A stretch of 64,000 nucleotides of DNA, from NCBI RefSeq assembly GCF_016938855.1, contig NZ_JAFHAP010000008.1, forward strand, positions 280 through 64,279, written 5' to 3'. Shown here piece by piece: positions 1-64,000 of this stretch. The notes beneath the pieces are model-generated. The model was given only the letters and a program-made list of their open reading frames with translations. It ran no database searches and was not told the DNA's origin. The DNA is from Polycladomyces zharkentensis. GTDB lineage: Bacteria > Bacillota > Bacilli > Thermoactinomycetales > JIR-001. The first letter of the stretch is position 1. Every line of letters begins with the position of its first letter. A program made the position numbers and the translations under genes.

Positions 1-1
1 G

Positions 2-541
2 CGTGGTATCCCCCATACGATTCGGAAAAAAAGGATCAGGCCAAACGTCGTTACAACCAGGTATCTTCGTAAATCGGAAAGAATGTTGAAATGGCTCCAA
101 CGGATGGTTTCGCGCAGAAAGAAGGGATCCCATCGTTGGAGGAAAGCGGCCCTGATGTTGGCCAAATGCCATGAATACATAGCCAATCAGAGAAAAGACG
201 CCGCTCACAAAATCAGCCGATATTTGGTGAACAACTACGATTGGATTGCCTTTGAAGACTTAAACATTCGGGGGATGGTAAAAAATCACCGTCTTGCCAA
301 GAGCATTGCAGACGCAGGTTGGAGGATGCTGGTTCAATTCACGGCTTACAAGGCAGAGTGGGCCGGTAAGCAAGTGATGGAAGTGGATCCTCGCCACACG
401 TCACAAGTTTGCTCCAAGTGCGGTCAGATTGTAAAGAAGACCTTAAAAGAACGTACCCATTGTTGCTCATGCGGATATGTGGCAGACAGAGATATCAATG
501 CCGCAAGAAATATCCTGCATCGAGCGATGGGAACCTCCTGA
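2..541 (+). CDS. tnpB: TnpB-type RNA-guided nuclease/transposase, 5' end outside window
   Basis: The frame is open from the left window edge to TGA at 539-541, so this is the C-terminal 179 residues of a TnpB (IS200/IS605 OrfB) protein. An internal ATG at 83 is not the real start, because the typical RYLRKSE segment lies upstream of it in frame. Visible motifs are the RuvC-II glutamate in IAFEDLNIRGM, the zinc finger CSKCG...CCSCG, and the RuvC-III aspartate in DRDINAARNIL. The RuvC-I aspartate would lie left of the window. TnpB proteins are RNA-guided endonucleases that help keep their transposon at its site. No TnpA is visible here. The nuclease half present looks intact. Confidence 0.93.
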   Translation, partial: RGIPHTIRKKRIRPNVVTTRYLRKSERMLKWLQRMVSRRKKGSHRWRKAALMLAKCHEYIANQRKDAAHKISRYLVNNYDWIAFEDLNIRGMVKNHRLAKSIADAGWRMLVQFTAYKAEWAGKQVMEVDPRHTSQVCSKCGQIVKKTLKERTHCCSCGYVADRDINAARNILHRAMGTS

Positions 542-688
542 ACCGAAATCCTACAATGAGAATGAAACCTTTACCAGGCTTGGACGAAGCCATCGTGGAT
601 GGATGTGGGTTGCCACGCCAGATGAAGCGAGAAGCCCACGGCGACCAAAGGGAGTGCCTTAGGTGCTTCAGCCGTGTGAGCAAGTCAC
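542..688 (+). ncRNA. candidate omega-RNA region and right end of the IS200/IS605-type element
   Basis: TnpB elements encode their guide RNA at the 3' end of tnpB, running into the right end of the element. The sequence here ends in a hairpin typical of IS605 right ends: CACGGC (637-642) pairs with GCCGTG (671-676), and the last bases read GTCAC (684-688). The first flanking bases (from 689) would then be the guide. The 3' boundary is inferred from the end motif and from the interrupted gene that begins there. The 5' boundary is arbitrary, since such RNAs normally begin inside the coding region. Confidence 0.5.
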
Positions 689-990
689 AATGTGTTCGCC
701 TCCACATCCAGCAGCCTGTTATTCATTACTTCCACTTTTTTACCCAGGTGTTTGAAATCCGCTGACAGGCTCATTGCTGCATCATGAATCTGTTTTTCGA
801 TCAGGTCCACACGTGCAATGGTTTCCTGTTGAAGTTTCTTTACTTCTGTCAGGTCTTGATCCATTTTGTCCAACCTGCTGTCCACATTATCCAACCTGCT
901 GTCCACATTGTCCAATCTGTTGTCCATCTTGTCCAACCTTTGATTAACCGCCTTCAACTCATCCAAAATCTGCTTCAGGGTGTTTTCCAA
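685..990 (-). CDS. coiled-coil protein truncated at its C-terminus by the TnpB element
   Basis: The 101-residue product starts at a TTG (988-990) preceded by a strong GGAGGG. The longer upstream extension has no ribosome site. The protein is almost entirely heptad repeat, with LDNVDSR units repeated, followed by a second helical stretch (LTEVKKLQQETIARVDLIEKQ). It lacks signal peptide, membrane segment or catalytic motif. The reading frame ends exactly at the transposon end, with the TGA (685-687) lying inside the element, so the native protein was probably longer. A candidate promoter is TTGCCA (1085-1090) with TATAGT around 1060-1065, both on the minus strand. Function unknown. Confidence 0.7.
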   Translation of the reverse strand: MENTLKQILDELKAVNQRLDKMDNRLDNVDSRLDNVDSRLDKMDQDLTEVKKLQQETIARVDLIEKQIHDAAMSLSADFKHLGKKVEVMNNRLLDVEANTL

Positions 991-1277
991 GGTGCACCCT
1001 CCCGTTAAAGTATTCGCGAGTTCCGGTACCATTCTCGCTGCTTAGCACTGCCTGCCATTACTATATCATTTTTCCGCCATTTTGTGGCAAAAGAATCGCC
1101 AAAATGATGGCTGCGGTTATCCGGTTGATCTCTCCTGATTTGCCTTGATTCGGACTTCATGCTCCGGCAGAGCCGTAGGACAGGAAAGTGATCCTGGTGG
1201 CGGGTATCTGACATCGGAAGCAACTTGGTGATAGAATGGATTCTGCTCAGCCGAAACAACAGGAAAGGAGATCCGCC

Positions 1278-1784
1278 ATGATTGACAATATTGTAATCCG
1301 GGACGCCACCATCGATGATTTGCCGGCCATCGTCGACATTTACAATTCCACGGTGAGCGGACGAATGGCAACGGCAGACACTGAACCGGTCACCGTGCAA
1401 AGCAAGGAACAATGGTTTTACGAACATTCTCCACACTTCAGGCCGCTTTGGGTTGCAGAACATGAAGGAAAAATACGCGGCTGGTTGAGTTTTCAATCGT
1501 TTTACGGCAGGCCGGCTTACCATGCTACCGCCGAAGTGAGTATCTACATCCATCCGGAAAGCAGAAAAAAGGGATTGGGCACTCATTTGCTGGGAAAGGC
1601 GATTGCGGAGTGTCCGCGGCTGAAAATCAAGACATTGCTCGGTTTCATCTTTGGGCAAAATGAACCCAGCCGGAAGCTGTTTGAACGGTTCAGATTTGAA
1701 ACATGGGGCCATCTCCCATCTGTCGCCGAACTGGACGGAATCGAACGGGATTTAGTGATTGTCGGGAAAAGAGTGACCCCTTGA
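1278..1784 (+). CDS. GNAT-family N-acetyltransferase (phosphinothricin acetyltransferase-like)
   Basis: The 168-residue product starts at ATG 1278, preceded by AAAGGAG; an upstream in-frame start at 1236 has no ribosome site. The N-terminal IRDATIDDLPAIVDIYN and the acetyl-CoA loop region ESRKKGLGTHLL (Q/R-x-x-G-x-G/A type) are characteristic of GNAT enzymes of the Pat/YncA subgroup. Those enzymes acetylate small amines or amino-acid analogues such as phosphinothricin or methionine sulfoximine. The substrate cannot be read from sequence. The gene stands alone and ends in a terminator at 1832-1859. Confidence 0.88.
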   Translation: MIDNIVIRDATIDDLPAIVDIYNSTVSGRMATADTEPVTVQSKEQWFYEHSPHFRPLWVAEHEGKIRGWLSFQSFYGRPAYHATAEVSIYIHPESRKKGLGTHLLGKAIAECPRLKIKTLLGFIFGQNEPSRKLFERFRFETWGHLPSVAELDGIERDLVIVGKRVTP

Positions 1785-1831
1785 TCGCCCGTTTTCATAC
1801 TAGGCAACATCATTGCTCTGATTACATGATT

Positions 1832-1859
1832 CCCGGTCAGGGGAGCCTGCCGGGTTTTT
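1832..1859 (+). terminator. Rho-independent terminator of the GNAT gene, overlapping the kinase 3' end
   Basis: A CCCGG...CCGGG stem with an inner CAGG/CCTG stem is followed by TTTTT. The T-run is on the plus strand, so it serves the GNAT gene. The same bases encode the last residues (KPGRLP) and stop codon of the convergent histidine kinase. Confidence 0.8.
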
Positions 1860-3339
1860 CTTGAATGGTTGTCTCTCTCTGCCGATGGTCCGCGGGCAGA
1901 AAGACCGAAAACCGTGATCCTTCTCCCGGTTTGCTTTCCACCTGTACCCTGCCACCGTGAATCTCCACAATCGATTTCGTAATGGCAAGTCCCAGTCCCG
2001 CTCCGCCGGATTTCCGTGTGCGGGAGGTGTCGATCCGGTAAAAGCGTTCAAACAGATGCGGCAGATGCTCTTCAGGGATTCCGGGACCGTTATCCTGAAC
2101 GCTGAGCATGGCGCCTTCAGGTACCCGTTCCAAAGAAACATGGATCTTACCGTGATTCGGGTCAGTGTGCTGGACGGCATTTTGGAACAGATTCAAGATG
2201 ACTTGTTTGATTCGATCCCGATCGAAAGTGGTTCGCACATCGGGTTGAACGGAAAAATGAACACTCCTCTGTCCTGCGAGCAGGCGAAGTTGCGGTTCCA
2301 TTTCACGCAATACTTCATCCAGCAATCCTTCTTCCATTTGAACAGTCGGCTTGCGATCCAACCGGGCCAGCAGCAAAAGGTCCTGTACCAGCTTGGTCAG
2401 CCTCTCTGATTCGTTATACATACTGACCAATGCTTTTTGAAGCTGTTCGGGTTTTGCAGCCGCATCGCCACGAAGCAACACTTCCAAAAAACCGTGAATG
2501 GATGTCAATGGTGTTCGAAGTTCATGCGAAGCGTCCGCGATAAAGCGGCGCATTTGCTCTTTTGCGTCTTTTTCCGCGGCAAAAGCGGATTCCAATCTTT
2601 CCAGCATCCGGTTGAAGGAGACAGCCAGTCGGTCAATCTCCAATTGGCCTTGGTTCACAGGCAGCCGTTCGTTCAAATTGCCGGCATTGATCTGTTCGAC
2701 GGTATTCACCATTTTTGATAACGGAATCAAGGTCCGGCGCAATATCGGCAGAAACACGATCAGTCCGATGACCAAAGCCAACGTGGCCAACGATATAAAG
2801 GTGATCAGTTGGCGGACGAGGATTTCTTTGAGAGGACCTGTACTTGTGCTCACTTGAACGATTCCCAGTAAACGACCTTGAAATCTGATCGGCTGGAACA
2901 CAACCAGTTGTTGCACCCCGCGATCATTTTCCACGACTTGATAATTCGGTTCCGGCCGGATTTGAGTCATCAGGCGCAAATATTCCTCGATTGAAAACTT
3001 CGGAGCTGCTCCGTCATGGGAATCCCATGACCATTCACGCATATTGCCGTTGGTGTCCACAAAAACAACGGTGGTATCGGGAGAAGAAAGCAAGGTATGA
3101 CGGAACTTCTCATAAGGATTGCTTTCAAGATCCAGCCAGAAGTCGGGTCGAATGGCGTGAATTTGACTTTGGATATTGATTGTGACACTGCGATACAGAA
3201 ACTGTTCCATCAATACATATTGAAGCGTGCCAATCATCAACAGGATGGCGGCCAGAATCATGAGAGAACGCGACAGAAGCTGAAGCCGGAGGGATTGGGG
3301 GGAAAAGAGCAGTCGGAGCCGATCTTTGATGGTTTTCAT
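1837..3339 (-). CDS. membrane sensor histidine kinase (OmpR-class partner)
   Basis: The 500-residue kinase has a first membrane segment at about residues 20-44, an extracytoplasmic sensor region, and a second membrane segment at about 178-200. A HAMP linker follows (from about 201), then a HisKA domain with the phospho-accepting His272 in DASHELRTPLTS, and a C-terminal HATPase with N and G boxes (NLFQNAVQH, DNGPGIP, GLGLAI). Its ATG overlaps the regulator stop by four bases (ATGA), so the two are translationally coupled. The neighbouring PepSY-type membrane gene and GT2 gene recall the ykoG-ykoH-ykoI/ykoT set of Bacillus, but the signal is unknown. Confidence 0.95.
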   Translation of the reverse strand: MKTIKDRLRLLFSPQSLRLQLLSRSLMILAAILLMIGTLQYVLMEQFLYRSVTINIQSQIHAIRPDFWLDLESNPYEKFRHTLLSSPDTTVVFVDTNGNMREWSWDSHDGAAPKFSIEEYLRLMTQIRPEPNYQVVENDRGVQQLVVFQPIRFQGRLLGIVQVSTSTGPLKEILVRQLITFISLATLALVIGLIVFLPILRRTLIPLSKMVNTVEQINAGNLNERLPVNQGQLEIDRLAVSFNRMLERLESAFAAEKDAKEQMRRFIADASHELRTPLTSIHGFLEVLLRGDAAAKPEQLQKALVSMYNESERLTKLVQDLLLLARLDRKPTVQMEEGLLDEVLREMEPQLRLLAGQRSVHFSVQPDVRTTFDRDRIKQVILNLFQNAVQHTDPNHGKIHVSLERVPEGAMLSVQDNGPGIPEEHLPHLFERFYRIDTSRTRKSGGAGLGLAITKSIVEIHGGRVQVESKPGEGSRFSVFLPADHRQRETTIQEKPGRLP

Positions 3340-4019
3340 CCCAAATCCATCCGATATCCGACTCCGCGCAGCGTCCGGATCAGACGATGCTCACGATCAT
3401 TCAGCTTCTGTCGCAACGAGCGGATATACACTTCCACAATGTTGTCTTCCCCTCCAAAATCATAACCCCACACATGATCCAAAATCTTCGCTTTGCTCAG
3501 CACCAGGCCGTGGTTTAAAACGAAAAATTTGAGCATCTCATATTCGGTCGGCGAAAGTTCGAGAATCCGGTCGTGATAGCTGATTTCCTTGCGGCGATCA
3601 TCAATCCGGAAAGGACCGATCGTCACCTCACCCCACAAATGGGGGAAGTGGTTGCGAATTCTGGCATGAATGCGGGCCAACAATTCCTCAAAGCTAAAAG
3701 GTTTGATCATATAATCATCGGCCCCGATGGTCAACCCTTTCACCCGGTCTTCCACTTCTTCTTTTGCCGTCAACATGATCACGGCCATATTCTCCGTTTT
3801 TTTCAGGATACGGCAAACTTCAAATCCGTCCATTCCGGGCATCATCACATCCAGGATGACGATATGCGGTTTGAATTGCTTGGCAAGCGTTACAGCCGTG
3901 ATGCCGTCCGTAGCTGTCTTTACTTCAAAGCCCTCATTTTGCAGCCCCAGTTCCAAGAAGCTCAAAATATTGGGCTCATCATCCACCAGCAATATTTTCA
4001 CACCTTTTAAATGAGGCAT
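3336..4019 (-). CDS. OmpR-family response regulator
   Basis: The 227-residue protein has a receiver domain with acidic pocket VDDE (residues 12-15), phospho-acceptor Asp57 in VILDVMMPGMDG, and the conserved lysine in MLTAKEE. A winged-helix DNA-binding domain ends in VRGVGYR-type sequence (TLRGVGYRM). The ATG at 4017-4019 follows GGAGGTGAT; a GTG nine bases upstream sits inside that ribosome site and is rejected. It is first in an operon with the kinase. The intergenic region carries direct repeats 11 bp apart, as expected for dimeric OmpR-type binding, suggesting control of both this operon and the divergent PepSY gene. Confidence 0.95.
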   Translation of the reverse strand: MPHLKGVKILLVDDEPNILSFLELGLQNEGFEVKTATDGITAVTLAKQFKPHIVILDVMMPGMDGFEVCRILKKTENMAVIMLTAKEEVEDRVKGLTIGADDYMIKPFSFEELLARIHARIRNHFPHLWGEVTIGPFRIDDRRKEISYHDRILELSPTEYEMLKFFVLNHGLVLSKAKILDHVWGYDFGGEDNIVEVYIRSLRQKLNDREHRLIRTLRGVGYRMDLG

Positions 4020-4079
4020 GTGGATCACCTCCAGTCAAAAAGATCCCGGGAGTTTTGAACGTTCCCATTATGACAATGA

Positions 4080-4199
4080 AAGCTGAATCATTCCTAAAAG
4101 GAAGCTGAAAAAAAGCTGAGTGCTGTAAGACAATCCCTTCCCGACAGGCTTCTTTTGCAGCTATGGCGATCGAGCCGACACTTTCAGCGGACTTTCAGC
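4080..4199. promoter_or_regulatory. 11-bp-phased repeat array, probable response-regulator boxes
   Basis: AAGCTGAA occurs at 4080-4087 and 4102-4109 and AAGCTGAG at 4113-4120, with offsets of 22 and 11 bp. On the other side of the intergenic region CTTTCAGC occurs at 4181-4188 and 4192-4199, again 11 bp apart. The second set is the reverse complement of the first motif core (GCTGAA/TTCAGC), so each promoter of the divergent pair has its own tandem sites facing it. Confidence 0.6.
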
Positions 4200-4283
4200 C
4201 CCTGTTCAAGTGGACCTCAGGATGAGCCCCCATAATGGAATCGTACTTCGACGGAAACAAAGAGTCAAAGAAAGGGAGGCAAC

Positions 4284-4736
4284 ATGAAAAAATTTCGCCA
4301 GCTTCATTTGTGGATCGGTTTGATTACCTCCGTATTCATCTTGATTGAAGCCGTAACAGGATTGCTTTTGTCGGAACCGTGGCTGATCGGTGCCGCATCC
4401 AAGGGGGAAATGAAAGGAATGCCCATGGGGGGCAAAGCAAGTACCGTGAACAGTGCAAGTATAAAGGAGAATCAGGTGGCCCGCAAATCCATGCCCGACG
4501 GAAACAACGAAAAACCTTTTCCGGGGCCGGAACGAAACGGATCTGATCTGGCCGGATGGATTCGGAGTCTGCACGAGGGGAAATGGGGTGGGGCCAATTT
4601 GAAAATCGTCGTGGATCTCACGGCTGTCGGTCTCATCATTTTGACGGTGACAGGGATCGTTTTGTCCGTCCGGGAACTTCGCGCACTGCGCAAGCGACGA
4701 AAGAAAAATATTGAAACGATCAGCGGGACCGCATGA
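4284..4736 (+). CDS. small PepSY-associated-type membrane protein with Met-rich loop
   Basis: The 150-residue protein has two membrane segments. The first (about residues 9-30) sits in the KFRQLHLWIGLITSVFIL context typical of PepSY-associated TM proteins, and the second is near residues 110-130 (VDLTAVGLIILTVTGIVL). A basic tail follows. The segment between them, probably outside the cell, holds the short Met-rich stretch GEMKGMPMGGK. GGGAGG precedes the ATG. It diverges from the two-component operon across the 11-bp repeats, so it is a likely target. Family assignment rests on the N-terminal motif only; no enzymatic role can be claimed. Confidence 0.7.
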   Translation: MKKFRQLHLWIGLITSVFILIEAVTGLLLSEPWLIGAASKGEMKGMPMGGKASTVNSASIKENQVARKSMPDGNNEKPFPGPERNGSDLAGWIRSLHEGKWGGANLKIVVDLTAVGLIILTVTGIVLSVRELRALRKRRKKNIETISGTA

Positions 4737-4873
4737 GAACGGGCAAGGCATCATTTCAATGGACAGAAGGCTCTTGAAAAAATTGGAGCAACCCGTTCGC
4801 AAGCAAGAGGCAAGATATCTCGTCAAAAGTATCAAGTTCAACTCAAAAATATATCATTGGAAAGGGTGGGAGG

Positions 4874-5875
4874 ATGGAAGCCAGTGTGAAATACTCCGTG
4901 GTGATTCCGGTATACAACGAAGAAGAGGTATTGGATGCTTGCTACCGGCGGGTCAAAGACGTCATGGAGCAAACCGGGGAAGCGTATGAAATCATTTTTG
5001 TCAATGATGGCAGTTATGATTCCACACCGCAAAAATTGGAAAATCTAGCCTTGCTGGATCGTCATGTCAAGTGGATCGACTTTTCCCGGAATTTCGGCCA
5101 TCAGATTGCCATCACCGCGGGAATGGATGCCGCTGCGGGAGAGGCTGTCATTGTCATGGATGCTGATTTACAGGACCCCCCGGAGCTGATTTTGGAGATG
5201 ATCAGCAAATGGAAGGAAGGGTACGACGTTGTTTATGCAAAACGGCAAAAAAGGCAGGGTGAGACTTGGTTTAAAAAAGTAACGGCTGCCCTTTTCTATC
5301 GCTTGCTGCAAAAACTGACCGATCTGGAGATTCCCCTGGACACGGGCGATTTCAGATTGATTGACCGCAAAGTTTGTGACGTATTGAAAACGTTGAAAGA
5401 GAAAAACCGTTTTGTTCGCGGAATCGTCACTTGGGTTGGTTTCCGGCAGACGGCTGTTGAGTACGTGAGAGACCCCCGCTATGCGGGAGAAACAAAGTAC
5501 CCGCTGAAGAAAATGTTGAAGTTGTCGATTGATGCCATTACGTCATTCTCATACAAACCGCTGATGATCGCATCCTATGTGGGGTTTGCGTTGTCCAGCA
5601 TCAGTTTTTTGTACTTGCTCTATGTACTGTACTTGCGGTTGTTTGGCCATGCCACGGTCGCCGGATGGGCATCCACCGTATCGATCATGTTGTTTTTTAA
5701 CGGGATTACCCTGATGATGCTGGGCGTAATGGGACAGTATATCGGCAGAATTTATGATGAGTCCCGGAATCGGCCGCTGTATGTCGTGAGGCGGACCATG
5801 GGATTTGGAAGGGGACAACAGAAAGTGACGGCGGAAGACCTGGACCAGATGCCGAAAGAGGGGGTAAAACAATGA
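4874..5875 (+). CDS. family 2 membrane glycosyltransferase (GtrB/CsbB/YkoT type)
   Basis: The 333-residue protein begins with a GT-A fold (YSVVIPVYNEEEVL). The nucleotide-sugar and metal region VIVMDADLQDPPEL follows, and two C-terminal membrane helices lie at about 224-255 and 262-290. Such proteins usually transfer a sugar from UDP- or GDP-sugar to undecaprenyl phosphate for wall, teichoic acid or glycolipid decoration. The stop overlaps the galU start as ATGA, so the two are co-translated. That fits supply of UDP-glucose by the next gene. Confidence 0.92.
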   Translation: MEASVKYSVVIPVYNEEEVLDACYRRVKDVMEQTGEAYEIIFVNDGSYDSTPQKLENLALLDRHVKWIDFSRNFGHQIAITAGMDAAAGEAVIVMDADLQDPPELILEMISKWKEGYDVVYAKRQKRQGETWFKKVTAALFYRLLQKLTDLEIPLDTGDFRLIDRKVCDVLKTLKEKNRFVRGIVTWVGFRQTAVEYVRDPRYAGETKYPLKKMLKLSIDAITSFSYKPLMIASYVGFALSSISFLYLLYVLYLRLFGHATVAGWASTVSIMLFFNGITLMMLGVMGQYIGRIYDESRNRPLYVVRRTMGFGRGQQKVTAEDLDQMPKEGVKQ

Positions 5876-6765
5876 GAGTAAGGAAAGCCATCATTCCCGC
5901 GGCGGGGTTGGGAACTCGTTTTTTGCCTGCCACCAAGGCACAACCGAAAGAAATGTTGCCCATCATCGACACGCCGGCGATTCAATATATCGTAGAGGAA
6001 GCGATCGAATCAGGTATCGAAAGCATCATGATTGTGACGGGGAAACACAAACGCTCCATCGAGGACCATTTTGACAAATCCTTCGAATTGGAAAGCTATT
6101 TGGAGGAACGGGGAAAGATGGAGCAGTTGAAGGTGGTCCAACGGATTTCCAACATGGTCGACATTCACTATATCCGGCAAAAGGAACCGTTGGGACTCGG
6201 ACATGCGATACTCTGTGCCGAGCACTTTGTGGAAAATGAACCGTTTGCCGTTTTGCTGGGGGATGATATCCTGGTTTCTTCTCCTCCCTGCTTGCGAAGG
6301 ATGATGGATGTTTACGAACAAGCCCAAACGCCTGTCATCGCCTTGCAACAAGTTCCTGACGATGAAGTGGACAGATACGGGATTATTTCTCCCGCCGCCA
6401 TGAATACGTTTGACCGTTGCGCAAACCGATTGTGGCAAATTCAAGGACTTGTCGAAAAGCCGGGACGGGATCAGGCGCCATCCAATTTGGCCGTTATCGG
6501 AAGATATATTTTGGAACCGTCCATCTTTCCGTTATTGGAGAAGGCAGTTCCGGGCAAAGGAGGGGAAATCCAGCTGACTGACGCGCTCAACGCGATCAGT
6601 CGAAACCAACTGATTTTGGGATTGGAGTTTGAAGGAAAACGGTATGATGTGGGTGACAAATTGGGATATATCCAAGCCACGATTGAATTCGCCCTCAAAC
6701 GAAAGGACTTGAAAGACGACGTGATGATGTATCTTCAGTCGTTGCGACATGACATAGCCGGTTGA
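5872..6765 (+). CDS. galU: UTP-glucose-1-phosphate uridylyltransferase
   Basis: GalU/GtaB makes UDP-glucose from UTP and glucose-1-phosphate. The 297-residue product matches the usual length and opens with the nucleotide-binding signature RKAIIPAAGLGTRFLPATKA followed by PKEMLPI. It also has the VEKP motif (LVEKPGRD) and GGEIQLTDA. It overlaps the upstream glycosyltransferase by four bases, suggesting that the UDP-glucose feeds that enzyme. A symmetric hairpin separates it from the convergent oxidoreductase. Confidence 0.96.
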   Translation: MRVRKAIIPAAGLGTRFLPATKAQPKEMLPIIDTPAIQYIVEEAIESGIESIMIVTGKHKRSIEDHFDKSFELESYLEERGKMEQLKVVQRISNMVDIHYIRQKEPLGLGHAILCAEHFVENEPFAVLLGDDILVSSPPCLRRMMDVYEQAQTPVIALQQVPDDEVDRYGIISPAAMNTFDRCANRLWQIQGLVEKPGRDQAPSNLAVIGRYILEPSIFPLLEKAVPGKGGEIQLTDALNAISRNQLILGLEFEGKRYDVGDKLGYIQATIEFALKRKDLKDDVMMYLQSLRHDIAG

Positions 6766-6789
6766 AGCAGGCTGAATAAGGCGCTTTCC

Positions 6790-6837
6790 GGGAATCCTTT
6801 CCTCAGTGTGACTTTATCACAAGGGAAAAGGATTCCC
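6790..6837. terminator. symmetric hairpin between converging genes
   Basis: GGGAATCCTTTCC (6790-6802) pairs with GGAAAAGGATTCCC (6824-6837), and the loop contains a second short stem TGTGA/TCACA (6807-6811, 6817-6821). It lies between the convergent galU and oxidoreductase genes. There is no clean T-run on either side, so bidirectional termination is probable rather than proven. Confidence 0.55.
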
Positions 6838-6897
6838 GCGCTTCCCTGTTTCGTCAGACACGCCGTGGTCAGTCAAACTTACGTCCATCCATCAAGG

Positions 6898-7920
6898 TTA
6901 CTGCGTGCGTTCGGCCACTTTCACCAGCTGTTTGCCCAGGTTTTCTCCGGTGAACAGCCCCAAGAACGCTTTTACGGTATTTTCGAAACCTTCCACGATA
7001 TGTTCCGTGTATTTCAGTTGCCCGGTCTTCAGCCACTGTGCCAACTGCCGGGTTCCTTCTTCGAAGCGATCCGCATAGTCCGTCACGATAAACCCTTTCA
7101 TCAATGCGCTGGTAATCAGCAGTTGAGGCTGAATGCGCGGGCCGATGTCCGCCTTTTCCAGATTGTACAGAGAGATTTGTCCGCACAAGGGAATGCGGGC
7201 GCGGTGATTGAGAAGCGAAATGACAGCATCCGAAATTTCGCCACCCACATTGTCAAAATAAATATCGACACCGTTTGGACATGCTTCGGCCAACGCCTTT
7301 TTTAAATTCGGTGTGGTTCGATAGTTGATCGCTGCATCCAAACCCAGTTCATCCAACAGATATCGAATCTTTTCGTCGGAACCGGCGATGCCCACGACCC
7401 GACAACCTTTGATCTTGGCGATTTGGGAGGCAACCATGCCCACTGCCCCGGCGGCACCGGAAACGACGACGGTCTCTCCGGGTTGCGGTTTGCCGATCTC
7501 CAGCATTCCGAAATAGGCGGTGAGGCCTGGCATTCCCAATACGCCGAGAGCGGTGGTGATCGGAGCGAGATCCGGATTCAACTTTCTCACCTGATTGCTC
7601 TTGACGGCGGCATATTTCTGCCAACCGTAGTGAGCGAGCACGATATCGCCTTCTTTCAGATCCGCTGCTCTCGACTGCACCACTTCACCCATGACTCCGC
7701 CGGTGACGACTTCGTTGAGCGGATAAGGCGGCACATATGATTTTCGGTCACTCATTCTGCCCCGCATATAGGGATCGACGGACAAGTATAAGGTACGAAC
7801 GAGAACCTCTTCCTCTCCCGGTTGAGGAATGGGTCTTTCAACCAGCTGAAAATGTTCCTCCTCCGGCATTCCCTTGGGTCTTTTCACCAACAGAATTTGC
7901 TGATTGGTTTCCGTGGCCAT
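6898..7920 (-). CDS. NADP-dependent medium-chain oxidoreductase (YfmJ / leukotriene B4 dehydrogenase-like)
   Basis: The 340-residue zinc-independent MDR enzyme starts at ATG 7918-7920 behind GGAGGCG; a start 14 codons upstream lacks a ribosome site. The N-terminal substrate domain contains VDPYMRGRMSD. The Rossmann region has VVVSGAAGAVGMVASQIAKI, and DIYFDNVGGE is the family signature. Members reduce alpha,beta-unsaturated ketones or aldehydes (prostaglandin reductase, curcumin reductase) with NADPH. The physiological substrate here is unknown. It is monocistronic and converges with galU. Confidence 0.92.
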   Translation of the reverse strand: MATETNQQILLVKRPKGMPEEEHFQLVERPIPQPGEEEVLVRTLYLSVDPYMRGRMSDRKSYVPPYPLNEVVTGGVMGEVVQSRAADLKEGDIVLAHYGWQKYAAVKSNQVRKLNPDLAPITTALGVLGMPGLTAYFGMLEIGKPQPGETVVVSGAAGAVGMVASQIAKIKGCRVVGIAGSDEKIRYLLDELGLDAAINYRTTPNLKKALAEACPNGVDIYFDNVGGEISDAVISLLNHRARIPLCGQISLYNLEKADIGPRIQPQLLITSALMKGFIVTDYADRFEEGTRQLAQWLKTGQLKYTEHIVEGFENTVKAFLGLFTGENLGKQLVKVAERTQ

Positions 7921-8654
7921 ACGGATTCGCCTCCGTTTATATAAGTGTGACAAGTCGAACAATAATGGATTCTCGATGAAAAGTCAACGTGGCAAATGGA
8001 TGGCCGGAAGGGATATACTTGAATAGGATCAAGATCGATCATGCCGGGAACGGGAATGCACGGAGAATAGGAAAATATGGCAGAAACCGAATCCGATCAA
8101 GGGTCGTGCAACAATTGGATGGAATCACGGAATACGGGTGGCAATCAGTGGATGGGTTGCATCGGCTTCATGAATATGCCGAGCAGCAGAAAAAACCCTT
8201 CCGGGTGGAAGCAAAGGGGATAAAGGGATTGTTTTCACTGATGATGCGGGGTGAAAAAGATCATGATGTAATGGAGGTGTCCCGATCGATCGGTTGCATC
8301 CTTCCCAAAACCCTGTCAAAAAAGCTTCAATGGGCCCATGATTGTCCATGGCCAGTGCGGCAGCGAGGGTGGAACGGGAAACCACAATCGCAATCGGAAA
8401 TCTTCATATGAGCCGATTGTCATACAAAAAGGGGAGGGATCAAAGGACCGGGTGCATAATCAAGCTACGGACGGCAGGTCGGAAACCGGATTGTATGAGG
8501 TGTTCGACACGCCACCGGCGGAAGAGCCAAGCGGGCTGTTGTGAAGCGTGAAATCCGTCTCCCCACCGTGCGGCTTGAGACGGGGAAATGGAGTGGAGGG
8601 AGACGGATGTTTGTCAGAAATATTGCTTGATGAAACGATGGTTTTGTCCGGGGA
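7921..8654. other. 734-nt stretch with no supported gene; alternative hairpins near its right end
   Basis: Open frames here (for example plus 7989-8411) have no convincing ribosome site and resemble no family I recognise. Fragments of possible protein sequence in different frames suggest decayed coding DNA. One structured element is visible: ATCCGTCTCCC at 8553-8563 can pair with GAGACGG at 8577-8583 (7 bp) or with GGGAGACGGAT at 8598-8608 (11 bp perfect), two mutually exclusive hairpins. No T-run follows either one. Confidence 0.5.
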
Positions 8655-8864
8655 TTACGATGAAGAACCGTCCCAATACGAGCTTTCCCAATCATGGTGT
8701 TTCATCAAATGCTTCAGGATCTTGGACGCTTTTTTGCAATGACGGTACGCCTTTCGCAACTGATGGTAATCCATCGCATGGTAATGGTCATACATGGGGG
8801 GATACTCGATTGGAAGCGTTGGCATCGCGGGATACGGTAACATGAATGGTTGTCTGGGTTCCAT
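8655..8864 (-). CDS. small Pro/Tyr/Met- and His-rich protein, unknown function
   Basis: The 69-residue product starts at ATG 8862-8864 with AAAGGAG eight bases upstream. The frame continues much further upstream, but that part has no ribosome site. The N-terminal half is proline, tyrosine and methionine rich (PYPAMPTLPIEYPPMYDHYH). The C-terminal half is a basic, histidine-containing helix (KKASKILKHLMKHHDW). No membrane segment or known domain is seen. The composition resembles some small spore-coat or envelope proteins, but that is only an impression. Confidence 0.6.
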   Translation of the reverse strand: MEPRQPFMLPYPAMPTLPIEYPPMYDHYHAMDYHQLRKAYRHCKKASKILKHLMKHHDWESSYWDGSSS

Positions 8865-9217
8865 CTCACTCGCTCCTTTATGATGTTTTGACAATGGTAT
8901 CGTATGAGCGTCTATCCGCGTTCGTACTCGGTCATCTGTCTCAAATTCGGCATTCGCCGGATGAAAATGGAACCATGTGACCCAATTGGGGAATAAATAT
9001 CTAAATATTATTAAAAATGCGATTTTGTGTATAATAGAGCTAACATACAAGAAAGAGGTGATTGACAGGCTGTTCAACGTTCCCTACAATTAGTGTCCGA
9101 TACGGATATTCCTGACTTGTGACATGACTGGGAAGTTTCACCTGTGACAGGCGGTTTCAAAATCGGGTAAGATAACTATCAGTGTCGAAAAGCGGCAGGA
9201 AAAGGAATGGATGGGCC
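8865..9217. promoter_or_regulatory. 353-nt divergent intergenic region with promoter for glcT
   Basis: A TATAAT at 9030-9035 lies 16 bases after a weak -35 (TTATTA, 9008-9013) on the plus strand, giving glcT a leader of about 180 nt. Downstream, TGTGACA occurs twice (9119-9125 and 9144-9150). An AGAGGTG followed by TTG at 9062 would open a 17-codon peptide, but the spacing is too tight to call it a gene. The left part presumably carries the promoter of the small minus-strand gene. Confidence 0.45.
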
Positions 9218-10060
9218 GTGAAGGACGCATTTGTCATCAAAAAAACCTTGAACAACAACGTGGTCATCGCAACACATCCTTCGTACGACGAAGTGGTGTT
9301 GATCGGGAAAGGGATCGGGTTCCGCAAAAAGACGGGGGACGTGATTGAGCGGGAAGCCGTGGAAAAATGCTTTACCTTGATCGACAAAAAGGAACAGGAA
9401 CAGTACAAACAGTTGGTTTCCCGAGTGGACGAGCGTCTGATCGAATTGATGAACGATGCCGTCCGGTTGATCCAGGAGCGTTTTCAAACGCCGCTTTCCG
9501 AACACATCCACGTCGCGCTCACCGATCATGTCGGTTTTGCGTTGAAGCGGTTGGAGCAGGGTTTGGAGTTTAACAATCCCTTTCTCATCGAAACCCAAGC
9601 GTTGTATGAAAAGGAATTTCAGGTGGCCGAGGAAATCGTGGAGATGATCAGTAAGCGCTTGGGTGTGGAATTGCCTGTAAGTGAAACCGGTTTTATCGCA
9701 CTTCACATCCACAGTGCAGTGACACGGCGCCACTTGGCGGAAATCCGGCAGTACTCGCGCTTGATCATGAAGTTGATCGACATTGTGGAATCCTCCCTCA
9801 AAGTCCGCATCGATCGAAAAAGTTTGGATTACTTGCGCATGATCACCCATTTGCGTTATGCCATCGAACGGACGGTGCGCGGAGAGGATGTCAGCATTCC
9901 CGAAGGCTTTGAAGAACTGTTGCAAAAGCAATATCCGGTGTGCTATAATTTGGCTTGGAAGTTGGCCAAGGTGATGGAACGTTCACTGAATCGTCCCGTT
10001 CACCCGGCTGAAATCAGCTATTTGACGTTGCATCTGCAGAGATTGTCGCACAAAAACTGA
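9218..10060 (+). CDS. glcT: PTS-regulated transcription antiterminator GlcT
   Basis: GlcT binds the RAT hairpin in the ptsG leader and prevents termination when glucose is present. The 280-residue product has the N-terminal RNA-binding domain (KKTLNNNVVIATH, EVVLIGKGIGF) and two PTS regulation domains. Candidate phosphorylated histidines are in TDHVGFAL and FIALHIHSA (PRD1) and in ITHLRYAI and YLTLHLQRL (PRD2). I chose GTG 9218 because it aligns with the start of known GlcT proteins and follows AAAGGA by 11 bases. An in-frame GTG at 9182 has no ribosome site. It lies directly upstream of its target. Confidence 0.95.
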   Translation: MKDAFVIKKTLNNNVVIATHPSYDEVVLIGKGIGFRKKTGDVIEREAVEKCFTLIDKKEQEQYKQLVSRVDERLIELMNDAVRLIQERFQTPLSEHIHVALTDHVGFALKRLEQGLEFNNPFLIETQALYEKEFQVAEEIVEMISKRLGVELPVSETGFIALHIHSAVTRRHLAEIRQYSRLIMKLIDIVESSLKVRIDRKSLDYLRMITHLRYAIERTVRGEDVSIPEGFEELLQKQYPVCYNLAWKLAKVMERSLNRPVHPAEISYLTLHLQRLSHKN

Positions 10061-10079
10061 ATCATGTGGGCCTTATTTC

Positions 10080-10190
10080 ACGTGTTACTGATTCGATCAG
10101 GCATGAGTGGAAAAAGGCTGTAACTTCGTTTGCAATTGAAAGGGCTTCCCTTTTGCAAACGGTTGCAGTGCCTTTTTTGCTCATGCCTTT
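10080..10190 (+). promoter_or_regulatory. RAT antiterminator overlapping the ptsG leader terminator
   Basis: The stretch 10080-10111 closely matches the ribonucleic antiterminator recognised by GlcT in Bacillus. Its 3' part GGCATGAG (10100-10107) is complementary to CTCATGCC (10180-10187). A long terminator stem also forms between AAAAAGGCTG (10111-10120), CGTTTGCA (10127-10134) and the matching bases at 10154-10176, followed by TTTTTT. RAT and terminator cannot form together, which is the GlcT switch. Confidence 0.92.
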
Positions 10191-10255
10191 CATTTTGCCT
10201 GAAAGATGCAACAAACGGCCCATCAAAACCCATACTGATACGGGAGGGAGATATC

Positions 10256-12214
10256 ATGTTCAAGCAGGCGTTTGGGAAACTGCAACGTGTCGGTCGAGCG
10301 CTGATGCTTCCCGTCGCAATTTTGCCCGCGGCCGGGTTGCTGTTGGGGCTCGGAAACGAAAACGTGTTGAACATCCCGATCATGGAGCATGCAGGCGGCA
10401 TCATCTTTGACAACCTGGCGCTGCTGTTCGCGGTCGGGGTAGCCATTGGTCTGGCCAACAGTGAAGGAACCGCCGGTTTGGCTGCCGTGATCGGTTACCT
10501 CATCATGAACGTCACCATGGGGGAAATGGCCAAGGCATTCGGCGGCAAAAGCGTGGAAACGGTGAAGGTATTGGGGATCGACACCCTGCAAACGGGGGTA
10601 TTCGGCGGGATTATCATCGGTGTATTGGCCGCATATTTATATAACCGCTTTCACGATATCGAACTGCCGCCGTTCCTCGGATTTTTCGGCGGAAAGCGGT
10701 TTGTGCCGATTGTGACGGCCGTCTCGTCGTTCCTGCTGGGCGTGGCCTTCTTCTACATCTGGCCGCCGATCCAGCACGGGATCGATGTGGTGTCTCACAT
10801 CGTCACCACGCAAAATACGGCCGTGTCCGCTTTCATCTTCGGTGTGATCGAACGCTCGCTGATTCCGTTCGGTCTGCATCATATTTTCTACGCTCCGTTC
10901 TGGTTTGAATTCGGCAGCTTCAAAACCGCAGCCGGTCAAATCGTTCATGGAGACGTGCAGCGTTTCTTTGCGGGTGACCCGACAGCGGGAACGTTTATGA
11001 GCGGGAAATTCCCGTTCATGATGTTCGGTCTGCCGGCCGCTGCGTTGGCGATCTATCATGAAGCGCGGCCGGAGAAGAAAAAAGTGGTCGGCGGGATCAT
11101 GCTGTCTGCCGCACTGACCTCGTTCCTGACGGGGATCACGGAGCCGATCGAGTTCTCGTTCCTGTTCGTGGCACCGGCTCTGTATGTGATTCACTGTGTG
11201 TTCGCCGGGATTTCCTTTATGCTGATGGACATTCTCGGCGTGAAGGCCGGAATGACGTTCTCCGGTGGATTTATCGACTACCTGCTGTACTGGAACCTGG
11301 ATACCAAACCGTGGCTGATCATCCCGGTCGGATTGGTGTTCGCGGTCATCTACTACTTCGGGTTCCGCTTTGCCATCCGCAAATGGAACCTCAAAACGCC
11401 GGGACGTGAAGATGAGGATGAAGCCGAAGAAGGAAGCAATGCCTCGGCAACGGGTAGCGCCGAATTGGCCCAAGGCGTGCTGGAGTCGCTGGGTGACAAG
11501 GAGAACATCACTCACCTGGATGCTTGCATCACCCGGCTGCGTGTCTCCGTGGCTGATCCGCAGAAAGTGGATCAAAATCGGCTGAAAAAACTGGGTGCCT
11601 CCGGTGTGTTGGTGATGGGGAACCATTTGCAGGTGATCTTTGGTCCCCGTTCTGAGTTGATCAAGGAACAGATGAAGCAAATCATGGCCGGCAAAAAACC
11701 TTCGGAAATCAAAGTGGAAGAAGAGATTTCCGAAGGTGAGAAACAAACGACCGCGACGGTGGAAAATGTGTCGATCGTCGCTCCGATGACCGGTAAGCTG
11801 ATGCCGATCACCGAAGTGCCGGATCAGGTATTTTCCCAAAAAATGATGGGCGACGGTTTTGCGATCGAACCGACGGAAGGTGTCGTGGTATCCCCGGTTG
11901 AAGGGGAAATCGTCAACGTCTTCCCGACCAAGCACGCCATCGGTATCCGTTCCGTGGATGGTCGTGAAATCCTCATCCACGTCGGTATCGATACCGTCAA
12001 CCTGCAAGGGAAAGGCTTTGAAACCTTTATCTCCGAAGGTGACAAAGTGAAACCGGGACAAAAACTGTTGGAAGTGGATCTGGACTATATCAAGGAAAAC
12101 GCCACTTCCATCATCACCCCGATCGTGTTCACCAACTTGCAGGAAGGGCAAACGGTCAACCTGAACAAAACCGAAGTTCAATACGGTGAAAAAGATATCG
12201 TAACGGTGAAGTAA
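10256..12214 (+). CDS. ptsG: PTS glucose-specific enzyme EIICBA
   Basis: This 652-residue permease imports and phosphorylates glucose. The order is EIIC membrane domain (residues 1 to about 385), an acidic linker, EIIB with phospho-Cys424 in [12 protein letters not shown], and EIIA with the phospho-His at about 575 in [20 protein letters not shown] precedes ATG 10256, and the earlier in-frame start lies within the leader terminator. All three domains are complete. Expression should depend on GlcT through the upstream RAT. A strong terminator follows. Confidence 0.97.
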
Positions 12215-12234
12215 CACGACAGTTTACAACCAAG

Positions 12235-12273
12235 CGGGAGCCGCATTCCTGATGGAATCGGCTCCCGTTTTTT
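12235..12273 (+). terminator. terminator of ptsG
   Basis: CGGGAGCCG pairs with CGGCTCCCG, with an inner ATTCC/GGAAT stem, followed by TTTTTT. Confidence 0.92.
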
Positions 12274-12307
12274 AAACCATGGATTGTCTCATGCCCAAAC
12301 TCCTATA

Positions 12308-12664
12308 TTAAAAGTTTGGGTCTGAACTTGCATGATGAATCCAAGTGAAAGTTTCCTTCAAAAATTCCTTTACCCCTTCTGGACCTGTCAAGTGTAAACA
12401 AACAGGACGATTGGGTGCTACATGTAATTCGAAATTTAAAAATGGACAACATAAGCGTTCCAGTGAGATAAATTCAGCAATTTTTTTGATCATGGAGGAT
12501 TCTGCCGGATAACAAACCGCGTATCCGTCAGGAAGTTCATATATCTCCTGCCAATAATTTGATATATAATCCAGAAGTTGCTGATATTTTTCCCTTTGTT
12601 CTACGGTCATTGCTGAAGGTACACATGCGATCGGAATACGATCGTTCACATGATCCTCTTCCAT
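12308..12664 (-). CDS. small cysteine-pair protein, target of a divergent MerR regulator
   Basis: The 118-residue soluble protein starts at ATG 12662-12664 behind GGAGGG. The conserved-looking core is YELPDGYAVCYPAE, then AEFISLERLCCPFLNFEL with adjacent Cys72-Cys73, then LTGPEGVKEFL. Proteins with this LCCPF arrangement occur beside MerR-type regulators in other bacteria, to my recollection without an assigned function. A vicinal cysteine pair suggests thiol-metal binding. The divergent MerR gene and the 19-bp-spacer promoter indicate metal- or thiol-induced expression. It is more AT-rich than its neighbours, like the MerR gene, consistent with joint acquisition. Confidence 0.8.
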   Translation of the reverse strand: MEEDHVNDRIPIACVPSAMTVEQREKYQQLLDYISNYWQEIYELPDGYAVCYPAESSMIKKIAEFISLERLCCPFLNFELHVAPNRPVCLHLTGPEGVKEFLKETFTWIHHASSDPNF

Positions 12665-12698
12665 GGTAATCCCTCCTAAGTATGAGAAGTTATAATTG

Positions 12699-12729
12699 AG
12701 TATAATACTTAAAGTAAACTTTAAGTCAA
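12699..12729 (-). promoter_or_regulatory. MerR-type promoter with 19-bp spacer and dyad operator
   Basis: On the minus strand, -35 TTGACT (12724-12729) and -10 TATACT (12699-12704) are 19 bp apart. This is the over-long spacing that MerR-family activators correct by DNA distortion. The spacer holds a dyad with 9-bp arms, ACTTAAAGT and ACTTTAAGT, separated by two bases (12707-12726 on the plus strand). It drives the Cys-pair gene and overlaps the regulator's own upstream region. Confidence 0.85.
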
Positions 12730-12740
12730 AGGAGAAATAT

Positions 12741-13139
12741 ATGGGAGATCTTACGATTGGACAGATAGCAAGAAAAGCGAAAGTGAATACTTCTACCATT
12801 CGCTATTATGAATCAATTGGATTGCTTCCAAAGCCAAAAAGGGTGAATGGTCAGCGACGTTATTCTGGTGAAATCTTAAATCGGATTCGGTTTATTAAGA
12901 TCTGTCAACAAGCTGGATTTCGTGTTCGGGAAATCTACTCTTTATTAGAGGGATTTGAAGAGGTCTCTCCTTCTGAGCGATGGCGTACCATGGCAGCGAT
13001 CAAATGTGCAGAACTGAAGGAGAAAAAGAAACAAATCGATACAATGATTTGCATATTGGAAAAAGGATTAAAATGTCACTGTCTTACTTGGGCTGACTGT
13101 TTGATTTATGCAGAACCAGATAGAACAGGTGAGGAATAA
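12741..13139 (+). CDS. MerR-family metal-responsive regulator
   Basis: The 132-residue protein starts at ATG 12741 after AAAGGAG; the upstream frame runs through the operator. The N-terminal winged helix reads LTIGQIARKAKVNTSTIRYYESIGLL. Cys89 sits where divalent-metal sensors such as MerR and ZntR have their sensory cysteine at the start of the dimerisation helix. The C-terminal loop has Cys112, Cys114 and Cys120 (CHCLTWADC). That points to a soft divalent metal such as Hg, Cd, Zn or Pb rather than Cu(I), but the ion is not determined. It is divergent from its probable single target. Confidence 0.88.
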   Translation: MGDLTIGQIARKAKVNTSTIRYYESIGLLPKPKRVNGQRRYSGEILNRIRFIKICQQAGFRVREIYSLLEGFEEVSPSERWRTMAAIKCAELKEKKKQIDTMICILEKGLKCHCLTWADCLIYAEPDRTGEE

Positions 13140-13144
13140 AGATT

Positions 13145-13181
13145 GAAGAAAATCTCTGGAAAAAATAAAGAGATTTTCTTC
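13145..13181 (+). terminator. AT-rich hairpin after the MerR gene
   Basis: GAAGAAAATCTCT (13145-13157) pairs perfectly with AGAGATTTTCTTC (13169-13181). The stem begins just after the MerR stop codon. No long T-run follows, so it is a probable but weak terminator. Confidence 0.55.
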
Positions 13182-13263
13182 CTCGATTCCCTTTATTTCC
13201 TCTGTTTACTCGAACGGGTTCAAGGGGATGGGGTATGATAGGAGAAAGGAAAGGGGGACTCAC

Positions 13264-13611
13264 GTGGGACTTTTCGGCGGAGGAGACAATGATCGCGGAC
13301 ATATGAAGCAGGTGGCGGAGTTTCTGTTCGAAGGGGAAGAAGTATTGCAGACTTATGGCTTGTTGCTGGATTTTGTCGCGTTGACGAACAAGCGCATTTT
13401 GTTTGTCGATAAAACGGCGGTGAGTCGAAGAACAGCCGTCATCTCCATCCCTTACTCCAAAGTGGAGGCGATCTCGATCGAAAAAGGGAAGCTCTGGTCG
13501 CTGGCCAACCGGGTCGAGATTCAGACGAAGGGACGGACATACGAGTTGGAGTTTCTCAAAGGAGCGGATGTGATGGGGTTCTACCGGACGCTGGCTCGGA
13601 TGATCTGTTAG
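13264..13611 (+). CDS. bacterial PH-domain protein (bPH_1 family)
   Basis: The 115-residue protein starts at GTG 13264 behind AAAGGGGG. It consists essentially of one bacterial pleckstrin-homology domain, with the characteristic DFVALTNKRILFVDKTAV, VISIPYSKVEAISIE and a C-terminal helix (VMGFYRTLARMIC). Family members form oligomeric rings; their cellular role is not established. The gene is monocistronic, bounded on the right by a strong bidirectional terminator. Confidence 0.85.
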   Translation: MGLFGGGDNDRGHMKQVAEFLFEGEEVLQTYGLLLDFVALTNKRILFVDKTAVSRRTAVISIPYSKVEAISIEKGKLWSLANRVEIQTKGRTYELEFLKGADVMGFYRTLARMIC

Positions 13612-13617
13612 CTGATC

Positions 13618-13659
13618 AAAAAAGGTTCGTTCCCGAGTATGAAGGGAACGAACCTTTTT
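13618..13659. terminator. bidirectional terminator
   Basis: AAAAAAGGTTCGTTCCC (13618-13634) pairs with GGGAACGAACCTTTTT (13644-13659). It serves the PH-domain gene and the convergent DUF2621 gene. Confidence 0.92.
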
Positions 13660-13661
13660 GT

Positions 13662-14084
13662 TTAAAAGTATTCCTGGTAAGGGGTGAGGTCGATCTTCTT
13701 TTCTTTCAACGTTTGAATCAGCCATTTGTGATCCCGCTTCGGCGTCGCCTGGATGTATCCGCGGATGATCAGGTCTTCAGTGATGCGGTCGGCGTTTTCC
13801 TTCAGCGCCAGCTCGCCGATTTTCCCCGCAATCGTCTGCCGGGCGGTATCCCGGAACAACTTGGGGACCGGACGTACCAAGTCCTCCAGCAGTTCTTTTT
13901 GTTCATCCGACCACATGTGCCGCGTTTTTTCGATATAATAAGCTTGCCATTCCAAGATCGACTTGCCGTCTTCCTTGGGCATCCCCTTGAGAAACTTGCG
14001 GAACATGAAATAACCGCCGATCGAGAGAAATCCGATCATGATCATGACCCAAATAATAACGGCCCATGTCATCCAAACCGGCAT
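13662..14084 (-). CDS. DUF2621 (YneK-like) single-pass membrane protein
   Basis: The 140-residue protein starts at ATG 14082-14084 after an AGAGGTGG ribosome site; twenty upstream codons are rejected. One N-terminal membrane segment covers about residues 5-28 (WAVIIWVMIMIGFLSIGGYFM). A cytoplasmic helical domain follows with MPKEDGKSILEWQAYYIEKT and VRPVPKLFRDTARQTIAGKIGELAL. The segment order matches the DUF2621 family of spore-forming Bacilli. Function unknown. Confidence 0.8.
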   Translation of the reverse strand: MPVWMTWAVIIWVMIMIGFLSIGGYFMFRKFLKGMPKEDGKSILEWQAYYIEKTRHMWSDEQKELLEDLVRPVPKLFRDTARQTIAGKIGELALKENADRITEDLIIRGYIQATPKRDHKWLIQTLKEKKIDLTPYQEYF

Positions 14085-14214
14085 CGTACCACCTCTTTCG
14101 CCAACGTCGGTGGTCGGTGTGTCTTTGTTGTCGTCGAACCTCATTATATCCGGACTGTGTGGGGTTGTTCAAGCCGAGCGAGTGGGAAGAATCATTGGAT
14201 AAGGAGATGTTGGG

Positions 14215-15351
14215 ATGAAGGTGTTGATTGCCTCCGATTCTTTCAAAGGCAGTTTGTCTTCCGCGCAAGTGGTGGAAGCGGGACGTATGGCGGCGGAACG
14301 AGTCGATCGACGCATTGAAGTGGAGGGACTGCCGATCGCCGACGGTGGGGAAGGAACGGTGGATTGCGTGTTGCAGGCTGTTGAAGGGAAACGAATCCCG
14401 GTGAAGACGGTGGACCCGTTGGGTCGTCCGATCACCGCTGATTTGGCCGTGGTGGGACAAACGGCGATCGTGGAGCTGGCTTCGGCTTCAGGGTTAACGC
14501 TGTTGTCTCCCGCGGAGCGCAATCCGTATCAGACGTCTACATACGGGACGGGCTTGTTGATCCGGTATGCACTGGATCTGCCCGAAATCAGGGAGATTTT
14601 GGTGGCTGTCGGCGGCAGTGCCACCAATGACGGCGGGCTGGGCATGGCGCAGGCACTCGGACTGACAGCATGGGACAAAAAGGGAAGACCGGTGAAACAG
14701 GGCGGTCAACATGTGGGAGAGGTGGCGAAACTGGACACGAGCGGGATGCACCCGCGGTTGAAAGAGGTGAAGATCCGTGTGGCCTGTGATGTGGACAATC
14801 CTTTGTACGGGGAAAATGGTGCTTCCCAGGTGTTCGGCCCGCAAAAAGGAGCGACATCCGAGATGGTAAAGATGTTGGATGCGAATCTGCGCCGGTTGTC
14901 CGATGTGATACGACACGATTTGGGCGTGGATGTGTCCCGTCTGCCCGGAGGAGGGGCGGCCGGCGGGACGGGTGCGGGATTGGCGGCATTTTGCGGGGCT
15001 CGACTGGAACCGGGCATTGAGTTGTTGTTGGATGTATGCCGGTTTGACGAGCGGGTGAAAGAAGTGGATTTGGTCATCACCGGGGAAGGTAGGACGGACC
15101 GTCAGACCCTGCGCGGTAAAGCGCCGGTCGGAGTGGCCAAACGGGCGAAGCGGTACGGAAAGCCGGTGATCTGCGTGTCCGGTGCATATGATCCTGCGGT
15201 GGCAAAGGAGTTGAGAGCGTGCGGAATCGATGGCGTGTTCAGTCTTTGTCCGGGGCCGACGGATGAGGAAAAGGCGTTTGCGCATGCATCCGAATGGATG
15301 GTGTCCACGCTGGAAAACGTATTTGGTTTGTGGTTGGGTGTTGCCGGGTGA
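14215..15351 (+). CDS. glxK: glycerate kinase (GlxK/GarK type)
   Basis: Phosphorylates D-glycerate with ATP. The 378-residue product has the family length and motifs: N-terminal VLIASDSFKGSLSS, IADGGEGTVDC, LAVGGSATNDGGLGMAQALG, and the C-terminal TGEGRTDRQTLRGKAP. It stands alone with no glyoxylate or tartronate genes next to it, so its pathway role (photorespiratory-like glycolate salvage or serine breakdown) cannot be decided here. Confidence 0.95.
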   Translation: MKVLIASDSFKGSLSSAQVVEAGRMAAERVDRRIEVEGLPIADGGEGTVDCVLQAVEGKRIPVKTVDPLGRPITADLAVVGQTAIVELASASGLTLLSPAERNPYQTSTYGTGLLIRYALDLPEIREILVAVGGSATNDGGLGMAQALGLTAWDKKGRPVKQGGQHVGEVAKLDTSGMHPRLKEVKIRVACDVDNPLYGENGASQVFGPQKGATSEMVKMLDANLRRLSDVIRHDLGVDVSRLPGGGAAGGTGAGLAAFCGARLEPGIELLLDVCRFDERVKEVDLVITGEGRTDRQTLRGKAPVGVAKRAKRYGKPVICVSGAYDPAVAKELRACGIDGVFSLCPGPTDEEKAFAHASEWMVSTLENVFGLWLGVAG

Positions 15352-15468
15352 TTTTGAAAAGCGGATGAGAAACCGGTGATTGGATCATGGGGCCAATGGT
15401 GATTCCTTGTTCCGAAAGAAGGGCTTCCCTTTATTGGCCGGCAGTCCGTGGCGTTTTTCGTATTTTCT

Positions 15469-15504
15469 GTGAAAGTCCTGAGGATTTCACCTGTGTGATA
15501 TGAT
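15469..15504 (+). promoter_or_regulatory. candidate operator and -10 of the copC-copD operon
   Basis: GTGAAAGTCC (15469-15478) and GGATTTCAC (15482-15490) form an inverted repeat with one bulged base, ending eight bases before a TATGAT (-10, 15499-15504). No good -35 is visible, so an activator could be needed. It does not look like a CsoR or Zur site. Confidence 0.4.
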
Positions 15505-15552
15505 GGTGAAGGTTGGGAGCAGCGTTCAGTCTGTTTGGACGAGGTGGTAAAC

Positions 15553-16095
15553 GTGAACCGAAAATGGATTAGGTATATCGGTTTGTGGTTGTGTATCTGG
15601 CTCGTGCCTTCATTGGCGGTGGCCCACACGCACCTGAAACAATCGACGCCGGGTGACGGGGAAACGGTGTCGCAACCAGTACAGAAGATCACGTTGGTGT
15701 TTGAGGAGCGCATCGAACAGGGAGGGTCGGTGGAACTTCATGACGGAGCCGGGCACACAGTGAAACCCGCTTCCGTGAAGGTTCAAGGGGATACGTTGGA
15801 AGCGACGCTGGGATCTGCCTTGCCGGCCGGCCATTACACCGCACAATGGAAAATCATCGGATTGGACGGTCATCCGATGCAAGGGTCGTTTCAGTTCGAG
15901 GTGAAGGCGGACCAAACATCAGCCGGTCAAAAACTGTCAAAGGCACCCAATCAACAGCCCGCGCCGCATCACAACCAACATTCCGCTCCGGCGAAAAAAT
16001 CCGCTTCATCTCCGGTGATTTGGGTGGTGGCCTTACTGGTACTCAGTGCCGCGGTGATAGCGGGCTGGCTGTTCCGGAGGAAGCCGAAAGCATGA
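15553..16095 (+). CDS. copC: CopC-domain copper-binding protein, membrane-anchored
   Basis: The 180-residue protein starts at GTG 15553 behind GAGGTGG. A signal peptide (to about residue 25) ends in VAHTHLK, so the mature protein begins with the His-x-His that CopC uses for Cu(II). The beta-sandwich carries YTAQWKIIGLDGHPMQGSFQFEV with a further histidine. A low-complexity His/Gln/Pro linker and a C-terminal membrane anchor (about 154-175) with a basic tail follow. The stop overlaps copD as ATGA. In Bacillus the two parts are fused in YcnJ; here they are separate. Confidence 0.93.
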   Translation: MNRKWIRYIGLWLCIWLVPSLAVAHTHLKQSTPGDGETVSQPVQKITLVFEERIEQGGSVELHDGAGHTVKPASVKVQGDTLEATLGSALPAGHYTAQWKIIGLDGHPMQGSFQFEVKADQTSAGQKLSKAPNQQPAPHHNQHSAPAKKSASSPVIWVVALLVLSAAVIAGWLFRRKPKA

Positions 16096-17192
16096 TCGCA
16101 TGGGTCCAAACGTTGGCCGAGACGATGGCAGTGACGTGCCTCGCCCTGTTGACGGGCGGGGCGCTTCTTTCACTGGTGGCGGACGAGTACAAACCGATCC
16201 TCGTATTTCCTCAGCGGCTGTTTCCCTTTGCCGCTCTGTTAGCGGGGATTGTTTCTTTTGTTCCCGTCCTGCGTCCGGTTCTTTTTTTGGCACCGGATAC
16301 GGGGTGGATGGAGGCCGTTCGTCTGGGGGTGTTTCACTCGCGTACCGGGCAAGTGTGGCTGGGTTTGTTGGCAGCATCGGTATTACTCGCCCTGCTTCTT
16401 CTGGTGCGGAATTTACGCAGCTCCGGATGGACGGCCGGTTGGGCCTTGTGCGGTACATGGATGATGATCCTGATCAAGTCGTGGATGGGCCACGTCGCAT
16501 CGGTTTCTGGTATCAGTGGTTGGGTTTTGCAATCGGTTCATCTGACCGCGGTATGTGTATGGGCGGGTATATTGATGGTGGTCGGTTTCTTTACTGTTGA
16601 CACCGTGCGCTGGCTTTCTTTCCTTCGTTGGTTTACACCGACGGCAATCGGTTGCGTAACGGCCGTCATCCTGGCCGGTTGGGGATTGATGGGCATCATT
16701 GCTCCCCAGTATGTTGCTTCCTGGGTTTTGCCTTATGGGGAAGCGTTGTTGTTCAAACAATGGACAACGGCGGGAGTTTTGGTCACGGCCGGGGTAAATG
16801 GCGGATGGATTCGCCGCAAACTGGCACGGGGGGAAGAGGTGAATCCCCTGCCCTGGATCCGTGCGGAAGCGGTCCTGATTTTGCTGGTGGTGGCGATCAC
16901 CGCATGGATGAGTCAGGAAGCGGCACCGCACACCGTGGCGGAGACAGTGCAGGCTGTTGGTGTATCCCCGTTGTTTGAAGGATTGTTTCCCGGGAAATGG
17001 CATCCCGGTTTACGTGCCGAATGGCAGGGACTTTTCCTCGGGGGATTGTCGATTTTAGTGGCGCTGACGCTTTTGGCGATGATTCCGTTGTTGTACCGCC
17101 AGCGACGCTCGGCCTACGGTGCGGTCTGGTTGGCCGGTTTGGCGGCGTGTGCCGGTGTTTTGGGCGTGTTGGTTTGGGCATACGGCGGTTAA
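16092..17192 (+). CDS. copD: CopD-family copper transport membrane protein
   Basis: The 366-residue integral membrane protein starts at ATG 16092, overlapping the copC stop by four bases. A far upstream in-frame start would lie within copC and is rejected. About eight or nine hydrophobic segments are visible, with the CopD-type segment GHVASVSGISGWVLQSVHLTAVCVWAG. It is thought to work with CopC in copper uptake or tolerance at the membrane. A terminator follows at once. Confidence 0.9.
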   Translation: MIAWVQTLAETMAVTCLALLTGGALLSLVADEYKPILVFPQRLFPFAALLAGIVSFVPVLRPVLFLAPDTGWMEAVRLGVFHSRTGQVWLGLLAASVLLALLLLVRNLRSSGWTAGWALCGTWMMILIKSWMGHVASVSGISGWVLQSVHLTAVCVWAGILMVVGFFTVDTVRWLSFLRWFTPTAIGCVTAVILAGWGLMGIIAPQYVASWVLPYGEALLFKQWTTAGVLVTAGVNGGWIRRKLARGEEVNPLPWIRAEAVLILLVVAITAWMSQEAAPHTVAETVQAVGVSPLFEGLFPGKWHPGLRAEWQGLFLGGLSILVALTLLAMIPLLYRQRRSAYGAVWLAGLAACAGVLGVLVWAYGG

Positions 17193-17200
17193 TCTGTCAT

Positions 17201-17229
17201 GTCACCTGAGCAAGGTGACTTCTTTTTTG
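17201..17229 (+). terminator. terminator of copC-copD
   Basis: GTCACCT (17201-17207) pairs with AGGTGAC (17213-17219), followed by a T-rich run. Confidence 0.85.
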
Positions 17230-17233
17230 TTTA

Positions 17234-17256
17234 TAAAACGTAATAATTACGATTTA
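17234..17256 (+). promoter_or_regulatory. Zur-type box
   Basis: The core CGTAAT-A-ATTACG (17239-17251) is a perfect 6-1-6 palindrome flanked by A-rich and T-rich arms. It corresponds to the Bacillus Zur operator core. It lies about 80 bases before the COG0523 metallochaperone gene, a classic Zur target. Confidence 0.85.
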
Positions 17257-17334
17257 CAAAAGGAGATTCCTTGTATAAAATGAGATTTGTGCAGTTAAAA
17301 TCAGTAGTGAATTCGATTTGAGGGGGAGAGAGGG

Positions 17335-18540
17335 ATGAAAGAGAAAATACCGGTCACCGTATTGAGCGGCTATCTGGGATCGGGGAAAACGACGATTCTC
17401 AACCATGTTTTGCAAAATCGGCAAGGGCTCAGAGTGGCCGTGATTGTCAATGATATGAGCGAGATCAATGTGGATGCCGGACTGATCGACCGGAGCGGCG
17501 CATTGTCCCGGACGGAAGAGAAGTTGGTGGAGATGTCCAACGGGTGCATTTGCTGTACACTGCGGGAGGATTTGTTGCGGGAAGTGGAGCGGTTGGCCAG
17601 GCAGGGCCGGTTCGATTACATATTGATTGAGTCGTCAGGGATCAGCGAGCCGGTGCCGGTTGCCCAGACATTCACCTACTTGGATGAGGAACACGGTATT
17701 GATCTGTCGTCACTGTGCCGGCTGGACTGTATGGTGACCGTGGTGGATGCGTACCGTTTCTGGCATGATTTCGCTTCGGGCGAGACCTTGTTGGACCGTC
17801 AGCAGGCAGTAAGTGAAGAGGATACACGGGATGTGTCCGATTTGTTGATTGACCAGATTGAGTTTTGCGACGTCCTGATCCTCAACAAATGCGATCTGGT
17901 GGAGGAGGGGGAATTGCAACGGCTGGAGGCCGTTTTGCGCAAACTGCAACCGCAAGCCAAGCTGATCCGCACTTCTCACGGTCGTATCAACCCGTCGGAA
18001 ATCCTGAACACAGGCTTGTTTGACCTGGAGCGGGCCAGTCAGGCGGCCGGCTGGATTCAGGAATTGCAAAAAGACAGCCATACTCCCGAAACGGAGGAGT
18101 ACGGCATTTCTTCTTTCGTCTACCGGCGACGTCGGCCTTTTCATCCTGAACGGTTGGCCCGCTGGATGGAAGAGTGGCCGGAAACGGTCGTTCGCGCCAA
18201 AGGCATGATGTGGCTGGCCACGCGCCATGACACCGCCGTGCTGCTTTCGCAGGCGGGACCGTCCATTCAAGTGGGACCGATGGGCCATTGGATTGCCGCC
18301 CTGGAGGAAGAGGAGATGGAGAAGGTGTTGGCGGCCGAACCGGAGACGGCACGGCGGTGGCACCCCATTTGGGGAGATCGTGTCACGGAGTTGGTGCTGA
18401 TCGGGGTAGACATGGATCGGCAACAAGTGGAACGCGAGTTGGATGCATGTTTGTTGACCGATGAGGAAATGCTGTCCGATTGGTCCGCTTTTCCCGATCC
18501 GTTGCCGGGTGCGGCAGAGGGGAATGTATCTTTGGCCTGA
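17335..18540 (+). CDS. zagA: zinc-responsive COG0523 GTPase metallochaperone (ZagA/YciC-like)
   Basis: The 401-residue G3E GTPase has a P-loop GYLGSGKTT (residues 12-20), the metal-binding motif CICC at 71-74 (C-x-C-C), the ESSGISEP switch, and NKCD for guanine recognition. The C-terminal domain holds FVYRRRRPFHPERL, typical of the YciC group. ZagA delivers zinc to client enzymes under zinc starvation. Regulation by Zur is supported by the upstream box. GGGGGAGAG precedes the ATG. No alternative ribosomal-protein gene follows in the roughly 200 nt downstream. Confidence 0.93.
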   Translation: MKEKIPVTVLSGYLGSGKTTILNHVLQNRQGLRVAVIVNDMSEINVDAGLIDRSGALSRTEEKLVEMSNGCICCTLREDLLREVERLARQGRFDYILIESSGISEPVPVAQTFTYLDEEHGIDLSSLCRLDCMVTVVDAYRFWHDFASGETLLDRQQAVSEEDTRDVSDLLIDQIEFCDVLILNKCDLVEEGELQRLEAVLRKLQPQAKLIRTSHGRINPSEILNTGLFDLERASQAAGWIQELQKDSHTPETEEYGISSFVYRRRRPFHPERLARWMEEWPETVVRAKGMMWLATRHDTAVLLSQAGPSIQVGPMGHWIAALEEEEMEKVLAAEPETARRWHPIWGDRVTELVLIGVDMDRQQVERELDACLLTDEEMLSDWSAFPDPLPGAAEGNVSLA

Positions 18541-18739
18541 GCAGTGCCGCATAAGCGAGGTCGCTTCCCGGAAGTCAGCGGATTACAAGCGCACTCCGGC
18601 GGCAATGGCGCGTTTGTGCCGAGGGCTGTTCAGGAATTGTGACTGATGCAACCGGCACGATTTCAGCAACTGGCATTTGGCGAGAGGATTCCACAGTGAT
18701 GCGGAAGTGACGGGCGACCATTGACAGCCGGTGGCTCCG

Positions 18740-19162
18740 TCACGCTTCTTTTTCCATGTATTCCGGATACTCCAGCAGAAAAGCCTGAACGACGTTTGCG
18801 TATTCCTCGTCAGGGATTTCATGCAGGCGTTGTGAGCGAACTTCGAAAAAATAGAGGTCGTCCTCCGGATGGTCCCGGTTGTAGTACAAGGCATACACCC
18901 GATTGTCGTGCCGGAAAGTGGCACCCAAAACGGCATGAACCTCTCTGTCTTCCGTCTTCAGTCTCTGGAAGAAAAACGGTTCCACCTGATCCCAGACCGT
19001 TTCGGTGTAGGTTTCCCCCGGATAACGCAACCACAGGGTACCATCTTTCCATTCCGCCACAAACAGCTGGGCTTTTTCCTCTTTGGGCCATAACAACAAG
19101 AGATGTCGCACGTGCTCGTGGATAAACACATACTGGTGGGGCGTGTCAAATTGGATGTGCAA
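18740..19162 (-). CDS. DUF1292-like hypothetical protein
   Basis: The 140-residue soluble acidic protein starts at TTG 19160-19162 with AAAGGGGG upstream. Its C-terminal half (HDNRVYALYYNRDHPEDDLYFFEV...EIPDEEYANVVQAFL) resembles the YrzB/DUF1292 family, and the N-terminal half may be a second related module. No catalytic residues or membrane segments are seen. It stands alone. Function unknown. Confidence 0.65.
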   Translation of the reverse strand: MHIQFDTPHQYVFIHEHVRHLLLLWPKEEKAQLFVAEWKDGTLWLRYPGETYTETVWDQVEPFFFQRLKTEDREVHAVLGATFRHDNRVYALYYNRDHPEDDLYFFEVRSQRLHEIPDEEYANVVQAFLLEYPEYMEKEA

Positions 19163-19300
19163 AGCGATTCCCCCTTTCTGTCCAGGTTGAAACCAAAGTT
19201 CGGCGTTCGATTACTGCGGATGCCAATGTCCCAAGCATCCCACATCTTCAGACGTGTGGCGTGTCAATGCAACGGGTTCCACTTCCTCCCCATCCATCTG

Positions 19301-20173
19301 TCACTTTCGGTTCTCCTCAGGATAATAAATCCCTTCCATCTCCCACAAGTACTCCATATTTGTCAGATGACGAGTGATTTCCTGTTTATTCATCCTTGCA
19401 ACCGCGATCAATAACGCGTTGATCAGGCTGAGCGGGGCGACGAAGGAGTCGAGGAAAGACGGCGAGTTGCTCGCGGCGATCAGGTATAGATCCGTCGCGT
19501 TCGCCAGAGGAGAACGGTGGGAATCGGTAATCGCCAATGTCCTCACCCCGTTCTTCCTAACATATTGCAAGGCTTGAACCGTTCGTGACGTATAGCGGGA
19601 AAAGCTGATTCCAATGACCAAATCATTCGAACCCAGTGTGGAAAGTTGTTCATACATCGTATCGGATTCCGTGATCAGCCGGGTGTTTTTCTTCAGCAAA
19701 TGCAGATAAAACGCCAAGAAGGAACCCAAAGCATGGGAGCTGCGGAACGCGATGATGGTGACGGATTTTGCTTCGTTGATCTGTTGAACCGCTTTGCCGA
19801 ACATGTCGATGTCCAACATCTGAATGGTTTGTTTCAAATTGGACAGATCATCGGACAAAACTTCATAGGCGATGCGTTGTTCTTCGGAGTACATTTCTTC
19901 CGCCATGTCCAGCCGTTCGACCGTTGTGACACGTTTGCGAAGCTGCTCCTGCAAACTGCGTTGCATTTCCGTAAATCCCGCAAATCCGAGGGTGGTGGCG
20001 AAGCGGATGACGGTCGCTTCGCCCACGCCTGCTTGTTTGGCCAACTGGGCCGTTGTCAAAAACGGTACGCTGTCCGGGTGTGTCTCGATATAAGCCGCAA
20101 TTTTCCGTTGTGACTTGCTCATCCGGCTGATATTCTCGCGTATTCTTTGAAAAACGTCTTGCTTGTCGGACAA
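19301..20173 (-). CDS. MurR/RpiR-family transcriptional regulator
   Basis: The 290-residue protein has an N-terminal HTH_6 domain (SKSQRKIAAYIETHP, LAKQAGVGEATVIRFATTLGF). A C-terminal SIS sugar-phosphate domain spans about residues 125-255, with VTIIAFRSSHALG, VIGISFSRYTSRTV and LAITDSHRSPLA. SIS-domain regulators sense phosphorylated sugars or amino sugars. The gene follows the aminotransferase on the same strand after only 9 bp, so the two form an operon. The regulator probably acts on the long inverted repeat upstream of that gene. Confidence 0.93.
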   Translation of the reverse strand: MSDKQDVFQRIRENISRMSKSQRKIAAYIETHPDSVPFLTTAQLAKQAGVGEATVIRFATTLGFAGFTEMQRSLQEQLRKRVTTVERLDMAEEMYSEEQRIAYEVLSDDLSNLKQTIQMLDIDMFGKAVQQINEAKSVTIIAFRSSHALGSFLAFYLHLLKKNTRLITESDTMYEQLSTLGSNDLVIGISFSRYTSRTVQALQYVRKNGVRTLAITDSHRSPLANATDLYLIAASNSPSFLDSFVAPLSLINALLIAVARMNKQEITRHLTNMEYLWEMEGIYYPEENRK

Positions 20174-20182
20174 GGGTAATCC

Positions 20183-21553
20183 CTACTTTCTCACCAAGCT
20201 TTTGACGGCAAGCTCCAATCGTTCCAGTGTTTCATCAATCACTTCGGCGGTATGTGCCGTTGACAGGGAAAAACGATTGAGCGGTTTGATGAAAACCCCC
20301 TGGTTTAACAAGTGCGTGTCCAATTTCCTTCGCAAGGACAGATTCGACTCCAGTACATCCTGGATTCGGCGGACAGGCTGATCGGAAAGCACCAGATTGA
20401 AAATGCTGCCCACACCGATGGTCTGTGATGCGATCCCGTAGCGGTTCAAGATTTCCTCCATTCCCTTGCGCAATTGCGTTGTGTTTGCTTCCAGTTGCGG
20501 ATAGACGCCGGATTCTTGAAGAGTTTGGATCGTGGCCAACCCTGCGGTGAGGACAACGGGATGACCGTTATAAGTGCCGCTGTGAAATAAGGGTTGACCC
20601 TGACCGAGTGACGGTTGTCGCTGTTCGGTTGTCAGAATGTCCACTCCACCGGCGGGTGAACATATTTCCATCATCTCCCCCCGTCCTCCGACGGCGCCGA
20701 CAGGAAAACCGCCACCCAACACTTTTCCGAGGGCGGTCAAATCGGGGATTACCCCGTATAATCCCTGGGCTCCCGACAATCCGGTGCGAAACCCGGTCTT
20801 CACCTCGTCAAATATCAGTACAATCCCATATTGGTGTGTGAGTTCGCGTAACCGTTTCAGAAAAGTTTCATCCGGTGGAATAAATCCTCCCTGGACGGGT
20901 TCCATGATCACAGCGGCGATTTCATGGCGATGTTGATGGAGGATCTCTTCCGTTTGGTCCCATTCATTAAACGGGAGGACCACGGTGTTTTCTGCGTAAT
21001 AATCCGGCAGAGCGAGGGAATCCAACGTTTTTACCGGACGCTGCTCGCGCTTTCGTTTTTGGGAAGTGACGCTGATCAGCACTTGATCATAACTTCCGTG
21101 ATAGTGACCTTCAAACTTGGCCAACTTTTTTCTCCCGGTCCACGCCATGGCCAAGCGAATGGCCAGCAATGTGGCTTCCAATCCCGAGTTGGTGAAGCGA
21201 ACCTTTTCGATCCCGGGGTACAAGTCGACCAATACGCGGGCCATTTCCGCTTCCAGAGGGTGGGGTGTTCCGAAGATCGTGGTACCGATTTGCGAGAATG
21301 TATCGTTGATGGCAGCGATGATTCTCTGATCCCCGTGCCCCAAAATGAGCGCTCCGTAACATAGGTTGTAATCAATATATTGATTGCCGTCAACATCGTA
21401 CAGGTAAGCGCCGGAAGCTGAGTCCATGACGATGGGGTAGGGAGCGAAATATTTGATGTTGGCTGTGACTCCACCCGGTATCCACCGGGCCGCTTCACGG
21501 TACATTTGGGCGGAACGAGCAGTCTTGCGGACGAAGGGAGCATCCATTTCCAT
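20183..21553 (-). CDS. class III (PLP) aminotransferase, glutamate-1-semialdehyde mutase-like
   Basis: The 456-residue protein opens with YREAARWIPGGVTANIK, shared with glutamate-1-semialdehyde aminomutase-like enzymes. It carries NSGLEATLLAIRLA, the PLP-phosphate region FEGHYHGSYD, IFDEVKTGFRTG, and the PLP lysine in ALGKVLGGGFPVGAV. It does not look like housekeeping HemL, because no other haem gene is near and it pairs with an RpiR regulator. An amino-sugar or omega-amino acid substrate is possible. The start is uncertain between adjacent ATGs at 21556 and 21553, both close behind GAGGTGA. Confidence 0.88.
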   Translation of the reverse strand: MEMDAPFVRKTARSAQMYREAARWIPGGVTANIKYFAPYPIVMDSASGAYLYDVDGNQYIDYNLCYGALILGHGDQRIIAAINDTFSQIGTTIFGTPHPLEAEMARVLVDLYPGIEKVRFTNSGLEATLLAIRLAMAWTGRKKLAKFEGHYHGSYDQVLISVTSQKRKREQRPVKTLDSLALPDYYAENTVVLPFNEWDQTEEILHQHRHEIAAVIMEPVQGGFIPPDETFLKRLRELTHQYGIVLIFDEVKTGFRTGLSGAQGLYGVIPDLTALGKVLGGGFPVGAVGGRGEMMEICSPAGGVDILTTEQRQPSLGQGQPLFHSGTYNGHPVVLTAGLATIQTLQESGVYPQLEANTTQLRKGMEEILNRYGIASQTIGVGSIFNLVLSDQPVRRIQDVLESNLSLRRKLDTHLLNQGVFIKPLNRFSLSTAHTAEVIDETLERLELAVKSLVRK

Positions 21554-21568
21554 CATTGTCACCTCATT

Positions 21569-21615
21569 TGAAATATATACTCCATAATTACGCTCAAATA
21601 GGAGTATATATTTCA
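21569..21615. promoter_or_regulatory. 15-bp inverted repeat upstream of the aminotransferase-RpiR operon
   Basis: TGAAATATATACTCC (21569-21583) and GGAGTATATATTTCA (21601-21615, with the centre in between) are exact inverted copies separated by 17 bases. It ends about 12 bases before the start codon region. RpiR-family operators often contain TGAAA...TTTCA, so autoregulation is likely. Confidence 0.65.
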
Positions 21616-21705
21616 TTTAACGCATTGTCCGTTCATTGTCAAGGAGCAATTTCAGATGCCGAAGGGAAATAGATGGTTGATCAGCTGCGTTTTGATATGT
21701 AAATG

Positions 21706-21750
21706 AAAAAGGCGTGTTTTTCCTCATCGCAATGGAAAACACGCCTTTTT
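21706..21750. terminator. bidirectional-looking terminator after the cupredoxin gene
   Basis: AAAAAGGCGTGTTTT pairs with AAAACACGCCTTTTT, with an additional CC/GG pair inside. It lies just beyond the cupredoxin stop on the minus strand, which is also upstream of the aminotransferase operon. Confidence 0.88.
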
Positions 21751-21754
21751 GTGG

Positions 21755-22210
21755 TTACGTCGTTTGTCTCGGCAAAACGACGATGTATCCGATCATGGGA
21801 CCGTTGGTTTCGGCGGTGGGATGAGTATGGCAAATCAATTGAAATGTACCGGGTTTGTAGGCCGTAAAGGAGACGCGCGTGATTTGTCCCTGTCTGACAT
21901 TGCCCCGTACGTTGTATCCTTGGATGGAAAACGGATGTTCTTTGCCGCTGACGCCCCGAATGACCAGATGAACGCGATCCCCCTGGTGAACCACGATCAT
22001 ACCGGGGTCCCACCGGTATGCTTCCAGCTTTTTTCCTTGGTACCGACCTTTGAATTCCCCGGTTACCATATAAAACGTCTTTTCCTGTGATGGCGCAGTC
22101 GGTTGACCGGCGGAAGCGTTACGTGCCACAAACGGTGCATTCGTTATATAGACGGCACCCGTCAGGAGCAGGACTGCCACCAAATACAGCCAAAAACGTA
22201 TTGGTAACAT
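21755..22210 (-). CDS. membrane-anchored cupredoxin-like protein
   Basis: The 151-residue protein starts at ATG 22208-22210 behind GGAGG. A single N-terminal membrane anchor (about residues 5-24) is followed by a cupredoxin beta-barrel. Likely copper ligands are the His of KEHPFSI and the Cys, His and Met of LICHTHPTAETNGPMIG. The fold and ligand order resemble plastocyanin/azurin or the CuA domain of oxidase subunit II, but the two-Cys CuA motif is absent, so a mononuclear type 1 site is more likely. Probably an extracytoplasmic electron carrier or copper-binding protein. Confidence 0.82.
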   Translation of the reverse strand: MLPIRFWLYLVAVLLLTGAVYITNAPFVARNASAGQPTAPSQEKTFYMVTGEFKGRYQGKKLEAYRWDPGMIVVHQGDRVHLVIRGVSGKEHPFSIQGYNVRGNVRQGQITRVSFTAYKPGTFQLICHTHPTAETNGPMIGYIVVLPRQTT

Positions 22211-22368
22211 TACCAGACCTCCTTTTGGAAAGGTTATTTTCAATATCACCGGCGGACAAATTTTTCATCCATTTTTATGGAATAAATTGGAGTTTGTATC
22301 ATGGAATGGGTGGTGCATATAATAAGAACAAACGTTCTGTCGAACGCTCCAAATCGAGGTGGGGAGTT

Positions 22369-22596
22369 ATGGTGGACATCGTACTCCAACAGGCGGTTCG
22401 CCGGAACGAACCGGTGGAGATCATTTATATGGACAACCGGGCGGGTACGATCACCCAACGGCAGATACGGATTTACCGGATGACGGCAGAAACGGTCCAA
22501 GCTTATTGTTATGAGCGGAAAGCCGTGCGCACCTTCCGGCGGGACCATATTTTGGCTGCACAGAGGGGGGAGCGGCGGCGTGGATCGTGGCAATAA
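22369..22596 (+). CDS. small WYL-like protein
   Basis: The 75-residue protein starts at ATG 22369 after GAGGTGGGG; the longer upstream frame is not supported. PVEIIYMDNRAGTITQRQIRIYRM...AYCYERKAVRTFRRDHILAA is the pattern of the small single WYL-type domain proteins of Bacilli. WYL domains can bind nucleic acids or ligands in regulators, but here there is no HTH. The following YolD-like gene starts 17 bases before this stop, so the pair is translationally coupled. Confidence 0.72.
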   Translation: MVDIVLQQAVRRNEPVEIIYMDNRAGTITQRQIRIYRMTAETVQAYCYERKAVRTFRRDHILAAQRGERRRGSWQ

Positions 22597-22906
22597 ACTG
22601 TGGGAGGGCCACCGGATGTTTCTTCCGGAACATGCGGCGTTGTACCGTGAACGAAAACGGGAACGGCATACTCCGCCCGTATTGGACGAACAGCGATGGG
22701 AAGAGATCGACCGGTTGGTATCCGAAGCCATGAGGGAAGGTCGGACACTGCGTTGGACCATTTTCCATCCCGAAGGCCCCTATGTCGTCCAAGGCCGCGT
22801 CGGCCGGATTCGTCCCGAACACGGATGGATCGAAGTGCGCGGAGCAGGAGACGGGATTCGGGTCCCGCTGAATCGTCTGATCGATGTCGCCCCGGTTGAA
22901 GAGTGA
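22580..22906 (+). CDS. YolD-like protein
   Basis: The 108-residue protein begins at GTG 22580 with the YolD signature DRGNKLWEGHRMFLPEH and continues with DEQRWEEIDRLVSEAMREGRTLRWTIF and GRIRPEHGWIEV. YolD proteins in Bacillus are often next to Y-family polymerases (UvrX, YqjW) and are thought to act like UmuD or to modulate them. No polymerase is encoded nearby. It overlaps the WYL-like gene. Confidence 0.78.
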   Translation: MDRGNKLWEGHRMFLPEHAALYRERKRERHTPPVLDEQRWEEIDRLVSEAMREGRTLRWTIFHPEGPYVVQGRVGRIRPEHGWIEVRGAGDGIRVPLNRLIDVAPVEE

Positions 22907-23036
22907 AACAAAAGGTCGTCCGTATGGAGAAGGTTTTCGAAAGCGGCGAAACCGTGCTATACTGATGAGTGGATGATGAGGTAACGCTTCCATGCGAACA
23001 AGCAGCATGGGACAAACCAGACAGGAGGTTCAAACC

Positions 23037-23180
23037 ATGGCTTCCCATATGCAACCGCGTCCCGAAGAGAACCAAGAAAATGACTTGCTCGACATGATGG
23101 TCGGCACGGGTGTTTCTATTGCCTTTTTTATGGGAATCGCCTTGATCGCCGGTGTTATCAGCTATTTCGTCAAGGGATAA
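23037..23180 (+). CDS. 47-residue single-pass membrane protein
   Basis: ATG 23037 follows ACAGGAGG closely. A polar N-terminus (QPRPEENQEND) leads into one hydrophobic segment (VSIAFFMGIALIAGVISYFV) and ends in KG. Layout and size resemble YqzM-type small membrane proteins, but the match is not firm. A TATACT at 22961-22966, with an imperfect GGTTTTCG/CGAAACC dyad just upstream, may be its promoter. A terminator follows. Confidence 0.65.
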   Translation: MASHMQPRPEENQENDLLDMMVGTGVSIAFFMGIALIAGVISYFVKG

Positions 23181-23200
23181 TGGCCCGCGCGTCGCGGGGG

Positions 23201-23239
23201 AGAGGGCCGAATCAGGGTGTCGCGCCCTCTGTTTTTGTT
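23201..23239 (+). terminator. terminator after the small membrane protein
   Basis: AGAGGGC (23201-23207) pairs with GCCCTCT (23224-23230), followed by GTTTTTGTT. Confidence 0.75.
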
Positions 23240-23421
23240 GCGCGGCGGGCGGTTGGCAATCCCGAGCGCTTGCGCTATACTTGCAATAGCCGGAAGAAGC
23301 GCTTTCGGTTTCTTTCTGCTGTTTGACTGTTTCAAATGAACTGATTATTGGAAGTCGTTTCTCCCAATCAGATGCAAAACCGATCGCGACGGGGGAGAAC
23401 ACCAGGATAGGGGGATGGAGC

Positions 23422-24582
23422 ATGAACGTACATGAGTACCAGGGCAAAGAGGTGCTGAAACAGTACGGGGTTGCGGTGCCGAACGGGCGAGTCGCTTTCA
23501 CCCCGGAGGAAGCGGTGGAAGCGGCCCGGGCGTTGGGCGGAGAGCTGTGGGTGGTCAAAGCGCAAATTCACGCCGGCGGCCGCGGCAAAGCGGGCGGGGT
23601 GAAGTTGGCGCGCAGTTTGGATGAAGTACGCGCGTATGCGGAAGAATTGTTGGGCAAAGTGCTGGTCACCCATCAAACCGGCCCCGAAGGGAAAGAAGTG
23701 AAGCGCCTGCTGATCGAAGAAGGCTGCAAAATCGAGAAGGAATATTACGTCGGGATGGTCGTGGACCGTTCCAAAGGTCGCGTGACGATGATGGCTTCCG
23801 AAGAAGGCGGAACGGAGATTGAAGAAGTGGCGGCCAAGACACCGGAAAAAATCTTCAAGGAAACGATTGATCCGGCTGTCGGTTTGCTCCCGTTCCAAGC
23901 CCGTCGTCTCGCTTATGCGATCAACATCCCCCGCGATCGGGTGAACCAGGCCGTCAAGTTCATGATGGGCTTGTACCAAGCGTTTGTGGATAAAGATTGT
24001 TCGCTGGCGGAAATCAACCCGCTCGTCACAACGGCTGACGGTCGCGTGATGGCGTTGGATGCCAAGCTGAACTTCGACGACAATGCCCTGTATCGTCATC
24101 CCGACATCGTGGAGTTGCGCGATCTGGATGAAGAAGATCCGAAAGAAGTGGAAGCTTCCAAATACGACCTCAACTACATCGCCCTGGACGGCAACATCGG
24201 CTGCATGGTGAACGGGGCCGGCCTGGCGATGGCAACGATGGACATCATCAAACATTACGGCGGCGAACCTGCCAACTTCCTGGATGTGGGCGGCGGCGCG
24301 ACGACCGAAAAAGTGACCGAAGCCTTCAAAATCATTTTGGCGGACCCCAATGTGAAGGGCATTTTGGTCAACATTTTCGGCGGGATCATGAAATGCGACG
24401 TGATCGCCACCGGTGTCGTGGAAGCGGCCAAACAGGTGGGATTGGATCGCCCCTTGGTTGTGCGGCTGGAAGGAACCAACGTGGAAAAAGGCAAACAGAT
24501 CCTGAACGAATCCGGCTTGAAAATCGTGGCTGCCGATTCGATGGCCGACGCGGCGCAAAAAATCGTTTCGCTGGTGAAGTGA
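23422..24582 (+). CDS. sucC: succinyl-CoA synthetase (ADP-forming) beta subunit
   Basis: The beta subunit of the TCA-cycle enzyme that converts succinyl-CoA to succinate with ATP formation. The 386-residue product starts at ATG 23422 ([12 protein letters not shown]) behind a GGGGGATGGAG; the frame upstream is leader. ATP-grasp motifs include [24 protein letters not shown] and the C-terminal [12 protein letters not shown]. It is followed after 36 bases by sucD. Confidence 0.97.
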
Positions 24583-24618
24583 CGCAAAACGAGATCATCT
24601 GGAAAGGCGGGTTCGAAG

Positions 24619-25524
24619 TTGAGTATCTTCGTCAATCAAGACACCAAAGTCATCGTGCAGAACATCACCGGTTCCACCGGCTCGTTCCACACCAAGCAAA
24701 TGCTCGAGTACGGCACCAAAATCGTGGCCGGTGCCACCCCGGGCAAAGGAGGCGCCGAAGTGGAAGGCGTGCCGGTTTTTGATACTGTGGCCGAAGCGGT
24801 GGAAAAAACGGGGGCCAACGCGTCGGTGATCTACGTGCCGCCGGCATTCGCCGCGGACGCGATCATGGAAGCGGTGGATGCAGAACTGGACCTGGTCGTC
24901 TGCATCACCGAAGGCATCCCGGTATTGGACATGGTGAAAGTGAAACGGTATATGGAAGGCAAAAAGACGCGTCTGATCGGACCCAACTGTCCGGGCGTCA
25001 TCACACCGGGCGAATGCAAAATCGGAATCATGCCCGGATACATTCACACTCCGGGGCACGTCGGGATCGTGTCCCGCAGCGGCACGCTCACTTATGAAGC
25101 GGTGTATCAGTTGACCACCCGCGGCATCGGACAGTCCACTGCGGTGGGGATCGGCGGCGACCCGGTGAATGGCACCAACTTTATCGACTGCCTGAAAGCG
25201 TTCCAGGAAGACCCGGACACCAAAGCCGTCATCTTGATCGGCGAAATCGGCGGTACGGCCGAAGAAGAAGCGGCCGAATGGATCCGGGATCATATGGACA
25301 AACCGGTGGTCGGGTTCATCGGCGGGCAAACGGCGCCTCCGGGCAAACGGATGGGGCATGCGGGCGCCATCATCTCCGGCGGTAAAGGTACCGCGGCGGA
25401 AAAAATCGCAAAGTTGGAGGAGTGCGGGGTCAAAGTGGCACCCACTCCGGCCGCCATCGGCGATACGCTGGTCGAGGTTCTGAAAGAGAAAGGCTTGCTG
25501 GAAGCCTGCATCACGAAGAAATGA
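24619..25524 (+). CDS. sucD: succinyl-CoA synthetase alpha subunit
   Basis: The 301-residue CoA-binding subunit begins at TTG 24619 ([20 protein letters not shown]). Motifs are the CoA loop [21 protein letters not shown], and the phospho-histidine region [14 protein letters not shown], with the active His in GHAGA. It forms the complex with SucC and ends in a terminator. Confidence 0.97.
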
Positions 25525-25540
25525 CATCACGGCTTTTTTC

Positions 25541-25572
25541 AGGGGACCCACACGGCATGGTCCCCTTTTTTA
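25541..25572 (+). terminator. terminator of sucC-sucD
   Basis: AGGGGACC pairs with GGTCCCCT, followed by TTTTTTA. It lies 24 bases before dprA. Confidence 0.88.
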
Positions 25573-25596
25573 TTCAGCTGGAAGCGGGGTGGGACC

Positions 25597-26685
25597 GTGG
25601 AGGAGCGGGATGCATGGATCGCTGTGCATCAGGTGAAGGGAGCGGGTTGGCATACCATTGATCGGTTGCATCGGGCCGGTTGGGTTCCCACGAATCCGAT
25701 GACCCCGTCCGTGATGGAGGCGGTCAGGGCGATGGGTGTCACGCAACAACGATTGGATCGAATCAGGGAAAAATGTACCCCGTCGTTTGTCCGTGAAGTG
25801 AAGGAGGAATTACGAAACAGGGAGATTTGTACGGTGACCGTGTGGGATGACGATTACCCACCTTTGCTGCGGGAGATCCCGCAACCTCCTTGGGTGTTGT
25901 ATGTCAAAGGGGATGCATCCCTCCTCAGCGGCCCGTGCGTCGCCGTGGTGGGGACGCGCAGGCCGACGCCGTACGGCCGCCGGGTGGCACGCATGTTGTC
26001 GGAACAATTGGCTGGTGCCGGCTGGGTGGTGGTCAGCGGGATGGCGGCGGGGATCGACAGTGAAGCACATCGCGGCGCATTGCGGAAAAACGGGGCGACA
26101 GTGGCTGTATTGGGAACGGGCGTAGATGTGGTATACCCCAAAAGCAACCGGTCATTGTATCACGAATTGATCCAACGCGGTGTGGTCTGTTCGGAGATGC
26201 CGCCGGGGACGGAACCGCATCCCGGTCTGTTTCCTCAGCGGAATCGCATCATCAGCGGTTTGTCATACGGCACGCTGGTGGTGGAGGCCGCGGAGCGGAG
26301 CGGATCGCTCATCACCGCCGACTGCAGCATGGAACAAGGTCGGGAAGTGTTTGCCGTACCGGGGCCGATCACGTCCACCCAAAGCGCAGGAACGCACCGC
26401 CTCATCCAAGAAGGGGCGAAATGTGTGAGAGGGGTGGAAGACATTTGGGAAGAATTCCCTCATCTCATGCCTGCTCCTCCTTCCGAATCTTTCAGGGAAG
26501 CCGCGCTTTCTCTGACGATGGAGGAAGAGCGGGTGTTTGCGCTGATCGGGGTCGACCCCGTTTCATTGGAAGAAGTGATGAATCGATGTCCGCTGCCGGC
26601 TGAAGCGGTTCATTCCGTTTTGTTGTCCCTGCAGTTGAAACGGTGCATCCGGCAATTGCCGGGAATGCAGTTTGTCCGCATGTGA
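25597..26685 (+). CDS. dprA: DNA-processing protein DprA/Smf
   Basis: DprA loads RecA on incoming single-stranded DNA during transformation. The 362-residue product has a SAM-like N-terminus and a Rossmann fold with VAVVGTRRPTPYGRRVA, VVSGMAAGIDSEAHRGAL, TVAVLGTGVDVVYP, FPQRNRIISGLS and VVEAAERSGSLITA. A C-terminal winged helix covers about residues 295-360. The start is GTG 25597 with a modest GGGGTGGG ribosome site. The order sucD-dprA-topA-trmFO is conserved in Bacilli. Confidence 0.96.
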   Translation: MEERDAWIAVHQVKGAGWHTIDRLHRAGWVPTNPMTPSVMEAVRAMGVTQQRLDRIREKCTPSFVREVKEELRNREICTVTVWDDDYPPLLREIPQPPWVLYVKGDASLLSGPCVAVVGTRRPTPYGRRVARMLSEQLAGAGWVVVSGMAAGIDSEAHRGALRKNGATVAVLGTGVDVVYPKSNRSLYHELIQRGVVCSEMPPGTEPHPGLFPQRNRIISGLSYGTLVVEAAERSGSLITADCSMEQGREVFAVPGPITSTQSAGTHRLIQEGAKCVRGVEDIWEEFPHLMPAPPSESFREAALSLTMEEERVFALIGVDPVSLEEVMNRCPLPAEAVHSVLLSLQLKRCIRQLPGMQFVRM

Positions 26686-26830
26686 GCAGCATATACATAT
26701 CCCCAAACGGGTGTATGAGATGTTGGTAGTTGGGTAAGGAATGGGTAAGAATGAATCCGTGGGCCGGAATGGGTAGGATTTGTGTTGCTCGGTGTGGTAC
26801 ATGTTACGAACAGCCGCCTGGAGTAATGAT

Positions 26831-26876
26831 TTGACATCGGCGGTTGACATCCGAAATAATAGGAACGGTTTTATAT
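26831..26876 (+). promoter_or_regulatory. candidate tandem promoters of topA
   Basis: Two TTGACA hexamers lie at 26831-26836 and 26844-26849. The first is 18 bases from AATAAT (26855-26860). The second is 19 bases from TTTTAT (26869-26874). Both precede topA. Confidence 0.5.
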
Positions 26877-26892
26877 GAGGGGAGGGCACGGG

Positions 26893-28965
26893 ATGGCCGA
26901 TTCGCTCGTGATTGTCGAATCGCCCGCCAAAGCCAAAACCATCGGGAAATACTTGGGCAAGAATTACATCGTCAAAGCATCGATGGGACACGTGCGGGAT
27001 TTGCCCAAAAGCCAGTTGGGCGTAGATATCGAACACCGTTATGAACCGAAATACATCACCATCCGGGGAAAGGGAAGTGTGCTGAAAGAACTGCGCGAAG
27101 CGAGCAAAAAAGTGAAACGCGTATATCTCGCCGCAGACCCTGATCGCGAAGGGGAAGCGATCGCGTGGCATTTGGCGCACAGTTTGGATCTGGAGTTGGA
27201 TGCGCCTTGCCGGGTGGTGTTCAACGAAATCACCAAGCAGGCTGTTCGCGAAGCGTTTAAGCATCCGCGCAAAATTGACATGGATTTGGTCAATGCCCAG
27301 CAGGCGCGCCGGATTTTGGACCGGCTCGTGGGATACGGGATCAGCCCTTTGCTGTGGAAAAAGGTGAAAAAAGGACTGAGTGCCGGTCGGGTCCAGTCGG
27401 TGGCCGTCAAGCTGGTCATTGACCGGGAAAAGGAGATTCGAAACTTCCAGCCCGAAGAGTACTGGACCGTCACGGCTGTGCTGTTGGCCGGCGATGAACC
27501 GTTTGAGGCCAAATTTTACGGCTATGGCAAGGACAAAACCGAGTTGAAAACCGAAGAAGACGTGAAGCAACTGCTGGAGAAGATAAAAGGAAAGCGGTTC
27601 GTTGTCGGAGAGATCAAAAAAAGTGAACGCAGGCGCAACCCGGCTCCGCCGTTTATCACCAGTTCGTTGCAACAGGAGGCGGCCCGCAAGCTCAATTTCC
27701 GCGCGGCCAAGACGATGTCGGTGGCACAACAGCTGTATGAAGGGGTGGAGTTGGGCAAAGAGGGTTCCGTCGGGTTGATCACCTACATGCGTACGGACTC
27801 GACACGGGTGTCGGAAGTGGCGCAAACGGAGGCGCGGCAATATATCACGGAACAGTACGGGGAGAACTTTGTGCCGTCTCAGCCCCGGTCGCACAAGAAG
27901 AACGCCGGTGCGCAGGACGCACACGAAGCGATCCGGCCCACCTCGGTTAAGCGCACACCGAGCCAGGTCAAGCCATATCTGAGCCGTGACCAATACCGGT
28001 TGTACAAACTGATCTGGGAGCGGTTCGTGGCCAGTCAAATGGCGCCGGCCGTGCTGGATGTCATCGCTTGCGAGGTGCACGCCGGAGACGCGGTGTTCCG
28101 TGCGACCGGTTCCAAAGTGAAATTCCCCGGTTTCATGAAGGTGTACGTGGAGGGCAACGACGACAACCAAAAAGAGGAGGACAAACTCCTGCCTCCGTTG
28201 GAAGAGGGGCAAGTCCTGAAAAGGAAGTCAATCGAGCCCAAACAGCACTTTACCCAACCGCCTCCGCGCTATACGGAAGCGAGACTGGTGCGAACGCTGG
28301 AAGAGTTGGGGATCGGTCGCCCCAGTACCTACGCGCCGACACTGGAAACCATCCAGAAGCGTGGCTATGTCACGTTGGAGGACAAACGGTTCGTTCCCAC
28401 CGAATTGGGGGAGATCGTCATCGAACTGATGGAGGAGTTCTTCCCCGAGATTCTCAACGTGGAGTTTACGGCCAATATGGAAGAGGAATTGGACCACATA
28501 GAAGATGGCAAGGTAGACTGGGTCAAGGTGCTGGACGCGTTTTACCGTCAGTTCCGCGAACGGTTGAGTGTGGCCGAAAAAGAAATGGAAACGGTCGAGA
28601 TCCAGGACGAAGTGTCAGACGAAACATGCGAGAAGTGCGGTCGTCAGATGGTATACAAATTCGGCCGTTACGGCAAGTTTCTGGCCTGCTCCGGTTTCCC
28701 GGATTGCCGAAACACCAAGCCCATTCTCAAATCAACGGGGGTGACCTGCCCCAAATGCAAGCAGGGTGAAATCGTGGAACGCAAAACCAAACGTCGTCGG
28801 ACGTTTTACGGTTGCAGCCGGTACCCGGAATGCGACTTTCTATCATGGGATCAGCCGGCACCGCGTCCATGCCCCCGCTGCAGCAGTTTGATGGTGATCA
28901 AAAAGAAAAAGAACGAATCCGTTATTCACTGTACCGAATGCGATTATGAAACAACGGATCGTTGA
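26893..28965 (+). CDS. topA: DNA topoisomerase I (type IA)
   Basis: Relaxes negative supercoils. The 690-residue protein starts at ATG 26893 behind GAGGGGAGGG. The TOPRIM domain has [14 protein letters not shown] and the acidic [12 protein letters not shown], and the catalytic tyrosine is in [12 protein letters not shown]. Three C-terminal zinc ribbons are visible (CEKCGR...CSGFPDC, CPKCKQG...CSRYPEC, CPRCSSL...CTECDYE). The length is typical of Firmicutes. It is followed by trmFO after 18 bases. Confidence 0.98.
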
Positions 28966-28983
28966 CGAAAGGAGCGCTTTGAT

Positions 28984-30303
28984 ATGCCGAAACAACCGGT
29001 GAATGTGATTGGTGCCGGGCTGGCGGGGAGCGAAGCGGCATGGCAGATTGCCCAACGCAATGTGCCGGTCCGTCTGTACGAGATGCGGCCGGTCAAACGG
29101 ACACCGGCGCACAGGGGAGGCGATTTCGCCGAACTGGTATGCAGCAACTCGCTCCGTTCCAATGAATTGACCAATGCCGTGGGTGTGTTGAAAGAAGAAA
29201 TGCGCCGGTTGGACTCGCTCATCATGCGGTGTGCCGATCAACACGCCGTTCCCGCCGGCGGTGCGCTGGCCGTGGATCGTGAGGCGTTTTCCGCCGCAGT
29301 GACGGCGGCATTGCACAATATCCCCCACGTGGAGATCATCCATGAAGAAGTGACGGAGATTCCCGAAGGGATCACGGTGATCGCGACGGGACCGCTTACT
29401 TCCGCCGCCCTGTCGGAGAAACTGAAAGCATTGACCGGTGAGGAGTATTTGTATTTCTATGATGCGGCGGCGCCGATCGTGGAAAAAGAGAGCATTGATA
29501 TGGACAAGGTATTTGTCGCTTCCCGCTATGGCAAGGGGGAAGCTGCCTACCTCAACTGCCCGATGACCGAAGAGGAATTCGACCGGTTCTATGAAGCGCT
29601 GGTCACGGCGGAGACGGTTCCGCTCAAGGAGTTTGAGAAAGAGATCTACTTTGAAGGGTGCATGCCGATCGAAGTGATGGCCAAACGCGGCAAAAAAACC
29701 TTGTTGTTCGGTCCGATGAAGCCTGTGGGACTGGTCGATCCCCGCACCGGAAAACAACCGTTTGCGGTAGTGCAATTGCGGCAGGACAACAGTGCGGGGA
29801 CACTGTACAACTTGGTCGGTTTCCAAACCCATTTGAAATGGGGGGAGCAAAAGCGGATATTCCGCATGATCCCCGGTTTGGAAAACGCCGAATTCGTGCG
29901 GTACGGTGTGATGCACCGCAACACGTTCATCAATTCACCCAAGGTGCTCAAGCCCACCTATCAATTCCGGGAACGGGATGATTTGTTCGTTGCCGGACAG
30001 ATGACCGGGGTGGAGGGCTACGTCGAGTCGGCCGCCTCCGGCTTGATCGCCGGGATCAATGCGGCAAGGCTGGCCATGGGTCAAGAACCGGTCGTGTTCC
30101 CGCGTGAGACGGCGATCGGCAGCCTCGCCCACTACATTACCACGGCCGATCCGGACAATTTCCAGCCGATGAATGCCAACTTCGGGTTGTTGCCTCCGCT
30201 CCCTCAAAGAATCCGCTCCAAAAAGGAACGGAATCTGAAAATCGCCGAACGCGCATTGGAACGCTTACAGGCATTTTCCGGCGAGTTGTATGCCCTCTCT
30301 TGA
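28984..30303 (+). CDS. trmFO: tRNA (uracil-54-C5) methyltransferase, folate/FAD-dependent
   Basis: TrmFO (formerly Gid) makes ribothymidine-54 in tRNA using methylenetetrahydrofolate and FADH2. The 439-residue product has the FAD-binding N-terminus [18 protein letters not shown] and the family signature [26 protein letters not shown] (quoted in part in the literature). It also has the C-terminal [19 protein letters not shown]. An AAAGGAG precedes ATG 28984. In most Bacilli codV follows; here it does not. Confidence 0.97.
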
Positions 30304-30630
30304 TTCAACAACCGTCGGTGTGATACGATTGCATAGGAACGTTCTGCTTTTTCTGAAAAGATTCGGCAGCTGAGAAACAGCAGTGTCACAACTGCTGTTT
30401 CTTTATGGCAAAGACACTCCTGCCGTTGCATAAGCGAAACGGAGGCCAACCAATATCTGCTATCCGTGCATATTCACCGAAAATAACCGGGGACTGAAAC
30501 AGACGAGAATGATCTTTGTGTTTTTTCCCTGTTTGCCACATTTTTGTTCCTTTTTGTTCACTGATGCGCAAACTTTGTCAGAAACGGCGAGGGGATTTGT
30601 GAGGTTGATTAAAGATGAGGAGGGAAATAC
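30304..30630. other. 327-nt gap between trmFO and hslV at the usual codV position
   Basis: A hairpin GAAACAGCAGT (30374-30384) with ACTGCTGTTTC (30391-30401), followed by TTTA, is a probable trmFO terminator. The remainder has no supported gene and no recognisable tyrosine-recombinase remnant. The AT-rich part around 30,530-30,610 presumably holds the hslV promoter. Confidence 0.6.
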
Positions 30631-31170
30631 ATGTCCGCATTTCACGCAACGACGATTTGTGCCGTACGTCACGAGGGAGCGGCGGCGATGGCAGGTGACG
30701 GTCAGGTGACGTTCGGTAACCAGATGGTGATGAAACATCGGGCAAAAAAAGTGCGCCGCTTATACAAGGGGAAAGTGGTTGCCGGTTTTGCCGGCTCCGT
30801 TGCAGATGCCATCACCTTGTTCGAAAAATTTGAAGGTAAGCTGGAGGAGTTTAACGGCAATCTGCCGCGGGCTGCGGTGGAGCTGGCGAAGGAATGGCGA
30901 TCGGATAAGGTGCTGCGCCGGTTGGAAGCGATGATGATCGTCATGGACAACGAACACCTCCTGCTGATCGCGGGTACGGGCGAGGTGATCGAACCGGACG
31001 ATGACATCGTCGCGATCGGTTCGGGCGGCGGTTATGCATTATCGGCGGCCAGGGCACTGAAACGGCATGCACCGGAGATGTCCGCCCGTGAAATCGTCGA
31101 GGCCGCGTTGAAGATCGCCGGCGAAATCTGTGTTTTCACCAACGATCAAATCGTTGTGGAGGAGGTATGA
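30631..31170 (+). CDS. hslV: ATP-dependent protease subunit HslV (ClpQ)
   Basis: The proteolytic subunit of the HslUV (ClpYQ) two-component protease. The 179-residue product begins [16 protein letters not shown], so the short leader before the Thr-Thr pair is like that of Bacillus ClpQ, where processing gives an N-terminal nucleophile. [33 protein letters not shown] and [14 protein letters not shown] are conserved. GGAGGG precedes ATG. It lies 3 bases before hslU. Confidence 0.97.
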
Positions 31171-31173
31171 TCC

Positions 31174-32589
31174 ATGGCGCAATCCAACCGCAAACGGGAA
31201 CAGCTGACGCCGCGCCAGATCGTGGAGGAGCTGGACAAATACATTGTCGGTCAGAAAGAGGCCAAACGAGCGGTGGCGATTGCCCTGCGCAACCGCTATC
31301 GCCGCAATTTGTTGCCGGATGAGATGAAAGACGAGGTCGTACCGAAAAACATCCTGATGATCGGACCCACCGGCGTCGGAAAAACAGAGATCGCCCGCCG
31401 TCTGGCCAAATTGGTGGGTGCACCGTTCGTCAAGGTGGAGGCGACCAAATTCACCGAAGTGGGCTATGTCGGTCGGGATGTGGAGTCGATGGTGCGCGAC
31501 TTGGTGGAAACGGCCATTCGGATCGTGAAGGCGGAAAAAATCGAAGAAGTGAAGGAACGCGCCGAAGAGCTGGCCGAGGATCGTATCGTCGAAATCCTGG
31601 TGCCGTCGCGCAAACCGGGAGCGGGATTCAAAAATCCGTTGGAAGCGTTGTTCCAATCCGCCACTTCCTCCCGGACTGATGATGTGGATGAGGCCGAACG
31701 CGGCCGTGTCGCGGAAAAGCGGCGTCAAGTGCGGGAAAAGTTGATCCGCGGCGAGTTGGAAGACCAAATGATCGAGATCGAAGTGGAAGACACTTCCCTG
31801 CCGATGATGGATATGTTTGCGGGTTCGGGTGTGGAACAGATGGGGATCAACATGCAAGAGATGCTGGGACAGTTTTTGCCCAAGCGAACAAAGAAGCGTC
31901 GCTTGCCTGTACGTGAGGCGCGAAAGGTGTTGATCCAAGAGGAAGGACAAAAACTGATCGACATGGATCAGGTGATACAGGAATCTTTGGAACGGGTCGA
32001 ACAATCCGGGATCATTTTCATCGACGAGGTGGACAAAATCGCCGGAAAGGACCGTGGCAGCGGGCCGGATGTCTCCCGTGAGGGTGTGCAGCGGGACATT
32101 TTGCCGATCGTCGAAGGTTCCACGGTGATGACCAAATATGGACCGGTCAAGACGGATCATATTTTGTTCATTGCCGCAGGTGCGTTTCACACGGCCAAAC
32201 CGTCCGATCTCATCCCGGAATTGCAGGGTCGTTTTCCCATTCGCGTGGAGCTGAACGATTTGACGGCGGATGATTTCGTCCGAATCCTGACCGAACCCAA
32301 AAGCGCGCTCCTCAAACAATACGCCGCGCTGTTGGAAACCGAGGGGATCAAAGTGAAATTCACCGATGAAGCGATTCGCGAGATTGCCGAGCTGGCCGCC
32401 AAAGTGAACAAAGAGACGGAAAACATCGGGGCTCGCCGGTTGCACACCGTGTTGGAGTGTCTGTTGGAGGAACTCTCGTTTGAAGCACCGGAAATCCATT
32501 TGGAAGAGATCGTGATCACGCCGGAATATGTGCGAAACCGTCTGGCTAAGATCGTCCAAAACAGGGATTTGAGCCAATACATTTTGTAG
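31174..32589 (+). CDS. hslU: HslU (ClpY) AAA+ unfoldase
   Basis: The ATPase partner that unfolds substrates for HslV. The 471-residue protein has [19 protein letters not shown], Walker [10 protein letters not shown], Walker [12 protein letters not shown], a central I domain rich in charged residues, and the C-terminal tail ending in SQYIL that activates HslV. The start follows GGAGGAGG, and the gap to hslV is three bases. Confidence 0.97.
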
Positions 32590-32611
32590 TGGAGGAATGG
32601 AGGAATCGGAG

Positions 32612-33391
32612 ATGGATCTCTTGACCAAAGCCCGCCAGATCAACCGCCTGTTACAGCGAACCGGCGGGCAGGCCGTGAGTTTCATGGAGATGGCCGAAGT
32701 CTTGCGGGACGTCATCGTGGCCAACGTGTACGTGGTCAGTCGCAAGGGAAAAATTTTGGGCTACGGCATTGCCCAGGAATACGCGGTCGATGAAATGAAC
32801 CACGTCGTATTGCGTGACCGGCGTTTGCCGGAGGAATATAACCAGCTGTTGAAGCAGGTGAAGGAGACGTCCCCGAACTTGGACGAGACGAGTGAATACA
32901 GTTTCACGAAGCAATTGGGCGGGATGTTTGAACACCGCTATACAACGGTGGTGCCGATCGTCGGAGGCGGCGATCGGCTGGGAACACTTCTGCTCACCCG
33001 GTTTGATGCGCCGTTTGTCAACGATGATCTCGTCTTGGCGGAATACGGTGCAACAGTGGTCGGGATGGAGATTTTACGCGAAAAGTCGGAACAGGCGGAA
33101 GAGGAAGCCCGTTCCCGCGCGGTGGTCCAATTGGCGATCAACTCGCTTTCGTTTAGCGAGTTGGAAGCGGTGGAACACATTTTCGAGGAGCTGGACGGAC
33201 CGGAGGGGCTGTTGGTGGCCAGCAAAGTGGCCGATCGCGTCGGCATCACCCGTTCCGTCATCGTCAACGCATTGCGCAAACTGGAGAGCGCAGGTGTGAT
33301 CGAATCGCGTTCGTTGGGGATGAAAGGAACGTATATCAAGGTATTGAATGAAAGATTGCTGGTTGAATTGGCAAAACTGAAGGAAGTATGA
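32612..33391 (+). CDS. codY: GTP/branched-chain amino acid-sensing repressor CodY
   Basis: The global nutritional regulator of low-GC Gram-positives. The 259-residue product starts at ATG 32612 ([15 protein letters not shown]) behind GGAGGAATCGGAG; an in-frame start at 32597 is less likely. The GAF ligand domain ([17 protein letters not shown]) and the winged-helix segment [35 protein letters not shown] (quoted by its ends) are nearly identical to Bacillus CodY. In motile Bacilli the flagellar operon follows; here rpsB does. Confidence 0.97.
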
Positions 33392-33515
33392 GGGAACCCG
33401 GTTGTTGAAAGCGGACGTGTCAGGGCTTTCCCCTGATGGCATGACGGGACACACCCTCGCGTAAGCTTGCGGAGCGAGAGGAAAAAGGCGCATCCGAAAC
33501 ATGAGACCGAAGTTC

Positions 33516-33660
33516 TTGCCACCGGTGAGACGATTGTGTTATATTATAGAGCGGTGTGAAACACACACGTTGGAGGAAGCGGACGGACGTGCCGCCTGTG
33601 GTGTGCGGTCCCGTTCGCGGATGAATCCGGCGGAGGAAGAACAAAAAAGGAGGAATTTTC
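33516..33660 (+). promoter_or_regulatory. rpsB promoter and leader
   Basis: TTGCCA (33516-33521) and TATATT (33540-33545) are spaced 18 bases apart, giving a leader of about 110 nt. Ribosomal protein S2 commonly represses its own mRNA through the leader, so autogenous control is plausible. I did not recognise a defined S2 leader fold. Upstream, 33392-33515 holds only short GC-rich hairpins (CCTCGC...GCGAGAGG). Confidence 0.55.
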
Positions 33661-34359
33661 GTGGCTGTCGTTTCGATGAAACAATTGTTGGAAGCCGGTG
33701 TTCACTTCGGACACCAAACGCGTCGTTGGAACCCGAAAATGGCAAAATACATCTTCACGGAACGGAACGGGATCTACATCATCGACCTGCAAAAAACCGT
33801 GAAGATGATGGAAGAAGCCTACAACTTCGTCCGCGAGCTGGCCGCACAAGGGGGCAACCTCCTGTTTGTGGGGACCAAGAAGCAAGCGCAGGACGCGGTT
33901 CGGGAAGAAGCGGAACGCTGCGGCATGTTCTATGTCAATCATCGTTGGCTGGGCGGTACGCTGACCAACTTCCAAACGATCCGCAAGCGGATCGAGCGCC
34001 TGCACCAGCTGGAGGAAATGGAGCAAGACGGCACCTTTGACGTCCTGCCGAAAAAAGAAGTGGTGTTGCTGCGCAAAGAAAAAGCGCGCCTGGAAAAATT
34101 CCTGGGCGGCATCAAGCACATGAAAAAACTGCCGGATGCGGTATTCATCATCGATCCGCGCAAAGAACGGATCGCTGTGGCTGAAGCTCGCAAGCTGAAC
34201 ATCCCGATCGTGGCGATCGTGGACACCAACTGCGATCCGGACGAAGTGGATTACGTGATTCCGGGCAACGATGATGCCATCCGCGCTGTGCGGTTGTTCA
34301 CCTCCAAAATGGCCGATGCCGTGTTGGAAGGGAAACAAGGCGAGCAAAATGCTTCGTAA
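33661..34359 (+). CDS. rpsB: 30S ribosomal protein S2
   Basis: The 232-residue protein starts at GTG 33661 after AAAGGAGGAATTTTC. Signature segments are [37 protein letters not shown] and [15 protein letters not shown], ending with [22 protein letters not shown]-type sequence. It is followed by its own terminator, which is unusual since tsf is normally co-transcribed. Confidence 0.99.
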
Positions 34360-34371
34360 TGGATCGAAAGC

Positions 34372-34410
34372 AAAGGGTGGCTGTGGGAAGGGATTCCTGC
34401 CCACCCTTTT
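34372..34410 (+). terminator. terminator after rpsB
   Basis: AAAGGGTGG (34372-34380) pairs with CCACCCTTT (34401-34409), followed by TT. The T-run is short, so readthrough to tsf is possible. Confidence 0.65.
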
Positions 34411-34507
34411 CCTGCGTTACCGGAGGAAAGTGCCGTTTTTTTCAGTGAGCGGCCTTTGAGATGATGTGAAATTGGCTTAAGAAGGAAAAAAGTGCACCCC
34501 ATTTCCA

Positions 34508-34720
34508 GGGGCGTGTCTGGTCATTCCGCAAGTCAGCAATGTTGTCCAAGCCTCGACTGAGCAAAGACTCGGAAAGTGCAGGATTGAAATCGCGGCAACT
34601 TATCAAAGCGAATCGTGTCCTGCACCGGCCGGGCCGGAGCGGTCATCATTCGCTTTCCTGCAGGGCGCAGGTGGAGCGAGCCGGGAACGCAATGTGGACA
34701 GCATTCACCAGACGCACCCC
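34508..34720. mobile_element. MITE-like element B between rpsB and tsf
   Basis: A 213-bp non-coding block begins GGGGCGTGTCTGG and ends CCAGACGCACCCC, giving imperfect terminal inverted repeats. Read in reverse complement it shares GTCTGGTGAA and the internal pattern TTCCCG-C-CGCT-C-CCTGC-CCT with the block at 47456-47670. It carries no ORF with a ribosome site. It ends 42 bases before the tsf start. No target duplication is obvious. Confidence 0.6.
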
Positions 34721-34762
34721 GGGTCGATGGAGGAACAAGACTGTTAAAGGAGGAATTTCCAC

Positions 34763-36253
<1,491 letters not shown>

Positions 36254-36254
<1 letters not shown>

Positions 36255-36811
36255 TGCTGGAGCCGGTGAAAAAACAAGCCACCGAAAAGATGGAGAAAGC
36301 GATTCAAGTGTTGAAGAAAGATTTGGCCGCATTGCGTGCCGGCCGTGCCACACCGGCATTGCTCGATAAAGTGGTGGTCGAATACTACGGCAGTGAAATG
36401 CCGGTAAACCAATTGGCCAACATCTCCACGCCGGATCCGCGCACGCTGGTGATTCAGCCGTGGGACAAATCCGCTCTGGCTGAAATCGAGCGCGCCATCC
36501 TGAAATCGGACCTGGGACTGACCCCGTCGAATGACGGCAATGTCATTCGCATCAACTTGCCGGCGTTGACCCAGGAACGGCGTGCCGAGCTGGTCAAGGT
36601 GGTCAAGAAGACGGGCGAAGAAGGCAAAGTGGCCATTCGAAACATTCGACGCGACGCCAACGATGAAATCAAGAAACTGGAGAAAAACGGCGACATCTCC
36701 GAAGACGAATCCCGCCGCGGACAGGATGAGATTCAAAAACTGACCGACAAATTCATTCAGGAAGCGGACAAGATTGTTGCGGCCAAAGAAAAAGAGATCA
36801 TGGAGATCTGA
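36254..36811 (+). CDS. frr: ribosome recycling factor
   Basis: Works with EF-G to split post-termination ribosomes. The 185-residue protein shows [45 protein letters not shown] and [13 protein letters not shown]. The start at 36254 overlaps the pyrH stop. Confidence 0.98.
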
Positions 36812-36890
36812 CAACCGCGCAGCGCAAAACGGCTCGAGGAACCGTATTCCGAAGGCGTTTTCGCCGCGAAAAGGCGTTTGTTTTTTCGGG

Positions 36891-36926
36891 AAGCCCCTCT
36901 TCTTTAAGGATGAGGGGGTTTTTTTC
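36891..36926 (+). terminator. terminator between frr and uppS
   Basis: AGCCCCTC pairs with GAGGGGGTT, followed by a long T-run (36918-36925). A further small palindrome TTTTCGC-C-GCGAAAA lies just upstream. Confidence 0.8.
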
Positions 36927-37000
36927 AAATCATTTCTTGGGCAAACAGTTTGTATTATACTAGAGTTGTATTGCGACAGGGAATGTGCGGAGGAATGATC

Positions 37001-37786
37001 ATGATCCAAACGTTGAAGCAATGGTTGACCGGTTATACCGAAGATACGAAACCGAAGGATGAAGATCGGCTGCATGCGCTGAAAAAGGGTCCCATTCCCC
37101 GGCATGTGGCCGTGATCATGGACGGAAACGGCCGCTGGGCCAAAAAGAGGGGGCTTCCCCGAATCGCCGGTCACCGCGAAGGGATGAAAACCGTACGTGA
37201 AATTGTCCGTGCGGCGGACGATTTGGGTATCCAGTCTCTGACGCTTTACTCCTTTTCAACGGAGAACTGGAAACGACCCAAAGATGAAGTGGAGTACCTG
37301 ATGAAACTGCCCGAAGAATTTCTGAAAACGGATTTGGATGACCTGAAAAGGCGAAACGTCCGTGTGAAAATGCTGGGCCGGGAGGAGGACTTGCCGCCGC
37401 ATACGCAGCGGGCCATGCGTACGTTTCAGGAGGAAACGAAAGAGAACACGGGTCTTACCCTGAATCTGGCGCTCAACTACGGTTCGCGGGCGGAAATCGT
37501 GTTGGCACTGAAACGGATTATAGAAGACGTGGAAACGGGAAAGATGGATAAAGACGAAGTCGACGAACAAACGGTGGATCGATATTTGTACACGGCCGGG
37601 CAACCGGACCCCGATTTGATCATCCGTACAAGCGGGGAGATTCGGATCAGCAACTTCATGCTGTGGCAGCTCGCTTATAGTGAATTGTGGTTCACCGAAG
37701 TGGCGTGGCCTGACTTCAATCGCGAACTGTTTTTTCAAGCGATCATGGATTATCAACAGCGCTCGCGTCGTTACGGGGCGGTATGA
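37001..37786 (+). CDS. uppS: undecaprenyl diphosphate synthase (cis-prenyltransferase)
   Basis: Makes the C55 lipid carrier for wall synthesis. The 261-residue product shows PRHVAVIMDGNGRWAKKRG with the catalytic Asp, HREGMKTVREIV, LTLYSFSTENWKRP, and the C-terminal DLIIRTSGEIRISNFMLWQLAYSE (quoted by its ends). I prefer ATG 37001, seven bases after GGAGG, to ATG 36995 or the earlier frame start at 36950. Confidence 0.97.
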   Translation: MIQTLKQWLTGYTEDTKPKDEDRLHALKKGPIPRHVAVIMDGNGRWAKKRGLPRIAGHREGMKTVREIVRAADDLGIQSLTLYSFSTENWKRPKDEVEYLMKLPEEFLKTDLDDLKRRNVRVKMLGREEDLPPHTQRAMRTFQEETKENTGLTLNLALNYGSRAEIVLALKRIIEDVETGKMDKDEVDEQTVDRYLYTAGQPDPDLIIRTSGEIRISNFMLWQLAYSELWFTEVAWPDFNRELFFQAIMDYQQRSRRYGAV

Positions 37787-37807
37787 TGAAGACAGGAGAG
37801 TTCAAGG

Positions 37808-38608
37808 ATGAAGCAACGTGTGATCACGGGGGTGTTGGGCGCCGCGGGATTTCTCTTTCTTCTGTGGATGGGCGGTTGGTGGTACACCGGACTGGTCGGT
37901 CTGCTGGCCACGGTGGGATATGCGGAATACTGCCGGATGAACCGTGTGAAGTGGAACAGCCTGCAAGCAGCCGTGGGTTTCTTGTTGGTCTGGCTCCTGT
38001 TTTTGTCCGGACTGGTCTCGGTTGTCCCCCTTCCGTTCACGGGCGTTTTCCATTCACCCGAAAACATACTGATCGGTCTCATTCTCTTTTTTCTGTTGAC
38101 GGTGTGGACCAAAAACCGCGTCAATATTCATGAGACTGCCTATCTGCTGGTCGGTGCGCTATACATAGGTTATGGTTTTTCGTTTATGATGCAGTTGATC
38201 TGGCGACATGATGGGTGGGCATGGACGCTGTTGATTCTGTTGATTACATGGACCAATGACTCGGGTGCCTATTTTGTCGGGAAACGGTTTGGCCGGCGCA
38301 GCTTGTGGCCGGCCATCAGTCCCAACAAGACCGTAGAAGGCTCCATCGGCGGCATCATGTTCTCCGTTTTGATGGGCGTGGTCGCCGGATGGATTTTGCC
38401 CATCGAGACCGAACCATTGGCCCTGTTGGGCATCAGCCTGCTCGTTGCGGTGACGGGCCAGTTGGGTGATTTGGTCGAATCGGCGTGGAAACGGACCACA
38501 GGGGTAAAGGACTCCGGCATGTTGCTGCCGGGACACGGCGGCGTATTGGACCGATTCGACAGCTTGCTGTTCAGTTTGATTGTGCTTAAAGTCTGTCAAC
38601 TGATTTAA
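37808..38608 (+). CDS. cdsA: phosphatidate cytidylyltransferase
   Basis: Makes CDP-diacylglycerol, the precursor of bacterial phospholipids. The 266-residue integral membrane protein has about seven or eight hydrophobic segments. The C-terminal CTP-transferase signature is GDLVESAWKRTTGVKDSGMLLPGHGGVLDRFDS, quoted by its ends. The cytoplasmic NDSGAYFVGKRFGRR is also conserved. It sits 12 bases before dxr. Confidence 0.96.
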   Translation: MKQRVITGVLGAAGFLFLLWMGGWWYTGLVGLLATVGYAEYCRMNRVKWNSLQAAVGFLLVWLLFLSGLVSVVPLPFTGVFHSPENILIGLILFFLLTVWTKNRVNIHETAYLLVGALYIGYGFSFMMQLIWRHDGWAWTLLILLITWTNDSGAYFVGKRFGRRSLWPAISPNKTVEGSIGGIMFSVLMGVVAGWILPIETEPLALLGISLLVAVTGQLGDLVESAWKRTTGVKDSGMLLPGHGGVLDRFDSLLFSLIVLKVCQLI

Positions 38609-38620
38609 GGAGGAAGTTTC

Positions 38621-39772
38621 ATGAGACATCTGGCCATTCTCGGTTCCACCGGTTCCATCGGCACCAATACGCTGGCCGTGGCGGCGGAGCATCCCGAGCA
38701 GTTTGAAGTGGTGGCGCTGGCAGCCGGAACCAATGTCGAAGAGATGGTGCGACAAGCAAACCGTTTTCGCCCCCGCCTGGTGTCCATGGCGACGAAGGAG
38801 GCGGCGGAAGCGGTACGGAGCCGGGTGGACGCCGGGATAAAAGTGATGTGGGGCGATGAAGGAGTGATGGCGGTCGCCACACATCCGGAAGCCGATTATG
38901 TCGTGTCCGCCATGGTCGGCAGTCGGGGGCTGCGACCGACGTTGGCGGCGATCGAGGCGGGCAAGGACATCGGACTGGCCAACAAGGAGACGCTGGTCAC
39001 GGCGGGACATATCGTCAAAAAGGCGGCGGAACGCGCAGGTGTCACCATCTATCCGATCGACAGCGAACACTCGGCTATATTCCAATGTTTGAACGGGGAA
39101 CGCCACACGGATGTGCATCGGATCATTTTGACGGCCTCCGGCGGGGCATTCCGGGATTGGACGCGTGAGCAATTGGCCGAGGCGACTCCGGAGGCGGCAC
39201 TGAAACACCCCAATTGGTCGATGGGAGCCAAGGTCACCATCGATTCCGCCACCATGATGAACAAAGGGTTGGAAGTGATCGAAGCGCACTGGCTGTTCGA
39301 TCTTCCGTACGACCGGATCGACGTGGTCATCCATCCGGAAAGTATCATCCACTCGATGGTGGAGTTTGTTGACGGTGCCGTGATGGCGCAATTGGGAACT
39401 CCGGACATGCGCGTACCCATACAATACGCGCTTACGTATCCGAAACGTCTTTCGCTCAGCACAAAACGACTGGATTGGGTCGAATTGGGCAGCCTTCATT
39501 TCCGACGGGCGGATTTTGACCGGTTTCCCTGTTTGAGAATGGCGTATGAGGCGGGACGAATCGGCGGCACGATGCCCACCGTTCTCAATGCCGCCAACGA
39601 AGTGGCTGTCGAACGCTTTTTGGCGCGGGAGATCTCCTTCCTGGAAATGGAGCAAGTCATCGAGCGGGTGATGGAATGGCACCAACCCATCACCGAACCT
39701 TCGTTGGAAGCGATCGATGAGGCGGACCGATGGGCGAGAAGCGTCGCCTACGATGACCGGGTACGCGTGTGA
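38621..39772 (+). CDS. dxr: 1-deoxy-D-xylulose-5-phosphate reductoisomerase
   Basis: The second step of the MEP isoprenoid pathway, supplying UppS. The 383-residue protein has the NADPH-binding [26 protein letters not shown], the metal/substrate segment [20 protein letters not shown] and [26 protein letters not shown] precedes ATG 38621. Confidence 0.98.
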
Positions 39773-39830
39773 AAGCAAGGGATGTCCGGCAGACACGCCC
39801 TTGCCATTGAAAAACAAGGCGGTGATCGGG

Positions 39831-41090
39831 ATGCAAACCATCTTGTCATTTGTCATCGTGTTGAGCATTTTGGTGTTCATTCATGAATTGGGACATTTCC
39901 TCTTCGCCAAACGGGCGGGAATCTTGGTAAGGGAGTTTGCCATCGGGTTCGGTCCCAAGATTTTCTCCCGTTGGAAAGGGGAAACCCTGTATTCGATCCG
40001 CGCTTTACCGTTGGGCGGCTTTGTACGGATGGCGGGGGAAGACCCGGAAATCGTCGAGTTGCAGACGGGCTCCGAAGTGGCGGTGGAATTGGATGATCAG
40101 GAACGTGTGACGGGACTCTTCTTCCCCACACATCCAAAGTACCAGTCCCTGCCCGTCAAAGGGAAAGTAACGGCAATGGATTTGGAGAAGGACCTGTTCG
40201 TCCGGCTGGAGACGGAAGACGGGCGTTCCCTGCTTTACGACGTTCATCCGCAAGCCTTTCTGTACCGCGATCAAAAGGAGAAAACACAGATTGCCCCTTT
40301 GGACCGGCAATTCAGTTCCAAAACACTGGGGCAGCGTGCGTTGACGATTTTGGCGGGACCTGTTTTCAACATCGTGTTGGCCGCTGTGTTGTTCATGGTT
40401 CTGGTCAAACTGACGGGTGTTGAATCCAAGGTGATTCACGATGTGGTACCCGGTTCACCCGCGGCCGAGGCCGGGTTAAAATCGGGAGATGTGATTCGCG
40501 CCGTGAACGGTCAATCGATCCGTGACGGTGACGATTTGCGGGAGAAGGTGCAGCAATCACAGGGACAACCGATGTTGGTCACGGTACAGCGTGGGGATCA
40601 GGTTTTTCAAACCAAGGTGAAACCGATCTGGAATCCGCAAATCAAGCAGTATCTCATGAATGTGCGCCTGGAACAGCAACCGGCCACCGCCACAGAAGTG
40701 GTGGTGAAGGGGGCGAAGGAGACCGTCATGTGGACGGACCGGATCTTTGAGGGGTTCGGCCAGTTGATCACAGGCAAAATTGGCATCCAGGCCCTGGGAG
40801 GACCGGTGCAGATTGCCTCCATCACCGGACAGGCTGCCGAAGCGGGTCTTCTCGCTTTGATCAGGTGGACGGCATTGCTCAGCCTGTATCTCGGCGTGTT
40901 TAATCTGTTGCCCATTCCGGCCTTGGACGGAAGCCGACTGGTGTTTATCGGATTGGAGGCCTTGCGTGGCAAACCGGTGGACCCGAACAAGGAGAGCATG
41001 GTTCACTTTGTCGGATTCGCTTTGCTGATGGTGCTGATGTTGGCAGTGACATACAACGACATCATGAAGGTGTTTTTCAGTCAACGTTGA
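39831..41090 (+). CDS. rseP: site-2 intramembrane metalloprotease RseP/RasP
   Basis: Regulated intramembrane proteolysis of anti-sigma factors and of leftover signal peptides. The 419-residue protein starts at ATG 39831 after AAGGCGGTGAT; the earlier frame overlaps dxr. Zinc motif HELGH is at residues 18-22, with the third ligand in NLLPIPALDGSRLV. A PDZ domain (VVPGSPAAEAGLKSGDVIRAVNG) is in the middle. About four membrane helices are seen. Confidence 0.96.
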   Translation: MQTILSFVIVLSILVFIHELGHFLFAKRAGILVREFAIGFGPKIFSRWKGETLYSIRALPLGGFVRMAGEDPEIVELQTGSEVAVELDDQERVTGLFFPTHPKYQSLPVKGKVTAMDLEKDLFVRLETEDGRSLLYDVHPQAFLYRDQKEKTQIAPLDRQFSSKTLGQRALTILAGPVFNIVLAAVLFMVLVKLTGVESKVIHDVVPGSPAAEAGLKSGDVIRAVNGQSIRDGDDLREKVQQSQGQPMLVTVQRGDQVFQTKVKPIWNPQIKQYLMNVRLEQQPATATEVVVKGAKETVMWTDRIFEGFGQLITGKIGIQALGGPVQIASITGQAAEAGLLALIRWTALLSLYLGVFNLLPIPALDGSRLVFIGLEALRGKPVDPNKESMVHFVGFALLMVLMLAVTYNDIMKVFFSQR

Positions 41091-41112
41091 AGGGTGAAAT
41101 GAGGAGAGATCG

Positions 41113-42834
41113 ATGAGGCAAAAAACAGCTTTGATACCTACCTTGCGTGAAGTTTCCGAAGCGGAGATGGTCAGCCATCGCCTGATGCTCCGGGCTGGCT
41201 TGATCCGCCAACTGGCGGCGGGGGTTTACACCTACATGCCGCTGGCATATCGCGTGCTGCGGAAAGTGGAACAAATCGTGCGCGAAGAGATGGATCGGAC
41301 GGGAGCGCAGGAGTTGTTGCTCCCGGCGATGCATCCGGCCGAACTTTGGCAGGAAACCGGTCGGTACGAAACCTACGGACCGGAACTGGTCAAGCTGAAA
41401 GACCGTCACGATCGGGAGTTCGTATTGGGACCGACTCATGAAGAAGTGATCACCGATCTGGTGCGTCACTTCATCAACTCGTATAAACGCCTGCCGATGA
41501 CACTGTATCAGATCCAGACTAAATTTCGTGACGAGCGACGTCCGCGGTCCGGTCTGTTGCGCGGTCGGGAATTTATCATGAAAGATGCCTACTCTTTCCA
41601 CACGGACCGGGAAAGCTTGGATGAGACCTACCAAGCGATGTACGACGCCTATGTCAACGTGTTCACCCGTTGCGGATTGGATTTCCGCGCGGTTGAAGCG
41701 GATGCCGGCGCCATCGGAGGAAAGGGAACGCACGAGTTCATGGTGCTGGCCGAATCCGGTGAGGATACGATTGCGCTTTGCAATGACTGCGACTATGCGG
41801 CCAACATCGAAATGGCCGAGGTGGTGTTCAACGAACCGGCGGAAGTGACGCGCGGGGAGCGGCAGCCGGAGAAAGTGGCCACTCCGGGGGCGTCCACCAT
41901 TGAAGAAGTGACGAAGGTGTTGGGCGTTGAACCCAATCAGGTGATCAAAAGCATCTTGTTCGTCGCCGACAAGGAGCCGGTGCTGGTATTGGTTCGCGGC
42001 GACCATGAAGTGAACGAAGTCAAGGTGAAAAACGCGCTGAATGCCTCGATCTGCGAGTTGGCCGACGAGGCGACCATCCGTCGCGTAACGGGGGCGCCGG
42101 TCGGTTTTGCCGGGCCGGTCGGCTTGAAGGAAAAAGTGAAAATCCTGGCCGACCGGGCTGTCAAAGTGTTGCCGGAAGCAGTGGTTGGTGCCAACGAAGC
42201 CGACGCGCACTTGATTCATGTGGTGCCGGAGCGGGATTTCCAGGCGGATCTGTATGCCGACTTGCGCAACATCCAGGAGGGCGATGTCTGCCCGCGTTGC
42301 GGCGGTTCCATCCGGTTCACCCGCGGCATTGAAGTGGGGCATGTGTTTAAGCTGGGCACCCGCTACAGCGAAGTGATGCGCGGGACGTTCCTGGACAAAG
42401 AAGGTCGGGAGCAACCGTATATTATGGGTTGTTACGGAATCGGCATCTCCCGGACGGTGGCGGCAGTCATCGAGCAACATCACGACGAAAACGGGATCAT
42501 TTGGCCGTCCAGCATCGCCCCGTTCCAAATTCACCTGATCGCCGTCAACATGAAAAACGAGGTTCAGGCTCGTACGGCTGAACAATTGTACGAAGCGCTG
42601 ACCCAGGCCGGATACGAGGTGTTGTTTGACGACCGGGAAGAACGTGCCGGTGTGAAGTTCAAAGACGCCGACCTGATCGGCATTCCGCTTCGGATCACGG
42701 TGGGAGCCAAAGCTTCCGAGGGATTGGTCGAATATAAATTCCGCCGGTCCGGGGAAAGTGGCGAGTTGGCGGTGCAGGAAGTGTTGGAGCAACTGCCGGA
42801 GTTGCTCAAACGCGTGGATCAACCCGCGACGTGA
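41113..42834 (+). CDS. proS: prolyl-tRNA synthetase (bacterial type)
   Basis: The 573-residue class II synthetase shows motif 2 region [19 protein letters not shown] and motif 3 [13 protein letters not shown]. The editing insertion of the YbaK type lies at about residues 230-400, and the anticodon-binding C-terminal domain ends at [16 protein letters not shown] precedes ATG. I saw no T-box leader before it; the gap to rseP is only 22 bases. A strong terminator follows. Confidence 0.98.
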
Positions 42835-42843
42835 GGATCGACA

Positions 42844-42874
42844 AAACCCCCCGCTCATTTGTGCGGGGGGTTTC
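42844..42874 (+). terminator. terminator of proS
   Basis: AACCCCCCGC pairs with GCGGGGGGTT, followed by a short T-rich stretch. Confidence 0.88.
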
Positions 42875-42901
42875 ATTTTGCAAAGCTCTGACGTCGGTGA
42901 C

Positions 42902-42930
42902 CGTGATGGATTTGATCATTTCCGATCACG
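42902..42930. other. imperfect hairpin upstream of polC
   Basis: CGTGATGGA (42902-42910) pairs with TCCGATCACG (42921-42930) with one bulge. It lies in the 280-nt region between proS and polC. No T-run follows. A leader or transcription-factor site is possible. Confidence 0.35.
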
Positions 42931-43113
42931 ACAGTGCGCAAAGCAGCTTCGCTTAGGGGAAGTTTCTCGCGATTTCATTCCTGTGCTCTTCCGGGTCTTC
43001 GCTCACCATGGAAAGTATTTGCTATCTTACGGATTTACCAAAGATGCCTAGTCGCCTTTCTCTCTTTCTGATACACTCTTAAGAGACGAAATGGTAGGGA
43101 GGTGAACCGGGCG

Positions 43114-46100
43114 ATGTCTTCTGCGGCTCTCAAACTGGAGAAGTTGTTGGCGCATACCGATCTGTCGCCGGATTGGTGGAGTGAGCATTTTTCGGGTGCG
43201 TACATAGAAAAGGTTCGGGTCAGTCGCAAGAGACAGTCATGGACGATCTTTCTTCGCTTGCCCCGGTTGGTACCGCCGCATATCGTACAAGAGGCGCAAG
43301 AGCGGATTTCCCGGGCGTTTCAGGCGGTTGCCCGCGTTTCGCTCAAAGTTCGGTTTGATCATGTGGAAATGAGCCAGCTGTTGGAGATTTACTGGCAGGT
43401 GATCCGACATCACGTGGCTGAGAACGTGTCCGCCGCCGCTGCCGGTTGGTTGGGCAAAGCCAAATGGAACTGGGAACGGGATCGGCTCACCATCGTATTT
43501 CCCAATCCGATGATGTTGGATATGGCGCGGCAAAAACGGGTGGACGATGCCATCGCCTCCTATTTGCAGGAGCTTTCCGGCGGACGCATTTCGGTGATCC
43601 TCTCGAGTGAAGAGGCGGAAACGGCGGAGGAACGGTTCCGCGAACAACAGGAAGAAGCGTTGCGTGCATTGGTGGACGAAGCATTGGTCCGGCGCGAGGA
43701 AGCCAAATCTCAGTCGGTGGAACCACCTGCCCATGAGCCGGAGGAGCTGGCCATCGGGTACGACTTTCAGGATGAACTGATCCCGATCAAACGGATTCAG
43801 GAAGAAGAGCGTCGCGTCGCCATCAAGGGGGAAGTTTTCAACTCCGAAGTGCGCGAGCTGCGGAGCGGACGGACACTGTTGACGTTTAATCTCACTGATT
43901 TTACGGATTCGATTCAAGTCAAGGTGTTTGCCCGCGACAAGGAAGATGCGGCCATGCTCTCCCGCGTCAAAGACGGGATGTGGGTGAAGGCGCGCGGCTC
44001 CGTCCAGTTTGATACTTTTGCCCGTGAGCTGGTGCTGATTGCAAACGACTTGCGTGAGACGGAACCGGTGCGAAGAGTGGACACAGCCGAAGAAAAGCGG
44101 GTCGAGTTGCATTTGCACACGTCGATGAGTGCGATGGACGGTGTATACGATGCCGGTGACATGATCAAACGGGCGGCCGAGTGGGGCCACCCGGCGGTGG
44201 CGGTGACTGACCACGGTGTCGTGCAGGCGTTTCCCGAAGCCTACAGTGCGGGGAAAAAGCACGGTATCAAGGTGATTCTGGGTGTCGAGGCGTATGTGGT
44301 GGACGATGGGGTGCCGATTGTGATGAACGCCGCCCACCGTGAGCTGAAAGAGGATACGTATGTGGTGTTCGACGTGGAGACGACGGGCTTGTCCTCGATG
44401 CATGACACCATTATCGAGCTGGCCGCGGTCAAGGTGAAAAACGGCGAGATCATCGACCGTTTCGAGTCGTTTGCCAACCCGCACCGTCCGCTGACGGCAC
44501 AGATTACGGAACTGACCGGGATTACAGACGACATGCTGGAAGGGGCACCGGAAGTGGAAGACGTGCTGTCCCGCTTTCTGGAGTTTGTCGGTGACAGCGT
44601 CTTGGTGGCTCACAACGCCCGTTTCGACATGGGCTTCTTGCAGATGGGAGTGAAGCGGATGGGGCGGCAGCCGGTGACCAACCCCGTCATCGACACGTTG
44701 GAATTGGCCCGCTTCCTCTATCCGGGGATGAAAAACTATCGACTGAACACCCTCTGCAAACAGTTTGACATTCATCTGGAACAGCATCACCGGGCCATCT
44801 ACGACGCGGAAGCGACCGGGTACCTCACCTGGAAGATGATCGTCGACTGCTTTGAGCGGGATATCCGGTATCTCGATCAGCTGAACGATTTCACCGGTGA
44901 CCGGGATATCAGCCGTTTGCGGCCGTTTCACGCGATCATCCTCGTCCAAAATGAAACCGGCCTGAAAAACCTGTACAAACTGATTTCGCTCTCCCATTTG
45001 AAATACTTCGGCAACAAAACACCGCGCATTCCGCGCAGTGAACTGGTCAAACACCGGGAAGGGCTGATCATCGGTTCCGGTTGTGAGAAAGGAGAGCTGT
45101 ACGAGGCGGCTTTGCAAAAGTCACCGCAAGAAGTGGAAGAAATCGCGCAGTTCTACGATTATCTGGAGATCCAGCCGGTGGAAGTGAACCGCCACCTGAT
45201 CGAAAAAGGAATCGTTGAAAGCGAGGAGCGGCTGCGCGAGGCCAACCGCTTGTTGGTGGAGATCGGGGAGAAATTGGGCAAACCGGTGGTGGCCACGTCC
45301 AATGCCCACTACCTTGACGAGTGGGATGCGATCTACCGCGAGATTTTGGTGGCCAACGACAACCGTTTCCGTCAAACTGATCCGTTGCCCAAAGCTTATT
45401 TCCGCACTACCGACGAAATGTTGGAGGAGTTTTCGTACCTCGGCGAGGAAAAGGCATTCGAGGTGGTGGTGGCCAATCCGCGCAAGATTGCCGACATGGT
45501 GGAAGAGCTGAAACCTTTCCCGGATGACTTGCATACGCCGATCATCGAAGGGGCGGACGAGGAGCTGCGGCGCATTTGTTACGAGACGGCAAAAAACATA
45601 TACGGAGATCCGCTCCCGGACATCGTGCGCGAGCGTTTGGAAAAGGAACTGGGCAGCATTATCAAACACGGGTTTGCGGTTATTTATCTCATCGCTCATA
45701 AATTGGTGACCAAATCGCTGTCCGACGGATATCTGGTTGGATCACGGGGGTCGGTGGGCTCGTCTTTCGTGGCGACGATGAGTTCGATTACCGAGGTGAA
45801 CCCCTTGCCGCCGCATTACATCTGTCCCAACTGCAAATACAATGAGTTCATCACTGACGGCTCGGTGGCGTCCGGTTTCGACCTGCCGCGCAAGGATTGT
45901 CCGGAGTGCGGGACGCAGCTGAAAAAAGACGGACACGATATTCCGTTTGAAACGTTCCTCGGATTTGAGGGAGACAAGGTGCCGGATATCGATTTGAACT
46001 TCTCCGGGGAATACCAGCCCCGTGCCCACAAGTACACCGAGGAGTTGTTCGGCAAGGATTACGTGTACCGTGCCGGAACGATTTCGACGGTGGCTGAAAA

Positions 46101-47406
46101 GACGGCGTATGGATTCGTGAAAAAATACCAGGAAGAACGCCAGCTCAACTGGCGCAATGCGGAAGTGGAGCGCATGGTGCGCGGATGCAGCGGAGTGAAG
46201 CGGACAACCGGGCAGCATCCCGGCGGGCTGATGGTCATCCCCAACAACCGGGAAGTGTACGATTTCACCCCCATCCAGCGTCCGGCGGACGATCCCAAAT
46301 CGGAGACGATCACGACACACTTCGATTACCATGCGATCAGCGGCCGCCTGTTGAAACTGGATATCCTGGGCCACGACGATCCGACTGTGATCCGCATGTT
46401 GCAGGATTTGACCGGGGTGGACCCCAAAACGATCCCGACCGACGATCCCGAGGTGCTGAAGCTGTTCAGCGGAACCGAGTCACTCGGAGTGACCCCGGAG
46501 GACTTGGGCGGCAACACGATGGGTACCCTGGGCATACCCGAATTCGGTACCCGTTTTGTCCGTCAGATGCTGGAGGACACCAAGCCGACCACGTTTGGCG
46601 AGTTGGTCCGCATCTCCGGGTTGTCCCACGGGACCGATGTGTGGCTCAACAACGCTCAGGATCTGATCCGCAGCGGTACGGCGAAGCTGTCCGAGGTGAT
46701 CTCCACCCGGGACGACATCATGGTTTATCTGATCTACAAGGGACTGCCCCCCTCCAAAGCGTTCAAAATCATGGAGAAGGTGCGGAAAGGGAAAGGTCTG
46801 ACCGACGAAGAGGCCGATTTCATGCGGCAGCATAATGTGCCGGAGTGGTACATCGAATCCTGCCGCAAGATCAAGTACATGTTCCCCAAAGCACACGCGG
46901 TGGCTTATGTGATGATGGCCGTGCGGATCGCCTGGTTTAAGGTGTACTATCCGGCGGAGTATTACGCGACCTATTTCTCGGTCCGGGCCGACGATTTCGA
47001 CCTGGAGCTGGTGCTCAAGGGCAAGGATGCGATCCGTCGGCAGATCGAGGAAATCCTGGAAAAGGGCAACGCCGCCACGGCCAAGGAAAAGGGCTTGCTG
47101 ACCGTGTTGGAATCGGCGCAGGAGATGTTGGCCCGCGGCCTCAGGTTCGGCAACATCGATCTGTATCGCTCCGACGCCACCCGTTTCCAGGTGGACGGCG
47201 ACCGCTTGTTGCCGCCGTTCTCCTCCGTCTCCGGCATCGGGGAAAACGCGGCGCGCAATATCGTGCAGGCACGGGAGCAGGGCGAGTTTCTCTCCATTGA
47301 AGACTTGCAGAAACGGAGCCGCATATCCAGCGCGGTGGTGGAAGTGCTCAAAAAACTGGGTTGTCTCGAGGGATTGCCGGAGAGCAACCAGTTGACGCTG
47401 TTTTAA
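43114..47406 (+). CDS. polC: DNA polymerase III alpha subunit, Gram-positive PolC
   Basis: The replicative polymerase. The 1430-residue protein has the PolC order: N-terminal domain, OB fold (EVRELRSGRTLLTFNLTD), PHP domain (VELHLHTSMSAMDG, AVTDHG) interrupted by a DnaQ-type proofreading exonuclease (YVVFDVETTGLSS, AHNARFDMGF), then the polymerase core. The catalytic segment is PDIDLNFSGEYQ, with a zinc finger CPNCKYN...CPECG before it. I chose ATG 43114, eight bases after GGGAGGTGA; the in-frame GTG at 43102 overlaps that ribosome site. Confidence 0.98.
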   Translation: MSSAALKLEKLLAHTDLSPDWWSEHFSGAYIEKVRVSRKRQSWTIFLRLPRLVPPHIVQEAQERISRAFQAVARVSLKVRFDHVEMSQLLEIYWQVIRHHVAENVSAAAAGWLGKAKWNWERDRLTIVFPNPMMLDMARQKRVDDAIASYLQELSGGRISVILSSEEAETAEERFREQQEEALRALVDEALVRREEAKSQSVEPPAHEPEELAIGYDFQDELIPIKRIQEEERRVAIKGEVFNSEVRELRSGRTLLTFNLTDFTDSIQVKVFARDKEDAAMLSRVKDGMWVKARGSVQFDTFARELVLIANDLRETEPVRRVDTAEEKRVELHLHTSMSAMDGVYDAGDMIKRAAEWGHPAVAVTDHGVVQAFPEAYSAGKKHGIKVILGVEAYVVDDGVPIVMNAAHRELKEDTYVVFDVETTGLSSMHDTIIELAAVKVKNGEIIDRFESFANPHRPLTAQITELTGITDDMLEGAPEVEDVLSRFLEFVGDSVLVAHNARFDMGFLQMGVKRMGRQPVTNPVIDTLELARFLYPGMKNYRLNTLCKQFDIHLEQHHRAIYDAEATGYLTWKMIVDCFERDIRYLDQLNDFTGDRDISRLRPFHAIILVQNETGLKNLYKLISLSHLKYFGNKTPRIPRSELVKHREGLIIGSGCEKGELYEAALQKSPQEVEEIAQFYDYLEIQPVEVNRHLIEKGIVESEERLREANRLLVEIGEKLGKPVVATSNAHYLDEWDAIYREILVANDNRFRQTDPLPKAYFRTTDEMLEEFSYLGEEKAFEVVVANPRKIADMVEELKPFPDDLHTPIIEGADEELRRICYETAKNIYGDPLPDIVRERLEKELGSIIKHGFAVIYLIAHKLVTKSLSDGYLVGSRGSVGSSFVATMSSITEVNPLPPHYICPNCKYNEFITDGSVASGFDLPRKDCPECGTQLKKDGHDIPFETFLGFEGDKVPDIDLNFSGEYQPRAHKYTEELFGKDYVYRAGTISTVAEKTAYGFVKKYQEERQLNWRNAEVERMVRGCSGVKRTTGQHPGGLMVIPNNREVYDFTPIQRPADDPKSETITTHFDYHAISGRLLKLDILGHDDPTVIRMLQDLTGVDPKTIPTDDPEVLKLFSGTESLGVTPEDLGGNTMGTLGIPEFGTRFVRQMLEDTKPTTFGELVRISGLSHGTDVWLNNAQDLIRSGTAKLSEVISTRDDIMVYLIYKGLPPSKAFKIMEKVRKGKGLTDEEADFMRQHNVPEWYIESCRKIKYMFPKAHAVAYVMMAVRIAWFKVYYPAEYYATYFSVRADDFDLELVLKGKDAIRRQIEEILEKGNAATAKEKGLLTVLESAQEMLARGLRFGNIDLYRSDATRFQVDGDRLLPPFSSVSGIGENAARNIVQAREQGEFLSIEDLQKRSRISSAVVEVLKKLGCLEGLPESNQLTLF

Positions 47407-47455
47407 TGCGTGATCATGTCTCCGGTGCTCCTTTTCGTCTTACATCCGGGGTGCA

Positions 47456-47670
47456 GGGCGTGTCTGGTGAACCGGGTTCCATCATTCCCGACACGCTTCG
47501 CCTGCCCTCAAAGGACGAGCCAAGGAACGCTGCGAACCGATGCGCGCAGCGCTGGGCAAAGTCCCCGCTTGAGAGGGAATTGTCCAAAATGCAATTTCCG
47601 TGCATTGCCGGCAGGTGCTCGCCTGTGAAGCGCAACGACCCATAACCGGCCGCGCCTTCACCGGACACGC
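47456..47670. mobile_element. MITE-like element C between polC and rimP
   Basis: A 215-bp non-coding block begins GGGCGTGTCTGGTGAA and ends TTCACCGGACACGC, which are inverted copies with one mismatch over 14 bases. The internal segment after the left repeat (TTCCCGACACGCTTCGCCTGC) aligns with the reverse complement of element B. No ribosome-site-bearing ORF is present. It lies in a 456-nt gap; the remainder holds the end of polC at left and the rimP promoter at right. Confidence 0.6.
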
Positions 47671-47713
47671 GTCAAGCATTCCTGCTCCTTTTTGCCACTG
47701 CATACCAGTTTCA

Positions 47714-47810
47714 TTGCATCTGACAAAATGATTGTGATATAATGATTTTGGCTAAACTGTAGTGTAGATAACGTCCGGCCGAAAAGAGTGGGTCACAGCC
47801 CACTCTTTCG
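47714..47810 (+). promoter_or_regulatory. rimP operon promoter and leader hairpin
   Basis: TTGCAT (47714-47719) and TATAAT (47738-47743) are 18 bases apart. About 40 bases downstream, AAAGAGTGGG pairs with CCCACTCTTT (47784-47809), followed by CGCTTTG. This compact hairpin in front of rimP-nusA is like the one seen in other Firmicutes and may act as a leader control element or partial terminator. Confidence 0.65.
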
Positions 47811-47862
47811 CTTTGTCGCACGGGTTCCGGACAAGAAAGGCACACATGAAGGAGGGTGCGGG

Positions 47863-48324
47863 TTGAGCCAGCAGGTAGTGGAAACGGTTGAACAGTTGGC
47901 GGCCCCCATTTTGGCAGCGGAAGGGCTGGAACTGGTCGACATCACGTTTCAAAAAGAGGGAAAGAACTGGTATTTGCGTCTGTTCATCGATAAAATCGAG
48001 GGGCGCGTCGACTTGGACGACATCAGCCGCGTCAGCGAAAAATTGAGTGAAGAATTGGACCGTGTTGATCCGATTCCCGGAGCCTATTTCCTGGAGGTCT
48101 CTTCGCCGGGGGCGGAACGACCGCTGAAAAAACCGCGGGATTTTGAGCGGGCAGTGGGAAAATTCGTTCACATCACCACGTTGGAGCCGGTCGCAGGGCG
48201 CAACAAGTTTGAGGGAACGTTGACCGCTTACGCGCCGGATGTGCTGACGGTCGAGGTCGAAGGCAAACCGGTGGAGATTCCGTTTGACAAAGTGTCGAAA
48301 GCACGGTTGGCCATTGTCTTTTAA
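47863..48324 (+). CDS. rimP: ribosome maturation factor RimP
   Basis: Needed for 30S assembly. The 153-residue product starts at TTG 47863, seven bases after AAGGAGGG; a frame start at 47788 lies inside the leader hairpin and is rejected. Typical segments are [37 protein letters not shown] and [14 protein letters not shown]. First gene of the rimP-nusA-ylxR-ylxQ-infB operon. Confidence 0.96.
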
Positions 48325-48347
48325 TCGAAGGGAGGAGAACGTTTCCG

Positions 48348-49454
48348 ATGAATGCAGAGTTCATCGAGGCCCTCAATCAGCTGGAAAAAGAGAAAGGCAT
48401 CAGCAAGGATGTGTTGATCGAGGCGCTGGAAGCCGCACTGATCTCCGGTTACAAACGCAATTTCCACTCCGCACAGAACGTGCGAGTGGACATCGACCGT
48501 GAAACCGGCGCGGTGCGTGTTTTTGCTCGGAAAACAGTCGTCGATGAGGTGACGGATCCGCGGTTGGAGATATCGTTGGAGGCCGCCAGGGAGATCAATC
48601 CCGCTTATCAGCTGGATGATATCGTCGAAATTGAAGTGACACCGAGAGATTTCGGGCGGATTGCCGCTCAGACCGCCAAACAGGTGGTCACTCAACGCAT
48701 TCGCGAGGCGGAGCGCAATATCATCTACGACCAATTTGTCGATCGCGAAGAGGATATCGTCACCGGCGTGGTGCAGCGGGCTGATCATCGCCATTATTAT
48801 ATCGACCTGGGCAAGGTGGAGGCGCTTCTGCCGTACAACGAAACAATGCCGGGTGAGCGCTTCAAACAGGGCGAACGGGTGAAAACGTACATCACCCGCG
48901 TCGAGAAATCGACCAAAGGACCGATGATCTATGTCTCCCGTACACATCCCGGACTTTTGAAACGGTTGTTCGAACTGGAAGTGCCGGAAATCTACGAAGG
49001 GATCGTCGAAATCAAGTCGGTGGCGAGAGAAGCCGGCTTCCGTTCCAAAATCGCGGTGTCGTCCCGGGATGAACAGGTGGACCCGGTCGGCGCTTGCGTG
49101 GGACATCGCGGCATGCGTGTACAGACTGTGGTGAATGAGCTGCGCGGAGAGAAAATCGACATTGTCCGCTACTCCGATGATCCGCAGGAATTCGTGGCCA
49201 ATGCGCTCAGTCCTTCCAAGGTGGTCAGTGTGGACATCCGGGAAGACGAGAAAGTGGCTCGCGTGGTCGTGCCGGACCATCAACTGTCGCTGGCCATCGG
49301 CAAAGAGGGGCAGAATGCCCGTCTGGCGGCCAAATTGACCGGTTGGAAGATCGACATCAAGAGCGAATCGGAAGCGTACGAAGAAGAAAATGTGGATGAG
49401 GTAACCGACACCTTGGAACCGGATGCGGAAACGGCGGAGGAAGAGAACGCATAA
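48348..49454 (+). CDS. nusA: transcription termination/antitermination factor NusA
   Basis: The 368-residue protein has the N-terminal RNA polymerase-binding domain (ALEAALISGYKRNF), an S1 domain (VTGVVQRADHRHYYIDLGKVEALLP) and two KH domains (DPVGACVGHRGMRV, LAIGKEGQNARLAAKLTGWKIDI). It ends in an acidic tail. It lacks the extra C-terminal repeats of proteobacterial NusA, as usual for Firmicutes. Confidence 0.98.
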   Translation: MNAEFIEALNQLEKEKGISKDVLIEALEAALISGYKRNFHSAQNVRVDIDRETGAVRVFARKTVVDEVTDPRLEISLEAAREINPAYQLDDIVEIEVTPRDFGRIAAQTAKQVVTQRIREAERNIIYDQFVDREEDIVTGVVQRADHRHYYIDLGKVEALLPYNETMPGERFKQGERVKTYITRVEKSTKGPMIYVSRTHPGLLKRLFELEVPEIYEGIVEIKSVAREAGFRSKIAVSSRDEQVDPVGACVGHRGMRVQTVVNELRGEKIDIVRYSDDPQEFVANALSPSKVVSVDIREDEKVARVVVPDHQLSLAIGKEGQNARLAAKLTGWKIDIKSESEAYEEENVDEVTDTLEPDAETAEEENA

Positions 49455-49503
49455 ACCTTCATCGTAACAACTTTCCATCCATCTGAAGGAGGTGGACGGA
49501 GCG

Positions 49504-49782
49504 ATGCGGACCAGAAAGGTTCCGATGCGCAAGTGTGTCGCATGTCAGGAAATGATGCCGAAAAAGGAACTGATTCGGGTGGTTCGGACACCTGAGCAAG
49601 AGATCCTGATTGACCCCACCGGGAAAAAATCGGGCCGGGGTGCTTATCTGTGCGGCAAGGAGGAGTGCTTCCGGCTGGCCAAAAAGAAAAAAGCATTGGA
49701 CCGGGCACTCAAAGTGCAGGTGGACGATTCGATCTACGACCGGTTACAAGAAGAATTGTCACGGGTGAAGTTGCATGGATAA
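49504..49782 (+). CDS. rnpM: RNase P modulator RnpM (YlxR)
   Basis: The 92-residue basic protein starts at ATG 49504 after GGAGGTGGAC. KVPMRKCVACQEMMPKKELIRVV and the GRGAYLC motif define the YlxR family. It binds the RNase P RNA in Bacillus and inhibits activity, according to recent work. Its last eight bases overlap the following L7Ae-type gene. Confidence 0.94.
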   Translation: MRTRKVPMRKCVACQEMMPKKELIRVVRTPEQEILIDPTGKKSGRGAYLCGKEECFRLAKKKKALDRALKVQVDDSIYDRLQEELSRVKLHG

Positions 49783-50071
49783 ACGGTTGCAACTGCTCGG
49801 ATTGGCACAGCGTGCGGGGAAAGTCGTGACCGGAGAGGAAGCGGTGTTGCGGGCCATCCGCTCGGGTCAAGCCGCCGCGGTGATCTTGGCGGAAGATGCT
49901 TCCGACAATACGCGGAAGCGGTTTGCCGATAAATGTTCATACTATGATGTTCCCCTCTGGCACATGGGAACACGGACTGAACTGGGAAGAGCGATCGGGA
50001 AGCCGGAACGGGTGGTGATTGCGCTCACTGACCCCGGTTTTGCCCGTGCGATGAGGCAGAAGGCAGAGTAA
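49775..50071 (+). CDS. ylxQ: L7Ae/L30e-family RNA-binding protein YlxQ
   Basis: The 98-residue protein shows LLGLAQRAGKVVTGEEAVLRAIRSGQAAAVILAEDAS, quoted by its ends, and a short L7Ae fold. The family binds kink-turn RNA; YlxQ's own target is not settled. It overlaps ylxR by eight bases and precedes infB by 18 bases. Confidence 0.94.
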   Translation: MDKRLQLLGLAQRAGKVVTGEEAVLRAIRSGQAAAVILAEDASDNTRKRFADKCSYYDVPLWHMGTRTELGRAIGKPERVVIALTDPGFARAMRQKAE

Positions 50072-50089
50072 CAGACGGGGGTGACGAGT

Positions 50090-52327
50090 TTGACCAAATT
50101 GCGTGTATACGAATACGCGAAACAGATGAATATGAGCAGTAAAGAAGTAATAACCATCCTGCAACGGATGAACATCAATGTGAACAATCATATGAGCGTG
50201 ATGGACGATCAAATGGTGCAAAAGGTGGAGCAGTTCATCAAAAAAGTGAAGGAGCAAAACGCTCCGGGCAAAGCGAAACCGTCCGGGGCGTCCGGCAACA
50301 AACGCCCGAACGGGTCGTCCAAAACACAAGGGGAAACCAAAGGACATCCAAAAGCGACGGAGCAAAAAAACATGGGTGGGAAGAACAAAGAGGCAAACAT
50401 GAAGAAACAACGGAACAAAGCATCAAACGACAACGGGGAAACGGTCGGAGTAAAAGGAAAATCATCGCGTAAAGGTGCGTTTGACAACCGCGACAGCGGC
50501 GGAAAAAAAGGACGGGGCAAAAAACAAAAAGACCGGAATCGCCGTCCTGCACAGGTGGAGAAACCGGCACCGAAACTGCCGTCGGAAATTGAGATTTCGG
50601 GACCGATGACGGTCGGTGAAGCAGCCAAATTGATGCGTCGGGAAGCTGCCGATGTGATCCGCAAGCTGATGGGACTCGGTGTGTTGGCCACCATCAACCA
50701 GGAAATCGATCCGGATACGATCACCCTGGTCGCGGAGGAATACGGCATCAAGGTAAAAGTCAAAGAACAGATCGACGAATCGGCCTTTGAGGAAATCGAA
50801 GAAGTCGATGCGCCGGAAGACTTGCAGGAGCGGCCGCCCGTGGTCACCATCATGGGGCACGTGGACCACGGAAAAACCACGCTGTTGGACACGATTCGCC
50901 ACTCCAACATCACGGCGGGAGAAGCCGGGGGCATCACCCAGCATATCGGGGCATACCAAGTGGAAGCCAACGGCAAGAAAATCACGTTCCTCGACACTCC
51001 GGGGCACGCCGCGTTCACGACGATGCGGGCACGCGGAGCCAAAGTGACGGACATCACCGTACTGGTCGTCGCTGCGGATGACGGTGTGATGCCACAGACC
51101 GTCGAAGCGATCAACCACGCCAAAGCGGCCGACGTGCCGATTATCGTGGCGGTGAACAAGATGGACAAACCGGATGCCAACCCGGACCGCGTCAAACAAC
51201 AATTGATGGAACACGGTTTGGTGCCGGAAGAATGGGGCGGCGACACCATTTTTGTTCCTGTGTCCGCACTCAAGGGTGAAGGGATCGACGAGCTTTTGGA
51301 AATGATTCTGCTCGTTGCGGAAGTGCAGGAATTGAAAGCCAACCCCAATAAACGTGCCCGCGGCGTCGTCATCGAAGCCGAGCTGGACAAGGGACGCGGA
51401 CCCGTCGCCACCGTGTTGGTGCAAAACGGGACGTTGCGTGTCGGCGACAGCATCGTGGCCGGCAACTATTTCGGTAAAGTGCGGGCGATGGTCAATGACC
51501 GCGGCCGCCGGGTCAAAGCGGCACCCCCGTCCACACCGGTGGAAATTTTGGGTTTGCAGGACGTGCCGAATGCCGGGGATGCGTTCATGGTCTTTGAAGA
51601 TGAGAAAAAAGCACGGGCCATCGCCGAAAAGCGGGCTGAGAAGCAGCGGCAACAGGAGCTGCGTGCGCAAAGTCGCGTCACGTTGGATGATCTGTACAAG
51701 CATATTCAGGAAGGCGAAGTGAAGGAGCTCAACATCATCATCAAGGCTGATGTGCAGGGTTCGGTGGAAGCGCTGCGCGGTGCCTTGGAGAAGATCGATG
51801 TCGAGGGGGTTCGGGTGAAGATCATCCACTCCGCCGTGGGTGCGATCACCGAATCCGACATCATCCTGGCATCCGCTTCCAATGCGATCATCATCGGTTT
51901 CAACGTCCGGCCGGAAACTAATGCCCGTGCCGCGGCGGAGCAGGAAAAAGTGGATATTCGTCTGCACCGCGTGATTTACGATGTGATCGAGGAAATCGAA
52001 GCGGCGATGAAGGGAATGCTGGACCCCGAATACGAAGAAAAAGTGGTCGGTTCGGCAGAAGTGCGCCAGATCTTCAAAGTCTCCCGGATCGGGACGATTG
52101 CCGGTTGCTACGTCACGGAGGGCAAAATCGTCCGCGACGGAAAAGTGCGCTTGATTCGCGACGGCATCGTGGTACACGAAGGGGAGATCGATACGCTGAA
52201 ACGCTTCAAAGACGATGTGCGTGAAGTTGCCCAAGGATACGAGTGCGGTTTAACCCTGAAAAACTTTAACGACATCAAAGAGGGCGATGTAGTCGAAGTG
52301 TACGTCATCCAAGAAGTGGAGCGGTGA
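50090..52327 (+). CDS. infB: translation initiation factor IF-2
   Basis: The 745-residue GTPase starts at TTG 50090 ([13 protein letters not shown]), which aligns with the start of other IF-2 proteins, and follows GGGGGTGA. A GTG at 50081 is inside that site. A lysine- and glycine-rich linker (about residues 60-155) precedes IF2_N. The G domain has [18 protein letters not shown] and [10 protein letters not shown]. The C-terminal fMet-tRNA domain is complete. The stop overlaps ylxP by four bases. Confidence 0.98.
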
Positions 52328-52611
52328 ACGTGTACGTCGGCATTCAGGAATGTGAGGGACGGATCATCGGTTCCACCTCGCTCAAAGAGAAGCGTCGGGT
52401 GATCAAGAGCGGGATCAGCCGGATTCAACACCGGTTCAACCTGTCGGTGGCGGAAGTCGGATTCCAGGACGACCGCCAACGCACCCGCCTTGCCATGGCC
52501 GGAGTCGGCTCCAGCAAAAAAGTGGTGGAACAGGAACTCCGGCAGGCTTTGCGCCTGCTGGAGGATTTGGATGGATTGGAAATATTGCACGCGGAACTAT
52601 CGTTCGTGTAG
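52324..52611 (+). CDS. ylxP: DUF503 protein YlxP
   Basis: The 95-residue protein starts at GTG 52324 within GTGA, overlapping the infB stop. [29 protein letters not shown] is the DUF503 signature (quoted by its ends). The protein lies between infB and rbfA in nearly all Bacilli; its function is unresolved, with a role in ribosome assembly often suggested from context. Confidence 0.93.
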
Positions 52612-52634
52612 ATCACCAGGAGGAGGTATCGGCG

Positions 52635-52994
52635 ATGGCTCGCATCCGCGTGAGTCGCGTCGGCGAACAGATCAAAAAAGAGTTGAGCCAGATTTTGCAA
52701 CAGGAACTGAAAGACCCCCGCATCGGGTTTGTTACGATTACATCGGTTGAAATGAGCGGGGATCTTCAACACGCCAAAATATATGTCAGCGTCATGGGTG
52801 ACGAAGAGCAGAAGAAAAACACCTTGGCTGCTTTGAACAAAGCCAAGGGCTTTATCCGGTCCGAGCTCGGGCGCCGCATTGCCCTGCGTCATACGCCCGA
52901 GCTGGTTTTCAAGGTGGATGAATCGATCGAACACGGTCAATACATCAATCAATTGTTGAGAGAAGTGAAGACGGATGATGCGGGAAACCGGTAA
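52635..52994 (+). CDS. rbfA: ribosome-binding factor A
   Basis: The 119-residue KH-type protein assists 16S rRNA maturation and cold adaptation. [44 protein letters not shown] (quoted in part) and [17 protein letters not shown] are typical. AGGAGGT precedes ATG 52635. The 3' end overlaps nrnA by 20 bases. Confidence 0.97.
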
Positions 52995-53970
52995 TCAATT
53001 GGAGGCGGCCACCCGTTTCGTTCAGGACGCTGACCGGATTCTCGTGGTTTCCCATGTCAATCCCGACGGCGACGCGATCGGTTCGACCTTGGCCGTCGGG
53101 CAAATCCTGAAACAATTGGGAAAACGTTACATGATGGTCAACGAATCCGCCATCCCGCAGAAATATCAATTTCTCCCGGATTGCGACCAAATCCGGTCCC
53201 CGGAAGATCTTCGCACCGAGGCGCCGTTTTCCCATGTAATCGCAGTGGATGCGGCGGATGCGGATCGCATGGGGGAGTGTCGGAAGCTGTTCGTACGGGA
53301 CGTGCACATACTCAACATCGACCATCACGCCACCAATGACCGCTTCGGCACGGTCAACGTGGTCATCCCGGATGCGGCGGCGACGGCACAAGTGCTGTAC
53401 GATTGGGTCGAAGAGATGGGATTGGAGTGGACCCGGGAGTTGGCCACCTGCATTTATACCGGGTTATTGACCGACACGGGCGGTTTTCGTTACGCCAACA
53501 CCACCCCTCGGGTGATGAACCAGGCAGCCCACCTGATTGACCGGAAAGTGGAAGCGCACCGGATTGCGGAGGAAGTGTTGGAAACCACTACGTTGGCGCA
53601 TTTGCAGTTGTTGCGCAAAGCGTTGGAAACGCTGCGCCTGTCCAAAGACGGGCAGATCGCTTGGATGTGGATCCGCCGGCGAGACATCGAAGCGACGGGA
53701 GCCAAAGAAGAGGATTGGGACGGCATCGTCAATTACGCCCGTAATGTGGTGGGGGTCGATGTGGGCATTCTGTTCCGTGAAGTCAATGAGAAAACAATCC
53801 GTGTCAGTTTTCGCTCGCGCAGAATCGTGGATGTCGGCGCATTGGCCCAGACGTTGGGCGGAGGTGGTCATGCACGGGCGGCCGGCTGCACGATCATGGG
53901 AAGCGCCGGGGAAGTGGAACGGCAAGTGTTGCAAAAGGTGGCCAGCGCCCTGCGGCGCGTGGTGTCATGA
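52975..53970 (+). CDS. nrnA: DHH-family oligoribonuclease/pAp phosphatase NrnA
   Basis: Degrades very short RNAs and 3'-phosphoadenosine-5'-phosphate. The 331-residue protein (or 330 if the second ATG at 52978 is used) has the metal motifs [33 protein letters not shown] and the C-terminal DHHA1 loop [10 protein letters not shown]. It sits between rbfA and truB, overlapping rbfA by 20 bases and truB by four. Confidence 0.96.
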
Positions 53971-54878
53971 CGATTCACGGCATCATTCCCGTGCATAAAG
54001 CCCCCGGCATGACTTCCCATGATGTGGTGGCCCGCATCCGCAAGCTGACGGGACAAAAGCGCGTCGGCCACACCGGTACGCTGGACCCCGACGTGGAGGG
54101 TGTTCTTCCCGTATGTGTGGGACAAGCCACGCGAATCGTGGAGTATATTCAGGAATTGCCCAAACAGTATCTCGGTACCATGGTACTGGGCCGTTCCACC
54201 GACACGGAGGACGCCTCGGGGGAAGTGGTGGAGGATCGTCCCGTCGATCGCGTCGATCCCGCCGATATAAACGAGGCGTTCCGGCGTTTCCACGGCACCA
54301 TCACGCAAGTTCCACCGATGTTTTCGGCGGTGAAGGTAAAGGGAAAACGATTGTATGAGTTGGCGCGCGAAGGAAAGGAAGTCAAACGCCCGGCCAGACA
54401 GGTGACCATCTATCGCTTGCACGCTACCCGGATTCAGCCGGAAGGACCCTATCCCGAAGTGGACTTCGATGTCACCTGCTCCCGAGGAACTTATGTGCGA
54501 ACGCTGTGTGTCGACATCGGCAAAGCGTTGGGATATCCCGCTCATATGGCCCGCTTGACCCGGGTGAGGAGTGGCCCTTTTGTCTTGGAGGACGCAGTGA
54601 CATTGGAAGAATTGGCGGAAGTGGCGGCGGATGGAAAATGGGAGGAAGTGCTCCATCCGATCGATGCGGTATTGGGCCATTTTCCGGCTGTCGTGGTGTC
54701 CGGGCGGGACGAATCCGGTGTGTTGAACGGACAGCCCCTTGAATGCGAACCGTTCGAAGGATGCGACCCGGAAGGGCGTCTGATCCGGGTTTACGGTGAC
54801 ACACACGGTTTTTGCGGTATTTACCGGTTGAATAACGACGGTGTTGCTTTGGCAGAAAAAGTGTTCCGGAATGGGTGA
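53967..54878 (+). CDS. truB: tRNA pseudouridine-55 synthase
   Basis: The 303-residue protein has HKAPGMTSHDVVARIRKL and the catalytic aspartate in GHTGTLDPDVEGVL. The usual alanine after DP is aspartate-valine here, which leaves the catalytic residue intact. RGTYVRTLCVDIGKALG follows, and the PUA-like C-terminus is present. It overlaps the nrnA stop as ATGA. Confidence 0.97.
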   Translation: MTIHGIIPVHKAPGMTSHDVVARIRKLTGQKRVGHTGTLDPDVEGVLPVCVGQATRIVEYIQELPKQYLGTMVLGRSTDTEDASGEVVEDRPVDRVDPADINEAFRRFHGTITQVPPMFSAVKVKGKRLYELAREGKEVKRPARQVTIYRLHATRIQPEGPYPEVDFDVTCSRGTYVRTLCVDIGKALGYPAHMARLTRVRSGPFVLEDAVTLEELAEVAADGKWEEVLHPIDAVLGHFPAVVVSGRDESGVLNGQPLECEPFEGCDPEGRLIRVYGDTHGFCGIYRLNNDGVALAEKVFRNG

Positions 54879-54884
54879 GGCGAC

Positions 54885-55844
54885 ATGGAGACGATTCATC
54901 TGCAATATCCGTTACATTCCAATCAACCCGTGCCACCGGTGGCGTTGGCAATCGGCTATTTTGACGGTGTCCATCGGGGACATCAGGCAGTGATTCGGCA
55001 AGCCCGGCGGATGGCGCAAGAGCGGGGGATCCAAACAGCGGTGATGACATTCCATCCCCATCCCAGGGAAGTGTTGGGCCGGGTCAAGATGTCCCGATAC
55101 CTCACCCCCCTTCCGGAAAAGCTGGAACAGTTTGCGCAACTGGGAGTGGACCGGACGTATGTGATGAGGTTTGACCGGGATTTCGCCGGCCTTTCCAGGG
55201 AATCATTCGTGGAAGAAGTGTTGATCCCGCTCCGCGTACAGGCGGTCGCCGTCGGGTTCAACTTTCGGTTTGGCCACCGTGCGCAAGGGTGCGCGCAAGA
55301 TCTGGGCGTATTGGCAAAAAACCGATTCCTTGCCCAAGTGGTCATGCCGGTAGGGGTTGAGGGCGTCACCGTCAGCAGCACACATCTGCGCCATGCACTG
55401 GGCAACGGGGAAATCGAGTTGGCTCGTCGCATACTGGGACGTCCCTATACCGTGAAGGGAACGGTGGTCCACGGTGACAAGCGGGGGCGAACCATCGGCT
55501 TTCCGACGGCCAATGTGCAACCAGCGGAACCGTATCTGATTCCCAAAAACGGGGTCTATGTGGTACAAGTGCGGCGGAATGGCCGGATCGAGACCGGCGT
55601 CATGAACATCGGGACCCGTCCGACCTTTGATGATCCCGTTCCGCGGCATACATTGGAAGTGCATCTGTTCGACGTGAACGAAGATCTGTACGGTCAAACC
55701 CTGGAAGTGGCGTTCCTCCATTTTCTGCGGGAAGAAAAACGATTTGATTCCGTGGATGCACTGGTCAAACAGATTCAGGAGGATGTCGCCCAGGCACGCA
55801 ACTGGTTGACGACCCACGGATGGATTGGCCAACAAATGGGATAG
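54885..55844 (+). CDS. ribF: bifunctional riboflavin kinase / FAD synthetase
   Basis: The 319-residue enzyme makes FMN and FAD. The N-terminal adenylyltransferase half has LAIGYFDGVHRGHQAVI and NFRFGHRAQG. The C-terminal riboflavin kinase half has GDKRGRTIGFPTANVQP and MNIGTRPTF. In Bacillus it is named ribC. It is six bases from truB, and its stop codon is followed at once by a GGGGCGTGTC sequence. Confidence 0.97.
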   Translation: METIHLQYPLHSNQPVPPVALAIGYFDGVHRGHQAVIRQARRMAQERGIQTAVMTFHPHPREVLGRVKMSRYLTPLPEKLEQFAQLGVDRTYVMRFDRDFAGLSRESFVEEVLIPLRVQAVAVGFNFRFGHRAQGCAQDLGVLAKNRFLAQVVMPVGVEGVTVSSTHLRHALGNGEIELARRILGRPYTVKGTVVHGDKRGRTIGFPTANVQPAEPYLIPKNGVYVVQVRRNGRIETGVMNIGTRPTFDDPVPRHTLEVHLFDVNEDLYGQTLEVAFLHFLREEKRFDSVDALVKQIQEDVAQARNWLTTHGWIGQQMG

Positions 55845-55970
55845 GGGCGTGTCGCAACTCACCTTGGCGAACCTCCCGGCCCGACACGGGGTACGCACCG
55901 GCAGGTTATTGCCAGGCAAAGTGTATTTTGCCCGCGTTTTAAGCCCGCTTCCCGGAAAGGAACGGGTGAA
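55844..55970. repeat. possible partial relative of the MITE-like elements
   Basis: The block begins GGGGCGTGTC (55844-55853) and then reaches CCCGACACGG after about 28 bases, the same start and subterminal motif as element C. It lacks the CTGGTGAA part, and no matching right end was found. It may be a decayed copy or only a short chance match. It sits in the 316-nt gap before rpsO. Confidence 0.3.
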
Positions 55971-56030
55971 GTGAACCGGAAAATCGAGGGTAAAAATTCA
56001 TTTCGGGAGTACCATTTTGCATCGTACTTA

Positions 56031-56160
56031 TGTTATACTGTTATTCGGCACTTCGAACGTATGGGTTCGATGTGACAACAGACCCTGGCGCGGGTGATCG
56101 AGTCACCTCGGCGATGACCTGGGCTATGGGCATACGCAATCAAAAGGAGGTGAAACGGCG
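56031..56160 (+). promoter_or_regulatory. rpsO promoter and structured leader
   Basis: An extended -10, TGTTATACT (56031-56039), lacks a good -35. The roughly 115-nt leader contains GGGTGA/TCACC (about 56093-56108) and a long-range pairing CGTATG (56058-56063) with CATACG (56131-56136) just before the ribosome site. S15 is known to autoregulate through such leaders in Bacilli, so an S15-binding leader is likely. Confidence 0.6.
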
Positions 56161-56430
56161 ATGAGCTTGAGCCAAGAACGGAAGCGCGAAATCATCGACG
56201 AGTTCAAAACGCACGAGAACGACACCGGATCCCCGGAAGTGCAAATCGCCATTTTGACGCAACGGATCAATGAACTCAACGAGCATCTGAAGAAGCACAA
56301 AAAAGACCACCATTCCCGTCGCGGTCTCTTGAAAATGGTGGGGCATCGCCGGAACTTGCTCAACTACCTGAAAAAGAAGGACATTGCGCGTTACCGTCAA
56401 TTGATTGAAAAACTGGGATTGCGTCGGTGA
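56161..56430 (+). CDS. rpsO: 30S ribosomal protein S15
   Basis: The 89-residue protein shows [23 protein letters not shown] (quoted by its ends), [24 protein letters not shown] and the final [27 protein letters not shown] precedes ATG 56161. A strong terminator follows before pnp. Confidence 0.99.
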
Positions 56431-56431
56431 C

Positions 56432-56459
56432 AAAAAGCGGGGTATTCCCCGCTTTTTTC
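56432..56459. terminator. terminator of rpsO
   Basis: AAAAAGCGGGG pairs with CCCCGCTTTTTT. Confidence 0.93.
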
Positions 56460-56553
56460 AGTAGATGCCCTCTAAAACCACAGGGGGCAGGAAATACTGG
56501 TTAGATGAAGAAATTTAGCAATGTGCTGTTTGAGAGGAGGATACGTACTCGCT

Positions 56554-58656
56554 ATGGAACCTGCAAAATTTGAGACAGAATTGGCCGGAAGGCGACTTGT
56601 CCTGGAATTTGGCAGCTACGCCAATCAGGCCAATGGTTCGGTCCTGGTGCGATATGGAGATACAGTGGTCCTCGCGACGGCGGTAGCCTCCAAAGAGCCG
56701 AGGGACACCGACTTTTTCCCGCTGACGGTCAACTACGAAGAGCGTTTGTACGCGGTCGGCAAGATCCCCGGCGGTTTTATCAAACGGGAAGGACGGCCGA
56801 GCGAAAAAGCGGTGTTGGCCAGCCGGTTGATCGACCGACCGATTCGGCCGCTGTTTCCGGATGGTTTCAGGAACGAGGTGCAAGTGGTTTGCTTGGTCCT
56901 GTCGGTCGATCAGGATTGTTCATCCGAGATTGCCGCGATGATCGGCGCATCCGCCGCGCTGTCGGTTTCTGACATCCCGTTTGCAGGCCCGATTGCCGGC
57001 GTGATCGTCGGACGGGTGGACGGGAAGCTGGTAATCAACCCGACAGTGGAACAGATGGAAAAAAGCGACATGCATCTCGTGGTGGCCGGTACGAAAGATG
57101 CTATCAACATGGTGGAGGCCGGGTCCGACGAGGTGCCGGAAGAAGACATCCTCGAAGCGATTCTCTACGGCCATGAGACGGTGCGTCGACTGGTCGAGTT
57201 TCAGGAGGAAGTCGTCCGAGCGATCGGCAAGGAGAAAATGGTGCCCGAGCTGTACGAGGTGCCGGAAGAGCTGGAGCGTCGCGTTCACGAGATGGCGACG
57301 GACCGGTTGATCCAGGCGGCGCAGATCGTGGAGAAACAGGAACGGCAAAACGCGATCGATGCGATCAATCAGGAAGTGCTGGAGGCACTTGCGGAGGAAT
57401 ATCCGGAGCAGGAAGCGGATATCCTCAATGTGCTGCATGACATTCTCAAAAAAGAAGTGCGCCGCATGATTCTCGAGGAAGGCAAACGGCCCGACGGACG
57501 GACCGCAGAAGAGATCCGACCGTTATCCAGCGAAGTTCACATTTTGCCGCGCACGCACGGTTCCGGTCTGTTCCGGCGGGGTCAGACGCAAGTGCTCAGT
57601 GTGTGTACCCTGGGTGCGCTGGGAGATGTGCAGATTTTGGACGGTTTGGATTTGGAGGAGTCCAAGCGGTTCATGCACCATTACAATTTCCCGCCTTTCA
57701 GCGTCGGCGAGGCACGACCGATACGGGCGCCGGGACGGAGGGAAATCGGCCACGGTGCGTTGGGTGAACGCGCGTTGGAGCCCGTCATTCCTTCTGAGGA
57801 CGAATTCCCCTACACCATCCGGTTGGTATCGGAAGTGCTGGAGTCCAACGGTTCCACCTCCCAGGCCAGCATTTGTGCATCCACGTTGGCGTTGATGGAT
57901 GCGGGTGTACCGATCAAGGCTCCGGTGGCCGGTATCGCGATGGGATTGGTCAAAGAGGGCGACCGGGTGGCGGTGCTGACGGACATCCAGGGCATGGAAG
58001 ACCACTTGGGTGACATGGACTTCAAAGTGGCCGGTACACGCAAAGGGGTCACCGCCCTGCAGATGGACATCAAGATTGAAGGCATCAACCGTGACATCTT
58101 GAAAGCGGCGTTGGAGCAGGCACGCAAGGCTCGGATGAAGATCTTGGACAACATGGCGCAAGCGATCGCAGAACCGCGCAAAGAGTTGTCGCCTTACGCC
58201 CCGAAAATCCTGACGATGCGCATCCATCCCGACAAGATCCGCGATGTGATCGGACCGAGCGGTCGTGTGATCAACCGCATCATCGACGAAACGGGCGTCA
58301 AAATCGACATCGAACAAGACGGTCGCATCTACATCGCTTCCACCGATCCGAAACAAAACGAAGCAGCCAAGAAAATCATCGAAGACCTGGTGCGCGAGGT
58401 GGAAGTGGGCGAAACGTATCTCGGTACAGTCAAGCGGGTGGAGAAATACGGCGCCTTCGTCGAGGTCCTTCCGGGCAAGGAAGGTTTGGTCCACATCTCG
58501 CAACTGGCTGAAAATCGGGTGGCCAAAGTGTCGGATGTCGTGAAAGTGGGAGACACGATTCTGGTCAAGGTAACGGAGATCGACGACCAGGGACGGATCA
58601 ACCTGTCGCGCAAAGCGGTATTGAAGGAGCAGCCCAACATCAAGATCAAGAACTGA
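56554..58656 (+). CDS. pnp: polyribonucleotide nucleotidyltransferase (PNPase)
   Basis: The 700-residue phosphorolytic 3'-5' exoribonuclease has two RNase PH domains (the second with [16 protein letters not shown]-type sequence), KH ([20 protein letters not shown]) and S1 ([30 protein letters not shown]). The ATG at 56554 is 14 bases after GAGGAGG, which is long, but no better start is visible. Two terminators follow. Confidence 0.97.
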
Positions 58657-58660
58657 ACAG

Positions 58661-58738
58661 GGTCCCGTTTCCCCGCCCGACGGGGCGGACCCGGAATTTT
58701 TCAAAAAAGAGTCAGAGCCGATCTGCCTCTTTTTTATT
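58661..58738 (+). terminator. two successive terminators after pnp
   Basis: The first pairs GGGTCC with GGACCC around a CCCCGCC-type inner stem and is followed by AATTTTTC. The second (58704-58738) pairs AGAG-CAGA with TCTG-CTCT, flanked by A-run and T-run. Confidence 0.75.
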
Positions 58739-58756
58739 TGTTCGCGTACAAGCTTC

Positions 58757-58786
58757 GCATAGGGTGAGGATCGCCTGCATACGTTA
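58757..58786 (+). promoter_or_regulatory. candidate sporulation (sigma-E type) promoter of ylxY
   Basis: GCATA (58757-58761) and CATACGTTA (58778-58786) are 16 bases apart. They fit the mother-cell sigma-E -35 (ATA core) and the CATA-n3-TA -10 used by sigma-E and sigma-K. The downstream gene belongs to a sporulation-linked family. Confidence 0.55.
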
Positions 58787-58814
58787 GTACCAGCCCGGAC
58801 GGGAGGTGCTTTCG

Positions 58815-59795
58815 GTGAGGCGATGGACGGCCAAAGGGGCCTTTTTGTTGATCTGTTTGCCGGTGGTGTGGGGGCTGGTTTCATCGGAACCCGTGGCCTC
58901 ATATGTGAGCCGGATCAAGGGAAAGGCCGAGCCGGTCTGGCATTCCGACGACCTGTATGCCCGGATTCGGCAGGAAGCGCAAAAACGCGGAGAACCGCCG
59001 ATCGATGCGCGGGTCGATCGGGTATGGAAAGCCATTCCGGGCTATGACGGTGTTGAGGTTGATGTGGAAGCCACCTACCGTTTGGCCAAGCGTAAAGGGT
59101 GGGTGGAACCGAAACAGTGGATTTACCGGGTTGTGCCCGCCCGGGTGAAACTGGACGATCTGGGACCCCACCCGATCTATCGCGGCAATGAACGGAAGCC
59201 CATGGCTGCGTTGATGATCAATGTGGCATGGGGCACGGAACATCTGCCCGCCATGTTGAATATCCTGCGGAAAGAACGGATCAAGGCGACGTTTTTTCTT
59301 GATGGATCGTGGTTGAAGCGTCATCCGTCCGATGCGAAACGGTTGGCGGCGGACGGGCACGAGATCGGCAATCATGCCTATTCTCATCCGATGATGAGCC
59401 GGCTTTCGCGGGAGCGGATGCGAATTGAGATGCAAAAGACGGAGCAGTTGATCCGTCAGACGTTGGGGATTCGATCGCGATGGTTCGCACCGCCAGCCGG
59501 CGATTACAATCAGGCGGTCGTGGAAGAAGCCGCCCGATTGAACATGAAAACGGTGTTGTGGACGGTGGACACGGTAGACTGGCGTCCCACCTCCACACCG
59601 GAATGGATGACGACCCGTGTGAAGAGAGGTGCCTCCAACGGTGCGCTGGTGCTGATGCATCCCACCGACCGAACCGTAACGGCACTGCCTCAAATCATAA
59701 GCGTAATGAAGCAAAATGGAATAAAACTGGGAACGGTCAGTGAAGTTCTGTCATCCAGCAGGGTGGAATCGGTTGAGCCCGTTCCGCCGTTTTGA
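58815..59795 (+). CDS. ylxY: YlxY-family sporulation polysaccharide deacetylase-like protein
   Basis: The 326-residue secreted or membrane-anchored protein starts at GTG 58815 after GGGAGG. The N-terminal hydrophobic stretch (about 8-24) is a signal anchor. The NodB-type domain (from about residue 125) has the zinc motif HAYSHP and RWFAPPAGDYNQAV. Where active deacetylases have TFDD, this one has MINVAWG, so the catalytic and metal aspartates are missing, as I recall for the YlxY family generally. It may bind cortex or wall glycan rather than deacetylate it. Confidence 0.9.
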   Translation: MRRWTAKGAFLLICLPVVWGLVSSEPVASYVSRIKGKAEPVWHSDDLYARIRQEAQKRGEPPIDARVDRVWKAIPGYDGVEVDVEATYRLAKRKGWVEPKQWIYRVVPARVKLDDLGPHPIYRGNERKPMAALMINVAWGTEHLPAMLNILRKERIKATFFLDGSWLKRHPSDAKRLAADGHEIGNHAYSHPMMSRLSRERMRIEMQKTEQLIRQTLGIRSRWFAPPAGDYNQAVVEEAARLNMKTVLWTVDTVDWRPTSTPEWMTTRVKRGASNGALVLMHPTDRTVTALPQIISVMKQNGIKLGTVSEVLSSSRVESVEPVPPF

Positions 59796-59873
59796 TATAG
59801 TAGGGATACTTCTCTCTCCAAAAGACGTTTTCTTCCAAATCAACAACAGATGCAGTCCATAAGGAGGATCAAC

Positions 59874-61127
59874 GTGATCGTTCAACATACATTGCCCAAC
59901 GGAGTTCGTGTCGTGGCCGAACAGATTCCGTACGTACGTTCGGTGGCGTTGGGGTTGTGGGTCGGCGCCGGTTCCCGTCACGAATCCGAAAAAGACAACG
60001 GAATATCCCACTTTATCGAGCACATGCTGTTCAAGGGAACAAAGAAACGGACAGCGCGTCAATTGGCTGAAGCGTTTGATGAGATCGGCGGTCAGGTGAA
60101 CGCCTTCACATCCAAGGAGATGACGTGCTATTACGCCAAGGTGCTGGATCAGCATTTTCCGATCGCGTTGGATATTTTGGCGGATATGTTTTTTGAATCG
60201 ACGTTTGCCGAAGGGGAAATCACCAAAGAACAAAAGGTGATCGTCGAAGAGATTCGGATGGTGGAGGACACCCCGGATGATCTGATCCATGATCTGTTGT
60301 CGTCGGTTGCTTTGAAAAACCATCCGCTGGGGTATCCGATCCTGGGCAGTGAAAGCAACGTGCGTTCCTTTGATCGCGGTCGTCTGTTGTCCTATCGTGA
60401 CCGATACTATCGGCCGGACAATCTGGTCATCGCCCTTGCGGGACATCTGCCGGATGATTTCATGTCATTGGTGGAATCTTATTTTGCGTCATTTACGAGC
60501 AAACAGACGGCGGAAGTGAAAGAATCTCCCTCGTTTTCCCATGAAGTGATCACCCGGCAAAAACAGACGGAGCAAACCCATCTCTGTTTGGGATTGCCCG
60601 GTGTCTCGCTGGCTGATGAGCGCATTTATCCTTTTATCCTTCTCAACAATATCCTCGGGGGCAACATGAGCTCCCGGCTATTCCAGGAAATACGGGAAGA
60701 GCGTGGGCTGGCCTATTCGGTTTACTCTTATCATTCCGCTTATCGTGATTGCGGTTTGTTCGCCGTTTATGCGGGAACGGCCCATGGGCAGGAAGAAGAA
60801 GTGACCGATCTGATTCTCCGGATACTGGAGGACGTTCGGGAAAACGGTGTGACGGAATCGGAATTGAAAAAAGCCAAGGAACAGATGAAGGGTAGCATGA
60901 TGTTGGGTCTGGAGAGCACCAGCAACCGGATGAGCCGGTTGGGTAAAAACGAGTTGCTTCTCGGTCGGCATCTCACTTTGGACGAGATGGTGGCGCGTTT
61001 GGAAGATGTCACCTTGGAAGACGTCCGCACCATTGCCCGCGAAATTTTCTCTCAGCCGCTGTCGCTGGCCCTGATTTCCCCGTCCGGGAACATTCCCGCA
61101 TCGTATGGGAGGGATCGACTTGTTTGA
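59874..61127 (+). CDS. mlpA: M16-family zinc protease (MlpA/YmxG)
   Basis: The 417-residue insulinase-family peptidase starts at GTG 59874 behind AAGGAGGATC. The inverted zinc motif HFIEH (H-x-x-E-H) lies in [14 protein letters not shown], and the downstream glutamate is in [15 protein letters not shown]. The C-terminal half carries the family segment [28 protein letters not shown], quoted by its ends. In Bacilli it is always next to pnp and ylxY. The stop overlaps dut by eight bases. Confidence 0.95.
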
Positions 61128-61563
61128 AGTGCGCATCCATCAACTTCCCGGTTGCGAAGATTTGCCGCTGCCGGAGAAAATGTCGGAACAAGCCAGCGGG
61201 TTCGATCTCAGGGCGGCGGTGATGGAACCGCTGTTGATCGAACCGGGACAGTGGAAATTGATTCCCACCGGCATCGCGTTGGAAATGCCTTCCGGGTTGG
61301 AAGCGCAGGTTCGGCCACGCAGCGGTTTGGCGCTCAAAAAGGGAATCACGGTGTTGAATACCCCGGGGACGATCGACGCCGATTACCGGGGAGAGCTGAG
61401 AATCATCCTGATCAACCTGGGAGAAGAAATCTTCACCGTTGAACGCGGTGACCGGATTGCCCAACTGGTCTTTCAGCAAGTGCCGCAAGTTCGGTTGACG
61501 CCGGCGAGGGAGTTAAGCAAAACCGCCCGGGGCAGCGGCGGTTTTGGTCACACCGGAATCTGA
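61120..61563 (+). CDS. dut: dUTP diphosphatase
   Basis: Trimeric dUTPase, hydrolysing dUTP to dUMP. The 147-residue product starts at TTG 61120, six bases after GGGAGGG; the ATG at 61105 falls inside that ribosome site. All five motifs are present: [37 protein letters not shown] and [10 protein letters not shown]. Confidence 0.94.
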
Positions 61564-61585
61564 ACATAAAGCGGGGGGACATGCG

Positions 61586-61762
61586 ATGGAACCGACGCGT
61601 TTAACCGTGTTGGAACAGGAAATGGAGCGGTTGCGGGTGGAATTGCACCAAACGGCGAATACCGATCCGCGGCATTGGTCCCAGGCGACCCTGCTGCCGA
61701 TCAGCAAGCAACTGGATGCACTGATTGTTGAGTACTACAAGGAAAAGAAGAAACAAATGTGA
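61586..61762 (+). CDS. Spo0E-like sporulation regulatory peptide
   Basis: The 58-residue helical protein starts at ATG 61586 after GGGGGGA. The C-terminal half ISKQLDALIVEYYKEKKK carries the S-x-x-x-D motif of Spo0E-type aspartyl phosphatases, which dephosphorylate Spo0A~P and delay sporulation. The N-terminal helix (LEQEMERLRVELHQT) is also typical. It lies between dut and ymxH and ends in a terminator. Its target here is inferred from the family. Confidence 0.82.
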   Translation: MEPTRLTVLEQEMERLRVELHQTANTDPRHWSQATLLPISKQLDALIVEYYKEKKKQM

Positions 61763-61766
61763 TGGA

Positions 61767-61793
61767 AGGCACCCTGAAAGGGGTGCTTTTTTC
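61767..61793 (+). terminator. terminator after the Spo0E-like gene
   Basis: GGCACCC pairs with GGGTGC(T), followed by TTTTTT. Confidence 0.85.
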
Positions 61794-61852
61794 ATACCCG
61801 CTCGGACGAGGCGATACACTGTTAACAGAGTTCAGAAAAAGGGGGAAGTGTG

Positions 61853-62122
61853 ATGCGATGGAGCGAGCTGGCGGGAAAAGAACTGATCGATTTGCAAAAC
61901 GGGCAACGGTTGGGTGAATTGGGGCGGGCGGATCTGCTCGTCGATCCTCAGACAGGGGAAATCGGATCACTGCTGTTTCCGGTTGGTCATTCATGGTTTC
62001 AACGGAGGCAGGACATGTTGAGCATTTCCTGGAGCAGAATTCGCAAAATTGGGCCGGATATGGTGATCGTTGACTCGGTCGGGGAACGAAACGGTTGGCA
62101 TCACGGCGGCAAAGGGCGGTAA
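61853..62122 (+). CDS. ymxH: PRC-barrel protein YlmC/YmxH
   Basis: The 89-residue protein starts at ATG 61853 after AAGGGGGAA. RWSELAGKELIDLQNGQRLGELGRADLLVDPQTGEIGSLL, quoted by its ends, and the ISWSRIRKIGPDMVIVD segment mark the YlmC/YmxH branch of PRC-barrel proteins of spore formers. It is located, as in Bacillus, just upstream of the dipicolinate synthase genes. Function unknown. Confidence 0.92.
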   Translation: MRWSELAGKELIDLQNGQRLGELGRADLLVDPQTGEIGSLLFPVGHSWFQRRQDMLSISWSRIRKIGPDMVIVDSVGERNGWHHGGKGR

Positions 62123-62149
62123 CCGATTCTTTTACCCTGTCATATGATG
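62122..62149 (+). promoter_or_regulatory. candidate sigma-K type promoter of dpaA-dpaB
   Basis: AC (62122-62123) is followed after 17 bases by CATATGATG (62141-62149), close to the mother-cell sigma-K pattern of AC, 16-17 bp, CATA-n3-TA (last A is G here). Dipicolinate synthase is a sigma-K gene in Bacillus. Confidence 0.5.
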
Positions 62150-62232
62150 GCATCATACAGCGGCGATTTCCTATTGGGAGGGTTCGGTTGGGGACGTCTC
62201 GTGAACGCTCCAAGGGAAAGGGGTCTTGGAGG

Positions 62233-63132
62233 ATGCTGACAGGGAAACATGTCGCGTTCCTCGGCGGGGATGCCCGTCAGTTGGAAGTGATCAAAAGTTG
62301 CATTGAACTGCATGCCACAGTGAGTTTGATCGGGTTCGACAACCTGCAAAAGCCGTTCAGTGAAGCGAACCACCGCGAATTGACCCATGAATTGCTCGAA
62401 ACGGTGGACATTTTGGTGTTGCCGATCGTGGGAACGGATGAGAACGGTCAGGTGGACAGTGTTTTCACCTCCAAAAAATTGGTCCTGACGGAAAAGCACA
62501 TACAATCCCTGCCCCGTCACGCCACCATCTATGCCGGCATGGCCAAACCGTACCTGCAGAATCTCTGTGCGGCTCATGGGATACGTCTGATCGAACTGCT
62601 GAACCGGGACGATGTGGCCATCTACAACTCCATTCCGACGGTGGAAGGTGCACTGATGATGGCCATTCAAAACACTGATTTCACCATTCACGGTTCCGTG
62701 TCGATGGTGTTGGGGCTGGGGCGTGTCGGATTGACACTGGCACGAACGTTGAGCGCGCTTGGCGCGAAAACCCGTGTGGGTGTTCGAAGGTCGGAACATG
62801 TGGCTCGCGCGGTAGAAATGGGCTTGCAACCTTTTTACTTACATGATTTGGCGCGGCAGGTACATGATGTGGACTTATTGTTTAATACCGTTCCCTCCTT
62901 GGTCGTGACGGCGCAAGTGATTGCGCGGATGCCGCACCATGCGGTCATCATCGACCTGGCGTCCAAACCCGGCGGCGTCGATTTCCGGTACGCGGATAAG
63001 AGGGGAATCAAAGCAATGCTGGCCCCCAGTCTGCCCGGCATCGTGGCTCCCAAGACGGCGGGTCGGATCCTGGCGCGGACGATGACCCGCCTGATGATGC
63101 AGGACATGGGGACGGAAGAGGTGAAAACATGA
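62233..63132 (+). CDS. dpaA: dipicolinate synthase subunit A
   Basis: SpoVFA converts dihydrodipicolinate to dipicolinic acid in the mother cell for spore heat resistance. The 299-residue protein begins at ATG 62233; the frame from 62095 overlaps ymxH and has no ribosome site. The N-terminal VAFLGGDARQLEVIKS and the Rossmann core VSMVLGLGRVGLTLARTLSALGA (quoted by its ends) are typical. Its stop overlaps dpaB by four bases (ATGA). Confidence 0.95.
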   Translation: MLTGKHVAFLGGDARQLEVIKSCIELHATVSLIGFDNLQKPFSEANHRELTHELLETVDILVLPIVGTDENGQVDSVFTSKKLVLTEKHIQSLPRHATIYAGMAKPYLQNLCAAHGIRLIELLNRDDVAIYNSIPTVEGALMMAIQNTDFTIHGSVSMVLGLGRVGLTLARTLSALGAKTRVGVRRSEHVARAVEMGLQPFYLHDLARQVHDVDLLFNTVPSLVVTAQVIARMPHHAVIIDLASKPGGVDFRYADKRGIKAMLAPSLPGIVAPKTAGRILARTMTRLMMQDMGTEEVKT

Positions 63133-63731
63133 ACCTGCAAGATAAAACGATTGGATTTGCATTGACCGGTTCTCACTGCACCCATGACGAAGTGTTGCCG
63201 CAGATGAAGCGACTCGTTCAATTGGGTGCCCGTGTCATCCCGATCATCTCTCATACGGTGGCCACGGTGGACAGCCGGTTTGGAACGGCGGAGGAATGGT
63301 TGTGCCGGATCAAGGAGATCACGCCGGAACCGATCATCTCCACCATACCGGAAGCGGAGCCGATCGGACCAAAAAAAATGTTGGATTGTCTCGTGATCGC
63401 ACCCTGCACGGGCAACTCGCTGGCGAGATTGGCCAATGCCTTGACGGATGGCCCCGTTTTGATGGCGGCCAAAGCCCAGATGCGCAATCATCGCCCCGTG
63501 GTGATTGCCATCTCCACCAATGATGCATTGGGCTTGAACGCTGCAAACCTGGCAAAATTGTTGGCTGCCAAAGATATCTATTTTGTCCCTTTTGGACAGG
63601 ACGCGCCCGAACAAAAACCCAAATCCATGGTGGCCAGGATGGAGTTGATCCCCGAAACCTGCGCAGCCGCGATGCAAGGTCGGCAATTACAACCCTTAAT
63701 AGTTGAAAAGTATCGCTACTTGACTTCATAA
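63129..63731 (+). CDS. dpaB: dipicolinate synthase subunit B (flavoprotein)
   Basis: The 200-residue flavoprotein-fold partner of DpaA. IGFALTGSHCTHDEVLPQMKRL, CLVIAPCTGNSLARLANALTDGPVLMAAKA (quoted by its ends) and SMVARMELIPETCAAA are family hallmarks. Order dpaA-dpaB-asd matches the Bacillus spoVFA-spoVFB-asd cluster, where asd supplies aspartate semialdehyde to the same pathway. Confidence 0.96.
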   Translation: MNLQDKTIGFALTGSHCTHDEVLPQMKRLVQLGARVIPIISHTVATVDSRFGTAEEWLCRIKEITPEPIISTIPEAEPIGPKKMLDCLVIAPCTGNSLARLANALTDGPVLMAAKAQMRNHRPVVIAISTNDALGLNAANLAKLLAAKDIYFVPFGQDAPEQKPKSMVARMELIPETCAAAMQGRQLQPLIVEKYRYLTS

Positions 63732-63849
63732 TAGTAAAGAGGCTTGTGAAGCAAACGAATGATACTGGTTTGCGACGCCAGCATATACAAGGGTTCGCCG
63801 CTTGTGGAACTGCATCGAGGCGAAACAGGAAACAGGGGAGGAGATGCCG

Positions 63850-64000
63850 ATGTCCGCACAAACGTATACGGTGGCCGTAGTCGGCGCAACGGGTGCGGTG
63901 GGAGAACAAATGATCAAAACCCTGGAGGAGAGAAACTTTCCTGTCGGGGAACTGAAACCGTTGGCCTCCGCGCGGTCGGCCGGAACCACCGTTCGTTTCC
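63850..64000 (+). CDS. asd: aspartate-semialdehyde dehydrogenase, N-terminal fragment (cut by window end)
   Basis: ATG 63850 follows GGGAGGAG. The 50 residues seen include the NADP-binding TVAVVGATGAVGEQMIKTL and LKPLASARSAG, which identify Asd. The enzyme makes aspartate semialdehyde for lysine, threonine and diaminopimelate, and for dipicolinate with the preceding genes. A GCAAAC/GTTTGC hairpin lies in the 118-nt gap after dpaB. The rest of the gene lies beyond the window. Confidence 0.93.
   Translation, partial: MSAQTYTVAVVGATGAVGEQMIKTLEERNFPVGELKPLASARSAGTTVRF

Follow-up and report, generated by a model that had tools for sequence, protein, structure and literature searches.

ArsD, a small cytosolic protein encoded in ars clusters, has a vicinal cysteine pair plus a third cysteine and is regarded as a metallochaperone that delivers As(III) for export; As(III) and Sb(III) are usually bound by three thiolates, and ACR3 is an arsenite exporter. 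In mer systems (MerR with MerT/MerP) a MerR activator, a dyad promoter with a 19-bp spacer and cysteine-pair proteins come together, and SoxR is recognised by four cysteines (C-x2-C-x-C-x5-C) that bind a [2Fe-2S] cluster. The locus described here, in a 64-kb stretch of DNA that we call the window, has likenesses to each of these: P0001, as ArsD, is small, combines a vicinal pair with a third cysteine and occurs in ars clusters of other organisms; the pair shares with mer a MerR activator, the dyad promoter, a Cys-pair protein and, in some loci of relatives, a MerT-like partner; and the sensor motif closest to that of P0002 (CxC-x5-C, Trp81) is the one of SoxR. To our minds, the P0001-P0002 pair appears to be a conserved, apparently undescribed accessory of the MerR-controlled kind of metal(loid) resistance, and we see slightly better than even odds (about 0.55) that it responds to soft metal(loid) ions, most likely trivalent arsenic or antimony, with P0001 capturing the ion and handing it over.

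Table 1. Features of the P0001-P0002 locus (window coordinates)
Feature	Position	Strand	Basis
P0001, 118-aa three-cysteine 'CC protein'	12308..12664	-	ORF, family alignment; unnamed conserved family
P0002, 132-aa predicted MerR-family activator (CxC-x5-C, Trp81)	12741..13139	+	ORF, family models
RBS of P0001, AGGAGGG	12671..12677	-	direct sequence reading
RBS of merR, AGGAG, touching the divergent promoter's -35	12730..12734	+	direct sequence reading
-35 element TTGACT of the P0001 promoter	12724..12729	-	promoter scan
-10 element TATACT of the P0001 promoter, 19-bp spacer	12699..12704	-	promoter scan
Operator, perfect 9-2-9 dyad ACTTAAAGT-AA-ACTTTAAGT	12707..12726	.	promoter scan, conservation in relatives

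The two divergent open reading frames, the 118-residue length of P0001, its Cys72-Cys73 and Cys89, Cys112, Cys114 and Cys120 of the regulator are all present as the original prediction had them; the genes (118 and 132 codons) lie 76 bp apart, and both have good ribosome-binding sites. Also borne out is the promoter with a 19-bp spacer and a perfect 9-2-9 dyad: TTGACT-19 bp-TATACT (minus strand, 12729 to 12699), with the dyad inside, is the sole site in the 64 kb, both strands included, that obeys a MerR-type promoter rule (-35 with at most one mismatch, spacer of 19 or 20 bp, -10 with at most two mismatches, dyad arm of at least 7). An operator with the consensus TTGACTTAAAGTnnnCTTTAAGTnnTATACT is found upstream of P0001 relatives, and the promoter-operator TTGACTTAAAGTnnnCTTTAAGTnn-TATACT precedes them or their operon in Bacilli, Chloroflexi and Acidobacteria, the copy in Thermoflavimicrobium being identical to that of the window across 31/31 bp. 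The operator is present at 28 of 39 relatives' loci with MerR nearby versus 2 of 39 without, and in none of 1560 dinucleotide-shuffled control regions. A search of 399 Bacilli genomes finds the motif in 19 of them and a reversed control motif in none; by coordinates it lies directly upstream of the CC gene (the gene for P0001 or a relative) in five (G000, which is the window's own, G035, G059, G201, G222), and since other genomes have the motif without a CC gene it is not exclusive to the CC-MerR module. Weaker operator-like sites (L112, L113, L114; 1-2 mismatches) exist elsewhere in the window's genome; on a brief inspection, one stands before a short-chain dehydrogenase (C16:2809) and one before a different MerR gene (C11:901), so the sites were left out of the P0002 regulon and probably belong to other MerR regulons.

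A scan of genome contigs with the single P0001 sequence gave no match, and the family was reached only by an alignment-based scan, which placed relatives at 250 sites in 84,980 genomes; the 80 that we read come mostly from Acidobacteria, Chloroflexi and Paenibacillaceae. Plasmids add relatives from Bacilli, Bacteroidota, Rhodococcus and haloarchaea. Within 101 related genomes P0001 is found in seven, counting the window's own; in two the identity is 77%, and some copies are degraded. A match is present in 13 of 399 sampled Bacilli genomes, several of them broken, all of which describes a patchy and often decaying accessory gene. Across 91 aligned sequences Gly47, Glu69, Cys72, Cys73 and Phe75 are invariant, the ExxCCxF part in the genome set being partly so by construction since the search pattern that retrieved the relatives on genome contigs included ExxCC.F. 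The Cys72-Cys73 motif is, in addition, invariant in the plasmid relatives, archaeal ones included, which were found without that motif in the search, and the cysteines of the effector are in this sense conserved elsewhere, a point on which the earlier proposal could have foundered. Cys14, which lies outside the fetch pattern and had been overlooked at first, is kept in 88 of 88 relatives long enough to cover it, while Cys51 and Cys89 are not conserved across the family. Judged from sequence, Cys14 and Cys72-Cys73 may thus be regarded as a three-thiol set.

P0001 itself has every trait by which we recognise the CC family (Cys14, Glu43, Gly47, Glu69, Cys72-Cys73, Phe75, length of 100-120 aa). 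Pfam and NCBIfam returned nothing for it at E<=1 other than a chance match to an ATP-synthase model and nothing for 63 family members at E<=0.01, ArsD models included; nor did P0001 match phages, Rfam or PADLOC. Its confident AlphaFold2 model (pLDDT 86.5) is a helix-bb-helix-bb-helix arrangement that has no match in the PDB by Foldseek at E<=0.001 and, by VIA structural comparison, comes closest to the ArgR C-terminal domain (Z 7.4), followed by I-DmoI; as this Z lies within VIA's stated chance range, we assign no fold. The predicted arrangement distinguishes P0001 from ArsD, as do the position of the third cysteine ~58 residues upstream of the pair, the control of the CC gene by MerR rather than ArsR in many loci and its YnfA/BASS partners. 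Literature on MerR with YnfA, MerR with DoxX and arsenic-responsive MerR does not describe the module, and the sections of the TnARS1 paper (PMC6920998) that we consulted mention no CC-protein gene. P0001 belongs to a large, unnamed and apparently undescribed family of bacteria and salt-loving archaea. Some relatives (L067 5938-6315; L079 1392-1796; L092 5956-6300) begin with an apparent signal peptide, which suggests that exported versions exist. Haloarchaeal relatives of ~110 aa (L016 4950-5288; L017 4878-5210) are annotated as 'Zn-dependent oxidoreductase', a label that looks like a misannotation.

What the family keeps company with was counted as genes within 2 kb of the 80 relatives: MerR at 39 loci, YnfA at 18, a MerT-like Cys-Cys membrane protein at 13, ArsR at 11, ArsM at 10, DoxX at 6 and BASS at 3; 26 loci have none of the searched metal-related genes in that distance, which counts against a metal(loid) reading. 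The search for CC proteins next to MerR genes in other genomes, as called for originally, thus finds them together in about half of the loci. The idea of an isolated two-gene circuit with a single target does not carry over to this broad family, whose units elsewhere include YnfA, a BASS/ACR3-type transporter, MerT-like proteins, DoxX and ars genes. One or a few examples of each kind of neighbour were compared with curated models: those of YnfA, ArsM and ArsR/SmtB pass the NCBIfam cut-offs, the BASS example is above the Pfam SBF cut-off with an ACR3 resemblance below cut-off, and MerT-like calls are based on the Cys-Cys helix and weak matches only. YnfA and BASS/ACR3 share 1 of the 80 loci, a rarity to be expected if each substitutes for the other.

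The ars connection recurs in several lineages. Two Adhaeribacter plasmids have arsR-arsN2-arsM-phosphoesterase-ACR3 followed by the CC gene and YnfA; in several Chloroflexi the CC gene heads CC-ArsR-ArsM runs; in Cytobacillus it adjoins an ars cluster; and in Thermoflavimicrobium P0001 is intact and MerR frameshifted, and both lie together with YnfA and ArsR-ACR3-ArsC. On actinobacterial plasmids the CC domain is fused to the MerR C-terminus, and downstream of each of the 8 fusions that we read comes BASS (in six) or YnfA (in two); several of the fusions lie inside ars clusters, and ArsC, ACR3 or ArsM is often nearby. Haloarchaea have the CC gene with BASS or MerB-like genes, and other HTH regulators replace MerR.

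P0002 is a MerR-family member by its N-terminal winged helix-turn-helix (PF13411, 64.7 bits, cut-off 21.6) and its 19-bp spacer with dyad, and lies below all curated equivalog cut-offs, those of the mercury MerR (77.5 bits against 150.85) and SoxR (70.2 bits against 116.9) models among them. It had been put down as a divalent-type MerR, an assignment that does not survive comparison. Regulators for mercury or divalent metals are marked by a score above the curated cut-off and a cysteine equivalent to Cys82 of Hg-MerR (position taken from PMC9478572), which opens the dimerisation helix; in alignment with Hg-MerR (5crl) Ser78 of P0002 stands in its place. Cys89 is a cysteine in 3 of 43 partner regulators and Cys104 is likewise not conserved; the conserved set is Cys112 (41/43), Cys114 (42/43) and Cys120 (34/43). 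These align with the last three of the four [2Fe-2S] cysteines of SoxR (2zhg), the first of which falls on Gly109, where Cys is not among the common residues in the 43 partners. With Ser78 at the Cys82 place and Gly109 at that of the first SoxR cysteine, P0002 is no typical divalent-metal MerR and no SoxR either, and can be viewed as a putative SoxR-like three-thiol sensor.

From the layout, the promoter, the conserved operator and cysteines, the association with MerR, exporter and ars genes and the MerR fusion, we infer an inducer, a metal binding and a hand-over that may run as follows. P0002, by analogy with known MerR biology, would be an activator that sits on the over-long 19-bp-spacer promoter of the divergent P0001 gene, captures a thiophilic ion, with trivalent arsenic or antimony as the likeliest candidates, through Cys112, Cys114 and Cys120 and, once loaded, distorts the DNA such that P0001 is switched on. 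P0001, as a small cytosolic protein, would bind the same ion via Cys14, Cys72 and Cys73, keep it off cellular thiols and deliver it either to a carrier for export (YnfA or one of the BASS/ACR3 type) or to further detoxifying enzymes. Arsenite-like ions are favoured because, of the specific neighbours, arsenic genes turn up most often and because three thiolates suit such ions; on our best reading P0001 would be a thiol chaperone or scavenger that responds to metalloids, with As(III)/Sb(III) as its probable ligand. Of the original suggestion of a metal-sequestering or thiol-stress system, a compact MerR-controlled system for a thiophilic metal(loid) is what stands, given the co-occurrence with MerR and the conserved cysteines.

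Mercury is the main rival to arsenite-like ions as ligand, and arsenic falls short of proof since some loci adjoin mercury genes or carry MerT-like proteins. The same design may be envisaged with Hg(II) or an organomercurial as ligand and P0001 as a carrier of mercury in the cytosol, partnered by the MerT-like Cys-Cys membrane protein. The cysteine pair in the first membrane helix of that protein, one weak MerE match, merA/merR1 adjoining in Peribacillus, MerB-family genes beside the CC gene in haloarchaea and a cysteine near the Hg-MerR Cys82 position in the fused actinobacterial regulators all agree with such a carrier, yet merA is within 2 kb at none of the 80 loci, where ArsR and ArsM are found at 11 and 10, and P0002 has Ser78 and scores well below the mercury MerR cut-off. 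The window's unit also differs from mer in lacking MerA and in that P0001 has no match to a heavy-metal-associated domain. We give this mercury version about one chance in five, which makes it improbable yet the most serious competitor.

The fusions raise another option: since actinobacterial plasmids put the CC domain at the MerR C-terminus, the site of effector domains, P0001 could act alongside MerR as a MerD-like co-sensor or co-regulator, tuning induction rather than protecting the cell. Outside Actinobacteria the CC protein has a gene of its own, driven from the operator, it occurs in ars operons without an adjacent MerR (Chloroflexi, Adhaeribacter), and P0001 has no recognised DNA-binding domain, all of which make this role unlikely. 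Placed slightly lower is the notion that P0001 works on a metalloid or an electrophile as an enzyme with thiol chemistry (a reductase, transferase or lyase), Cys72-Cys73 and Glu69 being its catalytic residues; the invariance of Glu69, Cys72, Cys73 and Cys14 and enzymes such as ArsM among the neighbours would suit it, but at ~105 residues, with no cofactor motif seen and no enzyme fold found by Foldseek or VIA against the PDB, we regard it as quite improbable. Least probable is a SoxR-type redox or thiol-stress switch with an Fe-S cluster in P0002 and P0001 as thiol buffer: P0002 does align with SoxR to its last residue and keep 3/4 cluster cysteines, the best NCBIfam E-value in a set of 15 partner regulators is that of SoxR and the operator resembles a SoxR-type box, but the first cluster cysteine is missing and the neighbours are metal(loid) rather than redox genes.

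A resistance accessory for arsenite-like ions has to be reconciled with the window, where no exporter (YnfA or BASS/ACR3) adjoins the pair: ptsG, as part of glcT-ptsG, flanks it on one side and a PH-domain gene, followed by a DUF2621 gene and glycerate kinase, on the other. The recurrent partners are present at a distance on the same contig, as an arsR-acr3-arsC operon about 285-300 kb away (L159, G000:C8 ~297,400-299,300) and an orphan YnfA, the nearest one, ~300 kb off, at which no operator-like site was found; this distance and the absence of such a site at YnfA count against our preferred explanation. The window genome's arsR-acr3-arsC resembles the operon beside the Thermoflavimicrobium CC-MerR-YnfA island.

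As to origin, the pair is, as first noted, more AT-rich than its surroundings and in fact the AT-richest stretch of the window, with 38.0% GC against 53.9% for the whole and a GC3 of ~31% against 65-70% in flanking genes; among 1264 sliding windows of its length just two, both covering the pair, are as AT-rich. The proposed transfer holds as far as foreign composition goes but not as a recent event. The genome of a sister species (G001) has the same flanks and a deletion joining 12326 to 12918, and it retains the P0001 3' end and the last ~71 MerR codons, 82% identical. Since pieces of the two genes thus survive there at the very same site, the pair is older than the species split; recent horizontal transfer into the strain is not supported, and the composition fits an older acquisition. 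In another genome (G002) both genes are gone from this site and a broken copy lies elsewhere.

A bolder view, which we hold only tentatively and think rather doubtful, is that P0001 founds an undescribed and widespread family of metalloid carriers with three cysteines, which load exporters of the YnfA and BASS types under a new MerR subclass (CxC-x5-C, Ser78, Trp81) sensing trivalent arsenic or antimony. If true, YnfA would gain a natural substrate and arsenic a MerR-type sensor in addition to ArsR; a physiological role for YnfA, a transporter family of uncertain substrate, could follow. Either way, no model in the libraries searched covers, and no role has been assigned to, a conserved resistance-associated family found in Bacilli, Chloroflexi and Acidobacteria and reaching as far as haloarchaea; the conserved operator, the MerR fusion and the alternation of YnfA and BASS make inducer and function directly testable.

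Two further observations concern the surroundings of the pair. Downstream, ~2.4 kb from merR and of normal GC content, CopC (15535-16095), CopD (ends 17192) and a CobW-family GTPase with a GCICC motif (17335-18540) form a copper/zinc-handling group. Between convergent genes, a 41-bp perfect hairpin at 13619-13659 (GGTTCGTTCCC...GGGAACGAACC), which matches the sister-genome locus in both orientations, is probably a bidirectional terminator.
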